A stretch of 64,000 nucleotides of DNA from Corynespora cassiicola (Eukaryota; Ascomycota; Dothideomycetes; Pleosporales; Corynesporascaceae). The position numbers and the translations under genes were made by a program. Below are positions 1-64,000 of the stretch, piece by piece. The notes below the pieces were generated by a model. That model was not told the DNA's origin. It made no database searches and saw only the letters and a list, made by a program, of their open reading frames with translations. Each line of letters opens with the position of its first letter. Positions within the stretch are counted from its first letter, which is position 1. Where the stretch lies: the NCBI GenBank assembly GCA_022059125.1, contig JAEUWY010000004.1:620001-684000 (forward strand), in the 5' to 3' direction.

Positions 1-2
1 CG

Positions 3-149
3 CGCAACTACCAGCCCAAGTACGTGTGGAGGCGTATGACGTCGAGCACGAAGACCAACCTGATCGAGGACGACAAGAAGGAGAAGGCGAGGAAGAGGGC
101 GGAAGACTATGCGGTTGAGCGCAGACGCAGATTTGAGAATAGGAGGTGA
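3..149 (+). CDS. 3' end of an unidentified gene (partial)
   Basis: An open frame enters from the left edge and ends at a TGA at 147-149, giving the last 48 residues of a protein. The tail is very basic and charged, reading YVWRRMTSSTKTNLIEDD near its start and ending in an Arg/Lys/Glu-rich helix (ERRRRFENRR). That kind of tail is common in small mitochondrial or ribosomal proteins, but I do not recognise the family and assign no function. The start and most of the gene lie outside the window. It converges on the Mim1-type gene at 600-1115. Confidence 0.5.
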   Translation, partial: RNYQPKYVWRRMTSSTKTNLIEDDKKEKARKRAEDYAVERRRRFENRR

Positions 150-599
150 TTTTGGGGTTGGAACTGAAGCTGGAGCTTGCATCGTGTATGATATGTAGGG
201 ATTCTCTTCTTGTGTTAGTAGAGGCCTGGAAAACAGCACTGGGCGGTTGAGGCATTGTATCAATAAGGCTGGCGGCCAGACAGCTCTGGCTCGCCGTGTA
301 AATGGTATCGAGATACAAAATAAAATGCTCTTTGTGTATTGCCACGGTTGATGAGTTGTCTCTTTTTCTCTTCTGTTTTCCACAATGCCGAATTGAGTCG
401 AGTCGAGTTCGCATCGCTCGTCCTCCCCAAAACGCCGAGAAATCAACGTTGAAGGTAGCACGCGTTGGTGTGAAGAAGCGCCCCCTCCCCTTTCTATGTA
501 CAGATGGGCCAGTGAGGCCCATCTCTCTTCCGTCTAGTTGCTCCCATGATCTCAACCCCCATCTAACAACGCTCTCTCGCTCGGGTGGTGTCGAGTGCT
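150..599. other. Intergenic, between convergent 3' ends
   Basis: The 450 bp hold the 3' untranslated regions of the partial gene to the left and the Mim1-type gene to the right. No further gene or repeat is evident. Confidence 0.5.
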
Positions 600-1115
600 T
601 TACTCGAGGGACGTGTAGGCCTCCATCTCGCGGCCGCTCCTCCTTCTGCGCTCCACGGGGTCGGCGCGCATCTCTACGCCCGGGCCGAGAGGGCGGGATG
701 ATCGGTGGGAGGGAAATATCTGAAGAAGCGCGTCAGCCATCCGTCCACCCCGGCACAAACTGCTCTCTCGCCACGCAACCCCAACAACCGCAAAACCAAA
801 GTAACCCGAAAGCAGAAGAGAGAGAGAGGGAGGGAGAGAGACGCAACGTACCTTTGTACCCCCCCACCCCAACCGAAACGCAACCTCATTCGCAACCAAC
901 TCCCCGAACCCCAGCATCAGCCCGTTCACGAACGGAAGCACCAGGTTGATGGCCGCGCCGCGCACGAGACCCCACAGCGTAGGCGGCTTGTACAGGATCA
1001 GGGGCGAGGAGCTGCTGGAGGCGGGCGAGGAGGAGGGCGGGGGGTGCGCCGAGTAGGTTTCGCTGTCGGAGGGGAGGGTTAGGGTGGAGTCGGTGAGGGG
1101 GGGGTCGGAGGCCAT
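600..1115 (-). CDS. mim1: Mitochondrial outer-membrane import protein, Mim1/TOM13 family
   Basis: Two exons, 852-1115 and 600-719, joined by a 132-bp intron (donor GTACGT, acceptor TTCAG), give 127 aa. The N-terminus is acidic and Ser/Pro-rich. It is followed by a single membrane segment around LVRGAAINLVLPFVNGLMLG, then GFGELVANE. This is the hallmark of Mim1/TOM13, which inserts alpha-helical proteins into the mitochondrial outer membrane and helps assemble the TOM complex. The C-terminus after splicing (IFPSHRSSRPLGPGVEMR) fits fungal TOM13 tails; reading through the intron would instead add an unlikely Leu/Ser-rich stretch. It is divergently transcribed from the UBX gene at 1790. Family call is from motif recognition; splice sites are from phase and consensus. 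Confidence 0.85.
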   Translation of the reverse strand: MASDPPLTDSTLTLPSDSETYSAHPPPSSSPASSSSSPLILYKPPTLWGLVRGAAINLVLPFVNGLMLGFGELVANEVAFRLGWGGTKVRCVSLPPSLSLLLSGYFGFAVVGVAWRESSLCRGGRMADALLQIFPSHRSSRPLGPGVEMRADPVERRRRSGREMEAYTSLE

Positions 1116-1789
1116 GGCGGGTGGGGGTTTAGGTTTGGATGGCTGGGCGGGTGCGTGTGTGCGTGGGTGTTGGGGCCTCCGGGGTGGATGGCTGGACAGC
1201 GAGGAGGGTTGCGGAGATGGATGTTGCCGGTGTTCGGAGGGCGGCGAGGCGGCGGAGGGATATGCGCTCTGGAGTGTCGCTGTCGGGTGGGGGGGCGAGA
1301 TGGCGGCGGGGCGGAGGAGGGTGGGTGCCCGAGGTTAGAAGCGTGCCTGGGGGATGCGGAGGGTGGTTGAGGCTCTGTGAAGTTTGATGCTGGGGAGTGC
1401 CAAGGCCGGGAGCTTGTTGCTCATCCTGGCATGGGCTTTTTCGGCTGGGGGGGGTTTGGGACGGGCGGGATGGGGGATTGGAGAGGGTTGCACGCTTTTT
1501 CTCTTTGTACGGGCCGGGAGGATGCAGGATTGGAGCTTGGATATGGGGGTAAGAATGCAATCCGAGCAATTGAGCGGGATTGAGGGCGGTTCCAGAGGTG
1601 AAGGCGAGATGGCCAATCAGGGCGCGCCTGTCCGGGAAGACGTCAGGCTGCCGCCCGGTGGTGGTGGAAACCCCACTGCCACCCGCCGGAGCTCTACCAC
1701 ACAACCGCAACAGCTATCCACCGAGAGTCCTCTGCCCCTCCTCCACCACTTTCCTTCTCTACTTCGCAACGGATCCCATCGCTGCAACC
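1116..1789. promoter_or_regulatory. Shared divergent promoter, Mim1 / UBX genes
   Basis: The 674 bp separate the start codons of two divergently transcribed genes. The Mim1-proximal side is very G-rich on the plus strand, and the UBX-proximal side (about 1720-1785) is a C/T-rich tract typical of fungal 5' leaders. Apparent reading frames here are low complexity and unsupported as genes. Confidence 0.45.
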
Positions 1790-3238
1790 ATGTCGTCTGG
1801 AGCTCCGGCAAATCACGACGCCCTCGTCGCCGAACTGGCAGGCTTGACCGGCGTCGCTCCCGCAGAGGTAGGTCGAAGCGCATAGAAGGCCGCAGCTGGC
1901 AGTCTCGTCTTACTGACTAATTCGCCTCCAGGCAGAACGCTACCTCGCCGCTGCCAACTGGAACATCGAGACGGCCGCCCAACTCTACTTTGAAGGAGCC
2001 GGCGACCAAGACGCCGCAGAACAGGACCTCGACATGGCCGACGACAACGCCGCTCAACAAAACCCCACACCCAACCCTCCACAGCAGCCCCAGCCCGGCG
2101 GCGGACGCACCCTCGGAGGTGCCTACGTGCCCCCAGAGGCCTCGGCTTCGTCGTCACGGTCGGCGTCGGGCGCTCGACAGCCGCCGCAGCGCGGTCTGCG
2201 GACCCTGGGAGACTTGCAGGCGTCGTCCAGCGGCGGGCATGGACATGGCCACGATGACGACCATTCCGACTCGGACGTACACGACGATGAGAACCAGGAC
2301 TTTTTTGCTGGGGGCGAGAAGTCTGGGCTTGCGGTGCAGAATCCCAACCAGGCCACGCCGAGGGACCACATCAACAACATCTTGAAGCGGGCGCGTCAGT
2401 GAGTTTGCACCTTTTTCTTTTTTTTGGAGTCTTTCACCCGCACTCGGGAATCCGCGCCGCTGACCGCAGTAGGAATGCACCCCGCCCCGGTGGTGATGAT
2501 GATGAACCCCAGACGTCGCGCTTCACGGGCACCGGCATGACGCTGGGAGGCGACGATGCACCCTCGCGTGCCATCCCCGACCCCAACGCCGCCGCCGCCG
2601 CTCCTCCCCCGCGCGCCCATCGTGAGCTGCATCTCTGGCAGGACGGCTTCTCGGTTGACGATGGCCCCCTCTTCCGCTATGACGACCCCGCGAATGCGCG
2701 CACGCTCGAGATGATCAACACGGGCCACGCCCCGCTCAATATCCTCAATGTCGAGCACGGCCAGGAAGTCGACGTCGAGGTGCATGCACACAAGGACGAG
2801 AAATACAAGCAGCCCAAGAAGAAGTACGTGCCCTTCGCCGGTACGGGCCAGCGGCTGGGCAGTCCCACGCCCGGTGCCAGCTCGACTCCCCCGCCGCCTG
2901 CTGCTCCCGCTGCTGCTGCTGCTGCTGCTGCACCGTCGAGTACCACGCCGGCATCGGGCTCTGGCCAACAGCCGTCCGTCACCATCGACTCTTCGGTCCC
3001 GACCGTCACGCTCCAGATCCGGCTCGGCGATGGCACGCGGCTGTCATCGCGGTTCAACACGACCCACACGGTCGGCGACGTCTACGGCTTTGTGAACGCG
3101 GCCAGCACCACTAGCCAGCAGCGCGACTACGCCCTCATGACCACGTTTCCGTCCAAGGAGTTGACAGACAAGGCGCAGGTGCTGGGTGACATGGCCGAGT
3201 TTAAGCGCGGGGGGGTGGTAGTGCAAAAGTGGAAATAG
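1790..3238 (+). CDS. shp1: UBA-SEP-UBX protein, Cdc48 adaptor (Shp1/p47 type)
   Basis: Three exons (1790-1867, 1932-2398, 2473-3238) give 436 aa. Order of parts: N-terminal UBA domain (ANWNIETAAQLYFE, about residues 8-45); a disordered Gly/Ser/acidic region with a GGRTLGG motif; a SEP domain (about 200-270, HLWQDGFSVDDGPLFRYDDP); an Ala/Pro linker; and a C-terminal UBX domain (about 345-436, VTLQIRLGDGTRLSSRFN, ending FKRGGVVVQKWK). This arrangement defines Shp1/p47 adaptors, which bring ubiquitinated clients to the AAA-ATPase Cdc48/p97 in ERAD, membrane fusion and autophagy. Introns are 64 and 74 bp. The second splice (donor GTGAGT at 2399, acceptor TAG at 2472) restores the frame between the NILKRARQ end and NAPRPGGDDD. 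A GCT trinucleotide tract lies in the linker. Confidence 0.93.
2909..2931 (+). repeat. (GCT)n microsatellite encoding polyalanine
   Basis: About seven GCT copies encode the Ala run in the linker between the SEP and UBX domains. Such tracts often vary in length between strains; here it sits outside both folded domains. Confidence 0.85.
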
Positions 3239-4648
3239 CGATGCACAGGGATGTCGGTGTTCATTGGTGCTGCAAAAGCTTCGACTCGGAGACGTTTTCT
3301 GGGGTGCGAGGGTTCGTCTGTTTAAAAAAACGGGGCTGCGGGTGGAAAGCGAAGCTTCATTTCACTCGAGCTGCAGCGCGATACACCTTCTCTCCTTGCT
3401 CTTCGGTTCTATCACGAGCACGGCGCGGGGCGAGCATTTTAGATATGGCACGGTTCAAGCCATGGTATCATGACGTGCGGACGGGCAGACGGGCGGGCTC
3501 CGCCCAGCCCAGGGAAATGGGTTCGGCACCACTATCACGTCTCCTATGACAAAGGTAGGATTAGCATAGCTGGATGACTGAATGAAATAGCCCTGCACAG
3601 CTGTACCACTACCGCCCTGGGCCCTTCCAAGAGTGGCAATGTTGTTCTTGACCATGACCAACAGGTCCCGCGGGACTCATACTCGTCCTCGCCCTTGTCC
3701 TCGCCGTCCCCGTCGCCTTCGCCCTCGTCGACGCAACGGGACCGTGTCGCCACCACCGCCCGATGGCGCCATTGGCGAGGCTGTTTATCAGAGTTTGCCC
3801 CGTTCCAGAAGGTCCTTTTTCGCCGTCAACTGTTTGATCTCCATTGCGGGCTTCTAGGATGGGGCGCCCTCATTTCGGCGGCGAATGACCTCTGATCGAC
3901 TGGCTTCGGATAAATGAAAAGGGTTTCGACCGTGCCGCCCTCATTGGCCATGCAAAAGGTCGGCCCTGGTGCGACCAGCGTCTGAACCGGATGCTTTTCT
4001 CGGACCGTTTTCGAAACAGGTTACAGCGCTGCAAATGAATTGCCTGCGCGGGTTTGCGCAACGCGTAACGGTGGGTCCAGGAGGAGTCGTGCGGCAGCTG
4101 CTAGACGTCAGTCAACGACGCACTGGACCACTCTCATCAGCCCTTCTTGGTTTCCCGCCCTCCCTTGGATCTTCTTTTCTTGCCGTCGGGGTACAATCCC
4201 TTTCTTGCATGTCTACTCCCTCTTTCCCGTCCTAATCTTTTTTTTCCGGTTGCGTGCGCATACCGCTCCCTCCCTCTCTTTTCTTTCACTTTGGTTGCCG
4301 GGGCATAGAGCTTCCCTTAGACGAGAACGAAGATCCCGCCGCGCGTCGCGAACCACCGTCTAGGAACTAGACGCCGAGCGAATCGCAATTCCAACCAGAC
4401 TCATTTGGACACCTAGCGATTTTCCCATACTCTCCCTTATATCCTCGCCTCCCAAAAGGAATCGCATCGCTTTCTTCCGAGTCCTTGTGCTGTCGATACG
4501 GAATATCGATAGCACCCCACGCTACAGCCTCGCATCGCCTCGCATCGCATACTAGCGATGCTACGATAAACGTTCCTGGTAACGCAGACGAATACGAGCG
4601 CGCCGCCCATTCGTATACCCCACATCCAATAGTTCTACAGATCCCACC
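3239..4648. other. Intergenic, UBX 3' side and DUF3405 promoter
   Basis: The 1.4 kb contain no frame I can support. The right half (about 4180-4640) is C/T-rich with long pyrimidine runs, as expected for a promoter and 5' leader of the gene starting at 4649. Confidence 0.4.
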
Positions 4649-7197
4649 ATGCTAGTCCGGTCACCGCGCAAGCTCGTCTTCTTCGCCTTCGCCGCCTTCT
4701 TCTTTGTGTTGTTGGTGCTGCGGCAGAGCCCTTGGGTGGATGGCACGGCGCTCGTCTACGAGCAGATACCGCTGTGGCATGCCGGTGAAAAGGGAGGCGC
4801 TGCGAATCAGGGCCAGGACGAGTTGACGAGCCAGACCGGGAACGAAAACGGAAATGGGAACCCCAACGTGAACGACATTGGAAACACTGTCAGCGAGGGC
4901 GGAAAAAGCAATGATGACAAAGAGGACAAGAGCAGCAGCGTCGTGGATGCTGAGCTCTCGGCCGGCGGCGCCCCGTCTACGGGCGTGAGCACCGTGGTGC
5001 CTGAGGACGAGGAGCCCTCCAAGGTCACGCCCCCGTGGGTTTCGGATTCGTCCAAGGGCAGCCCCCTCGATTATACGCCCAAGCCGACCGACTTGAAGAA
5101 GTACCTGCGCGAGATGCTGAATTGGAATCGCCCGAGCTGGAACGGGCACTGGCCTCCTTTCAATGACTACGTTGACAAGGAGTATGACCCGAATCGCTGG
5201 GAGCAATTCGACATGTGAGTCCAACCGACGTGTGAGTCGTCGTGGTGCGTCGCTGACTGTTCGATAGGGACTACCGCGTGTACAAGTCTGGCCACGAGAA
5301 GCTCCCTGAAAAGGTGGCCGAGAGCCCCGTCCCCTACAAGCCGTTCCCCGAATACAACTCGCCCGAGTGGAAGAAGAAGTGGAAGGGCGAGTACAATGCC
5401 TGCGTGGGCCCTCGCGGCGTTTCGCTGAATGTGAGCACCGACGACGACGTCCAAGTCTACAAGGGTCTCCCGACCGGCTTTCCCAAGGTCTTTGCCGGCG
5501 GGTACGATGTCATCGGTCTCGACGGCGACGTCTGCTTTGATCGCTACTCGCGCTACGGCCCCTACGGTTTTGGAGATGATGAGTTCCCCGAGGAGGTCAA
5601 GGATTGGAATGCCCCCAAGACTGTCCCCGAGTGGTCGGAGGTCCGCTGGGGACAGCTCCAGGATGACTGTCTTAAGAGGAATGCTGAGCGCTATAGGCCA
5701 GGCGCGAGGGCTCCGGTTGTCAAGATCCCCAGCACGGCGCTGCCTTCGCCTGCTGTTGCTAGCTCGGCCTTTGCCCAGCCCACGGATACCTCTGGGAGCA
5801 ACTTGGAGAGCAGGAAGACCAAGGAGCAAAAGTACCACCACCGCACTGCGGTTCTGATCCGTTCATGGACGGGGTACACGTACGAGGAGAACGACATCAC
5901 TGCGATTCGAGCCATGGTTTCGGAGCTGTCGCTCCAGTCGGGTGGAGAATATCAGGTCTACCTCTACGTCCACGTCAAGGACCGCAGCCAGGCGATTTTC
6001 GATGACCAAGACCTCTATGACCGCATTCTGCGGGAGAACGTGCCCGAAGAACTGCGCGACATCGCCATCCTGTGGTCCGAGGCCATCTTCCCCAGCTGGT
6101 ACCCCAAGGTCAAGGACTGGCAGGTGTACTGGCAGCAGTTCATGTGCCTCCAGTGGTTCAGCCTGACGCACCCCGAATTCGACTACGTGTGGAACTGGGA
6201 GACGGATGCCAGATACACGGGCCACCACTACCACTTCTTCGAGAAGATCTCCGAGTTTGCCGACGGCCAGCCGCGCAAGCTGCTCTGGGAGCGCAACAAG
6301 CGCTACTACATCCCCAGCATCCACAAGAGCTACGAGAGCTGGGTCGAAGAGACGCACCGCGACGTCCTCAACGCATCCGCCAACTCTCTCATCCCCGCCC
6401 CCGTCTGGGGCCCTCGCCCCTGGGCCCGCGCCGATCCCCCGCAGAAGCCCCTAGGTCCCACGCCCCCAACCTCCTTCGAAGAAGATGACTTCCGATGGGG
6501 CGTGGGCGAGCCCGCCGACTTCATCACCCTGCTCCCCATGTGGGACCCGCGCAACACGACCTGGTCGTACAAGGACAAGATCTGGAACTACCTACCGGGC
6601 GTGCGCCCCGTGTTCACGCCGCAAGACGGGGCCGCCGACTGGTTCACGCACCCGGACTTTGTCGACATCGATCGCCGCGTCTTCATCAACACGGTGGTGC
6701 GCCTCTCGAAGCGCATGCTGCAGGCCATGCACGAGGAGAACCTTGTGGGGCGCAGCATGCAGGCCGAGATGTGGCCGTCGACGGTCGCGCTGCAGCACGG
6801 GCTCAAGGCCGTGTACGCGCCCCATCCCATCTTCAACGACCGCCACTGGCCCGAGCTCTACACATCCGCCATTTTTGATACTGCGTGCAAGGTCAATATC
6901 CTCGGCGGTGCTGAGGAGTGCGTCCAGGGCGCGTGGACGGAGCAGGCAGACAGTCCGTACAACCACGACCGGGAGTTCAACTTCCAGGGCTGGAGTTGGT
7001 ACTATGCGTCGAGGTTTCCGCGGAATTTGTATAGGCGCTGGCTCAATTGGCCCATTACGAAGCAGAATTGGGGCGAGGAAGAGAAGATTGATGGAGGGGC
7101 TGGGTTTGATGGGAGTAAAGAAGAGAAGAGGATGTGTATGCCGGGCATGCTTTTGCATCCGGTCAAGAGGATGAAGAAGGATAAGATTAAGCCATGA
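4649..7197 (+). CDS. DUF3405-family type II membrane protein, putative glycosyltransferase-like
   Basis: Exons 4649-5214 and 5268-7197 (53-bp intron, donor GTGAGT, acceptor ATAG) give 831 aa. A short basic N-terminus precedes one signal-anchor helix (LVFFAFAAFFFVLLVL, about residues 9-24), predicting a type II Golgi/ER protein with a lumenal C-terminus. A disordered acidic stem (about 40-150) leads into the large domain beginning near TAVLIRSWTGYTYEENDI. Conserved-looking features include WNWETDARYTGHHYHFFEK, with the acidic triplet region typical of nucleotide-sugar-binding folds, and several Trp-rich stretches. Proteins of this fungal family (PF11885) are annotated only as DUF3405; a glycosyltransferase role is inference from topology and the D-x-R/WETD-like motif. 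Single copy here, convergent with the beta-galactosidase gene. Confidence 0.85.
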
Positions 7198-8245
7198 GGT
7201 GGAGGCTGGATGTGAGGGACTCCTCGCTCCTTGACACCTATTTTTTTCGCTTCTTGGCTCTGCCTTTCTTCTCGCCGTGCGAGCGGGGATTGATGGGGCG
7301 GGGGGATTTGGTCCTCCACTTTGCTCCCACAGCTGGGCATTCTTTGTACGTGTCTATGGGATAAGAGCATGGGTTTGGCGTATTGAGCGGGTCATTATTT
7401 TTTTGTGGGATATGTGTACTTTTCACCTGGGTAAATGTTTGGTGGATTGGTGGGGGGAATGAGGCCTCTGAGAAAGGGAGGGGTGAGAGAGGGCAAGGAA
7501 GAGGCATGCGTGATGCCCTAGATGTTTGGCTTCTATCTACATACCCGACATTTAGTTTTCTTTTTTTTCTCTTTATGAAAATTTTTGAACTTGAGACATT
7601 TTGGATTGATGGAGATGGTGTGGTGAATCGTGAGGGTGGGAGTGTGTCTTGGTGACTCAGGAGGTTGCAGTGGGAGCAAAGTCAGCCATACACCCACCGC
7701 TCAAAGCAGATACATGTCGTCTTCGCCATTTGCTCCCCTCTGTCCATCGCTATCTCAATGCCACACCCTAACTACACCGTTCACCACCACGGTTCACCCC
7801 CCCCTCAATACCCCATCACGAGTCTCCGTTCCGTGCTCGATTTACATCCTCACACCCTCACAGGCGCTCGTACCATTCCTCCCTACGCCATCTAAACTTT
7901 TCCTCATCGGTCTACTTGCGATCTCGATCACTTCAGCTCCCCTGGCAGATTGAGTTTTGAGTGATGTCATAGGCACCCTTAGAGTTTCTGCGAACGCGCA
8001 GGGGGTTCAGAGGGTGCATGCAGTGTAGATCGATCCGGGGCGGCGCTGATCAGACAAAGGTTGGTCAGGGGCTCTGGCTCGAACCTCAGGAACGGCAGGC
8101 TGGGCGAGGAGGGGTGAGGCAAGATTTGAGGTTGTAGAAGGTGACAGCTGAAACGAACCACCAACGTTGGAAGGCTAGGTGTGTGATGGTATCAACCATC
8201 CCCATCGCCCAACACCAACCACGCACGCCCAAATCCACAAATGAC
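7198..8245. other. Intergenic, between convergent genes
   Basis: The 1.05 kb lie between the 3' ends of the DUF3405 and GH35 genes. The left half is G/T-rich and the right half C-rich with ACCC-type runs (7770-7900). No gene, repeat array or RNA recognised. Confidence 0.4.
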
Positions 8246-11200
8246 CTAATATGCACCCTCTCTCTCCGCCCAATCCTCCATGGGCGCCATCTCCACCACC
8301 CCGTACCCCGTCTGCGTCGGCGTCCCTGCAACCAACTCCACCTTCTCCGGCTTCGCGCCCCCCTCCTCCAACGCCCAAATACTAACCGCCACATAATTGC
8401 TCCCCCTGTAATTGAAGATGCCCTCCGGCACCGGATACCTCCTCTGCGGCCCAATCCCATTCGCAAACTTGCCAAACTGATACCCATTGACCCAGACCTG
8501 CGCCCTATACCCTTTCCCCTCGCCCGTAAACGCATCGCCATGGAACACAAACGACAGCGGCACATCCCACCCCACCGGCATGTCCAGATCAAACGTCGTG
8601 CTGTAGAAGCCCACGCCCGGCGCATCGAGGCCAGCCGCCGGCCCGGCGCTGTCCTCCCAGTCATCTGTAGGCGCGCCCGGGAGGTGAAACCCCTGCCTCT
8701 CCGCCCACAACGCGCCCTCATTCAACGAGCCCCTAACCCCCCCGTAAAAGTCCTCGCCCCCAAGGTTGCCCGTGATCTTCCACGCGATGCCGTCATCCGC
8801 CCGCGACACATTCCCGCCCGCAGGCGTGTGCGACGGGAAATCGTACCCCAGGATCCCCCTCGGCGTCTTCATCTCGTTGTACCCCACGAACCAATTCCCA
8901 TTGTGCCCCATGTGGTCCGACAGCACCGTCAACACGTACTCGTCCCCCTTGGTAAGCGGTGGCACGTCCAGCGTCACGTTCGCAATCGCCGCCGCGCCGC
9001 TCCCGCGCCACGACCCTATGAACGACCCACCCACCCACGCCGAGAACGCAAACGCAGAGCCCCCCGATACGTTCAGGTGCAGCACCGACTCTTGGCCCGT
9101 GGCCGTGAAGTGGCCCCGCGTTATCAGGCTGCCGGTGTGGAATCCGTATTCTGCGGCCCAGAGCACGGTCGGGGTTGTGAGGGGCCAGTACGTGTTGTTC
9201 GTTGTCCTGTGGTCCGCGAGGGGCCAGGCCGAGTCGTCGTACTCGGCTCCCAGCTCTGGGAGGGAGGAAGTGTATTTCCAGGGCAGCGAGTCGAGGGAGG
9301 GGATGCGGATTTCGGGGGGAGAGAAGGGGAGGGTTGCTTTTAGGAAGCCGTTGCGGTCGAGGGTGGGGGAGAGGGGGGCGCCGTTGAAGGTCAGGCCCGT
9401 GATGTTTTCGTGGGCGCCGCTGAGGATTTCGAGGGTGGTGGTGGCGTTGAGGTCGCCCGTGAGGTGGATTGTGGAGCCCGAGATGGAGGCGGTTCGGAGG
9501 AGGTAGCCGGCTTTGACGATGAGCTCGGAGGAGGGGGTTAGGTCGTGGGTGTAGGTTCCTCCAGAGGTGCTGACGGTCCAGTAGTTGTAGGCCGAGTTTC
9601 GGTCCAGGATGATGATGTACAGGTCAGAGCCGATTCGGACGACCCTGCGGTTGGGGCTGGACTCCCAGTGCAGAATCGTGTTTCCATTGCGGTTGGAGAA
9701 CTTGACGCCAGATCCTTCGACAGAAGTCGCTCCGCTGGTCTCGGATACAGCTAGTTCGTGCAGCTCATTGGGACCTCCAAAGACTACCAGAGTAGTTCGA
9801 GAGCCATGCTTCTTCCAGGTGAAAATCTCGGCTGAAGAGTAGAGAAGGTTGAACTCTCCGACTGCGTAGTCCGTCACGTGAATCTTTGTGTCGCGGCCGT
9901 TCAACGACAATGACCCACCGAGCTGTGGGATAGTAAGGTTTCCTGCGCTAGTCTCCAATTGGAGCTTATAGCTGGTCGAGTCGAAAGAGTTGTACTTCGT
10001 TTGACTGTTTCTGTCAGTTCAAAGTGTCTTCCTGAACGAGGGGAAAACCTACCGCGTAACGTAGAAGCTTGTCCTGTTACCAACAATTGGCGTTACTGTA
10101 ATATCGCTGCTGTCTGTATAGATGCCAGTGGTGTTGAACCCAGGTGTAGCGGACAAGAGTGCCTCAGATGCAAGTGCAAAGTTGGCAATCAGCTTGGCCT
10201 CGCTGTACTTCTCGCGGTGGACTTGGCGCTCCTCCGTGATGGCTGCACCGTAGTCGTACGACGTGTAGCCACCAGCATGACCGAGGTTCCCCCAGTTGGT
10301 GCCACCAAATGTCTAAATATAGTCAGAAACCCTAGATGGCAAACAGTAACTGTCTGCACTCACCATGTAGACATTGAAAATAGTAGCGCCAACTGCAATG
10401 TTATTCTTGTAAAAGACGCGCTCAAACTCGTGGTTGATAAACTCGGAACACTTTTCGAAACCATCGCCTCCCCACGGCTGGAATGCACCACCTTGATACT
10501 CGACTAGCATGTAAGGAGTGTTTGGGCTCTGCTCTAGGTGGAGCTCCCTCCAATTGGTGGGAAGGGCATCATCTGCCCAGTTGGTTGGGTCGGAGCAGTT
10601 CATTCCGAGAGGATATGCGTTGTGACCATAAATATCGACCGGCGCGTCCGTTCCGGGGGCATTGATTCCACTGGGCCATGCGACGTTGTTAATAAACGGA
10701 ACCACGATTCCCAAATCTCTAAACTGCTGCATGAGATTGTTCATGTAACCGGCATCGGGAAAGGTGACGTTGTTCTGGCCCATGGAGTACTCGTTCTCAG
10801 GCTGGAAAAGGATGATGGGTCCGCCATTGGTAATCTGCGCCTTTGCGAGGATAGGCGTGATAGATTCTATATAGTGTTTGGAAGCTTGTTGGTAATCTTC
10901 GTCAGGAGTACGTAGGTTTCCCGAGATGCGCTGCAGCCATCCCGGAAAGCCACCACCCTGGACTTCGGCATTAATGTACGGACCAGGGCGCTGGATTGTT
11001 AGATGAAGAAAGTCAATAACATATGAGGAAACATACAGCGACTAGGTAAACTCCAGCTTTCTTTGCGGCGTCAAAATAGGGCTCCCAGTCAAAGAGACCT
11101 TCAGCGCTGAAAGAGCCGGGTTTGGGTTCGTGCAAAACCCACGCCGAATACAGTGAAATGCCGTTGTAGCCTAGAGCCCTGATCTTCTGGAATATGTCGA

Positions 11201-11527
11201 GCCAGAGACTAGGTACTGGTAGCCTTCAGATATGTCAGCTACTGTGCTACAACGCCGCGCGCTATTGAACGAACCGGAAGGGATGGAATTCACCACCCCA
11301 GAAGATTACTCGCTCTCCATGGACAAAGAGCGAGTGTTCATCCCAAGTGACCTATACTCAGATGAGTACAAAACTTTACGTCCAGTAAGGCAACGTACAA
11401 TGTCTTGGAGAGGAGCACGCTCTTCGTGGATGATGAAATCACGCGGCTTCCCAATCAATGCACGCGCATTGGCTTGCAGAGGCAGCAATGCCAGTGCAAG
11501 CCCGGCAATGGCATTACCAAACTTCAT
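8246..11527 (-). CDS. lacA: Secreted beta-galactosidase, glycoside hydrolase family 35
   Basis: Six exons (11399-11527, 11275-11351, 11037-11223, 10364-10990, 10053-10312, 8246-10010), with introns of 42-51 bp, give 1,014 aa, the usual length for fungal LacA-type enzymes. A signal peptide ([21 protein letters not shown]) begins it. The TIM-barrel core follows with [12 protein letters not shown], the proton donor Glu in FQPENEYS (about residue 198) and the nucleophile Glu in [15 protein letters not shown] (about residue 295). [20 protein letters not shown] follows the fourth intron. The long C-terminal part carries the Ig-like and jelly-roll domains ([20 protein letters not shown]). It releases terminal beta-galactose from pectin side chains, xyloglucan or galactans outside the cell. 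Head to head with the HAD hydrolase gene at 12130. Confidence 0.95.
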
Positions 11528-12129
11528 TGTAGCTTTGAGGATCTACAGGCTCAATGATTAAGGGCCTGGACATCGAGATTTGGCCCTATATGAACAGTTC
11601 GGTACGGCTCATGGTGCAGTACGTTAACGGCTGCTTCGGGCCGGGCCAGCTCTCACGATCGACCACATCACCTCTCATTCGGCGATAGTTTCAGCGACTA
11701 TGCATGTCTGCATCGTGAGCCGGCAGGCCACTGCAAAAGGCCAGCAGGATGGGTTGCTCATTGGAGTTTGGAGGCGGAGAAATACCTCCCGCGGGGTGCG
11801 GGGTCCAGTGCGCGGTCAATTTAATTTGGACGAGAGCCTCACGGTATCCAACAACCAGGAAAAGAGAGCTACCGGGCAATCAATTGAACCGGTGGGACAA
11901 GAGTCTGGATCTGATCATCAGTGGTTCTGGGTGGTATCGTGTATGCGGACCACAACGGTGGTGCAGCGGAGGGGTGATGATGTGCGGCGGGGTTGGCGGA
12001 CTTTGGGCGCCGAACTCCTGACGCTAGGGTGACGACAAGCTCTACCTTGCACTGCCACTTGCTCGACACACGGAACGACGGTCAGCATATCGAAAACATC
12101 CAGAGCTGCGGCCTAGTCTTTTTTTACCG
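11528..12129. promoter_or_regulatory. Shared divergent promoter, GH35 / HAD genes
   Basis: The 602 bp separate two start codons in head-to-head orientation. A TATA-like CATATAGG on the minus strand near 11582-11589 lies about 55-62 bp upstream of the beta-galactosidase ATG. No other gene is evident. Confidence 0.4.
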
Positions 12130-12858
12130 ATGGAGAAAAATAGAAAGCATGTCGTCTTCGACGTAGTCGGCACCCTCGTTTCTTACAGCCATCTTTTCGA
12201 AGCCCTTGAGCACCGTCTTGGCCAGAAACTACGCCATCACTCCATCTCGCCACAACTTCTTGGATTTGCATGGCTTGAACATGCTGAGAGAGAGTACACC
12301 TATCTTTCATTGTCCGGCCATTATGTGGAGTTCGCCAATGTTTTCAAGTCTGTCTTTTTCCGGGTGTTGCATTTTGCTGGGGTACCGGAGCCCCGAGAGA
12401 TTGCAACAGAGGAGGATGTGGAATACCTGAGATTAGAATACCGCAATTGTTTTGCCCGACCAGGAGCAAAAGAATGCATAGACAATCTAAAGGCCTCTGG
12501 ATGGACGGTGTGGGCCTTTACGAGTGGAGACGCCGAGAGAGTCAAAGGGTATTTCGAAAAGGGAGGCTTGAGCATCGAAGAGAAGAACTTGATCACGTGT
12601 GATACTATCGGAGTGGGTAAGCCGGATCTGAAAGCATACAAATCACTCAAAGAACGAATGGAGCCGGAAGACGGTGCAATTCTGTGGTATGCAGCAGCGC
12701 ACGCATGGGACGTGAGCGCTGCTGGACGTGCTGGATTTAAGACTGCGTACTGTACCGTTCTCGAGAAAGAGCCTTTACCAGAGATATTTGGCGACATGGA
12801 TATCTCAGCTACGACACTTCCAGAACTAGCAGAAAAGATAAAGTCCGTGAAAAGCTAG
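12130..12858 (+). CDS. HAD-superfamily hydrolase, 2-haloacid dehalogenase-like
   Basis: Intronless, 242 aa. Motif I is VFDVVGTLVS near residue 9, with the nucleophile Asp followed by V-V-G-T. The second Asp of phosphatase-type HADs (DxD) is absent, as expected for dehalogenase-type (type II) HADs. A helical cap follows (about 20-95). Motif II is AFTSGD (about 136), and the Lys of motif III lies in GVGKPDLKAYK (about 160-170). The motif IV region is ILWYAAAHAWDVSAAGRAGFK, with the Asp that anchors the active site. Fungal relatives are annotated as haloacid dehalogenases, but the true substrate is rarely known. It shares a promoter region with the GH35 gene; I see no pathway link. Confidence 0.85.
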   Translation: MEKNRKHVVFDVVGTLVSYSHLFEALEHRLGQKLRHHSISPQLLGFAWLEHAEREYTYLSLSGHYVEFANVFKSVFFRVLHFAGVPEPREIATEEDVEYLRLEYRNCFARPGAKECIDNLKASGWTVWAFTSGDAERVKGYFEKGGLSIEEKNLITCDTIGVGKPDLKAYKSLKERMEPEDGAILWYAAAHAWDVSAAGRAGFKTAYCTVLEKEPLPEIFGDMDISATTLPELAEKIKSVKS

Positions 12859-13098
12859 GCTCACGATCCATGGCCATAGAATCTGGAAAGGCACCTCTAA
12901 AAAGTGCTGCATGATCCATTATTTCGCCAGAGAGTTTCACGGAGATTCAAATAAAGGGAGTGAATCTATTATGTAGTATGTAGGCAAACAAGCAGCTGAT
13001 GTGAACAAATTTGAGTTTGTTGAGTGATGTATCCCAAGTCGACTCCGCCAGTAGAAAGCATAACGAAGTCCGAGTACATCAGCATCTGATAAAAATGC

Positions 13099-14366
13099 TC
13101 AATCGGAATCGAGAGCAAAGTCGCGAACAAAATTGGGAACAAAATCACGTTCAATACCGCTTCGTTCAATTCTTTTTGACCACACCTCGACAAAGGAAAG
13201 GCCGGCATGGTGGCTCACACTGCGGCCAGCAAACTGCCATCTAGCCGAACTGGAGATGCCCACTTTTCCGATGCTGCCGTCCGTCGTCCTCAGCCAATAC
13301 GAGTTCCACCGAGACCGGCGCTCATCGTCGGGCAGCTCAATCCAGCCGAAAGTGTTGAATGCGCGGGAATCCACCAGCATAGAACTTTCACCATATAAGT
13401 TTATTGGCGAATCATTGCTAATTTTTGAGAAGTTCCATGCAATTTCTATAGTCTTGGTCCGAATGAGCGGCTGCCTTCCGTATGATGGCGATTTATCCAT
13501 CCTATATCGTCGTATGATTCCACGACGCACCATGTGATTGGAAATTCGCTCCCGCTGAGCGAGAGAGGAGTTGTAATCCTCTTCTTTATTGAATAGTTCG
13601 CGAGTCAGCCTCTTTGGTACTTCAAAAGGGATAAGTGGATCCACTAGGGTTGCCATCTCAGCATTACAGAGCTCAGAGTCTTCCGATAGTTTGATTGCCG
13701 CATTTTCTAGCCCTTCAGTCTTCCCGAGATTTTCATTGTAGATTTCGCACATGGCTTCCAAGTCCCGGCGATCTCGGTTTTTCTCCCATCTCGATGTCAC
13801 CATATCGACTAGGCGAATATTCAAAAGAGGTAGTAGAAAAATCATTGGATCTCCTTTGATATAATTACGGTGCGGTAACTCTCCGACAGAAATATCTTCT
13901 ACGATTACGGTGACCTTCTGTAAAGGCCGTTCGAGGAGTGCAGTGAGTGGACACGAGTCCCAGCTCCATTTTGGGGAAGTCCAGGGATGAGACATGGCAA
14001 CTTCTGCATTGATAGTAATTTTTTGCAAAGATTCAAATCCAATGCCGAATCTCTGCGGTTGGAGCAGGGCTAGAGAATGGAATGCTGAAGAATTGCATCT
14101 TTTCGGGATTTCCCGGATAAATTTTCTCAGCTGGCGAAAAGCCACCTCGGAAAGTTACTATAAAGTGTCACTTGAGTCGTCTTTAAGAACACTGGCAAGC
14201 AACGAAAACTCACGTATTTGGCTTGCTTACATGAAAGAATCAGACCAAGACAATCGTTTTGCCGGTCTTTCAGTGACAGTGGTGGAAGATATTGATACAG
14301 GTAGTCGTAGATATTCATGCGGACATCTTTATTCAGATGCTCAAAAAACGAGCGCCGGTCGCTCAT
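13099..14366 (-). CDS. Short F-box-like fungal protein, function unknown
   Basis: Exons 14214-14366 and 13099-14145, with a 68-bp intron (donor GTGAGT, acceptor CGAG), give 399 aa. The N-terminus (FFEHLNKDVRMNIYDYLYQY, then LILSCKQAKY) resembles the degenerate F-box-like start, L-x-x-D/E-V/I-R-x-x-I-Y-x-Y-L, found in large families of uncharacterised Pezizomycotina proteins. No catalytic motif or membrane segment is visible in the rest. The acceptor is the weakest part of the model: TATAG upstream is rejected because it leads straight into an in-frame stop. The spacing between the LxxDVR and LSCxxAK motifs resembles the proteins at 58081-58857 and 59271-60269, suggesting one family. Convergent with the HAD gene. 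Confidence 0.7.
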
Positions 14367-14963
14367 GTTGAATGGTCGATGCCTTTTGGAAATGAAGAAA
14401 TAATTTGCAGGCGTACGCTTCTGGGGCCGATATATTTTGCACTCAAGTTTGACTTGTAAAGGGGTGGTTTTGTAGGTAGCAGAAGTTCTTTATTAGCGCA
14501 GTTTGCTTAATGGATTTTTTAAGATCTTGCCAAACTTAAATAAGCCTAAAATTCAGTCTGATTTGCTTCCAACATTCAGGTTCAATAAAAATTTCAACAA
14601 CAGTTATCAGTGTTTTTTGGTTGTTGGGACCACACTTCAACGATGCTGGTTTGACAATACCGCTCTGGACACAAAAATAGAGCCTAATTTTTTTTGTTTA
14701 ATCTCTCGACTTCTTCACCTAGAGAATTTTGGCAGATTCTATTAACTCTCTACCAGCCAAATATTCCTGTTGAAAGCATTTAGCACGTGATATTCATGTC
14801 GGTACATTTATTTGTCCAAGTACCCAAACTTAGCTTGTAAAAAGCTTAACTAAAGGGCAGCCCAGCACGAACGTTCTCTATAGCTAGAATTCATCTAGAC
14901 AATTCGATGCAGGGGTGGTATTCATGGAAAATATTAGATTCATCGAATTTCTACTTTGAACAT
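14367..14963. other. AT-rich intergenic
   Basis: The 597 bp between the F-box-like gene promoter and the 3' end of the aldo/keto reductase are clearly AT-rich, with T runs near 14690-14700. No gene is supported. Confidence 0.4.
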
Positions 14964-16220
14964 TTACTCGTGACCAATGGGCTTCGGGGCATTTCCAAAC
15001 TTGATTGGGCCAGCTGCTGCAACAAGACGTGGGACGTTTCCTCTGATAGTGGGGTCCTCGCCCACAAATGAGCCGGGGAATCCAATGTCGAAAGGAACAA
15101 CGCCCTCCAACGTCTCTATCTGCTTCTCCGAGAGCTTGATGGTTAGAGCCTTGATATTGTCATGGAGATGCTCGACCTTCCTGCCACCAATAATGGGGAA
15201 GACGTTGGTAGTCTTGCTCATGACATAGGCCAGCGCCACAGCGGTAACAGAGATATCCTTTCCAAGCTCGCCGGCAACCTTCTCAAGGGCTTCTGAGATC
15301 TTTATCTCACTTTCACTTGGCTGAGAAGAACGAGCTCCTGACTCGCCCTCCTTTTGTCGCTGCTCGCGAGTGGCCTTGCTCTGGAACTTGCCCTGCCCCA
15401 AGACATCCCAGGGGGCAAGAGCCATTCCGTATTGACGGGCCATTGGGATGATGTCCCGCTCAAAGTCTCTGATCAAAATGTTCCATCTGCCTTGGTAAAT
15501 GGCGAATGGAGTCTTGCCGCGGGCCACGGCGTACTCGTTGGCTGCAGAAACGATCCAGGCCGGGGTATCACTGATTCCAAGGTACAAGACCTTGCCCTGT
15601 TCAACGAGGATGTGGAGAGAGTCCATAATCTCGGGGATAGAGGTAGTCCAGTCCCACCAGTGCAGATACAGAATATCAATCCAGTCGGTCTGTAGTTTTG
15701 CAAGAGAGTCTCGTACGCTCATATGGAGACTGCGCTTGTGGTTGCCGCTGTAGTTGACAGAAGAGTTCTTTCCGAGCTCATAGCCCCGGTACTGGGTTGT
15801 GAACTTAGTCGCCACGACGATGCGATCACGAATTCCACGCTCTTTCATCCATTCGCCGATCCATTTCTCGGACTGCTCGTTCTGGTAGTTGTTCGCGGTG
15901 TCAATGACTAAACAGACTGATTAGATATAATCTTGTGTCCCAATAAGAAGTGGGGCATACAGTTTCCGCCAGCCTCGTAGTATGCATCGAGGAGCTTAAA
16001 TGACTGCTCCTTGGACATGGAGCCCATGAATGATTGCCAAGCATCTGATAGGTATTAGCATAGTAATAGAGGGATTTTGCAATGACGAACCTCCAATGCT
16101 CATGGCACCAAGCTGCAAAGGCGAGACTCGAACACCCGCCTTTGAGCTCAAGATGCGATAGTTGCCGAGCTCGGTTGGTGGCGCCGGTGCGGGGGCGAAG
16201 AGGGACTCCATTGCGCTCAT
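14964..16220 (-). CDS. Aldo/keto reductase, aryl-alcohol dehydrogenase type
   Basis: Exons 16091-16220, 15961-16044 and 14964-15907 (introns 46 and 53 bp) give 385 aa. Family features in order: LQLGAMSIG near residue 40; [20 protein letters not shown] with the catalytic Asp and Tyr; VVATKF with the catalytic Lys; and [10 protein letters not shown] with the His, completing the Asp-Tyr-Lys-His tetrad. The C-terminal cofactor loop ([18 protein letters not shown]) follows. The sequence is closest to fungal aryl-alcohol dehydrogenases, also called norsolorinic-acid-reductase-like (AKR9), NADPH-dependent cytosolic reductases of aromatic aldehydes or ketones. A TATA-like element lies about 90 bp upstream. 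No biosynthetic partner is adjacent, so the substrate stays open. Confidence 0.92.
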
Positions 16221-18549
16221 TTTGCAATGCGGGGCAGAATTTCAATCTCAGGTGGGGAGGGGATGTGACAACACAAGCAAGCTGCTAGCTGGAGATGCCC
16301 CAACTCTCTTTATACTTTAGTAGGCCATCTCGGTAATTGATGTACCACTGACGAAACAGTCGTGAGTTGCGTCATGGACTTTTCGGTACCTCTCCAAGGT
16401 GCTCCAGATCGGCGGAGATAGCTCCATTGTCCGTTAGACGGCACTGCATCCGAAGAATATCGGACAATGAACACAAGACTACTGCAAGGTGCTTACTTGA
16501 ATAGTGGGCTTGCGACGAGTGCGAATGCGAATTGAAATGCGAGTGGAGAGATGCGGGTGGTCTGCAGGGAGATAAAGGGCGGAGTTAACTTGTTACCGTC
16601 TAGTCGGACCGAGTGGGGTTGGCTGGTGGGGAACAGGTCTCCACTCCTTCTTCTACGTTGTCTTTGACATTCATCCCACTGCTGTTTTGTTGGAAATTCT
16701 CCCAATCACCATCTTTGAATTGTTCTTAAGCGATAATTTCCGCCTTCATATATGCGTTCTCGTTGCCGAAACTCACTCTGGTACTGAGCTGAGCCATCTC
16801 CCAACCAAGAATTGAGCATCCAGCTTCATGCTGTCTCCGCATCAGTACACAAAATACAACCCGGGAAATGTGGAAATGCATATAATCGGACTTACGAGGT
16901 TCTGTTGAAAATATCCTCATATACTAAGCAAGCATAGACAGTACCTTTGTGCATCCAACGGCACCCGACTGTAACGTCTTATCAGCCACTGTGCGAAAAG
17001 GCTTCACTGAGAGCTCTTCAATCACCGTGAGATGCATTCAAAGACTGAAGTTCCTTTCAATTTGGCTTTCGGCCAAGAATTTGTCCCTCTTACAGAAAAT
17101 CATCGCGGAAGGGGCACACCCAATGGCCACGGCGCTTCTGCATAGAGTGCATTCTGCCTATATGCTTTGTCGGTATGATTGATGCTGATTGTCTTTGGAA
17201 TCTCGGGTCCAGATGAATTCTGTGGTACTGTCGACCCAGAAAATATACCGGTTGCAACTTGCTGGCCTGGAACCCTGCAATGTGGTGGTCTCAGCTACGT
17301 GTGCCGAGCTATGCACCAACATACTGAATTATGCGAGAGATACGATACCTCTTCTCCGATGATCATTTAGGATTATCCGGCAAACTGGAAGCTTCAAGAT
17401 ATGCGAAGCAACGAAGCAAATCACCATGCTCTAGAAAAACTGCGGTATAAAATCTCTCTTTTCGCCATCGTATCCAGGTTCCTTGTCATTCGGAAAAAGG
17501 GTGTCATTTCCGAATTTCATGTTTCCCACTCCGATTGCAATATGAAACACCAAATCAAGAAAAAATCGTTGTCAGAATGCTCGCGGGTAGGCACCTTATG
17601 AGACCATAGGAAGCTTACATATCATAAGGCCTTCGCTGATTTTGCTAATTAGTTGACTACTGTAAGCCACTTGGCCGGACCCTCGCAACTTTCGCTTGTT
17701 TGGAACAAAGCCTACCGAGTGCCAGTGGGTTGCCTGACGAACCGCCCCAATCCGCGTAATACGCACCTGGTCGGTCTTTTGCACGAATTTACCGACAAAA
17801 TCCCCAGACCAACAAAATGAGTCACCAACCTCTAATGCAAGCTCCGCCTACCCAGCCCTGGGGCCAGCCTCATGGATTCCGATCCGCTCTGGAAAGCCCG
17901 ACACTTAGTCTTGAAGTTTATGTCGATTACATCACATGGTGTTTTCTGCGTCTTGCTCGAAAGTGATCTAGATTTACGTGCCATGGGCGCGGTTTGCATT
18001 GTCAAAGCCCATAATTCATTGGCCTCAAGATACCAGAATAATTCAAAAGTCATCTAAATGTCATCATCGTGCCGTCAACTTGATTTGTTGGTACTCGATT
18101 GACAGAAAGAAGTAAGCACTTTGCGAGGGGCTTGGCGGCCCCGGGCACCATAATCCTCGGGCTGCTAGCCCTATTAAGCCCGAATTGCGAGTCAGAAGAA
18201 GGCGTTTCGCGGTGTGCGAACAGAATCGCGAGGAAATGGTCTTTCTTTCGCGAGCCTAGACATTAAGTAAAAATAGCCCGTGTTTGGCGGTGGCTTGCGA
18301 GCTTGCGAATCTCTACCGGTCGCTAATTTACATCTACCCTCCAGCTTGGGGGCCTGAAGCATTAGGATATAAGGTATGGAGACTTCCAGTATGAATCAAG
18401 AGCAGATCCATCGAAACCGCATATTCCACAGGACGCAGGACTCAGTCCCTCCCTTCTACATTCGATCCCACCAAAATCACCTCTGAACAACTGCCCACCA
18501 ACTTTGCCATCCTCCTCATCACCGTCAAATCCATTCCACCTCCATAGCA
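16221..18549. other. 2.3-kb gene-poor stretch
   Basis: Only short, unrelated frames occur on both strands, none with recognisable motifs. The final 200 bp before 18550 (CCACC-rich, then CTCC/TCC runs) look like the RTA1-like gene's leader. I see no transposon ends or tRNA. Confidence 0.4.
16308..16315 (-). promoter_or_regulatory. TATA-like element upstream of aldo/keto reductase
   Basis: GTATAAAG on the minus strand, about 90 bp upstream of the ATG at 16220, within the usual range for fungal core promoters. Confidence 0.4.
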
Positions 18550-19532
18550 ATGGCACCCGGCCCTCAAATCGAAGTACCCGACTGGTGTATAGAAGTGGGC
18601 CCCGAATGCCCCGTCGAAGGCACAGTCTACGGCTACTTCCCCAGCCTCGGCGCCAACGCCTTCTTCGCCGCCTTCTTCGGCCTCGCCACCATCGCCCAAC
18701 TCGTCCTCGGCATCCGCTACAAAACATGGACCTACATGATCGCCCTGGGCCTCGGCTGCCTGGGCGAGTGCATAGGATACGTCGGGCGCGTCATGATGCA
18801 CAACAACCCCTACGACGAGACGGCGTTCCAGATCCAGGTCGTTTTGCTCATCTTCTCGCCTGCATTCCTGGCTGCGGGAATCTATCTGATTTTGAAGCAT
18901 GTGGTTATTAGTTTTGGAGAGGCGTGGTCGAGGTTGAGGCCGGCGTGGTATACGTATATTTTTATTGCGTGCGATATTTCGTCGTTGGTTTTGCAGAGTG
19001 CGGGGGGAGCTATGGCGGCTACTTCGGATGATCAGGATACGACGGATATTGGGACCGATATCATGATTGCGGGTATAATCTGGCAGGTTGTCGGTGAGTG
19101 TGTTCAGTTTGTGGTATGAGTTCAAAGGCTAACGGTCTTGCAGTGTTGGCCATCTTCGGATGCATTGTCGTCGAATACTCTGTTCGCACTTATCGTCGTC
19201 GATTCCAGTTGACCGGCACGGCCATCGATCTATGGGCAAATATTTGGTTTAAGGCGTTCTGTGCTGCTGTCGTGGTCGCCTACACTGGTATCTTTGTTCG
19301 ATGTGTCTACAGAATCCCTGAACTCATTGAAGGCTGGGGTGGCTCTTTAATGAGGAAAGAGGTGGATTTTATCGTCCTAGAGGGTGTTATGATCGTTCTC
19401 ACAGTCGCTGCACAGACAGTTTTCCACCCAGGATTTTGTTTCCCAGCTTTGGCCAACACGATCGGAGGGAAGAAGTCAAGCAAGGCGTTGAGCGAGACTG
19501 ACGTTGAGATGTTGCCTCCATCTAGTCAGTAG
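18550..19532 (+). CDS. RTA1-like seven-transmembrane protein
   Basis: Exons 18550-19093 and 19144-19532 (50-bp intron, donor GTGAGT, acceptor GCAG) give 310 aa with about seven hydrophobic segments. Diagnostic stretches are GYFPSLGANAFFAAFFG near the first helix, ECIGYVGRVMMHNNPYDETA after the third, and FIACDISSLVLQSAGGAMAA in the fifth. This is the RTA1 / lipid-translocating exporter (LTE) family, including RTA1, RSB1 and PUG1. Members influence resistance to 7-aminocholesterol, sphingoid-base export or haem traffic. The acidic tail after the last helix is short (SETDVEMLPPSSQ). The precise ligand cannot be read from sequence. Confidence 0.92.
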
Positions 19533-19695
19533 CCTCATCTGAAACACTTGTATTGCGCTTTCCTCGTCAGCGGCATGTTTTGAGCCAATTCATAAAGATC
19601 TTAAGAGCAGCATGATATTTCCTTGATCTCGGTCACAGGGCGTTTTTAGACAAATTAGTTGACTATATACTAAATCTTCATTCCTCTTCTTTACA

Positions 19696-21147
19696 TCACA
19701 TAAATTGATCCTCCACGTTCAAGAGCTCGTTATGCTCATTTGAATAATTCTCAAGCCCACCGGCTTTTTTCACGAGATTTGTAAGCAACTGGGACAGGGT
19801 ATCTTCTTCATCCTCATTGCACGTCCAAATATTGGTGCAATCTTCCCAGGGTCGGCACGTGTAGTACTTGTATTCCGCCGAAGAACCGTGGCGCCAATAA
19901 TTCAGGTTTTGAGGATTGAGGTATGCAAGCCTAGGACACTGAAAGAGATGTTGAAACACGTTTTCCCACGTTCCTGAAGTCAGATGAACCTCCTCAAGCC
20001 ATGTCGAGAACAAGGGAGATTCCTCAAGACCGCGGGACTCAGCTGGTGACAAGAGTTGGATTAGTCGATCTTGGCCAATTGCAACACGATCCAGATAAAT
20101 ATGCTTTAGACCGTCTCTTGTAGGTTTCCAGTCGAGAGAGTCCATTTGCAGATGCTGCGTCCCCCTTAAACCCAAAGACTCGAGATTCATGCAGCGACTA
20201 ACAATTTTGGTCACGCTCGACATGTAATCTGTATTGGGGTACTGATTTTGAAGGTTGGACAAGGGAACATAATAGTCCCCGTCATCGTCCTCATCGTAAT
20301 AGTGGAGATAGGAGTTTGAGCCGCCGGGCCCCGTACAATCAGAATACTCGAGATAGAGACGCCGCAATTGACTGCAAATTCGTCCAGGCAAGGCCTTCTC
20401 GATAGCGTGAAAGTCGAAAGTGCATGGCAGATTTAACTGGAGGTCCGTGAGATATTCGAAGCGCAATGTTGAAAGCACCGTAACTAGGATTTCTCTCAAC
20501 TCGGAGACTAGTGATAGATTGTAGTCGGGCGCTTTGTCGTTTCCTGAACAGTAGGATTCCGATACGGGTGAGCCGGTTTTGGATACCCTCAGACATTCAA
20601 GATTAGGTAGCTTCGCGATGCACTTTTTCGTAGCCGTGAGGAGTGACCGAATTCGCTTTATTTCGGGATAAGTCATTTCCTTCCTAGCGAACCTTGCTAG
20701 TGTCCCGTCATCGTATCTGGCTCCTGCCACAACATTGAGTTGTACGCGTCTCAGTGCTTTTGCAAATGTCGATTTTCCATCGGTACATACGATCCAGTCT
20801 TCTATTTGCTGAGCAAGTTCCGGAACTGCTGGACTTAACTCCGCGAACCCGTTGCGGAACAGAAGAACTGTTGCAGGGACGTAAAAGGCTTTGCATGTGT
20901 GGCGGAGGTTGGCAACATCATGGTTTCGGGCATAATCTATGCCACCGAGGACCCGCTGGACATGCTCAAAGTTGCTTACGGTGTTCCACGTAAATCTTTC
21001 ATCATGTATGTAGCGTGGATACAAGTACGAAAAGATCTGCCCTTGTCAACTCTTGATTTTAGCAAGTTGAGGTAATCATACCTCTAAGAGTAACTCTTGA
21101 GGGAGCTTTTGAATGTGTGAGGATCCCTTTTCGCATGTATACGCCAT
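19696..21147 (-). CDS. F-box protein with leucine-rich-like C-terminal region
   Basis: Exons 21082-21147 and 19696-21036 (45-bp intron) give 468 aa. Splicing joins HIQKLPQELLLE to IFSYLYPRYIHD, producing a canonical F-box (LPxELLLxIFSYL ... LRHTCKAFY) across the junction, strong support for the small first exon. The rest has irregular Leu-rich segments (YLTDLQLNLPCTF, CMNLESLGLRGTQHLQMDSL, LKHIYLDRVAI) like degenerate LRRs. Such proteins recruit substrates to SCF ubiquitin ligases via Skp1; the target is unknown. A TATAAATA element lies about 36-43 bp upstream of the start codon. Convergent with the RTA1-like gene at a distance of 163 bp. Confidence 0.85.
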
Positions 21148-21503
21148 TGTGTGTTTTTGTATGCGCATGTACCACGGGCTGATATTTATAAGGGATGGGA
21201 CGGACCGAGTTTTCTGGCAGAGCTGCCTAGTCGCTTGTGATGACTTGGGTTAGTTCGGCGGAATAACCGTTGGGGGCCTGAAAGAGGGGAAGGCATCTCC
21301 AAAACTGCGCCGCAGACTATATAACACCAAGTATAGCGAAGCCCGGTAGAAGTCTTTTCGAGGTTAGCTGCCGCCCTGCATCGGGGCGATTTTCCGGTGA
21401 CGTAATGTAGTCTGGATCGTACGAGCAAAACTACAGCGAAGCCCTTTGGAGAGCACCTTATCTGCTTGATCATTTTGGTTGTGAACGCTTGAAAACATAA
21501 CCA
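21148..21503. promoter_or_regulatory. Shared divergent promoter, F-box / ThuA-like genes
   Basis: The 356 bp lie between divergent start codons. They include TATAAATA (minus strand) for the F-box gene. Nothing else recognised. Confidence 0.45.
21183..21190 (-). promoter_or_regulatory. TATA box of F-box gene
   Basis: TATAAATA on the minus strand, about 36-43 bp before the ATG at 21147, implying a very short 5' leader. Confidence 0.45.
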
Positions 21504-22205
21504 ATGTGCGAAATGGCTCCTTTCAACGTGCTTGTGTTTAGCAAGACTTCTTCATACCGACACGAGTCTATCCCTGCTGGTATCGCAGCCATCCAAGCTC
21601 TCGCAGATCACACAAGCTTCTTTTCTGTCGATGCGAGCGAAGATGCAGAAGCTGCCATGACGAGCTCATCTTTGAAGCCATATCAAGTGATTGTACTATT
21701 GCATTGCACCGGCGACTGCCTGAATTCGGACCAAATCGACGCCCTGAAACAATTTGTTAGAAGCGGAGGAGGTATAGTCGGTATACATGGCGCTACAGCG
21801 GCTCTCAAACAGAATCAGTGGTATGGAAGTCTACTAGGAGCCCATTTCGACCATCATCCAGCTCCACAGATGGGAAGAGTTGTGGTAGAGGACACGGGGC
21901 ATTGGATAATTGGCGGGAAAGGCGGCCAGGAGGATTGGATGGACGAATGGTATAACTTCAAAAGCCACCCCAGAGAGAACGAAAACCTGAATATCCTTTT
22001 GAAAGCCGATTCTACATCCTTCTCAGGAGGGACAATGGGCGACGACCATCCGCTATCGTGGTGCCAAGAGTTTGAAGGTGGACGAGTATATTACACAGCG
22101 CTGGGCCACTTTGTGGCGGCTTACCAAGACGACTGGTATATGAGCCAAGTTCTCAGAGGCATATTGTGGGTGGCTGGAAGAGAGGCTGTGTTCTTGGATG
22201 AATGA
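21504..22205 (+). CDS. ThuA-like domain protein (glutamine-amidotransferase-like fold)
   Basis: Intronless, 233 aa. The whole protein matches a ThuA-like domain (PF06283). Visible features are NVLVFSKTSSYRHESIPAG at the N-terminus, VIVLLHCTGDCLNSDQ, the glycine-rich FVRSGGGIVGIHGA, HPLSWCQEFEGGRVYYTALG, and a C-terminal VLRGILWVAGR. ThuA is named after a bacterial trehalose/sucrose utilisation gene, and fungal homologues are common but biochemically undefined. The fold is flavodoxin/amidotransferase-like, but the classical Cys nucleophile is replaced in this family. A second ATG three codons downstream is an equally possible start. It precedes the glycosyltransferase gene by 182 bp in the same direction. 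Confidence 0.9.
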   Translation: MCEMAPFNVLVFSKTSSYRHESIPAGIAAIQALADHTSFFSVDASEDAEAAMTSSSLKPYQVIVLLHCTGDCLNSDQIDALKQFVRSGGGIVGIHGATAALKQNQWYGSLLGAHFDHHPAPQMGRVVVEDTGHWIIGGKGGQEDWMDEWYNFKSHPRENENLNILLKADSTSFSGGTMGDDHPLSWCQEFEGGRVYYTALGHFVAAYQDDWYMSQVLRGILWVAGREAVFLDE

Positions 22206-22387
22206 CGAACAATGAATCCGAGTGGCTGTTCATCTGGGAATACATGTGCTAAACCCAAAGCGGTTAATTCAGACCAGGCTCAGGATGAGTCGAACTGAGT
22301 TACCCAAAGAATAAATCGTATAAAATAAGAGCACACTACTCTTGGATAAAATCATCACAGAAAAATTGAAGAAGATCAGTACAAGCG

Positions 22388-23617
22388 ATGGACTACCCTG
22401 ACATTCTAAACACAAAGCCGTTGGCACATAGTGTGTCCGCGGACCCTTCAGCCGGCGACAAGCTTCCGCCCGCCCTCACCCACCCGCACGCCCCAACCCG
22501 CGGCTCAAAGCACATCTTCGCATTCTGGGACTCCGGCCTCGAAAGCCTGCCTCCCTACCTCAAGCGCAACATCCTCAGCTGGTACAAGCGCTACTCACCC
22601 CTCGGCTGGACCATCTATGTCCTCGACAACATTACCGACTCCCCCCGCAATGTCTCCAACTTCCTCGACACAACCTCCCGCTCCGTGGTCCCACTAGCAT
22701 TCACCCAGCGCGACGTCAACGGCACCTACTCCGCGCAGCACACCTCCGACCTCATCCGCTACCCCCTGCTCCTCCGCTACGGAGGCGTCTACCTCGACGT
22801 GGGCATCTTGCAGTTCGGCGACCTGGACTGGATATGGACGCAACACATCGCGAACCCCTCCTCGCCCTACGACTTCGCAGGCTTCACCATGGGCGACGCG
22901 CCCGAGCTCTCGATTGTCAATTTCTCGTTCATGGCTGCGGCGGATAACCCGCTGGTCGAGCGCGCGCATCGCATCTTGCTCAAGATGTGGGAGGGGAAGA
23001 GCAGCACGGCGGGGATGCATGGCCATCCGTTGGTGGCGCACGTCCCGCTACTGCGGGTTCCGCAGGAGGTTGAGGTTGATGATGAGGCGTCGGGGAAGAT
23101 GAAGATCGATGATGAGCGCATGACCGACTATGCGATCCAGATCCAGGCCATGGGGGCTGCGCAGCGGTGGGTCGACGACGAAGAGGGGTGGGATGGACCC
23201 AAGTATGTGCGGGAAAAAGCTTGGTTGCTGAGTATGCTTGATGGCGCTTTTGTTCATGAGCAGATGACGAGTTGGAGTGGGCAGAAGCAGTTCGATCTGC
23301 TATCCATGGACTTGCCGGCGCCTGGAGATGAGGAGACTGCTGAGCAGGCTCTGGCTAGGAAGGTTGTGGAAGGCGTCGTGGGGAAGAGCTGGTGTTTGAA
23401 GCTTTCGCATGGCATTTCTGCAAAGCTCTTTGGTGGAGATACTCTGGGGATGCTGTGGAGGAAGTATGACGGGAGCGACAATGTGGGTGGAACGTATGGC
23501 GGGTGGTTGCGCTGGGCGCAGGTCAATCGCACGCGAGAGACACCACCAGAGCCCATGCGCATCCCAGTCTACGAGCCTACGATGCGGGGGAAGATCCCAG
23601 CGTTGAGTTCACAATAG
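22388..23617 (+). CDS. GT32/capsular-polysaccharide-type glycosyltransferase
   Basis: Intronless, 409 aa, with no evident signal peptide or membrane anchor. The core runs from HIFAFWDSGLESLPPYLKRN, through SWYKRYSPLGWTIYVLDN, to the family signature TSDLIRYPLLLRYGGVYLDVG (about residues 118-138). GT32-type enzymes show a YGGxYxDxD-like motif there, binding metal and nucleotide sugar. Here the acidic cluster reads LDVGIL, so the second Asp is missing. Many fungal 'capsule polysaccharide biosynthesis' homologues share such a deviation, so activity cannot be assumed. Codon use is strongly GC-rich at third positions in the first two thirds. Convergent with the GMC oxidoreductase gene (117-bp gap). 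Confidence 0.85.
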   Translation: MDYPDILNTKPLAHSVSADPSAGDKLPPALTHPHAPTRGSKHIFAFWDSGLESLPPYLKRNILSWYKRYSPLGWTIYVLDNITDSPRNVSNFLDTTSRSVVPLAFTQRDVNGTYSAQHTSDLIRYPLLLRYGGVYLDVGILQFGDLDWIWTQHIANPSSPYDFAGFTMGDAPELSIVNFSFMAAADNPLVERAHRILLKMWEGKSSTAGMHGHPLVAHVPLLRVPQEVEVDDEASGKMKIDDERMTDYAIQIQAMGAAQRWVDDEEGWDGPKYVREKAWLLSMLDGAFVHEQMTSWSGQKQFDLLSMDLPAPGDEETAEQALARKVVEGVVGKSWCLKLSHGISAKLFGGDTLGMLWRKYDGSDNVGGTYGGWLRWAQVNRTRETPPEPMRIPVYEPTMRGKIPALSSQ

Positions 23618-23734
23618 ATTATGCGGAAAAAGGTATAGATTTTTTATACCTGGCTTGAGCTCATGGCAAGAGCCTTCCTCAAGATTCGATTAGTATTAGA
23701 AAATAGATATAGACAGACATCTCGGTAATTTTAC

Positions 23735-25978
23735 TTAATGCCTAACCTCTCGCTTCTTCTTCTCATATCCAACATCCTGCCAATCTTCCTTGAGCATCTC
23801 GGCACCCTTCTCTGCAATCATGTAGACACTGGCGAGGATGTTGACATCAGGGAGTACAGGCATGATGCTGACATCAATGACTCGTAGCCCGTCAACACCA
23901 TACACTCTCAGCCGTGGGTCGACAACACCACCATCGGCCTCTGGCAACATCTGGTTAGTTCCCGATGCGTGCCAATTAGGGATAGTGTTATTGCGAATAT
24001 ATTGCAGAATGGCCTCGTCGTCGTCATCGGCAACCGCCGGACCAGGAGAGATTTCTCCAGCGTTCTCCCCAATAGTGAATTGAGCGAGTGCGGGATGCCT
24101 GAGAATCTCGCGCAGGTAGCGGAACGAGTGGATTCCAATGATTCCATCCGTCTCATGGTCGTAGTAGTTGGGGTTGATGAGTGGTGCATCGCTCATGGAG
24201 CTGGTCCGAAGGGTAATATTTCCTCGCGACAGCTGAACCATGGAACTTGCCGTGACCGAAATGTACGACTCATTAGGCAGTGGGGCGTAGTAGGGAGCTA
24301 ATGCGATTTAGTTTGAATATTTGAAGTGAGAGATGGACAACTTACTTGGAATCCAGGGGTACCACACGGATTCAAAGAGGTATTCAACGTGTGCCTGGTT
24401 GACGAGGCCGGCTTCAATAACCGCCTGAGCTCCAATCCTCTCAAGCTCCTCGTTCGATAATTCCTGGAAGCCGTTGGTTACTCCAGAGGGGGCAGTATAG
24501 GGACCCGTGAGGTTGTTGTAGAAATCGGCCTGGGCAGCTTGAAGGTTGTCAGGGGTGCTGGACATCTCGGTGGTGGATGCCTCTGGGTTTGCTCTGGCCA
24601 TAATGGAGAAAACAGAGTGGTCGTTGAGGCTATAGCAATCTGATCAGAGGAAATCCTTAGAGCACTAAAAGAATGAACCTACTTTTGGCCGACGTTCTCA
24701 TTCACGTACAAAGGCGTGACACCGACCCTCTCAAGCTCAGACTGAGGTCCAATACCCTGAAAATAATGTCAGAATTGTTCAGTTCAATATACAGGATTTG
24801 AACTTACTGAAACCATGAGCAGCTGAGGACTGTGGAATGCGCCCATGCTGAGAATGACCTCGTTTCGGGCCCTTGCCTGTCTCACAAAGCCCGTACGTTG
24901 CTCGATATAACTGACGCCAATGGCCCGTGGTCTTCCACCGGAGGTGCTATTTCCGCTAGAAGACTCTTCAAAAGCGATACCGGTTACTGGCGCATCGTGC
25001 AGAACGCGCAGGTTGGTTCGATTTCGTGCCTGCTGGTAAAAGCTATCGTAGCTGGAAGAACGTCGTAGCATAGAGTTCAAAGTCGCTGTCCCGTGCTTTA
25101 CTCCAATACCGTTTCCGAGGTTAAGGTCCTGAACAATTGGGATGTTGGCTGCTTCCGAGCATGCTTGGACAAAACCTTTCGTGGATTCGGGTACGTATCC
25201 TTGGAAGCCAAGCTCGAGAGGTCCTCCACCATATGCGCTCCTGAAACGCAGATGTTAGATCAGGTTGGGACGTGCTAGAGGTGAAAAAACTTACGGATCC
25301 CATGTTTTGTATTCTTGATCAAAGACCGAGAGTTCAGGAGTTGTAGGTGGGTTGATTTTGGTAGACTTTCTGAAAAGAGGGTAGACATCATCCCAGCCCC
25401 ATCCGGGATTGCCCTTCTCTGCCCATTGGTTGTAGACGCTAGCCGAACCACGTGCATAATATAGACCGTTGGTAGTGCTAGAGCCGCCAAGTGTTTTACC
25501 GCCTGAAAAATCAGCAATGGCAGAAACCTGGAATCTGTTTACCTACGCAGGTACTGAAGTGTGCGGCCTCCCAAATGCTCTTGGGGTGTAGTTATCAGGT
25601 TCCAATCAATTGAGCTCCCTTTGATGAACTGGTTTCCACCTGGGCTTTCGTAGGCCTTGACGATTTCCGGGTTCGGCCCAGCCTCGAGGACCAAGACCGA
25701 GAATCTTCCAGACTCTGTCAACCGATTCCCAAGCACCAATCCGGCAGTTCCGCCTGATCTCCGTCAGCATTTCCGCATGCAGATGTATCGATTTGCCCTG
25801 AAAAGGCAATCTCACCTCCGGCAATCACAAAGTCATACTCTTCCTCAAAGGTAGGAGACTCGTTCTCAGCGGGAGGGTTATCAGAGGATTGACGCTTTCT
25901 CCAGTGATACGTAGGCCATGCTGAGGCCGTGGCAATGAGAGAAAGGGTGGTCAAGCGACCAAGCGAGAGAAGAAGCAT
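23735..25978 (-). CDS. Secreted FAD-dependent GMC oxidoreductase
   Basis: Seven exons (25816-25978, 25547-25753, 25295-25502, 24808-25240, 24683-24756, 24346-24629, 23735-24297), with introns of 44-62 bp, give 643 aa. A signal peptide (MLLLSLGRLTTLSLIATASA) is followed by the Rossmann FAD motif VIAGGGTAGLVLGNRL, created by the first splice, and the distal FAD Glu in VLVLEAGPNPE. Next come GKTLGGSSTTNGLYYARG (GMC signature 1), GAFHSPQLLMVSGIGPQS (signature 2, spliced) and the C-terminal active-site region HASGTNQMLPEADGG with VDPRLRVYGVDGLRVIDVS. The His in NWHASGTNQM is the catalytic base. Secreted GMC enzymes oxidise alcohols, sugars or aryl alcohols and feed hydrogen peroxide to lignocellulose or defence chemistry. 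Exact substrate undetermined. Confidence 0.95.
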
Positions 25979-27657
25979 CGTAACTACAGCTTTTTTGTCC
26001 GCGGGGGAAACTACTCGAGGCCAAAGACCTAGGCCGCAGCTGCAGTTTCGACGCCGGTGAGCTGCCTCTAGCTTTTATACTGCGCACATAGTTCCAATTA
26101 CTTGGTTTTCTGATGACGAAAGCTTCCACGAGTTCCACCGTAAGACAGTCTGCCTTGCAGAAGGCCAAGCCGACCAAGCAACCATGAACGCGGCGCGGTG
26201 TTGTTTCTTCCTTATTCGGCCCCAAAGCTCGTAGCGCGCCGGCTTGGTATAACCTCTTGCCACAAAGCTAGTTGGCAAGCCTTTGCTCTCTTGCCAGCAC
26301 ATAGCAATGTACTTCGCCTGTATGCTGTATATATTTGTCCTGTTCCTGGTGCATCAATCCACTGATCGGCTGTTCTCGCTCGTACTCGTCTCTTCTTCCA
26401 AAACGCCGGATCGCGTGGAAGCCATTGACGCACTCCCGTCGAGCCAAGAGGGCCCGGGTGCCTGTCAAGCAAACCGACAACGAGGAGAAGAAGAGCTAAC
26501 GGACGCCTTGTAAGCCCCGCACGGTACGAAGCCTGGGCAATGATCCCGATCGATTCCGCGGATGAGGAGTTCGGATTGGAAACGAAGGACGTCGTCATGT
26601 GGAAGGCTGCCGAGGCGGAACGATCTCCACCGTGTGGGGTACGTGTCGCCGAGCCACGACCGCGAGTCCTTGGGCAGCGCCACATTTGCGACTTTTACGC
26701 GTTGGCAGGCGGGGTAAGGCATGAAGAAAACCTAAATTCTTACAAGTCAGACTTCAGGCGGAACAGCTGGCGATGAATATCGGAAAGGGTCAGGTTGTCA
26801 ACAGTTTGGTAGGTGTTCTGAGAGATGTGCCTCCGGGAGAGGGTCTGCGCGCCCTCTCGTCTCGGCTCAACGCATACACATGGCGTGGTGAAGTTCAGGC
26901 ACCCGGTCGCAATCCTGGACGCAAATCAGTTCGATTCGCGGGACTGCTTACATCTCTAGCCACATTGGTCACTATGTTGCGAACTTCACAATACGACCTA
27001 AGTCCTTGATCGGGAATTGAGGTATTTCTGCAGAAAGAGAACCTTTTTATTCCTACAAGGCGGAGCAAAGCTGACCCTCGGGCGATACCATGCTCTGTCC
27101 ACCTGCACCTACTCCCCTGCGCTTCTCCATCGTTAGAATATGATCGTGTCTAGTACCTAATCTTCATCTCATGAAGATTAAATTTTGAAGCAGAATACAA
27201 GCGTGTAGTGTAAAATACAACCTGAAATGAGCCGTTTGTTTCTATGACACGCAAATGCTACAGTGTTCCCCTATATTATATCTTGAACCTAGATAACACA
27301 AAAAGCACTAGAAGGCCGACCAGACAGAATGCAGAAGATAGTACTTGAAGATTTACGATTGAGGTCCGAGTCATGTACGCTTGTTCATTGCTCGTGTACT
27401 CGCTCTGACGCCCTTCCAGGTCTTTCACTCCTTTGAATTTGTCTTAAAGTCTTTAAAAGGTGCCTCAAAAGCTTTCGCAAGAACATGATAACGAATAATA
27501 TCTCTAAAAAATTGTATTGTAGACGCCCCACTCGACTGATGATTTTTTAACAATTGAATAACTGAATGAGTTATCTTCGTCGCCGGATTAATTTCTTGAG
27601 TGTAATTGGCTATATACCTAGTATAGAGCAGGTGCTGTTTCATTTTTCTTTCCCTTC
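25979..27657. other. 1.7-kb gene-poor stretch
   Basis: Upstream region of the GMC gene followed by increasingly AT-rich DNA (27100-27650). Short frames on both strands lack motifs. No repeat or transposon ends recognised. Confidence 0.4.
26073..26080 (-). promoter_or_regulatory. TATA box of GMC oxidoreductase gene
   Basis: GTATAAAA on the minus strand, about 95-102 bp upstream of the ATG at 25978. Confidence 0.45.
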
Positions 27658-28127
27658 ATGCCTGGTCCTGCTCAGCAACATCGACGATTTTTTTCTATCC
27701 GCCTCGGCTATCCACTGACTGTGAGAATTACACTTTTGGAAAAGAACATTCTTTTAAAAACCTTTATCACGGCCCAGATCAGCTTCCTGGACCTTCCCTG
27801 AAGCCGCTATCCGAAGCCCTGGAGCACGAGATAGTACAACGGTATTTGATGATGCACTGTTCTGCTTTGAGACGCCACATGGAGCCCCATAAGGATCCAT
27901 ACAATGAATGTGAGCATTGTCATTTCATGCAAAAGGTAGCTGTACCAACAAATATGGAGTATTTCATCCGGAGCTCCAAGGGACCCCACAGCATACCCAG
28001 TGATGAATGGCAGTATGATTCCTCTGAAGGGATGAAGCTAGATGGGAAATATCTGAAGGAAACTTTCCTTGGCCCATTATGGATATCCCCAGCAAAGCCC
28101 AAGGGAAAGAACACTATGCTCAAATGA
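27658..28127 (+). CDS. Small two-exon ORF, unknown function, possibly decayed
   Basis: Exons 27658-27720 and 27783-28127 with a 62-bp intron (donor GTGAGA, acceptor ATCAG) would encode 135 aa. The start reads MPGPAQQHRRFFSIRLGY. Exon 2 reads like coding sequence (ALEHEIVQRYLMMHCSALRR, then DPYNECEHCHFMQKV), with a Cys-x2-Cys-His pair but no recognised domain. Beyond the stop, other plus-strand frames stay protein-like to about 28260 (FPSLCSYLEDGEHDIQNF), including a possible 43-bp intron. The gene may therefore be longer or a frameshifted relic. A 199-aa minus-strand frame overlaps (27920-28519) and is the main competing interpretation. I do not recognise the family. Confidence 0.35.
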
Positions 28128-28817
28128 CGATAATTTCCCGAGCCTGTGTTCGTATCTTGAGGACGGTGAGCATGATATTCAAAATTTTCTTCACTTAATA
28201 TACAGGAAGAATCAGGTCTTTGATGCGAAACTCTATAAATAAGGGAATGGTGCCGCGTACACGACAGTTCTGGCTTTGATAGTTGGCCTCGACGACCGAT
28301 TGCATCCGTTCTCTGTGAGAAAGCCAAGTCCTCCTTCACATTCGCTCTAGAGTCAAAATTTACCAACTGTTCAAGAAATTCGGGGCTAGCTCTCAAAAAT
28401 CTCTGGAGATTAAGTGAGACGTAAAAAGCTTTTGCTGCAAATGCGATTCCTTCGACCATTTGGCTCCAAGCTGTACCATGATCCTTCGTACATGTCGCTT
28501 GTATAAGAGGACAGGCCATTTAGAATCATGGTTCGCAGACTCGATGCGCCTAAAATGGAGTGAAATGGTCTGAAGTTTATCAAGAAGCTGACTGTTTCAA
28601 AGCCGAAGATGGTAGTTGAGAACAGTTGGCAAGACGAGATGAGCGACTAGTCGGATAGATCAGCTTATATAGCTCAAATTGAACGACATAAACATATAGT
28701 GTTGTCTCAACCTGAGTATAATTATGAATCTGTTATGCTCATTCGTAATCGGGTATGCATTTGATTCAGCTTCCCATTTTCGGTTTAACTTTGCTACGGC
28801 AAACCGTGACAACTCAT
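28128..28817. other. Intergenic with possible gene remnant
   Basis: The first about 130 bp continue protein-like reading in a shifted plus-strand frame, and the rest is AT-rich. An overlapping minus-strand frame runs to 28519. Nothing firm can be called. Confidence 0.3.
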
Positions 28818-29801
28818 CTATCCCCTCGAAAATTGCTTTACATAATATCCACTCTCTGCCAATTTTATAGCTTCTTTTGTAAACTCCTCCAAATCTTCCT
28901 TTGGGAGACCCAACTTCTCATTGTCCATTTCCTTCGTCAACTCAAACCACCCCGCATTCTCGCCAGGGAAAAAGTATCGCGAGTACAGAAGATGTCCAAA
29001 AGCGCTCCGATCGCCAGCTGCTACCTTCGCACTACTTTTCTCAAATCTCTCCTTGGCTGGAACCGAATCAATCTTCCAATCCACATCCGAGGTGCCAGTG
29101 ACACGCTTCACGACATCGAACATTTCACGCTGGTTCAGCGCAAACGACGAAATATACGCATATCGGTTACGGTACGAGTTCAACGTCAGCGCAGCCTTGT
29201 CGTCAGACTCGGTAGGCAGTGACAAGATCTCCGCGACAGCGCGCGCAGTCTGCGCCCATGTAGATGTAGTGATGCGCTGTGTGCCCTCATCAAAGAAAGT
29301 GACTTCACGCTTCGCAAGCTCGAAGCCGTACAGTCCCGGCCCGGAGAGCGAGTACTCGTACCAGAAGCTGCAGCAGATGCCGATCCACGAGCTGACGCCT
29401 AGCTTTTCGATCAGCTCGCGGTTTGCTCGCTTGGGAACGCCAATGAGAGTGTCTTTTTCGATTTGCTCATTCGATCCGTCGCTACCCCACTCGTTGGGGA
29501 TGATCCAGGGGACGCCAGCTTTGGCGGCTGCTTCGACGATTTGGTTGGGTTGTTCGCGTGGGGCGCGGACGCTCATGGTGCATATGAGGGCGTCCTGGCC
29601 TTTGAGCGCTTCAACTAGCGTGTCGGGCTTGGAGTAGTCGACGCGAGCGATATGGACACTCTCTGGGAAGGTATTTGGGCTCCCTTGGCGAGATACAGCA
29701 GTGATCTTGAAATGATTCTTGGCTATGAGGGCAGACGTGATGAACGTTCCCATTTGGCCCCCTGCGCCGACAATGGCGATGTTGCGGATATGATTGGCCA
29801 T
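28818..29801 (-). CDS. NmrA-like / isoflavone-reductase-like NAD(P)-binding protein
   Basis: Intronless, 327 aa, starting at MANHIRNIAIVGAGGQMG; an in-frame ATG 23 codons upstream adds an unconserved Ser/Gln-rich stretch and was not used. The Rossmann motif GAGGQMG is the NADP-binding loop. SRQG, about 20 residues on, is the usual Arg that selects NADPH. LVEALKGQDALICTM and WIIPNEWGSD match the NmrA/PCBER family (PF05368). Members act as redox sensors (NmrA) or as small-molecule reductases, often in secondary metabolism; this member has the C-terminal half of the reductase-like group (PGLYGFELAKREVTFF). It stands alone between gene-poor stretches. Confidence 0.9.
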   Translation of the reverse strand: MANHIRNIAIVGAGGQMGTFITSALIAKNHFKITAVSRQGSPNTFPESVHIARVDYSKPDTLVEALKGQDALICTMSVRAPREQPNQIVEAAAKAGVPWIIPNEWGSDGSNEQIEKDTLIGVPKRANRELIEKLGVSSWIGICCSFWYEYSLSGPGLYGFELAKREVTFFDEGTQRITTSTWAQTARAVAEILSLPTESDDKAALTLNSYRNRYAYISSFALNQREMFDVVKRVTGTSDVDWKIDSVPAKERFEKSSAKVAAGDRSAFGHLLYSRYFFPGENAGWFELTKEMDNEKLGLPKEDLEEFTKEAIKLAESGYYVKQFSRG

Positions 29802-30590
29802 TTTTTTCGAAATATATCTGTGAGCTTGATGATAAGATTGAGATTGAGATTTGGAGTTAAGGTAAGGCACGATTATTCATTAAAATAGGCATCGAACAGG
29901 CGCGTCACTGATATTTGTACTCTTGCGCGTATTCCGAAGTATGCAACTCGGAGTTAACTAATCAATCAATTACGCTGCCCCAAATTACTGGGTCGACTCG
30001 GACTTTGCTTATGTTACACAGATTGCTCATTCGAGCGCAAAATACCGTCATCGCGAAACCGAGTTCACGTAGAAAGCTGCAGATGATCGTGAAATATAGT
30101 TAGCGCATCTTCAAGAAACAAGCCGACATTAGCTCCAGTCTCAGGTCCGAAACTTAAGTCCGATCATGCTTACTTTGTACAAGCTAAAGAGACGAGGGGC
30201 GAATGTGGGGAGTAGAAATGGGGTTATCTTCTAGACACAATCGGTACGTGTCGGGGTTTCCAAGCTGCCGTTGAGCCGAGATGTCAGCATCGAATGTCCA
30301 ATCTAAACATGTACATCTACACTCGGGCGATAATCTGACCGGTCTCAAATTGCTACCTATCGAACCAATTGATGAAATGCAGAAAGAAAATGTGTCACAA
30401 AACAATATAATTGGTGAAGAAGCGAATAAATTTGATCTTAGGAATATCCACGTGTGCCAGTATTTGCATCAATTATTTACAGTAAGGACACCAACCGTCA
30501 GCCCTATTCGGCAATGCCAGCCTCGTAACCTTTGGATATTTCCTAAATTCGAGCTTCTTCTGACCGGGTTGTTGAAATTAAAAGCTAAGC
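29802..30590. other. Intergenic
   Basis: The 789 bp hold the NmrA-like gene promoter and the 3' flank of the small secreted-protein gene. A 108-codon plus-strand frame (30281-30607) has no motif and overlaps the latter antisense, so it is not called. Confidence 0.4.
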
Positions 30591-30930
30591 CTAAGTGCAG
30601 TAGATGATGGCACAGCTGGCAGGCCAGAGGCCACAGTTGGGCAAGAGAATGGGGCAGTTGTCGAGGCAAGTCCAGTAGCCATCCTTGCAGGCTAGCAAAG
30701 CAGCCGCGACTGATTCTTCGGTAGCAACAGGAGCGTCTACTTGAACATCAGTGTTATGATCTAGGTCCGAAAACGAAGTTCGCCATAATTTTTTTAGTGC
30801 ATGACTTCGGAGCATGATGCTTTTTTGAAAGGCAAGAGAACAATTATTACGTACCATCGCGTTGAACGACGGGTTTGGCGAAAACACCAGCGGCGAGGGC
30901 CATAGTACCAGCAATGATCGAGAAACGCAT
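30591..30930 (-). CDS. Small secreted six-cysteine protein
   Basis: Exons 30855-30930 and 30591-30760 (94-bp intron, donor GTACGT, acceptor CCTAG) give 81 aa. A clear signal peptide (MRFSIIAGTMALAAGVFA) is followed by KPVVQRD, a possible pro-segment cut after the Arg. The mature part carries six Cys in LLACKDGYWTCLDNCPILL and PNCGLWPASCAIIYCT, with spacing C-x6-C-x3-C-x6-C-x6-C-x5-C. The phase-1 splice places the signal peptide and cysteine core in one frame, supporting the model. I do not recognise a named family. The size, secretion signal and even number of Cys fit fungal effector-like or antimicrobial-like proteins, which is inference only. A TATA box lies about 114-121 bp upstream. Confidence 0.8.
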
Positions 30931-32135
30931 TTTGATTGGAATGAGTTGATGACTTGACTGGGAAGTACAAAGACGATTTGAAGCTCGGTGCTGTTTTGTT
31001 TTGTAGCGGCGAGGTACCGTTTAGAGAAGAGACTCTTGAGAGTTTATATACTATTTCATGACAGCTCATGTTGCTGTCGTTAACTAACAACTTGCCAATA
31101 TAGGGAAAGTTGCGATGTGTAATGCCATGCATTACCAGTCGATACGGCCGTAGGACATCTGCAGATCCATTCCTACGGATTAAATCCTTCCATAAAAGAC
31201 GGACTCCATTCGAAACAAATCCTCGTGTTGGACTGTGGGGAAACCGTAAAAAAGATTTCGTGGGGGTAATTCCGGAAAATCGGTATTTGATTTTAACAGT
31301 AGTTTCTCAGTCTTTCAACCCGCAATAGGTCACATAGATCATTTATACTATCCATATAGAATAGGGTAGCTTTAGCTTTCGAAGAATAGTCGATCTGATA
31401 TTAAATTTTTTTTGATATTTTTTTTGATAGTAGACACAGTATACTGCAGTCTGATTAAGGAACTCAGCCTTCATGACAGTGCATATGCCAAGAAGTATGG
31501 GGAATGAATCCTCGAACGTTTAGACTTACTTCTATACTATTCCATATTTGTACGACGAGATTACTTCCCTATAAAAGGTATATTAGCGAAGTCGGGCGTG
31601 CAGTCCTACTCCAAATCCTACACAGATCCTAGACTGCGGTAAACAGGCCCGACGGCCGTATAGCCATGATCGCGCGCCATTGGTGGACTTGGAGTTTTGT
31701 TAGAAAATTTTCTTTAGTCATACCTATACAATACGAGTGCGGATAAAACGGATGTCCCTAGATGCACATCTATGTAGAATCAATGTTGGTGGAGTGCCGA
31801 TCAGGCGACAGCAAGCCTTCGGGCATGGCCATCACAGGTGGCAACAGCTCACTTTCTCCTCGGCGAACCGTCAATGATGAAATCTATAGCATTAATAAGT
31901 GTTATTACGTTAGCTACGCCATAGCTGGGCTCTGCATACCGCAACCCAGCGCAATTGGTTTGCTGTGGGTTGCATTAATCTTTTTCATTGGCGGACCCAT
32001 TCTCACCAACATAATCATCACTCCCCAGATTCATATGTTCCATGTCGACTCCAATATCCCTTGGACACTCATTACAGCATGAGATTTACGTCATTGCCAG
32101 TGAATGTTCTCAAAATTCCGCAATCGACATAGCGC
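30931..32135. other. 1.2-kb AT-rich intergenic
   Basis: Promoter of the small secreted-protein gene, then AT-rich DNA with T-rich blocks (31400-31430). A 106-codon plus-strand frame at 31762 has no family features and is rejected. Confidence 0.4.
31044..31051 (-). promoter_or_regulatory. TATA box of small secreted-protein gene
   Basis: TATATAAA on the minus strand, about 114-121 bp before the ATG at 30930; a strong consensus match. Confidence 0.5.
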
Positions 32136-32693
32136 CTATTTCTCGCTCCTCGACTTTGAACCCCACATCTTCATAGTCTGTTCCACCTTCGGTTTGATTT
32201 CACTCCTGGCTTTCTTTCTTTCCATTCCCTCGCGCAATTTTTTGTCATAGTCTGTATGCTTGTGTCTAATATGGGCTGTCACAGCCAACATTACTTTTTT
32301 CGTGTTTGTAATTTTTCTTGTTCGTCCAACCCTGCGGGAGTTTTTTGCGAATCCATGTATCAATATACTCGACTTTTCACAATCGGGGATCCTGGGAAAC
32401 AGCTTGTCGATTTCCGCAGAAGCTTCGCGAATAAAGGCATCTTCTCGTCGATCGGTAGCTTGTTGTCGTGATTTGGCAGTCTTCTTTGCAAGGCTTTTAA
32501 CTTCGCAGAGTATCTCTTTAGGGACGCGAATTCCGAGCGTCTTCTTCTTTTCCTGAACGACATACACAGTTTTTCCTGCATTCAAGGTCGAGCGGCGACA
32601 GTGCATTGTCTTGTAGCGATCCCCTTTGGGAAGAAAAGAGTAGCCTTTTGGTATTGGCGATCGCGCAGATGCAATAATTTCTTGAGATGCCAT
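32136..32693 (-). CDS. DUF2293-domain protein
   Basis: Intronless, 185 aa, strongly basic. The C-terminal half matches DUF2293: IDKLFPRIPDCEKSSILIHG, the conserved GRVGR-like SRRVGRTRKI, and VMLAVTAHIRHKHTDYD. The family is fungal and uncharacterised; the charged, Lys/Arg-rich composition suggests nucleic-acid contact, which is inference. DUF2293 members often occur in many copies of varying length, and this one is on the short side, lacking the long C-terminal extension of larger members. Start context: ATG at 32693 with MASQEIIASARSP. Confidence 0.8.
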   Translation of the reverse strand: MASQEIIASARSPIPKGYSFLPKGDRYKTMHCRRSTLNAGKTVYVVQEKKKTLGIRVPKEILCEVKSLAKKTAKSRQQATDRREDAFIREASAEIDKLFPRIPDCEKSSILIHGFAKNSRRVGRTRKITNTKKVMLAVTAHIRHKHTDYDKKLREGMERKKARSEIKPKVEQTMKMWGSKSRSEK

Positions 32694-33402
32694 TTTGCTA
32701 CGATTGGCTGTGAGCGAACGGTTATGCTCATATTCCTGAGATTTCGATGTACTGGTGGGTCTAATATACGCGCGGGTATCATGTGAAGACCCCTTTGTAC
32801 TTTCCGTGGCGTTTCTTTATTTAAAAATCAATACGAATCGTAACAAAGAGAGTGGCGCACGTCATTCAAAGAGAGACTGAGGTACATTGTTTACTGAGGT
32901 TGGCGCGAAACACGTCAAGCTCCAACCGATGACATAATCGACGCTAATCTATTCCGGGATATTGCCAAAAGAATAACAACATCAATTTTGGACCTGAGTT
33001 TCCTCCACATCGACTCATGCACGAAGGAAAGTTGCAGAAGTGAGTTCAATGTTAGTATAGTATTGAAAGAAATATAAATGAGCCACTTGCTTCGCATGCG
33101 ATGCCATCGCTCATGTACTCCACACTCGGACCTTTAGCCCCAAATGAATGACCCGCGCTTCCCACTGCTATTAAAGACTATACTCAATCTAAGTACTATT
33201 TTTCCCCATAAACGCCCCAAGGGTTGGATGATCGGATGGAGTAGGTCCATTGGCCACAACGGCACCTCATTCGTCCTTTGTGCCGCCCTGCATCTATGAA
33301 GCCTATTTGTGTAAATCCCTTGCATACGTCCCTCTATTGGCCTTTAATGTAATGCCCCCCTCCCGAATTTAATTTCCGTAGATTAACGAAATTCTATCAA
33401 TC
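32694..33402. promoter_or_regulatory. Intergenic between divergent genes
   Basis: The 709 bp lie between the divergent DUF2293 and Pth11-like genes. Only short, unsupported frames are present. Confidence 0.35.
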
Positions 33403-34454
33403 ATGTCGTACTGTACTCCCTCTACCAGCATTTGGATATATGCAATCTTTACTGGAGTAGCCATATTCCTTACTGGCCTAAGGTTTTGGGTGCGTCTGTC
33501 TTTTGCTCGAGATCGCTTCTTCCGCAATCCATTAGGCCTAGATGACCTCTTTATCATCATTGGAGTGCTCATTTCTTGCATCTGCACTGGAATCCAGGTT
33601 TACAATGCACTCCACGGTTCTGCCGGCAACGCTGTCTCCCACGACACGGCCCAGATGCAGGTTCTCATCGCGCGAAAAGTCGACTACACCATGATAGTGA
33701 TAGAAAAACCAACTTTTGGTGCTATCAAACTTTCTTTGCTCTTTTTGTACCGGCGAATCTGCGGAGCCTGGCCAAGTTTTCGACAAACCAACAATGCCCT
33801 CATCATTCTGGTTTTAATGTGGACAGTGTCCTATATTTTGGCAGATTTTTTCATCTGTGACATTCAAATTCACCTAAATTGGTCGATCGACGGAATGAGG
33901 TCTCGAGAGATGTGCGGAGACAAGGGTGCACTTCTCATCTCCTTCGCGGCGTCCAGTGTCGCAACCGACCTGATGGTCCTGGCACTGCCGCTTTTCTACA
34001 TCCAACGACTCCATATCCAACGAGGGGAGAAGATTGGAGCCAGTTTCATATTTCTTCTGGGGACAATGTAAGCTAATCAATCTTCTGTGCATTCGAGCCC
34101 ATTATAGGTCACGACTGACTAGAGTGGGGCAGATCTACACTGGCAGGTGTAGTACGATTCGCTTTTCTCTGCATTGCATATCCTTTGGGCCGCCTCGACT
34201 GGGGATATGTCGCGCCTCCACGCCGGGACATACCATTTATCCTACAAATGTTCAATCCAACGTTCTGGGTGATGGTCGAACTTCTCACGGGTGCTTGGGC
34301 TGCCAATTTTCCAGCCCTTGCGCCATTGATAAAGTGGATGAATGCTCGAATCAAGGGCACCAATCTGTATAGAAGTCTCAATGGATCTACCTCGGATGTT
34401 GATATATCAAGGCCCAAGCGAGTCCAACAGTTGGGAAACCTATCGCTTCATTGA
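33403..34454 (+). CDS. Pth11-like fungal rhodopsin-domain membrane protein
   Basis: Exons 33403-34067 and 34133-34454 (65-bp intron, donor GTAAGC, acceptor GGGCAG) give 328 aa. The N-terminal helix leads to LRFWVRLSFARDRF and LGLDDLFIIIGVLI, the family's R-x-x-x-R and DD signatures. Further helices include KLSLLFLYRRICG, the conserved K/S-LLFLYRRI segment, and SVATDLMVLALPLFYI with the DLxxLxLP motif. The acceptor was chosen because it alone joins FIFLLGT to STLAGVVRFAFLCIAYP in frame; the nearer ATTATAG acceptor leads to a garbled frame. These 7-TM proteins are plasma-membrane sensors in some species (Pth11) but mostly uncharacterised. The length is somewhat short, with a small C-terminal tail. 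Convergent with the HET gene. Confidence 0.85.
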
Positions 34455-34609
34455 GTCATCCTGCAGATTTGTACATATGTATTTTTACTGCATTATATTA
34501 TAGAGTTTGCATGATCTGTAGAATATGCTTCAGAATATTTTCAATCAAGCCAGCCGATATAGATAGATGAAACTGTTTAATCTTTGAAAAATTTCCAAGA
34601 TCGACTGAA

Positions 34610-36718
34610 TCAGCGCATCTTGAAATCGAACTGCTTGAGATCTTGACTCTCCCATGCCTCCTTTTCGATCCTTCCCAAAGCTTTCCTTGTGATCCAGTCA
34701 TCGATTCTTTCCACGAGTAAAATATTATAAAATTCATAAACATCTTCCTTTTGGGGCCTCTCATTAAGGTTCCACTCTTCCATCATCCAAGATTCATCTC
34801 GATTGTTTTGCGCTTGGCCTCTAGATATGGCCACCAGTTCACATATCTGGCTTGCTGGCGAGCTCTCTGATACCATTTGATTAAGTCTCAAAATCCCAGC
34901 CCAGGAACCTTTCGTATCCCTCACAACGACCGTCATACAGCTGCAAAATCTTGGGCTTGGAATAGTCTCGCTGATGAGAAACTGTGCGCAAGTACTTTGG
35001 AACGCTATATACGGTGTAAAGGAATGCGGGGGAGGATCCTGGGAGCGCATAGGAAGAGGCCATGCGAAGTGCCTCAAAGGTGCCTTCGGATGAGCAAAAT
35101 AGGTATCGTCCAAGTCATCATGTCTTTGTCGGAACCAGCCATCAGGGAGCTCGCCATTATCAAGACTCCTAAACTTCCTCCATTCATGGTAATCATTTGA
35201 AATTGGGGTGGGGTTTCCCTCGAAATCAATAGAGAACCACTTTACTAGCGGATATGTAGTAAATGAAGTTGACCTAGATCTTGGCTCCCAATAGTCATTG
35301 CCCACATGGTAAAAGTTTTGGCTGAGGGTTCCATGCCAACCAATCCAGGACCATGAAGGAAGGTAGTCTTTGTTCCTTGTTTGCGAGTCATTAGAACGTC
35401 TTTTCATGGGAGAAGCAGGCTGCCAAAGCATCGCAATGTCAAAGAAAAATTGAGGTAGCCCATAGCAGAACCCCCCTGGGAATGAATCGTCGAGTCCTGT
35501 TTCTATACCCCGTATGGCAGGAAGCCTGTCGCTCTCAAAGCTCAGATTTCGTCGGTTGTACTTCCATATCAATTGTGCCCACTGATCTATATCAGGCCAT
35601 GGGGAGGGAACGAAGAGATCGTAAGAGCCTTCATTGGGAGATATCCTCTTCGTTCCATGCGGATCTCCAGCAAGATCCTCTTTCCAAACATTGAGCTGAC
35701 AACGCCAGGTCACAGAATTATCTGCAAAAATAAGTGCGCGACGCGACATTATTTGCTCCTGGAATGTCCACCCTCTTGTGTTCCATAATGAGGACCGTTC
35801 GGCCTGCAAGACATTATTCAAAAGCACGCAAGTAGCCCCCGGGAAGTCGAGAATTTTTTGTGTAAGTCTACGAGGTCTGGAGCCGCCACCTACTCCCCGC
35901 AGGCCGTACTGTGAGTCTTCCCCTCCGGCTGCAATTATGGTGCAGTATGAATGCGCGTATATAGCACCCATCATGCCAATTTGCTTGGCCTTGTGGACAT
36001 AATCATTTTGGATGATGCACAGCCTGTCCACCCATAAATATCTTGCATTAAGGCGTTTCACTAGACGTAACGAATCTTTGATTGTGTCTGGCAAATTGAG
36101 TTCCCTCTTTTCCAGTGATAGCGCTCCCTTTTGTCTGTGCAAGTCGACGTTCTCCACAGTGGTTTCCAATGCAGCTCCTGGTGCGTCCTTGCCCCAGACG
36201 TACGATAAAGCAAAATAGGGTGTCGTTCCAGGTGCCGAGACTAAGCATTCTTCTTCAACATCAATAAGAAATAGCTGGTCTGCTGGTAAAAGGCCGGCTT
36301 GAATCGAATGGCCTTTGCAGGCGGTTCCATGCGATTCGTCACAATATTGTAGCCAGGCTTTGGTTTGCTCCATATCGATCCAGTGTTCATCAAGGACCAT
36401 CGCGGCACTTCGAGACACATGCTGAGGATTTGTCTCGGCAAGTTCGAGAAACAGATACGCATCCTCATCGTCGCGTATCTGGAGATCACTGTCAGGTGTC
36501 CGTTGGTTAAGGAGATTTATCGGCATTTGAGGGTCCGGTTCCTCCGATGTGCCTTCGAATCGACACGAGATGATGGTTAAGCAGGTTGGGCAAGCTTGCG
36601 CGCTTCTCTGGAGGTCTCGGTATGTGCAAATCTCCATTTCTTCCATCTCGCTGGCCATAGCCGCAATTAGGGATGCGATCGTCGCGCAAACGCGACAGCC
36701 TTGTGCCATATCCGACAT
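34610..36718 (-). CDS. Heterokaryon-incompatibility (HET) domain protein
   Basis: Intronless, 702 aa from MSDMAQGCRVCATIA; an in-frame ATG at 36778 adds 20 residues and cannot be excluded. An N-terminal Cys-containing region (GCRVC ... CPTC) precedes the HET domain (about residues 165-330). Its signatures are YFALSYVWGKD, LPDTIKDSLRLVKRLNARYLWVDRLCIIQND (shown as LPDTIKDSLRLV and YLWVDRLCIIQND), IGMMGAIYAHSYCTIIAAGG, and SLWNTRGWTFQEQIMSRRAL. HET proteins cause cell death on fusion with incompatible strains, or act in general innate-like signalling. The C-terminal half has no recognised partner domain such as NACHT or WD repeats. It starts about 590 bp from the divergent anoctamin gene. Confidence 0.92.
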   Translation of the reverse strand: MSDMAQGCRVCATIASLIAAMASEMEEMEICTYRDLQRSAQACPTCLTIISCRFEGTSEEPDPQMPINLLNQRTPDSDLQIRDDEDAYLFLELAETNPQHVSRSAAMVLDEHWIDMEQTKAWLQYCDESHGTACKGHSIQAGLLPADQLFLIDVEEECLVSAPGTTPYFALSYVWGKDAPGAALETTVENVDLHRQKGALSLEKRELNLPDTIKDSLRLVKRLNARYLWVDRLCIIQNDYVHKAKQIGMMGAIYAHSYCTIIAAGGEDSQYGLRGVGGGSRPRRLTQKILDFPGATCVLLNNVLQAERSSLWNTRGWTFQEQIMSRRALIFADNSVTWRCQLNVWKEDLAGDPHGTKRISPNEGSYDLFVPSPWPDIDQWAQLIWKYNRRNLSFESDRLPAIRGIETGLDDSFPGGFCYGLPQFFFDIAMLWQPASPMKRRSNDSQTRNKDYLPSWSWIGWHGTLSQNFYHVGNDYWEPRSRSTSFTTYPLVKWFSIDFEGNPTPISNDYHEWRKFRSLDNGELPDGWFRQRHDDLDDTYFAHPKAPLRHFAWPLPMRSQDPPPHSFTPYIAFQSTCAQFLISETIPSPRFCSCMTVVVRDTKGSWAGILRLNQMVSESSPASQICELVAISRGQAQNNRDESWMMEEWNLNERPQKEDVYEFYNILLVERIDDWITRKALGRIEKEAWESQDLKQFDFKMR

Positions 36719-37311
36719 GATGCCACAGAATGACACTCCAATATGGATCCTACCCCTGTGACCAAAGGCGATAGTCAAGTAATGCAGGACGTCAGATTAT
36801 GACACGAACCTTGTGAGCTGTCAGTGGTCCCAAGGATTCGCCGATAACAGGTTGGCTTCAGCGGCTCCTTTTAGGTTTAGCCCACGGCGAAACTTCAGCC
36901 TCCAGGGGCTGTCTTTGGATATCTGGCGTTCCAAGCGGGGCCGAGTTCCACTTTGGCATCCAGAGCAAATGGCGAAGATGCAGCATTTTTGGTCAATCTG
37001 CATCTCCGACAATAGTTCACTGGGTCTGATCAACATTCTTCGCAAAGCTTGTCTACACAAATAGGTTCACAGCGGTACCAATGTCACGGATCGCACGGCA
37101 CCCAAGGCACTCGGACCCACCGCCGAGCCATCCGGAAACGAAACTCAGCTGAGCGAGTCCACGTAAGCGCCACAGTTGGCCAGAAATATGAACGGCACTC
37201 CCCCCGTCAGGTCACTTTTTCCTTGCTTTCCCCGCACGACTGCGCCGCAGAGCCTCTTGAGACCCTATTTGCACGTGATAGCACGTCATCGCGACTGACA
37301 AACTGGACCCT
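36719..37311. promoter_or_regulatory. Shared divergent region, HET / anoctamin genes
   Basis: The 593 bp separate the two divergent starts. No other gene is supported. Confidence 0.4.
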
Positions 37312-39629
37312 ATGGTGATGCATTTGAAGAGAGTCGGTACAGACTGGATTGAAGATTCTGCAACGAAGGATATACTATACCACGACAAGTATGTTGTGGT
37401 GTACGATTTCAGCAATGTCGGTGAGCAATTGCCTTGTCGACCCCTGGCATGGGCCTGCGGCTGATGGCGCGCAGACAATGACACAGCTGTCCACGAGTTC
37501 ACGAAGCTCTGCCAGGACCTTTCCTCGGTAGGACTGCATACTGAAGTACGCGCTGGCTATGATCAAACACTTCTGGTGTTTGTGCAGGCTCCCCGTGAGC
37601 TGCTGGGAAACACAGTCTATCGCTCGCGGTAGGGACGGCCCCTAGCTCAGACACCGATCCAACAACTGACCCAACGTTCAGGGTAAAAGACTGGCTATAT
37701 GGAATCACCAAAAAACATCCCGGCGGCACCAAGGACACCGTTGTACAAGGCAACTTCGAGGCAGAGGACCTCCTGTCCATGTACCACCTGGTAAATTGGC
37801 GGAAGGAGCTCGGTGGTGCAGGAATCACGCCAGGCTACGGAAAATGGGAGAACGTCACCTCCATATTCCCGCTACACAACCATCCCATCAACAACCAACT
37901 GCTCTCTCATTTGAGCAGACGAATCTTTTTGACTGCGGATGACCTGGACCAGATCCGCAACCTCTGGGGCGCCAAAGTCGCATTCTACTTTGCCTTCATT
38001 CAGACATACTTTCAGTTCCTGGCGTTCCCATGCGTTGTAGGCATTTTTGCCTGGCTATTTCTTAACAAGTACTCACTCGCTTTTGCGCTCATCATCGGAG
38101 TATGGTGTACCGTATTCCTAGAGTACTGGAAGATTCAAGAGATTGATCTTGCCATTCGATGGGACGTGCGTGGCGTGGGAAGCCTCAAGGTCAACAGACC
38201 ACAGTTTCAATTCGAGCGAGAGTACGTCGATTCGGCAGGCCGAAATATTCAGTACTTTCCCAAGTGGAAGAGGATCGCCCGCCAGCTTCTGGTGATTCCG
38301 TTTGTCGTTGTCAGCATCCTCTTGTTGGGCATCATCATCACATCGGTGTTTACTATCGAGACAATCATCAGTGAAGCATACGAGGGCCCATACAAGTTCT
38401 ATCTTGTACGGCTCCCATCCACATATATCATAGTTTCAATGCTAATCAATCTCCAGGAATATCTCCCCACGATCATCCTCGCTGTCCTCTTACCGCATAT
38501 CTCCAATATTCTTGAGGAAGTCGCACAGAAGATGACCGACTATGAGAACCACCGCACAGCCGACAACTACGAAATGTCACTGACTCAGAAAATCTTCGTC
38601 CTCAATTCGGTGACAAACTATCTCCCAATCTTGCTGACAGCCTTTGTCTACGTTCCCTTCGGCGACGTTGTGATCCCCAGACTCCAGCGCCTCGTCCACA
38701 AACTTTTCTCCCTCCCCTCCAAATCCCCCAAATTCTCCGCCGACCCCGACCGCCTCCGCAACGAAGTCATCGCCCTGACCGTAACCGGCCAAGTCCAATC
38801 CGCCCTCGAAGAACTCGCCTACCCCTACCTCAAAACCCGCGCCAAAGAATGGTGGCGCAACTACCAAGCCAGCCGCACAAACGGTCACCCGGGCGCCATC
38901 CCCTTTGTGCACGACGACCCCTACGAAGGGCGCTTTCTGAAGCGCGCCCGCAAGCAGGCCATGGCCGCCCCCTATGACGTCCAAGAAGACATCTCGGAAA
39001 TGGTCATCCAGTTTGGATACCTGGCGCTCTTCTCGCCCGTCTGGCCCCTCATCCCCATCGGCTTCTTCATCAACAATTGGATCGAGCTGCGCTCCGACTT
39101 CCTCAAGATTTGCATCGAGCACCAGCGCCCCGCGCCCACGCGCGCAGACGGCATCGGGCCGTGGGTCGCTAGCTTGGAGACGCTCACGTGGCTTGGGAGT
39201 ATCTCTACGGCGGCGATTGTGCACATGTTTGGGGGACATCAACTCATGCAGTTCACGTCTAGTATTGGGATTGGGAAGTGGTGTTCACTGCCGCTCACGA
39301 TCTTCCTCTCTGAGCATATATTCCTGGGGTTTAGGGCGGCGGTGAGGTTTGCGCTGCAGCGCGTGGGGTCGAAGCAGATTCGCAAGGAGAGATCAGAAAG
39401 ATATGCGGAGCGGAAGAAGTTTCTGGATGAGTTGGAGGAAAGCAAGGAGAGGAAGGGGCTGTTGGGGCTGCCGGTTGAGGAGCGCGAGCGTAGGAAGAGT
39501 GTGAGGGTCACTGGTATAGATTTGTTCTGGACGAAGCAGGCGGAAGATGGAGCGTCTGAGCAAGCGGGCGTGGGATTGATTAGGGCGTTGAAGAGCGAAA
39601 AGGAGGACAGGCCACCCAAAGTTGATTAG
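37312..39629 (+). CDS. Anoctamin/TMEM16-like membrane protein, Ist2 type
   Basis: Exons 37312-37420, 37475-37628 and 37682-39629 (introns 54 and 53 bp) give 736 aa. The cytosolic N-terminal domain begins YHDKYVVVYDFSNVG. Splicing restores VYRSRVKDWLYGIT, a conserved anoctamin-type segment. The transmembrane part starts with VAFYFAFIQTYFQFLAFP and has EYWKIQEIDLAIRWDVRGV, a signature of fungal Ist2-like proteins, then several long helices to about residue 640. A basic C-terminal tail follows (KQIRKERSERYAERKKF). Yeast Ist2 tethers cortical ER to the plasma membrane; other fungal TMEM16 members are lipid scramblases. Which activity this has is not readable by eye. GC-rich codon use changes midway (about 38700-39100), without loss of frame. 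Confidence 0.93.
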
Positions 39630-40073
39630 AAAGACTGAGGGAGCAATATCAGTAGGACGGTGTTGGCGTATGCTCGGGTGTTGACGGAAGGATAGCTTAT
39701 TTTCGTGCAGCTGGCCTGCGATTAGAGGGAGAAAAGTCGCTGGCGATCTGTACGATAGGCTTTTTGAGGATTGTTTGTGTGAGATAGTGCAGGGATAGAC
39801 GGTTGCATACATTCAGACCAAAAGAAGATATATCTTAAACTTTGGAAGTTTTCCTGTGTCACCCTACTACATCTGTAATTGAAAGCTCGTTACTTGGTAA
39901 GATCCACACTGTGGCCAATTGCTTGGCGATAAATGGAATGTTATGGTATAAGAAAGCAGCCGGAGTTTTGAAAAGGAAGCCTAAGATAGGCTCTCGATAT
40001 TTCCTTACGAAATCTCATTTCCACGTATCTGAAGTTATGTACATGAAATTTCTCTTAATCCCGCAACAATTCC
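39630..40073. other. Intergenic, between convergent genes
   Basis: The 444 bp contain 3' untranslated regions of the anoctamin and GH10 genes. Nothing else seen. Confidence 0.4.
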
Positions 40074-41169
40074 CTAAGCCAAGGCCTGAAGGACCGTGGT
40101 ATAGGCAGTCTTTGCGCGGTAGTTGGAGTCGAACAACAATGGGTTGCCCTGAGGCCTCCAAGAGTCGCTGTCGCGAACACCCCAGACGGTGATACCGACA
40201 CAGTTAGCCTGGTTAAGGCAAGCCTTGACAATGTTTGTCCAATCAGATTGCTGAGCGTTTTGGATGTCGACCTCAGTAAGAGCACATTCAGGGGCGGCGC
40301 TGCATAGAGATTGCATAGCTGCTGGTGCATTGGCTCCCTGTCCGGAAGTCAAGTGACCTTGGGAGCCGACACCGTCAATCGGAATACCCTGGGAGATCCA
40401 CTGCTTGACGTTGCGGACCATGGCCTGGGTCTTAGAGTAGCTGGCAGTATCGAGGCTAGAAAGGCGTTAGCATCCGTTTCAGTTTCCAAGGCGAATGACA
40501 TCTTACTTGTAGTCGTTAATGTACAGCTTCGCGTTGGGGTCTGCAGCCCTTGCTGTCTCGAATGCAATTCGAACAAAATCTTGTCCGAGAACATTGTAAA
40601 AGACGGAAGACCTGAAGTTTCCGTTCTCCTCAAAAATCTCATTGAGAACGTCCCAGGCGTAGACCTGACCCTTCCAGCGGCCCATAAGCGTGTTGATATG
40701 GTTCTGCATCACGGTCGTCAGAGTCGCCTTGTCGCGAATCTGAGACACCCAGCCAGGCAGTTGCGAGTGCCAGACCGTAGTATGGCCACGAATGAGCTTG
40801 TTGTTGTCGGTCGCGAACTTTACGAGAGCGTCGCTGTTACCGAAGTTGAAGTTTCCGCGAGATGGCTCTGTTGCGTCCCATTTCATACTAGAAAAGTTAG
40901 TTGTGTTATGACATTTTATCTATTCCAGATATGAATTACCTGTTCTCAGGAGTGACCTGGCCAAAGTTGGCCTTGATGATGGCAGAGTTGGAACCGGCAT
41001 TGAGACGGTTCTGATCGGTGCAAGTTCCGAAATATTTCTTGCCTTTTGCCACCATAGCATCATGAATACTTTGTGCCGCTTGTCGGTCAAACAGCCGCTC
41101 TGGCTCTGCCATAGGAAAGGCGGAGACCAGAGAACTGGCGGAAAGGATTGTAGCAAGGCTAAGCTTCAT
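40074..41169 (-). CDS. Secreted endo-1,4-beta-xylanase, glycoside hydrolase family 10
   Basis: Exons 40940-41169, 40507-40887 and 40074-40455 (introns 52 and 51 bp) give 330 aa. The signal peptide [19 protein letters not shown] is followed by a short pro-region ending in ERLFDRQ. The GH10 barrel contains [26 protein letters not shown] across the first splice, [10 protein letters not shown], the acid/base Glu in [12 protein letters not shown] (about residue 160) and the nucleophile Glu in [10 protein letters not shown] (about 265). It closes with [15 protein letters not shown]. There is no carbohydrate-binding module; the length is that of compact single-domain fungal xylanases. The enzyme cuts internal bonds of xylan outside the cell. 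The promoter has a TATA-like element and a distal XlnR/Xyr1-type site. Confidence 0.96.
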
Positions 41170-41232
41170 GGCGACAGATGCACAAGTGATGATATTGCGT
41201 GATCGAACGAATACAACGATACAGTCCAGCTC

Positions 41233-41240
41233 TCTTATAC
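41233..41240 (-). promoter_or_regulatory. TATA-like element of GH10 xylanase gene
   Basis: GTATAAGA on the minus strand, about 64-71 bp upstream of the ATG at 41169. Confidence 0.4.
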
Positions 41241-41568
41241 TCACCACTAGATCTATTTGTGGAACGGATGCAAACAACCTGGATTAAGCCTCGGGGGCAA
41301 GTATAGCCCCTTGGCTTTAATGTAAACTCATTGTGTGGGGTGAATGGACGGCTTTGCCTCTCTTTCTATCCTAAGTCTTGATTAAACCCCACGGAAGCCT
41401 GTTACCGATGATCAAAGCTTGGTCGCCCCTCCGCAATATGCTTCAAGGTCGAAGGGGAACGCAATCAGCCGCTGGACTGCCTTTTTCGTCCTAAGCTGTG
41501 GTCCGTAGAAGCTTTCTGCGAATCGTGAGGCTCTCGGCCCAATACCCGATATGAACGGGGGCAGTGGC

Positions 41569-41575
41569 GGCTAAA
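41569..41575 (+). promoter_or_regulatory. Candidate XlnR/Xyr1 binding site
   Basis: GGCTAAA, the core recognised by the xylanase activator XlnR/Xyr1 in other filamentous ascomycetes, about 400 bp upstream of the xylanase ATG. A 7-bp match alone is weak evidence; the position in a xylanase promoter makes it plausible. Confidence 0.35.
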
Positions 41576-42382
41576 ATCAACCGATCCTTGGGCCGGTCAG
41601 ATGAACGACTGGGCCTCGGGGTTTCATATCTAGAGACTCCATCCAAGATGAATTAGATAGAGCTCCAGATGGATTCGGAAAACATTCGTGGAAAATTTGT
41701 ACGTAATCCACGACAAGGTTTGTTCTGGTTGAATTGGACACCCACGATCCTTGGCGAGCCCTAAATGGCATGATTCCCTAAAGTTTTCCTGGGAACAAGA
41801 TTAGCAACACCCTCTCATCCGGGTTCTGTCGTGTAAGTTTTCATAGATCTATGACAGTGGGGATATCCAGTAATGATTATATTAATACCCGGCCATTTTT
41901 TGTCGTCCATCTAACCTGTATTTGGGTAACCGTTCGCAAGCTGACACAAGAGAATCAAAGCGAAAAACAATTCAGGTGCGAACCGTAAGCTGTCACGCGC
42001 TATAGAAGACGATAGCACAGATTGTGGAAACTCGGCTCATTAGCTGCTTCGTGCTAATAAAGGGATGGTGAGACAGAGTTCTAGCCCCCGGCCTGTACGA
42101 GTGAGCATGTTTCCCAATCACAAGTACAATTATCGGGTTAAGGGTATACCCGGTCGAAGGACAGCTTTTTGCTTGAGAGCGCTGGTTCAGGCAATGCGGG
42201 GCCCCACAATTCTGAACAAAGCTAGTCCAAAATTGTCAGCATCGCCCCTTTCCAGAATCCTCACCGAGCCAGTGACATCAGCGTGCAGTTGGAAAATGCT
42301 CATGACTGTTTAAGTGTCTAGTAGAATGACCAGCATACTCGTCTATGATGAAATCCAATCTATGCCCGAAACTCTTGTGATA

Positions 42383-43404
42383 TCATACAGTGAATTTGGT
42401 CTTGTTCTCTTCGGCGAAGCTCTCTGCAATCTCCTTGACCTTTGCTTCTCCAAGCTCCTCGAAGATATCGAACCCCCATCTTGCTTGGACATTGAATCTC
42501 TTGTGTCTCTCCAAGCCAGTCAAATCTTCGAAAGCATCCTTGGGTAGTTCCTTGACCTGCAGGTTGCTCTTGATCCTATGAGGAGTCACGCTCTTCGGCA
42601 GGACAACAGTGCCTCTTTGAATACCCCAGGAAGCGAGCAGTTGTCCACCGTCTAGCCCCAGTCGCTGGCCGACTACACCAACCAGCGGGTCGTCAACAGT
42701 CCTGGGCTCTCCAGTCTGGTTATTTCCCAATGGCGAGTATGCCTCGATGAGGATGTTTTTGGATTTGCAAAAGTCGAAGAGCTCTGGCTGCTGCAGATAT
42801 GGGTGGGCCTCGACTTGATTCACCGCCGGTATGACCTTTGTCTTGCTAAGCAGGTCGTTGATTCGGTTGATGGTAAAGTTGGAGACACCAATGGCGCGGA
42901 CCTTGCCCGTCTGGAGAAGCTTCTCCATGGCAGTATACGTGACTGCGGGATCTATATCTGCCAGATCGAAGACGCCGCTATCTCGAAGTGGAAACCACTT
43001 GCCGGTGGCACCGTTGAAAGCTCTAGGCGACGTTAGCAAAGCCCTCTGGAGTTCAGCTTTATTACTTACACAGGCCAGTGCATGAGGAACAGATCAACAT
43101 AGTCCGTTCCCAGATCCTTTAACGTCTTGTCAAGAGCAGCTTCAACATCTTCCGGCGCGTGTTTGGTGTTCCACAGCTTTCCCGTGATGAAAATGTCTGA
43201 TCTGGGTACGCCACTCTTACGAATTCCCTCGCCGACCTCAGCTTCGTTGCGGTAGATGGCTGCGCAGTCAATGTGTCGGTATCCAGCCTTGAGAGCTGTC
43301 TCAACGGCCCGCTCTACTTCATTGGGAGCAGCTTGCCACGTTCCGAATCCCACAGCGGGGATTTGAGCTCCTGTGTTGAGCGTAAAATGCGATGGGAGCG
43401 GCAT
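42383..43404 (-). CDS. Aldo/keto reductase, NADPH-dependent
   Basis: Exons 43070-43404 and 42383-43022 (47-bp intron, donor GTAAGT, acceptor CCTAG) give 324 aa. The N-terminus [11 protein letters not shown] and the signature [20 protein letters not shown] provide the catalytic Asp and Tyr. Lys lies in [11 protein letters not shown] and His in DLFLMHWPV, at the exon boundary. The second signature is [21 protein letters not shown], and the cofactor-binding end reads [18 protein letters not shown], with the Lys-Ser-x-x-x-x-Arg that binds the NADPH 2'-phosphate. It resembles fungal glycerol/aldehyde reductases. Its promoter is shared with the Zn2Cys6 regulator, so it may belong to the cluster at 42.4-53.3 kb and reduce an aldehyde made by the reductase enzyme at 49607. 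That link is inference. Confidence 0.93.
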
Positions 43405-44157
43405 CTCGGTTTTCTAATGTGAATAAGTTTTTGAAGGAGCTGTGCAGCGATATCTGGGAGAGGACGGCGGTTGTAGGGCCATTTTGACAATGAAATCTCC
43501 CATTCATAACTGCGGAACTGCTGTTGATTGTTCGGAATCGGAATGACTGGACGGAAAAGCAACAGGGCGGATATGTATGTGCGGGTGCTGCTAGCGTCTT
43601 CGTTTTTGTAACCCGAGGTTAAGCCGCATGAACTTCGGCGTGGAGAGGACGGATATCCGTAGGCGAGAGATGTTCGGCAAACGTACTGCGAAAATTCACA
43701 TTGAGCGTTGATAATACACGTCGTGAGAAAAATATGAAAAAGATATGAACTGTCCTTCGCCACTATGAGCGGGCTTTCTGCAGGTCCCAACTGGCGGGGG
43801 GTAGTCAGGGGCAGGGCCGAATGGCGGGTTAGCCGGATCCTGTCTCCAAGTCCATCTGCAAGCCTGGATGAATTCATCACTCCTCCATCTCCACAGCAGT
43901 AAGTTCTGTTTACTCTTTCGCGCTTGTGAAAATATGCCAAATCCTTCCGATCGCCTACAATGACCCATTCCCCATGTTCAACTCAGCTCGAAATGCCTGA
44001 GTCCCTCAGCCGAAGTCATTGCCCGAGTAACTAGTGGACCCATTTTTCCCCGCATTCTGCAATACTTAGCCCATCGAAATCCGTCCCGTATAATCCGACC
44101 TGTTCTCTCTTTTTCGCCTCCACGTCTTATCATCGAATCCGGCCGACACAGTGCAAC
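43405..44157. promoter_or_regulatory. Shared divergent promoter, AKR / Zn2Cys6 regulator
   Basis: The 753 bp separate the aldo/keto reductase and transcription-factor start codons. Zn2Cys6 proteins often bind paired CGG triplets; several CGG/CCG triplets occur (for example near 43462, 43514, 43787, 43847 and 44090), but I cannot assign a site. Confidence 0.4.
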
Positions 44158-46788
44158 ATGAACATCGATCTGGCTCCACACCCAACCAGTAGTGTGTCGC
44201 ACTCTACCGGATCGCCTGCATCCCCACACACACCCACTGTCAACGGCAATCCCGCGGAACAACTCCTTCCGCCTCTCCTAAACAAGACGCCCAGGAAACG
44301 CAGTCTCTCTGCTTCGGATGATACCCACCATCGGAAACGTAAGGTGACGAGAGCCTGTGATACTTGCAAGGCGAAAAAGGCAAAATGCTCGGGCACTCAG
44401 CCTTGCGAGACATGTCAGAGAAGAGGCATCCAATGTCTGTATGAGGCACGTTGTACGTGGCACCTAGTATTGTGATTAGTTTCGTCGATTCAAGCAACTT
44501 GTCCCAAGCGTGACCATTGTCTTGGTACCTAGCCCAAGAATTGTGCTGACCTGGAATCCTCTCTTTAAGACTCCCGGGGGAAACCACCTACACCTCCTCC
44601 GCGGAACTATGCTGCAGAATTCCCTGTGCGAGATCCAAATATCGGGCTCGCTCAAGCTCGGACCTCTCCCGAAGAAGCGTCTCTGGACCATCCCGATCAC
44701 GGAGCCTTAGTGTCTATCAGTGCAACACATTATCCTATACCCATCACGGCACCTTATCATTCACCCATTCCCCACATTCAGCACCAGGGATCAGACAACT
44801 TTCATCCTTTACCTAGCCCGAGGCATGATGATCCAGTGAGCAGCATAAACATGACTGCACTTGTGGTAACGCCTCAATCTTCAACTCAGGAGAACCGACA
44901 GGATGTGACTCAACTACGAAGGACTGAACCTACTCAGGAGGCGCCATCACGCGGTTCTCCAGAGCTTGAAGTAGCTGGCCAATACTCTGACTCTACCTCG
45001 GGCCTTTCTTTCCTCCATCGGGCATGGCGTCGTTTGTCCAACAATCAGAACAGCCAACTTATGAACGGAGCCCTGGGTAGCAGCGAGGAAAACCAACTGT
45101 TGGCAAATGCGGGCGACAAACCATTTCAAGTCCAAGGAAATATACAGATTCCGGCTTTTCCTAAGGCACGAGAGCTCATGACGTTGTACTTTGATGTTTG
45201 TATTGCTACGTATCGTTTACTACATAGGCCCTCCGTCGAGAAGTGGCTAGAGACTGTTGTTCAAAATTCACAATCCGAGCGGACCCCGCTATGGCAAGGC
45301 GTCACCCGACCCCGAGCAGCCATTGTCCTCACTGTTCTCTCTGTGGCCACCTTTCATGAAGGCAAGGCTAGGGGAGAGACGATAGAGGCCAATGCCTTTT
45401 CTCCCACCAACGAACAGTATGCTTTGCGGCGGTCGGATGAGCTTTTTTGCGAAGCAATGCGCCTCACCGATGCCGAAACAGGCTTCCCAGAGCTTGAATC
45501 GGCACAGGTGCGTCTAGTTCAGGTACTTTATCTACTGATGTCTTCGCGGATGAACCAAGCTTGGTATACATTTGGGCACGCATTGCAGATTATATCAGCT
45601 TTGGGATTACACAGGCGCGAGGACCGAAAACGGCCATCTCATAGTCGCAACTATATTGAAGAGCAGTGTAGGAAGAGGACTTTTTGGGTTGCCTACACAC
45701 TTGACAAGTACCTCGGCGTCATCTTTGGCCGTCCAAGACACTACCACGACGATGACATTGATCAAGATTTCCCTGATGCTGTCAATGACGAGGACATGAC
45801 ATCGAACGGCCCAATAGATCAAGACACTGGCGATTGTCACATCAAGTCTCTAATTTGCCACGCAAAGTAAGTCATCCTGTCGTGGGCTTTTGTATACGCT
45901 AGTGCTAAGAAAACCAGACTGGCACAGATTGCAGAGAAAATATCGCGCGAAGTCTACTCAATAAAGCCGGTCCCTGACCACGAACGTATCGCCGCTTCCC
46001 ATCGCCTCGCAGGAGAACTGCGTCAATGGCGCGCCGCATTGCCGCCCTTTTTGGGTGTCGTCAATCCATCAAGTCTCATCGAGAGTTTTCGACGACAGGC
46101 AACGGCCTTGAAACTCGCATACTCGCATGCCGTCATGCTGGCACATCGGCCGTTTCTACTCAAGAACGTGACGAAAGATCGTATCGAAATACAAGAGCTA
46201 GCAAAAGAAAACATCAACGAATGCATTGTGGCAGCACAGTCTGTGCTTGAGAGCGTGGATCGCATGGCTCGCGATGGTCGCCTCTTCCATGCATTTTGGT
46301 GGACACACTATGTTTGCTTTTGCGCGCTAGTTTGTGTATATGTCTGGGCCATTCAACAGAGCAACGACTCCCAAGGAGACGACCGAAGCTATGCCAAGAT
46401 TTTCAACCAGGCCGAGCGCTGCCTTACCCATCTTGCGCAAGCCACACAATCAAACACGCCGAGTCGTCGCTATAGCATAATCTTACAAGAATTGCGTGCC
46501 GAAGCAAAGAGGAAAACAGCAAGGAGACCAGTTGATTCTACACATTTCGGGGCGAGCGAAACTCAAGGGGGCCATCTTGCACCGCCACCTCAGTCTATCA
46601 CTGGCACCAGTCCCAATATCGATGAATGGGAGCCAATGTTTGGGAGTCCGATAGACAACTCTATGTTTCCCATCATGTTGGACAATTGGCAGACTACTGA
46701 TTGGCTGGACCTGGACTCTTCTGCTTTCCAGCACTTCTCATCCCTAGATACTGGCTCTTTTACATGGATGGGTGAGGTACCAAGATAG
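44158..46788 (+). CDS. Zn2Cys6 transcription factor with fungal-specific TF domain
   Basis: Exons 44158-44452, 44570-45866 and 45918-46788 (introns 117 and 51 bp) give 820 aa. The zinc cluster is ACDTCKAKKAKCSGTQPCET followed by CQRRGIQC (C-x2-C-x6-C-x5-C-x2-C-x6-C, about residues 66-94), preceded by a basic HHRKRKVTR. The first splice gives the familiar linker ARYSRGKPPTPPP. The middle-homology (Fungal_trans, PF04082) domain lies about 240-560, with RLVQVLYLLMSSRMNQAWYT, ALQIISALGLHRRED and RKRTFWVAYTLDKYLGVIFG. The C-terminus is acidic with aromatic residues (DNWQTTDWLDLDSSAF), a likely activation region. It lies between the AKR and the MFS/NRPS-like pair, which suggests a pathway-specific regulator. 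Confidence 0.94.
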
Positions 46789-47345
46789 ATACGAAATATG
46801 GGCAATCTAGAAGAAGGTGAAAATATTCGACTTTACGCAAAGGTTCACTTACAAAAGACATTGGCGATACAAACGTCACTTTCAGAGCTATCACGCCATG
46901 AACTTGCGATCGGATCGGTGCTTCTTCCTACATCGACCAAACCCCTTGTATCATGCGCTGTTGCAGACAACACATTGGATAATAATTTATCTCTATACGC
47001 TGGTGCTTTGCGTTACTGTGTGTGAGTCCTCACGCTTTTGTGTCTCCGGGCGTTGTTTAGGGGTCGCCCTTGTGTGTTTGTGTGAGATTTTTGGACCCCA
47101 GTCTGTGTGTGATTCTACTTATTTTATTTCAATTCACTGGTGCAGGGACGAAAAACATTTTCCACATTGCGCATATAATACCATGATTATTCCGATCTCA
47201 GATGACTAAATAAAAGCTATCGTCATTACATCTGCATCATAGCCGTTCATACTCTTAATCCTCCGTCGCCACGTCTTATGCTGAGCCACCTAGGCCCAAT
47301 CCCATGCTCCTTCGCTCAAGTATATGCAGAAATCTCAATATATAT
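46789..47345. other. Intergenic, between convergent genes
   Basis: The 557 bp lie between the regulator and MFS 3' ends. A 130-codon plus-strand frame (46817-47209) overlaps the 3' flank and shows no motif. Confidence 0.4.
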
Positions 47346-49056
47346 TTAAAGAGTGTAACGGAAGAGAGGCGATTTATCGCCCATTTCCAGCAACTGCTCA
47401 TCGGTCCACTTCTCTCGAACCTCTTCTTCAGTCATGCGGGCCTTCCTCTTGTTGCCCCACTTGTACGACAACTCGAGGAGAAAGGCTACGATGAAGGCGC
47501 TTCCACCAAAAGCACAAGAGAGACCAAATCCGGTGTAGTACTTGGGTTTCTCGGATTCCAGGTACATGTAAGAGCCAACAACACCTCCAATGTTGCCAAC
47601 ACAAATGTTGAAAGCAACACCGATGGCGCGGCGCGAGGATGGTGCAATATTGTTCGCTGCCCAAGAGCTTCCTGCTGGCTGGATCGGGTAGATACCAATG
47701 CAGGTCAGGATGATAGCGAAGAAAGTCGGACCGATATTGTCGGCCAACGCACCGTCGAACGCGATGACGACGGCATAGCCAATGGCAATGAAAGCCATTG
47801 GGATAGCAACGAATGGTAGACGCCAGAAGAATCGATCAGAGAGGCGTGCAAAGACGATGGAAGAGATGGCTCCTGCGACGTAGGGTGGGACTGTCATGAG
47901 CTGGGCGTTGGTGTTGCTGAACCCCATGGCCTTGGTGATGGTGGGCAGGGTGAACTTGGTGCCGTAAGAACAAGCCGAGCAAGCCAAGAGAATATAGGCC
48001 TGCATGTACAAGCGCCAATTGCAGAGAACCATCTTCAGGTCGTTCCAACGAGCAGTCGGCTTCTCCTCGGCCAATCGGCCACCGTCCTTGATGAAACGTT
48101 GAAGCTCCAGGAAGCGGATCTCCTCTGGATCAAGCCATCTGGTGCTCAGTCTGGGGGAGTCGATCAAAAGGAAGAAGCATGAAACTCCAAGAAGGACAGT
48201 TACAATGCCCTCTAGAAGGAAGATCCACCTCCAGCCTTCGTAACCACCAACGCCTATAGAGGGTCAGATATGATGAGGAATACCAGTTGAGTCAGCTCAC
48301 CATCCATCTCTGCAATCGCAGCAGCAAGGAGACCGGAGAATGCGCCACTGAGGGCGGATGCGCAGTAGAAATAAGAGATGCGCGTAGCCAAGTCCTTTGG
48401 CATATACCAATAGGAGCATAGATAGACGGCACCCGGGAAAAATCCAGCTCTGAGAAGATACATTAGCGATGTCACAGGTGCGAAGGTACTATACATACTC
48501 GAAAACACCGAGAAGAATTCTGGTTACTAGGAGTCCAGCAAAGTTCTTTACAACTCCCATCATAGTCATCACAATGCCCCATATCACAATCAGAATACCA
48601 AGGTAGACTGACGGTCTCTCAAACTTCTTGAGAAGCATGTTCGAAGGGACTTCGAGAAGAACATATGGGACGAAGAAAACTGATAGAACAACGTTCCATT
48701 GCACTCCGGTAAGATTTAGGTCTTCAACAAGTCCTTCAATCTTTGCGTTTCCGATATTGGCACGGTCGATGTGGGAAATCAAGTACAAGATTGCCAACAT
48801 AGGTACGAGACGAACATCGACCTAATGCATATTTAGCCACTAGATCGAAATGAAGCTGTAGTTCGGAGCTAACCTTATGGATCACCTTCTTCCTCCTTTC
48901 TGGACTGAAGTTGATGTAGAAATCGGCATCATCAGCTTCGAGACCGAGAACATGGAAGTTGTCAATTTGGACAACGCGGTTCGGCTTGACTTCATCAATA
49001 GAATCAGACTTCTCGTCCACAAACTGGATCTCCGATTTCTCAAGAGTGGCAGCCAT
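47346..49056 (-). CDS. MFS transporter, anion:cation symporter (Dal5/Tna1) family
   Basis: Exons 48874-49056, 48499-48821, 48301-48449 and 47346-48253 (introns 47-52 bp) give 520 aa. A cytosolic N-terminus leads to the family signature RLVPMLAILYLISHIDRANI plus GNAKIEGL, then LLEVPSNMLLKKFERPSVYL, RILLGVFEAGFFPGAVYL across the second splice, YWYMPKDLATRISYF, and GYEGWRWIFLLEG. About twelve membrane helices are expected. The C-terminal half includes FARLSDRFFWR and GIYPIQPAGSSWAANNIAPS. Dal5/Tna1-type permeases import carboxylates, vitamins and allantoate. It is head to head with the NRPS-like gene, with 550 bp between starts. Transport of the pathway's acid substrate or product is the natural inference. 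Confidence 0.94.
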
Positions 49057-49606
49057 ATTTGCAGAGACGAATGACTGGAAGGTCGGGGCACAAAAGAGGT
49101 TGAGAACAAGCACGAGTTCCCCTCATCGTTGCTGTTCCACAGGCCCTATATAGCCTCCTGTCAAACTGGAGGTGATAGGCTTGGCTTTGCGGAGAAACCT
49201 GCAGTATCCTAGTTCCCGAGTCATACTACCGACCAAAATCGCGGAGAAGAACCTAAACGGTTGGTAGATCTGAAAAAAACCCAGGAAACAGACTGTGGGG
49301 AACCCCGCCAAAATTCTTCCTGCCAGAAGAAAAGGGTTGAATAAAGAAATCAGCTGAGCCACGGATTTCCTGGATTATAATCCGACCAATAGTATGCATA
49401 TCCGTGCTGCCAAGCGTTTGGAGGAATAGCGTAGCGTGCGCAGTAGCGGAAATGATGCAGCCGAAGCTATACCCCAGACCCCCACCCATGCAACCCCATG
49501 TTTCCGTTATTGATCAGAGATACTAAAGCGAAGAACATTCAACGTCTTCAAGAATCAGTCCAATGCGCATTGTTGTTTGTCGTACAACGCCCACCATCTT
49601 TTCGCC
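49057..49606. promoter_or_regulatory. Bidirectional promoter, MFS / NRPS-like genes
   Basis: The 550 bp separate two divergent start codons, the arrangement expected for co-regulated cluster genes. CCGACC / CGGTT-type triplets occur near 49228 and 49257. No separate gene is supported. Confidence 0.45.
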
Positions 49607-52600
49607 ATGGCTCCCGCACAGGTGGCCATTCCGGCCATTGTTTCTCAACCCTCGCTCAAAGTCCCTGTGACACAAAGCATAACAGAGGCTACCGAACCAC
49701 TCGATGAGGCATCCATTTGCACGGTCGACGGACTTGTGCGGCATCGTGCTCGGACCAATCCCCACGCCATAGTAGTCTCATATCCAAGTTCTGGCATTGA
49801 GTTTGTCGACTACTCAATGCAGCAGTTGGATGTGTTTGCATACAGAGTCGCTCGTCATTACCAAGCTTTTATCCCAATACGAACAAGCTCATCAATCAAG
49901 CCGACCACCGTCGCGTTGCTTGGGCCAAGCAATCTCGAGTATGCAGTCACTATGCTTGCGCTTACCAAGCTTGGCCATACGGTTCTTTTTCTTTCGACGC
50001 GAATTTCGCAACTGGCGATCGAGTCGCTGATTGAGACTACCGGTGCAACGCATTTGCTTGCCGACCCCCGATACGTGAAGGCTGGTTCGGATGCTCTTGC
50101 AAGCAAGCCGCACGTGAAACTCAACGAGATTGCTGGAAGGTCTATCTTTGAATTTCCAGTTGAGGTCTATGCGGACACCCGAATGGATTACCAGCTGGAC
50201 CCCGAGATCGAAAAACTTAACAATGTCTACATCATTCACTCAAGTGGTACGAATATCTAGTCCTGATTCAATCTCTATATGTGCTAATACCGCCTAGGGT
50301 CTACCGGACTGCCCAAGCCCATTTATCAATTCCAAAAGAGTGCGATCGCCAACTATGCCATCAGCATGGATATGAAGGCATTCATTACTCTTCCCCTATA
50401 CCATAACCACGGAATCTGCAACTTTTTCCGTGCTATCCACTCCTGCAAATCCATCCACCTTTATAATGCGGACCTCCCTCTCACGCAACAATACCTTACC
50501 AACATCCTGCGCAAACACAACTTCGAAATCTTCTATGGCGTTCCTTATGCTCTCAAGCTACTGGCAGAGACGGAAGAAGGAATTGCATTGCTCAAGCAGC
50601 TGAAGATTGTCATGTACGGTGGCAGTGCATGTCCCGACACATTAGGCGATTTGCTTGTCGAGAACGGCATCAACCTCGTCGGCCACTACGGTGCCACAGA
50701 GGTTGGCCAGCTGATGACTTCTTTCCGTCCTGCCGGTGACAAGGCCTGGAACTACGTCCGCGAGAGTGAAAAGCTGAAGCCCTTTTTGAAGTGGGTGCCT
50801 CAGGGCCCCAACCTCTATGAATGCACTGTCACAGATGGCTGGCCATCCAAAGTCCAGTCGAATCGACCCGACGGAAGCTATGCGACCAAGGATCTTTTTG
50901 AACCCCACCCAACGATTCCTGGAGCTTGGAAATACATTGCGCGGTTGGATGATACGATTGTCTTGGTCAACGGAGAAAAGTTCAATCCCGTCATGATGGA
51001 AGGCAAGGTTCGGTCGCACAAGGCGGTCACCGAGACCATCGTGTTCGGCAACAGTCGGCCATATCTCGGTATTCTCATTGTTCCCTCCCCTGCTATGGAG
51101 GGGAAAACGGAGGATCAGATTGTTGATCACGTCTTTCCGGTCATTGAAGAAGCCAATCACACCGCCGAAGCTTATGCTCGCATCTCCAGGGATATGGTCA
51201 AGATCCTGCCCCATGATTGCCAGTTCCCACGTACCGACAAGGGGAGCATTATCCGACAGGCTTTCTACAAGCAGTTTGCCAAGGAAATCAACGACGCGTA
51301 CGATCTGGTTGCCACTTCTGGTGGGGAGCTGAAGGCCTTTGATCTTCCAGAGATGGAGGATTTTGTCCGTGGCGCGTTGATCAAGTCTATCCCCGAAGCG
51401 AAGGATATCGAGAGGACAGCCGATTTTTTCTCGGTTGGCCTTGATTCTCTCCAGTCGATCCAGATGCGCACTGAGATTCTAAAGAATGTGGATATTGGAG
51501 ATAACAAGCTTGGCCAGAATGTTGTCTTTGAGTATCCATCCATTTCCGGGCTCAGTGCTTACCTCTGCGGTCTCCGGACGGGCCAGACGCAAGAAGCAAC
51601 GGCGATTGAAGACAAGATGAAGGATCTCATTGAAAAATACGGCGACTTTACACCCAGACCTACAAATCAGTCGATCGTGGTGACTGGCGCAACTGGGTCT
51701 CTTGGTGCTCACGTCGTGGCCCAACTTACTGCTCGCCCTGACATTTCGACCGTATATGCTCTTGTGCGAGCCCGCAACGATGAAGAAGCAAGCCGTCGTG
51801 TGACAAAGTCTCTCATTCATCGCAAGCTTTACCACACTCTTCCACTTTCCTCTCGATCCAAGATTGTGGCCATTTCCTCCAATCTTTCTGATGCGAAACT
51901 CGGTCTTTCGGATGAGGCCTACTCCCGGATCACCTCGAGCCTTGGAAGTGTCATTCATTGCGCTTGGTCCGTTAATTTCAACATTGGTCTGTCATCATTT
52001 GAGAAAGACTGCATTTCTGGAGTTCGGCATCTCCTAGACTTGTGCCATGCTGTACCTTCTACTCAACCGGCTTCATTCGACTTTTGTTCATCCGTCAGCA
52101 CCGTGTCCAGGTGCCCAAGCACCGAAGCACCAGAGCGCTTGCCTGAGCTCGAATGGGCCCAGAACATGGGATATTCTCAGTCAAAGCTTGTCGCCGAAAA
52201 TCTCTGCGTAAAAGCAGCAAAAGCAACAGGCATCCGCGCCAGGGTGCTACGCGTCGGCCAAATCGTTGCAGACACTATGCATGGCGTCTGGAATGCCACC
52301 GAGGGCATCCCCCTCCAGATGCAAACTGCACTCACCGTCGGCGCTCTTCCCAAGCTCCAGGAAACTCCATCCTGGACGCCTGTCGATGTCGTCGCAAAGA
52401 CCATTTCCGAAATCGCGCTCTCCGATGCAGGAGCCATCATCGCGAACGTCACCAACGCGAAGACGTTCGATTATACCAATGACCTCCTCCCCGCACTGCG
52501 AAATTCAGGCCTCAAGTTCGACGAGGTCGAGCCAAAAGAATGGGTCAGGAGGCTCAAGGCCAGCAACCAGGACCCCGTGGCCAACCCGCCCATCAAGCTC

Positions 52601-53323
52601 CTCGACTTCTTCGCCAGCAAGTACGACAAGGATAGCTTTGGCCCCTCGCGAACGTTCGAAACGGCCACCGCGCGCAAATTCTCTCCAGCCCTTGAGAACG
52701 CTCCGGGCCTGGATCAAGACTTTGTCAATAAATTTGTGAGCCAGTTCCTATCGTCGGCGTGGAAGCAGCCTGAGGAGCAAAAGGCAAGGCCCGGCAAGCA
52801 AGTCATTGTCGTAGCTGGTCCATGCGGAAGCGGGAAGACGACCGTTGCTGAGGCGCTCGGCAAGTCGCTCAGCGCGCCGTTCATCGAAGGCGATTTGCTG
52901 CACACGTTCGATGCTGTGACGAGAATGGCGAGTGGCACTGCGCTCTTGGACTCGGATCGCGGGCCGTGGCTCGAGCGCCTGAAGAGGCGGGCCCTGGAGA
53001 CGATCGAGGAACTTGGATATGACAAGGTCATCCTTTCTTGCTCGGCGCTTAAGAAGGTATATCGTGATCAGCTGCGCGGAATGAGGAGCGCGGATGTAGA
53101 GGTGGTGTTTGTCGATTTACAGGTTGCGAAGGAGGAGCTTGTGAGGAGGATGCAGGGGAGGGCTGGTCATTACATGCCTGCCGATTTGGTGGATAGCCAG
53201 ATCGATATTTATGAGCAGCCTGGAACGGAAGAAGTTGACATTTTACCTGTTGATAGCGGGAAAGATATTGGCCAAGTCATCCGGGATGTCGAACAGTTGA
53301 TCCAGGATGCGGCGGATTTGTAA
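49607..53323 (+). CDS. NRPS-like A-T-R reductase fused to a gluconokinase-like kinase
   Basis: Exons 49607-50246 and 50298-53323 (51-bp intron) give 1,221 aa; the ATG has a strong context (cgccATGG). Domains: adenylation (about 30-560) with HSSGSTGLPKPI (A3 loop, joined by the splice), HYGATEVGQ (A5), ARLDDTIVLVNGEKF (A8) and PRTDKGSIIRQA (A10 Lys); thiolation with FFSVGLDSLQSIQM (Ser about 597); and reductase (about 665-920) with VVTGATGSLGAHVV and GYSQSK. There is no condensation domain. From about 1045 a separate kinase domain begins: VVAGPCGSGKTT (Walker A), FIEGDLLHTFDAV, RMASG, DSDRGPWLERL, ILSCSALKKVYRDQLRG and GRAGHYMPADLVDSQ, the pattern of GntK-type gluconokinases. A-T-R enzymes reduce a carboxylic acid to an aldehyde or alcohol. 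The kinase would phosphorylate a hydroxylated substrate or product (inference). The fusion sits within one exon, so it is not a splice artefact. Confidence 0.95.
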
Positions 53324-53489
53324 GTTCACGTTTGATGCATAGGGCCGGAGTTTGGGTAGCCTATTTTTCGTTCCATTACCTTGGAAATGTCTCCAATCTA
53401 TAAATTTCCCTTCCTTGGCTGTTCAAGATTGTTGCGCCACGATGCACACTTGATGAAAGTATTGAAAATTTATTTATTTTTGCCTAGAA

Positions 53490-54293
53490 TCACGAGAGAA
53501 TCCAAAAAAGGACTTGCTGGATGCAAAACAAGAAGAAAATCGCCAAAGCAGTGATGTTCTCTCTCAAGGCACTCACGAGACGCCTCACCCCATGACACCG
53601 TGTCCCCTGTGATCGTGTGTAGTAAACTCGCATAATCCAACCTTGAGAGTCCTCCTCCAATGTATATTCCATATCCGAAAATTTCGCAATCCTGAAATAT
53701 CCCCTCTTCTCGTAAGGAAATCTGGCGAACTTTGTGAAATCCACCAGTATATCCTTGATCGTCGACTCTCGAATCGGCTTCCATCCGCTTAGCCCCAGCT
53801 GATAACGATTCTCGTTCTCCAGGATGCTACGACTTGTCGAATCTCTATTCCAAGATGTGACGTGAATATCATCTAGTATGTCATTATCGTCCTCGTGTAC
53901 GGCGAAAGTCACCCGTCGCAGCCAGGTCGCGTGCCACGGTATATGTTCCGCAAAGTCGTAGCTCGAGCATATTCTGTTTATTGATAAATACTGGAATCTG
54001 TGCCCGTTGGCATGGAAGGTTACTTGGGGTATGGAAATCATGAGTAGATCCCATTCGGCGAATTTTTTGAAGAAATGCGCTCGGATTCCTGGCCCCAGTT
54101 CAAGGCTCTCGTTTAGCTGGCGTATGATGAATGCAGCTTCGTCATCGAATTCGGACCGGATTCTTCGGCATGTTCTACGGATTGAAGCGCTTTGAATTAT
54201 GTTTTGGCGGATATTCTTGCCGTGGAGAACTAGTTGGCGGTATATCTCGATGCGGAGCTCTGGTGGTAACGAGAGAAACTGAAGGGAAGACAT
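53490..54293 (-). CDS. Short F-box-like fungal protein, function unknown
   Basis: Intronless, 267 aa from MSSLQFLSLPPELRIEIYRQ; an in-frame ATG 17 codons upstream (54344) is possible. The start LPPELRIEIYRQLVLHGK, then RTCRRIRSEFDDEAAF, is the typical F-box-like opening of fungal-expanded proteins. The middle has WHATWLRRVTFAVHED; the last 20 residues (ITALAIFFLFCIQQVLFWIL) form a hydrophobic segment that could anchor the protein in a membrane. No catalytic motif. Convergent with the NRPS-like gene at 166 bp, but nothing links it to that cluster. Confidence 0.75.
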   Translation of the reverse strand: MSSLQFLSLPPELRIEIYRQLVLHGKNIRQNIIQSASIRRTCRRIRSEFDDEAAFIIRQLNESLELGPGIRAHFFKKFAEWDLLMISIPQVTFHANGHRFQYLSINRICSSYDFAEHIPWHATWLRRVTFAVHEDDNDILDDIHVTSWNRDSTSRSILENENRYQLGLSGWKPIRESTIKDILVDFTKFARFPYEKRGYFRIAKFSDMEYTLEEDSQGWIMRVYYTRSQGTRCHGVRRLVSALRENITALAIFFLFCIQQVLFWILS

Positions 54294-54344
54294 CTTGAAG
54301 ATATGAGATTTGATGGGATTCGTAATGTGGGAGTAAGATAGCAT

Positions 54345-55000
54345 GGTACTTGAAGATAGATCCGAATAGAAATTTCTATATATCTGGGCTCATCAAAGGA
54401 AGTCGCGTTGGGGCAATGGCTATGCAGGCCGGTCTCATGGGATCTCAATCCTAAATAAATATGAAAACTATTAACTATTGTGTTGTTGAAGCCGAAAAAC
54501 AAATCCACTGTGTATTCCACGGCTTTATGGAATATAATAATAAGCGAGATGTAGATTGTTGGGAGCGCGACCTGCAATGCCAAATATTTAGGCACGCATC
54601 TAATAGCAAATATCTGCGAAGTAAAAAATGGATATTTGCTGAAGAGAATGCTTTGAGAATTGAGAAATATACTAGAAAGTATTTAGAAGGAATGACTGAG
54701 TGATTCAAACATATATTTGAACAGAGAGGTCATCAATGTAGGGACACGAGATGGGGGACGACCCGTATATACAGTGCCCTATTTATCTATTATAGAAAAC
54801 GCACAAAGCAATGTATCCTCAAGCATACTCTTCATATATAGATGAGCGCCATATGCTCAGAGGACAGCCCCATAAATACAATAGTCCTCAACGAGCATGA
54901 TGGTGCAAACGAGCGATAATCGTGGTACAAGGAAACGCCAACAAGAACATCCAAGAACGTAGTTCGTGTTCTCGTTACCTTACTGAAGCTGCATGGCAAT
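54345..55000. other. AT-rich intergenic
   Basis: The 656 bp lie between the F-box-like gene promoter and the 3' flank of the GPI-anchored protein gene. An 80-codon plus-strand frame (54461-54703) has no motif and is not called. Confidence 0.4.
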
Positions 55001-56448
55001 TCAAAATGCCAGGATCAAGGTCGTGAAAAGGCACGTAAAGGTGAGAATCGTGGAAACCTGGCTGGCACTCGCTGCCGAGCCTACGGAGCGGCCATCAAGT
55101 AAGGAGCCAGCCAAACCATCGTTCGTAGCTGCCTGAGCTCCCTCCTGAGCTGGTGCCGCGCCTTCTTCTTCGTCGTCAGATCCGGCTGCGCCCTCTTCGG
55201 CTGCACCTTCACCTTCTTCGTCGCCAGCTCCGGCTCCGGCAGCAGGATCGGCGGCACCCTCGTCCTCCTCTTCTTCATCGTCCTCTTCGGCTCCAGCTCC
55301 GGCTCCAGCAGCAGGATCGGCGGCAGCCTCGCCCTCCTCTTCATCATCGCCCTCCTCTGCTCCAGCTCCAGCTCCAGCTCCAGCTCCAGCTGCACCCTCT
55401 CCTTCCTCCTCGTCATCGCTCTCCTCTTCTTCTGCTGGAGCCGCGGCTGGGGGTGCTGCCGTTGTGCCATTCATACCAGCTGCAGGCGCTTGTTCCATTT
55501 CCATGGGAGCCTCTTCGGGTGCAGGCGCTTCTTGAGGTGCAGCAGGTTCTTCTTGTTCAGCCGGGGCCGCAGCAGGTGTTGCTTCACCGGTACCGTTCTG
55601 ACCCATTGGATATGTGGGTGCTTCTGGCGGAGGCGGTGGAGGCATTCCATCCATAGGCGGTGGTGGCGGAGCCATTCCATCCTCAGGAGGGGGCGGAGGT
55701 GGAGACATTCCGTCCATGGGAGGCGGTGGAGGCATTCCGTCCATGGGAGGCGGTGGAGGCATTCTGTCCATGGGAGGCGGTGGAGGCATTCCGTCCATCG
55801 GCGCTGGCGGCGGCGGGGGAGGCATATCGCCCATGGGGGCAGGCGGCGGTGGAGGCATGTCGCCCATTGGGCCTGGAGGACTACGCATGTCAATTGGAGT
55901 TGCGGTTCTTGACATGGAAAGAACTTACGGAGGAGGTGCTGTCCCGTTCGCGCCTCCAGGGGGCGGTGGTGGGGCCATTCCGTTCATTGGTGGGGGTGGT
56001 GGAGGCATCGGCATACCATCCATAGGATTTGGCGGAGGTGGTGGCATACCGTCCATCGGGGCAGGTGGACTGAATCACTGTCAGCCTTTGGATGCTAGTA
56101 TCATAGATTCACTACTTACGCTGGAGGGGCCGCTCCATCTCCAGCGGGAGGCATAGGAGGACCGTTTGCTTCTTCGGGCGGGGGTGGAGGCATCATCCCA
56201 TCCATCCCCTCCGCTGGGGGTGGGGGAGCTTCCTCTCCTCCCATTCCCATCTCTGCACCAGGCTCCTCTGCTGCTGGAGCCTCTTCACCCTCACCCATCA
56301 TGGCCATCGGATCAGGAGGGGCCTCACCATCTTGGCGGCGAGATAGAGAGACATCGATGGACTTGACAGACGATTTATCAGGATTAATGACACGGGCCAG
56401 CCCGAGTGAGGCAAAAACAAGCGGCAGAAGAAAAGACTTGGAATGCAT
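55001..56448 (-). CDS. Predicted GPI-anchored cell-surface protein, Pro/Met repeats and acidic stalk
   Basis: Exons 56120-56448, 55929-56069 and 55001-55880 (introns 50 and 48 bp) give 449 aa. A signal peptide (MHSKSFLLPLVFASLGLA) is followed by KSIDVSLSRRQDGE, with a possible Kex2 site. Then come low-complexity blocks: MPPPPPEE; repeated MDGMPPPPP units (about residues 112-240); and a long Glu/Asp/Ala/Gly-rich region with SDDEEEGE blocks. The C-terminus has small residues (GSAASASQ), then a hydrophobic tail (VSTILTFTCLFTTLILAF), a standard GPI-attachment signal. All three junctions fall inside repeats yet keep the frame. It is probably a cell-wall or plasma-membrane surface protein. No known domain is visible; the exposed repeats may be variable in number. 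Confidence 0.8.
55361..55390. repeat. (TCCAGC)5 hexanucleotide repeat
   Basis: Five TCCAGC copies encode alternating Ala-Gly in the acidic region of the surface protein; copies 6 bp long keep the reading frame when gained or lost. Confidence 0.85.
55714..55797. repeat. 27-bp tandem repeat, about three near-identical copies
   Basis: Copies begin with CCATGGG at 55714, 55741 and 55768, and a partial copy at 55795, each 27 bp and encoding a nine-residue MDGMPPPPP-type unit. Diverged copies flank the array (55620-55713 and 55795-55870). A 27-bp unit preserves frame, so copy-number change would lengthen or shorten the exposed protein. Confidence 0.9.
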
Positions 56449-58080
56449 CTTTATCAGAAAAACACTAGGTCGATTAAGGAGCGACTAGATGGCTCGAATA
56501 ATATGAACAAAAAGACAGAGAATCCTAGAATCAAATGAGGGAGGAGACCATGCACAACTGGACTCTTAGTCTGCCAAAGCCATACTGTCTTTATACTTCG
56601 TGGAACATTCCTCTGCAGCGGCGTGCTTTTGGACTAAAAATAGTCTTCGGCCGCAATGTCAAAGGTGTCAGTTCTGCGAGGTAGTCTTGTCGGATGAATG
56701 TTCGTTCCGTGTTTGACCATGGCGTTGCAGGTTAAAATAGCGCCATCTCGCTTCCTCGGTACAGATATACGGCCAAACACCAGGGGATCCTCAAACACAG
56801 AACGCGGGGAGTTGATCATAGAATACTTTAAATATAGCAAAAGTCGAACCCATCGCGGGATAGTTTCCCATCGAAGCGGTTCGGCCGCTTCGGGGATTTA
56901 TGTCTTACTTGGGTCAAGCTTTTTCGGCCTCAGTCTTGCAGCACTAGTTGGGAAATTTTTGGACGTAGCCAATGATAAGACTAACGTCGAACGTGCTAGG
57001 GCTGCAGAGTGTGAGGACGCTGGTTGCAGACAGCCTCGCGTTTCTTCGTAAATAGCAAGATGGTCCGTTCTGCAGGAGAGTCGTACGATGCGGGAAAATT
57101 GTTGGTAGCAGGTATGATTGGTGTTGACAGTTGCATTCATCTTAATCGACAATAATATGTGTCCGATAGCATTCTAACCTTGGTACAGAGATTGAGTAAA
57201 AGTCGTATACTTTGTGCAGACAATGGAGCAGAGACAAACTTCCATCAGGGTTTGGTTGCACAACCTCGGAGTTGGAAGCGACGCAAGATGCGAGCACTTT
57301 GGGTTGGTGCTCGCGCTCTTTTCTGGATAACACGGCCGCTAGTGCTAGTGAGAACAGTGAGCCTTCGTCATGCACGCAGATGAGGTACCGCCACTGCTGC
57401 TGCTGCCTTTGATTGAACCAGATGCGTGGAATCTTCCCATTGCGTCGAAACGCGAGTGAGAAGGGAGTCTGCAGCTCGGTCGTAGGTTTTACTCTTCGTA
57501 GCCTCATGCATACGCTATCACGTTAGGGTGGCCCGCACGATGGAACGCTTATGCAACGAAGATCGAGTTCTGCAAGTCCCCGAAATCGGCGGCTATCGCG
57601 TCTTGGTTCGCAATCAAAATGGATAAATGCAGACCCAAGGCCATCAATGTGTAAATATACCTCATGTAAGTAATGATTCGTCAGAGCTTGATTCTGGGAC
57701 AGTGGAAACACCACTTGGCGAAGCTTTGGCGATTTACAGCGTCTCAACCATAGCGGTGTACCAAATCTCGACTAGATATGGAGCTTCGATGATGGGTCGT
57801 TGGGCCAGCAAAGGCTTAGCAATAAGCCCTCATCATCAAACCGAGGATTCGAAGTACTAGTTTCGGAGCAGAACGGAGAAATCTAGCGACGTCTGAGAGT
57901 GAAGCGAAGAAAAACACGTGTGGTCTTTATTCCAGCACAAGCAACAACGAAACAGTGTCTACAATTCATTACCCCGAATCAACTTCATCCCAAGTGGCAG
58001 ATATATATTGGTGCAGCACGCTTTACAATCCATATCTTGTCATTCAGCAGTTTTCATGGTGACGATGTTTTTATATCACT
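56449..58080. other. 1.6-kb gene-poor stretch
   Basis: Promoter of the surface-protein gene (TATA-like GTATAAAG on the minus strand near 56590), then DNA with only short frames on both strands (for example 56698-57051 plus and 57142-57507 minus), none with motifs. A decayed gene is possible but cannot be shown by eye. Confidence 0.35.
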
Positions 58081-58857
58081 CTATGAACCTTGAAAAGCAA
58101 TACTCTCACGCTCCAGTGGGCGGGGCATAGGACTCTCATCGAACCACAAAACCTTCGTCTGCGGGACCAACGAAACCTTCTTCGACTCCCCATCCTCTTT
58201 ACCCCGCCACGACAGAACCAATTTCCGCAGCATAGGATGATAATCGTGCCGAACTAGCCAGGACTCACTGCATAACGTCTTCAGCACCCCCATGCAAACC
58301 CATTGATTGAATTTTGTGGCCACGATCTCGAGATACAACTCCTTCGCCAAAAAGGCAATCAGCACAAGAACGAGTTTTCGTATCCTATCCTCGAATAAAC
58401 CATAACTATCCCACGTATGGCTAGCTTCCGCGTTAAGTTCAAGCTTAGCGGTCACTTTGTGGATATCGCTGCCGTCTTTGAATGTCAAAGTGACGCCCTC
58501 TGGGATGAAACGGAAGCTCTCTAGGCGCATAGCTTTGGTCAGTCTCCTTTGGGCAGCATGCTCTCCTGCAGCCTCCATCTCTGCTTTCGCTTTTCGGCAT
58601 GATAGGAATAGACCTTGCCAGTTTGAGCAATCGAGTCGATACCGCCTATATGGTTGGAGACATTCTTCCATGTACCAATAGATGTGATTACGGCAGTCCA
58701 GGCTCAGTAGACTGAAGAAGGGGCTTTCGCGCCGAGGTACGGGCGACTCGGGTAGTCCTGGCTGGATATCCGAACGTGGATGCTTACGTGGTCCGTTTTC
58801 GTGATCCTTAGGGTCTGTGAGGTCGAGGCCTGCTTCAGAGCTACGGCGCTTGGACAT
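58081..58857 (-). CDS. Short F-box-like fungal protein, function unknown
   Basis: Intronless, 258 aa from MSKRRSSEAGLDLTD; an upstream in-frame ATG (58947) would add 30 residues. After a charged, disordered N-terminus (RKHPRSDIQ) comes FFSLLSLDCRNHIYWYMEE, an F-box-like segment, then GLFLSCRKAKAEMEAAGE. The latter motif recurs as MYLSCHQAKDEMDLAAAR in the divergent neighbour at 59271 and as LILSCKQAK at 13099-14366, so these look like members of one family. The C-terminal half has hydrophobic LVLVLIAFLAKELYLEIV. It starts 413 bp from that neighbour, head to head. Confidence 0.7.
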   Translation of the reverse strand: MSKRRSSEAGLDLTDPKDHENGPRKHPRSDIQPGLPESPVPRRESPFFSLLSLDCRNHIYWYMEECLQPYRRYRLDCSNWQGLFLSCRKAKAEMEAAGEHAAQRRLTKAMRLESFRFIPEGVTLTFKDGSDIHKVTAKLELNAEASHTWDSYGLFEDRIRKLVLVLIAFLAKELYLEIVATKFNQWVCMGVLKTLCSESWLVRHDYHPMLRKLVLSWRGKEDGESKKVSLVPQTKVLWFDESPMPRPLERESIAFQGS

Positions 58858-59270
58858 GACGGTGGGGTAGTAGTGGTCGTATGGTTTGGCTGGAGACCCA
58901 ACCTGGATGGGGCTTTTGAAGCGGCGAAGTCTTGGCCCAATGTTCAATTCAATGAACCTGGAACACTTTCATTCCGGAAGAATATGAGCGAAACAAAACG
59001 CTGCTGGAAGTCGCAGCAAAAGATAGAATACAAACATTGTGAACTTATAGTCAACACAACATTCAGCCAAATTGCGCTTTCACCCCCGGTTTCCTGCACT
59101 GTTTGTACGCAACTAGTTTGGCTCGTAGCTTCTAGGTGACTGAGTGAAACATGTGCATGTTAAAAGTCCACCTATATATGAAAAGGTGTGTTCCAAACTC
59201 AAACCTTTCCCCCGAAAGGATTCTCCACTGCAATATCTGGTGGAGAAGGCTTAATCTCGCTTCTTTGACA
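58858..59270. promoter_or_regulatory. Region between head-to-head F-box-like genes
   Basis: The 413 bp lie between the chosen start codons. Both flanking frames remain open into it (to 58947 and from 59151), so the true starts may lie inside. Confidence 0.35.
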
Positions 59271-60269
59271 ATGTGGCCGTGGTATTTTGATGACTCCTCC
59301 TCACCCCCCTCAACCAAACAATCTAATCGAACAAGCTCGAAAAAATCGGCTGTGATTCGATCAGAGATCACAAATTCCATTCGACAATCAGCCATAGATC
59401 GCAAGAATCGCGCCATCTCAAAGGCAGGGGGTGAACCTAACACATTTTTCTCACGATTGGACTATGACGTTAGAGTTCAGGTATATGAGCTGATGGCTCT
59501 GCGTCCGGTTGGTAGCGGAGAAGAGTGGATGGGTATGTATCTTTCATGCCACCAGGCAAAAGACGAGATGGATCTAGCAGCAGCTCGGGACCTATGGCTG
59601 TTACTTCGGGAACTGAAAGCGCGTGCCGAACGGCTAGGAACCTTGAGCTGGAAACTCCACCATGAGATTAAATCCAAGGAGGACCTACTGGGGGTGCGAC
59701 AGTTGATCGTATACCTTGATGCCGACAAGATTTGGCAGCGTCCTGTGCGGCTATTCTACTCTTCCAGAGAGTTGGTAGATCGCCTGGCGGGCTTGTATCT
59801 CGATAACGTGACTTTTCATGTCATGGGCGATATGCCTAAAGATATATCCTCGAAACTCGACAGACGTGGTCCACTTCAACAATATCGATTCTTGCTGTAT
59901 AGAACAGCGACTGAGAACTTGTCATCTTATTGTGTGCTGCACGCCAAAGAGGTGTCATTTTCCTGGGACCTAGCTGGTGGTGCGCTTCCGAGAATGATGT
60001 CTACCGTTTCTGGGCTGACAATCGGCACTCACAACCTTTGCAATGATTTTTTCAGTCAAAACGACTCACCATTGTCAACATATACTGAAAAAGTGACTGA
60101 TGATCAAAAAGTCGGTCTCATTAGTCTCCGGTGCTTCCGTCACTGTACTCCACATGTGCCTCTTACTCACATGTTCTTTATAACGACGTTCCGAGTTGGG
60201 GGTCTAGTTTGCGAGATTCACCCGCATGCTGTGCTATCTGATGTTAGAAGAATATTTGGATCCGATTAG
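59271..60269 (+). CDS. Short F-box-like fungal protein, function unknown
   Basis: Intronless, 332 aa from MWPWYFDDSSSPPSTKQ; upstream in-frame ATGs (from 59151) could add up to 40 residues. A Ser/Arg-rich leader precedes FFSRLDYDVRVQVYELMALR, which is F-box-like and similar to FFSLLSLDCRNHIYWYM in the neighbour. Then MYLSCHQAKDEMDLAAARDL follows. The rest is unrecognised, with VLHAKEVSFSWDLAGG near the end. The repeated motif pair and head-to-head position suggest duplication and inversion followed by strong divergence. A role in an SCF ubiquitin ligase is possible but unproven. Confidence 0.65.
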   Translation: MWPWYFDDSSSPPSTKQSNRTSSKKSAVIRSEITNSIRQSAIDRKNRAISKAGGEPNTFFSRLDYDVRVQVYELMALRPVGSGEEWMGMYLSCHQAKDEMDLAAARDLWLLLRELKARAERLGTLSWKLHHEIKSKEDLLGVRQLIVYLDADKIWQRPVRLFYSSRELVDRLAGLYLDNVTFHVMGDMPKDISSKLDRRGPLQQYRFLLYRTATENLSSYCVLHAKEVSFSWDLAGGALPRMMSTVSGLTIGTHNLCNDFFSQNDSPLSTYTEKVTDDQKVGLISLRCFRHCTPHVPLTHMFFITTFRVGGLVCEIHPHAVLSDVRRIFGSD

Positions 60270-61567
60270 GCGATTTGGGAGAGCAGCGCTCAGTCAATAC
60301 TGACATTGCCTGACTGAACAAGCGACGCTTTCCGCCGCACAAGCCATACACTAACTCGGCTCCGATTATCCATTGGACGAGACGGTCGAATCTTACCATA
60401 TTGACCGTTCTGTCGAGAACTACACGGCCATTGTAAGTCAGCATTTATAGAAGCTCTACCATAAAATTCACTTTGTTATTCCATCTCTTTTGAGCTCGTC
60501 CCAAAGTTCAGTCTCCCATGTCTTGACTGTTTGTCCATGCCCATACTCGTTGCCTTCGTCCTCTGGCTCGATAACACAGTGCAGGGCGAGTGTCTCCAGA
60601 ATCTATCCGGTGATATGTGCCTGGATTGGCGAGTGTCGCGCTATTCCACGCCATCCCTTTCATCATTAGGCTACCCGTAGCTATGCTCTCTGGTCGACCT
60701 TATTGTCGTAGGGATCGGGAAATGACTCAGTACACGGGTATGGCCGCTTTTGGCGCCGCTCCGTGTGGTCAATTATCCGGCATTCGTGGTCGAATTCTGG
60801 GCACCTCGGGCGGTGGTTCGTTTGATGGTGAGGTCAGATACAGGCGTGGAATTGGAGGAAAGTGTCGCACGGGGGAATTCGGAGGAGGCACAGCGCTTGA
60901 TCGATGGTGAAGATGGCGAGGAGGGGTACGATGGAGCAGAGAGTGACGGACTGGCGGCTGACGACGCGTTTATGCAGTCCAAGTGGTGCCGCGGCGGGGA
61001 AAGCGTAGGGACTACTCGATTCGACTCGATTCCTTTCTTCTTCGACGGACATGGTTGCTTTTGGCCGTTACGGCTCCCGTTGTCTTCATGTTTCCGGGCC
61101 TAGCTTGTAGCCTGCCAGCTATCGATGGCCCGTTTCCCCTCCTCTTATCGTCCATGCATGCTGGCACCCCGGGTGCTGATTGGAACCACATCAGAATGTC
61201 GCAATCCGCCTAACGTACCTCATCCCCCCTTGAGTGTCCCCAAGCGTCGACCTTCCCCTGTCCTCGCCGTAGGTATACTGGTCCAGCCAGCCAGAGCCCG
61301 GGAAAGCCGCACCTACCCGGCGCGCCGTGACCACGCGCCCTCGCCGACTGCAGGTCGCCGTCGCCGAGCAAAGCAGCGGGAGGCAGCTCAACACATGCGC
61401 GTATGCAGTGACAAGTCGGCCGTTGCCAGCCGGCGGGCAAGTGTTTCTTTTACATCATCGAGGGCCCCCCGCTTAAACCTGCATAAACACCCGCCCGCCC
61501 GCCGTCGACTCGTTTATCCCTTCCACTGCGCAATCACGCCATCGCCGCCAGCACCAAAACGTCCACC
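60270..61567. other. 1.3-kb stretch with only fragmentary coding signal
   Basis: Apart from the candidate exon at 60468-60602, a plus-strand frame around 60735-60990 (PAFVVEFWAPRAVV, RLIDGEDGEEGYDGAESD) reads protein-like but has no start, acceptor or family match. The right end (61440-61560) is C-rich and looks like the sulfite-oxidase-type gene promoter. Confidence 0.35.
60468..60602 (-). pseudogene. Candidate terminal exon or gene remnant
   Basis: On the minus strand, an acceptor-like GGATAG is followed by a 45-codon open stretch ending in TGA. It reads ILETLALHCVIEPEDEGNEY then GHGQTVKTWETELWDELKR, acidic and protein-like. No convincing upstream exon or start was found to 61100, so this could be the last exon of an unresolved gene or a relic. 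The family is not recognised. Confidence 0.25.
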
Positions 61568-62870
61568 ATGGTCCAGGTACGTACCTATAAAATTTCCCCA
61601 AACCAGTAGTTTATTTGTATTTTCTGCCCCGGTTGCTGGGGCCACTGCTGCAGCCAGGCACACGTACTGACTATGACGTCACCCAGCTCGAATACTCGGT
61701 CGAGAAGCCGCTGAACCGGGAGCCCGAGCTCGAGAAGCTGGTCTCGAGGTACGTACCCCGGAATTGCCCCTAAAAAGAGCCCCATCAGACTCGAGACTAT
61801 GCTAATCGATATTGGACACATCCAGTTTCATCACAGAGGACTGCTACGACCGCAACCACGGCCCCATCCCCCACCTCGACCCAAACACCCACCAAGTCTC
61901 CGTCTACGGCCTCGTTAAAAAGGAACTCTCCCTCAGCATCGCCGACCTCAAGTCCCTCCCCCAACACAATGTAATCTGCGCCCTCCAATGCGCCGGCAAC
62001 CGCCGCCACACGATGCGCACCAAGCTCAAAGAAGTCTCGGGAATCGACTGGTTCGACGGCGCCGTCATGAACTGCGCCTGGCGCGGCCCCCTCCTCAAGG
62101 ACGTGCTCGAGAAATCCGGCATCGACCTCGACAAGCAAAAGTGGAAGGAAGCCCACGTCGCCTTTGCCTGCTTCCAGACCCCGACCCAGGACGACGAGTG
62201 GTACGGCGCCAGCATCCCGCTGGCCCGCGCCATGGATCCGGACGCGAGCATCTTGCTCGCCCTCGAGATGAATGGCCGTCCCTTGCCGCCGAATCATGGG
62301 GCTCCGGTGCGTGTCGTCACGCCAGGCATTGCGGGCGCGCGGAGTGTGAAGTGGCTTGACAGGATTACCGTCCAGCTCAAGGAGAGCTGCAACTTTTACC
62401 AGCAGCGCGACTACAAGATCCTTCCTCCAGAGGCCGACTGCGCAGAGAAGGCAAAGATGTACTGGGACAAGGTCGATTCGCTGCTCGACATGCCCATCAA
62501 CAGCGTCATCGGCGTGCCCAAGGCAAACTCGACCGTCCGCCGCGACGAGAACGGCGCCATCGAGGTTAGGGGCTATGCCCTGCCTTCCGGTTCCGATGGC
62601 CCCATCACCCGCGTCGAGGTCTCGGTCGACGACGGCAAGACGTGGAAGGATGCCGAGTTGTTGGGCGCGCGGGAGGGGGAGCAGGCGGAGCTCAAGTGGG
62701 CGTGGTGTCTCTGGCGGGCAGACATCAGGATCGAGGCGGGCGCGAAGAAGCGCATCTTGAGCAGGGCGACAGATAAGAGTGGGAGTACGCAGAAGGCATG
62801 CCCCCAGTGGAATTTCAGGGGCGTGGCGTATAACGGCTACGGAGAGGTGACGGGGCTAGAGGTCATCTGA
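61568..62870 (+). CDS. Sulfite-oxidase-family molybdopterin enzyme
   Basis: Exons 61568-61576, 61687-61748 and 61826-62870 (introns 110 and 77 bp) give 371 aa. The first exon is only nine bases (Met-Val-Gln), a microexon inferred from ATG-GTC-CAG followed by GTACGT. The molybdopterin domain contains LNREPELEKLVSRF at the second splice, then NHGPIPHLDPNTHQV, and the molybdenum-ligand Cys in ICALQCAGNRRHTM (about residue 79). VSGIDWFDGAVMNCAWRG, LALEMNGRPLPPNHGAPVRV and GARSVKWLDRITV follow. The dimerisation domain (about 230-371) has VRGYALPSGSDGPITRVEVS. There is no cytochrome b5 or mitochondrial leader, as in plant-type and many fungal sulfite oxidases. Probable reaction: sulfite to sulfate. 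Convergent with ubc7. Confidence 0.92.
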
Positions 62871-63158
62871 AGGCGCTCGCGACGATTGGGATGCGAGCAT
62901 CATACAAACTGGTACACAAGCGGTAACACGGGGACGCGGGGCTCACGGGTAGACTTGCCTTTGACTACAATGCAGCATGAAGATAGGATGGAGTAGGAGG
63001 AAACTTGGCTTTATTCACATCAAGCAAACAAGCACGCTGAATGCATTCCTAAAGCCCACGCGCCCCCCTCTGCAGAAACCGCTCAAGATGCGACCCAAAA
63101 ACTCCCATGCCATGCAAATCATAAAAGTAAACTTGGTATCAGTATCAATATTCCCCCC

Positions 63159-63745
63159 TCACAGTCCCAGACTCTTCCTCACATTATCCCGGACGATCCT
63201 CTCATACTCGCCCCTCTTCTCCCTCCACATGCGCGCCGCATCCACATTCGCCGGCGACTCGTCATTCGGCTCCGCGAGCATGCTCATCACGCTGATGAGG
63301 ATCTTCTCCACGCTCTGGATCGGAGACCAGCGCTCCGACGCTTGCTCGTAGTGGTGCGGGTCATCGCCCGGCGGGTGGAGGATCGAAATGCACACCTCGC
63401 CATTCGGATACACTATCCCATCACATCAGCACATCTCCACATCTTGCCGCGCACACCTCGAGCCCCCGGGGGGCGGAGTGCGAGAGGACGCGCAAACATA
63501 CCATTCGGATGCCACATGTCGACGGTAAACTTCATCTTGGGCGGCGCCAGCGGATAGTCCTTTGGAAACTTGAGCTCGGCGGGGAAGATGCCGCCCTCGA
63601 AGGGGGTGCCCTCGGGGCCTTGGATCAGCGCTTCCCAGAGGAACATGTCGTCTTCGGAGATGGGGCCTGCGGTGATGCCCTCGGGCGGATCCGAGGATAG
63701 GCCCTTGTATTCTTTGAAGAGGCGCTTGGAGGCGGAGGAGGCCAT
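63159..63745 (-). CDS. ubc7: Ubiquitin-conjugating enzyme E2, Ubc7/UBE2G type
   Basis: Exons 63502-63745 and 63159-63412 (89-bp intron, donor GTATGT, acceptor GATAG) give 165 aa, exactly the length of yeast Ubc7. The N-terminal helix [16 protein letters not shown] is followed by the UBC fold with [34 protein letters not shown] is completed by the splice, placing the catalytic Cys at residue 89. The acidic insertion [17 protein letters not shown], diagnostic of the Ubc7/UBE2G/Cdc34 class, follows, then [20 protein letters not shown]. Ubc7 works with Cue1 and the Hrd1/Doa10 ligases at the ER membrane to tag misfolded proteins. The UBX gene at 1790, a Cdc48 adaptor, acts in the same ERAD pathway, but the 60-kb distance makes this coincidence. 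Confidence 0.96.
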
Positions 63746-64000
63746 TGTGAGGTGGGTGGTCTGGCGGGGGTTCGCGGAGGTTCGCGGAGGTGGGAGGGCG
63801 CGGCGCGAGGGGTGGGGGTTAGAGGGTCGCGGGAGGGATTGCTGTCGAGGTGTGGAAAGAGTGGTTCGGGGACAGTGAATTCGCCGAGTATCTGGGTTGG
63901 AGAAGGGGACAGATGGCGGGGAGTCGCGGGGAACTCGATGTCGGTCCGAGCGCCTGAGCACGTGCATGGGCGTTCCGTCTGAACTGGTCGGGGCATTAAG

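Follow-up and report, generated by a model that had tools for sequence, protein, structure and literature searches.

Does a single fungal polypeptide activate a carboxylic acid, reduce it and phosphorylate it? The question is raised by a two-exon gene on the forward strand (49607-53323) of the 64,000-nucleotide stretch of Corynespora cassiicola DNA analysed here (the window; the assembly containing it is 44.35 Mb). The gene encodes a 1,221-residue adenylation-thiolation-reductase (A-T-R) protein with a C-terminal GntK-type kinase. Exon 1 (49607..50246) begins at the ATG at 49607 and supplies 213 codons plus one base, encoding the N-terminal part of the A domain. A GT..AG intron of 51 nt (50247..50297) separates it from exon 2 (50298..53323), which encodes the rest of A, then T, R and the kinase, and ends with the stop codon at 53321-53323. 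The protein sequence flanking the intron agrees with that of P0001, an uncharacterised database entry ('male sterility protein' / gluconokinase) from C. cassiicola Philippines, which also has 1,221 aa and the same domains and is 99% identical over the searched part.

An earlier note on this DNA had argued from the extent of exon 2 that no splice choice creates the fusion. The argument stands: the exon is 3,026 bp long, as claimed, and is one unbroken open frame through R and the kinase to the stop. Some database entries are cut or lack the kinase, and at least P0100 and P0108 resemble gene-model variants of P0101, as two genes or a gene-model artefact would have it. However, because R and the kinase share a single open frame and the A-T-R-kinase order is shared by more than 100 related proteins (101 of the 125 compared), two separate genes are very unlikely. 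With the order repeated in the 99% identical public protein as well, we reject both the two-gene and the splice-artefact readings.

A Pfam and NCBIfam domain search of both exons bore out the A-T-R plus kinase architecture that the note had proposed, and all four domains carry intact motif sets. The Pfam AMP-binding profile matched the exon 1 part with 29.0 bits, slightly below its cut-off of 29.9, and the exon 2 part (50300..50743) with 54.7 bits. The core motifs of the A domain are present (A3, SSGSTG.PK; D431/D432; and Lys-528, the A10-type lysine, in the C-terminal subdomain AMP-binding_C_3 at 50948..51304, 150.6 bits). The thiolation domain (PP-binding, 51395..51565, 28.3 bits) has its phosphopantetheine (Ppant) serine, Ser-597, in the motif GLDSL. 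The thioester reductase (NAD_binding_4 / Thioester-redct, 51680..52762, 143.8 bits for NAD_binding_4) extends to Trp-1035 and contains GATGSLGAH and the Y839-x3-K843 pair; TIGR01746 scored 183.4 bits, below its whole-protein cut-off of 213.35. The sequence features of the A-T-R class were found, namely the A core motifs, the Ppant serine and a reductase with an NADPH motif and Y-x3-K.

The kinase occupies residues 1046-1221 (52793..53320), with the Walker A motif GPCGSGKTT at 52817-52843, an acceptor-side H-T-F-D-A motif ending in Ala-1086 and a RAGHYM lid motif. The note's GntK assignment was supported by profile, predicted fold and catalytic motifs. TIGR01313, the NCBIfam model for GntK/IdnK-type gluconokinases, matched residues about 1050-1214 with 154.7 bits against a curated cut-off of 113.75, far beyond chance and within the region (about 1045-1221) where the note had placed the kinase. 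Among Pfam models AAA_33 scored 39.2 bits and SKI 18.5 bits, below its cut-off of 22.1. The two E. coli gluconokinase equivalog models gave 110 and 107 bits, far below their cut-offs of 304 and 265. A structural model computed with an alignment of 64 sequences reached a pLDDT of 94 and replaced one made without an alignment (pLDDT 44); its nearest solved folds are gluconate kinases. The TIGR01313 score and these fold matches led us to reject a mere P-loop look-alike.

The catalytic residues of the kinase are retained both in 124 fused kinases and in 66 stand-alone kinases, the latter being matches to the fused kinase of which only two are known to be fungal. In the fused set the Walker lysine, the G-D pair and Arg-1136 are each present in all 124 and His-1171 in 119. 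The acceptor side is different. Position 1086 is Ala in 103 of 124 fused kinases and Asn in 58 of 66 stand-alone ones; the proline of the H-P pair is rare in the fused kinases, and the HPxxN motif that is usual in the stand-alone kinases compared is absent from the window protein. We infer that position 1086 contacts the acceptor, and the Asn-to-Ala replacement together with the rarity of the proline would suggest a changed acceptor. As a literature search for gluconate-binding residues from a structure paper yielded none, this acceptor-side argument is drawn entirely from conservation. Where it is retained, then, the kinase looks catalytic, with one acceptor-side position altered. The same genome has a separate two-exon gluconokinase gene (G000:C5:654519-655036) with the canonical motif HPPANIEKM. 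Other fusions of GntK-like kinases were also seen, to 6-phosphogluconate dehydrogenase domains in the unnamed proteins P0052 and P0053 and, in P0051, to a PF09861 domain, which we take to be the N-terminal domain of lactate racemase.

Public databases hold many A-T-R-kinase fusions, often named 'gluconokinase' or 'NRPS-like'. In a search for relatives, 7,992 candidates were scored and 1,283 were found; the best 120 of these 1,283 were used, so that rarer or more distant members are uncounted, including the published Aspergillus and Phialocephala proteins, which are not among the best 120. Names among the matches listed include Colletotrichum, Fusarium, Trichoderma, Verticillium, Cordyceps, Diaporthe and others, and members of the Pleosporales. 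The family is about 60% identical across many moulds. Together with the matches of a further search there were 151 listed proteins, which with the window protein gave 152 rows, of which 27 under 960 aa were excluded. A survey of the remaining 125 near-full-length rows for the same C-terminal kinase found it intact in 101, decayed in 7, absent in 12, partial in 3 and cut in 2. The 'absent' calls depend on database gene models: those for the Boeremia proteins P0060 and P0061 may be wrong, since the kinase is present in another Boeremia protein, P0020. Two further proteins, P0054 and P0056, end within the kinase, and P0150, classed as lacking it, has an unrelated C terminus.

The seven decayed kinases (P0111, from Clonostachys, P0118, P0127, P0138, P0132, P0142 and P0055) sit on A-T-R proteins with an intact core. 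They keep the kinase scaffold and have lost Walker A, including its lysine, and usually the lid motif; the HYM stretch is missing in at least four (P0055, P0111, P0127 and P0132). On the tree, the decayed state requires a minimum of five changes, each of the five being forced by well-supported branches; change counts by themselves cannot separate gain from loss. Decayed copies also diverge faster than intact ones. The kinases of one decayed pair are 74% identical, against 80.5-95.4% in 16 intact pairs of like A-T-R identity, and those of another are 58% identical, against 69.6-90.1% in 114 such pairs. From these two comparable pairs, the intact kinases appear to be under selection.

A kinase tree was built with 30 of the 124 fused kinases, hand-picked to span the A-T-R tree. 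A branch with support 85 (not starred) holds all 30 together, set apart from 65 other stand-alone kinases and three other fusions, and they adjoin the two stand-alone gluconokinases known to be fungal (support 90). Distances between A-T-R parts and between kinases are correlated (r = 0.86, n = 101), a value that none of 2000 permutations reached. Among the bacterial and archaeal genomes scanned, a single close relative turned up, in a metagenome-assembled Polyangiaceae genome (L021:4034-6775), a rare case of a fungal enzyme with a bacterial relative. Its gene has no intron and is flanked by bacterial genes. The encoded A-T-R is 43% identical to the window protein in the best segment, over residues 102-1036, and unlike the fungal fusions it has no kinase, stopping at AWK where the fungal kinase linker starts. 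It falls outside the fungal rows on the tree (the fungi group apart from it with support 86); this rooting is tentative because the bacterial protein is on a long branch, and long branches were flagged by the tree program. What is new here is that the fused kinases group beside fungal gluconokinases and start at the point where the bacterial relative without a kinase ends. The simplest reading of these sequences is that the kinase was captured a single time, early in the fungal family, and then lost in some lineages.

The A-T-R catalytic residues Ser-597, Lys-528, Tyr-839 and Lys-843 are each conserved in 125 of 125 proteins, whether the kinase is present or not. The residues of the acid pocket, located by aligning the protein with MenE and 4-chlorobenzoate ligase, are almost as constant: Asn-250 in 124, His-251 in 121, Asn-255 in 120, His-343 in 119 (with 5 gaps) and Gln-351 in 124. 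The bacterial relative keeps Asn-250, His-251, His-343 and Gln-351 (in LYHNHG and HYGATEVGQL) but has Ser at position 255. The full set is found in no paralogue of the same genome that was readable at these positions (four loci fully and one partly, of nine fetched). The pocket appears unusually polar. Since it is constant across the family and mostly kept in the bacterial relative, the family's substrate is most likely a single kind of small polar acid, which it probably activated already before the kinase was gained. Repeated kinase decay beside nearly unvarying A-T-R residues and pocket points the same way, in that the A-T-R seems to act on a single, conserved polar acid and not to need the kinase.

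Three neighbouring genes are possible partners. An MFS transporter (47346..49056, reverse strand) lies head-to-head with the A-T-R gene; its best NCBIfam match is TIGR00893, the D-galactonate transporter family, at about 73 bits per exon for its two exons, below the cut-off of 395, and a comparison with solved structures gave no match at E ≤ 0.01. A transcription factor (44035..46788, forward strand) has a Zn2Cys6-type cluster, recognised by eye, and a Fungal_trans domain. An aldo/keto reductase of the aldose/aldehyde reductase type (42383..43413, reverse strand) has 2,5-didehydrogluconate reductases as its best, sub-threshold NCBIfam matches, and plant AKR4 enzymes and mammalian aldehyde reductases as its nearest solved structures. 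These genes suit a sugar-acid theme, though such genes are common in fungi. A single CGG-N11-CCG upstream of the gene was not used, being no more than chance could give. Further away lie a HET-domain protein (34613-36796), an anoctamin/TMEM16-type protein (37599-39626) and a sulfite-oxidase-type molybdopterin oxidoreductase with a Mo-co dimerisation domain (61806-62867); the ORFs tested at 53.4-61.7 kb gave no Pfam match.

Our main reading, to which we assign a probability of roughly 0.5, is that the protein is bifunctional, a member of an old family of fungal enzymes in which the A-T-R acts on a small polar acid and the kinase on the same metabolite. The A domain would use ATP to activate a small polar carboxylic acid of hydroxy or sugar type, which would be loaded onto the Ppant arm of T; R would then reduce the thioester with NADPH, and the product would leave as an aldehyde or alcohol. 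The kinase, derived from a single capture of a fungal gluconokinase, would use ATP to phosphorylate the same metabolite at a hydroxyl, most likely one of the acid used by the A-T-R or of its reduced product. That one protein might activate, reduce and phosphorylate a hydroxy acid fits the polar pocket. We infer the polar acid substrate, the timing of phosphorylation and the product. As the A-T-R stays intact without the kinase, action after or beside reduction is favoured, and phosphorylation of the reduced product, as a side or trapping step, would be likelier than an obligatory step before activation.

The order could instead be reversed: the kinase would phosphorylate a sugar or hydroxy acid, and the A-T-R would turn the resulting phospho-acid into a phospho-aldehyde, as in a route from an aldonate to an aldose phosphate. 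That the acid itself is phosphorylated is a serious rival because the known gluconokinase demands a carboxylate: in the available portion of PMC4045858, the human enzyme is described as strict, accepting one compound of 122, gluconate, and its lactone. By analogy this strictness would fit phosphorylation of an acid better than that of an aldehyde or alcohol, and nearly all GntK motifs are retained. Yet the pocket and catalytic residues are unchanged where the kinase is lost or absent, and are mostly the same in the bacterial relative; the kinase-less proteins would require a separate kinase as a stand-in, and the changes at 1086 and in the H-P pair suggest another acceptor. Kinase decay or absence beside an unchanged A-T-R, together with the kinase-less bacterial protein, argue against an obligatory role for the kinase in the A-T-R reaction, and we consider the reversed order unlikely. 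The kinase may also act on an unrelated metabolite. An ordinary gluconokinase merely tethered to the A-T-R, supplying 6-phosphogluconate to central metabolism, would account for motifs near those of GntK, and GntK is fused elsewhere too, as to 6-phosphogluconate dehydrogenase. We hold this to be improbable, given the separate gluconokinase with a canonical motif in the genome, the long co-inheritance of A-T-R and kinase and the changed acceptor-side position. Quite improbable, finally, is a structural or regulatory domain, such as a dimerisation or ATP-sensing module, whose catalysis is dispensable. Such a role would suit the 7 of 125 proteins that keep the scaffold without Walker A and the dimeric state given for human gluconokinase (PMC4045858, available portion), but the catalytic residues are tightly conserved in the 101 intact kinases, and in the two comparable pairs the decayed copies diverge faster.

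In a bolder form of the main reading, a single polypeptide would convert a free sugar acid or hydroxy acid into a phosphorylated aldehyde or polyol, the gluconokinase having been captured once, re-tuned to the enzyme's own product and later dropped repeatedly where the phosphate was no longer needed. We put this forward tentatively, as possible though rather doubtful. If true, phosphorylating reduction in one polypeptide would be chemistry that our literature search found described for no A-T-R enzyme. Among fungal enzymes, A-T-Rs with additional domains form a common orphan class; here an invariant polar pocket and natural kinase-plus, kinase-dead and kinase-less versions provide a ready comparison set, whose chemistry is testable with a small acid panel and could uncover a conserved fungal metabolite.

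The domain order, whose novelty the note had raised, is not new: it is printed in two genome papers and shared by many database proteins, so a never-seen architecture was rejected. The available part of PMC4073137 gives 'A-T-R-gntK' (Table 2) for A. flavus AFLA_054270, of 1,251 aa, with counterparts in A. oryzae (AO090009000033) and A. parasiticus. It assigns the gene to SMURF cluster 18, which also contains a transcription factor, reports no expression under the conditions tested (RPKM 0.0-0.3) and gives no function; a literature search on the AFLA and AO gene names found this paper only. Table 5 of PMC5148876 lists 'A-T-R-Kinase' for Phialocephala subalpina PAC_02202, of 1,227 aa, with no function in the entry. 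By these printed descriptions the window protein, with the same order and a similar length, fits this type of about 1,220-1,250 aa. The note's further statement that it knew of no characterised enzyme with this order agrees with our literature search, which found none, though a report in subscription papers is possible. 'A-T-R-K' in PMC4274970 and PMC5381763 denotes A-T-R-KR, not a kinase, and PMC3554632 has one NPS10 table entry, while its main text mentions no kinase. E. coli GntK (1KNQ and related structures) and S. meliloti gluconokinase (3T61) are 30-36% identical to the fused kinase but stand alone, with HPxxN in place of H(S/T)xxA. The A-T-R core is common to the fungal adenylate-forming reductases and ChNPS10 (PMC2823734, in the part available), the main text of whose paper does not contain the word 'kinase'. 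We rejected membership in the ChNPS10 group (A-T-R-SDR): ChNPS10 has a dehydrogenase as its second C-terminal domain, whereas the window protein ends in a kinase.
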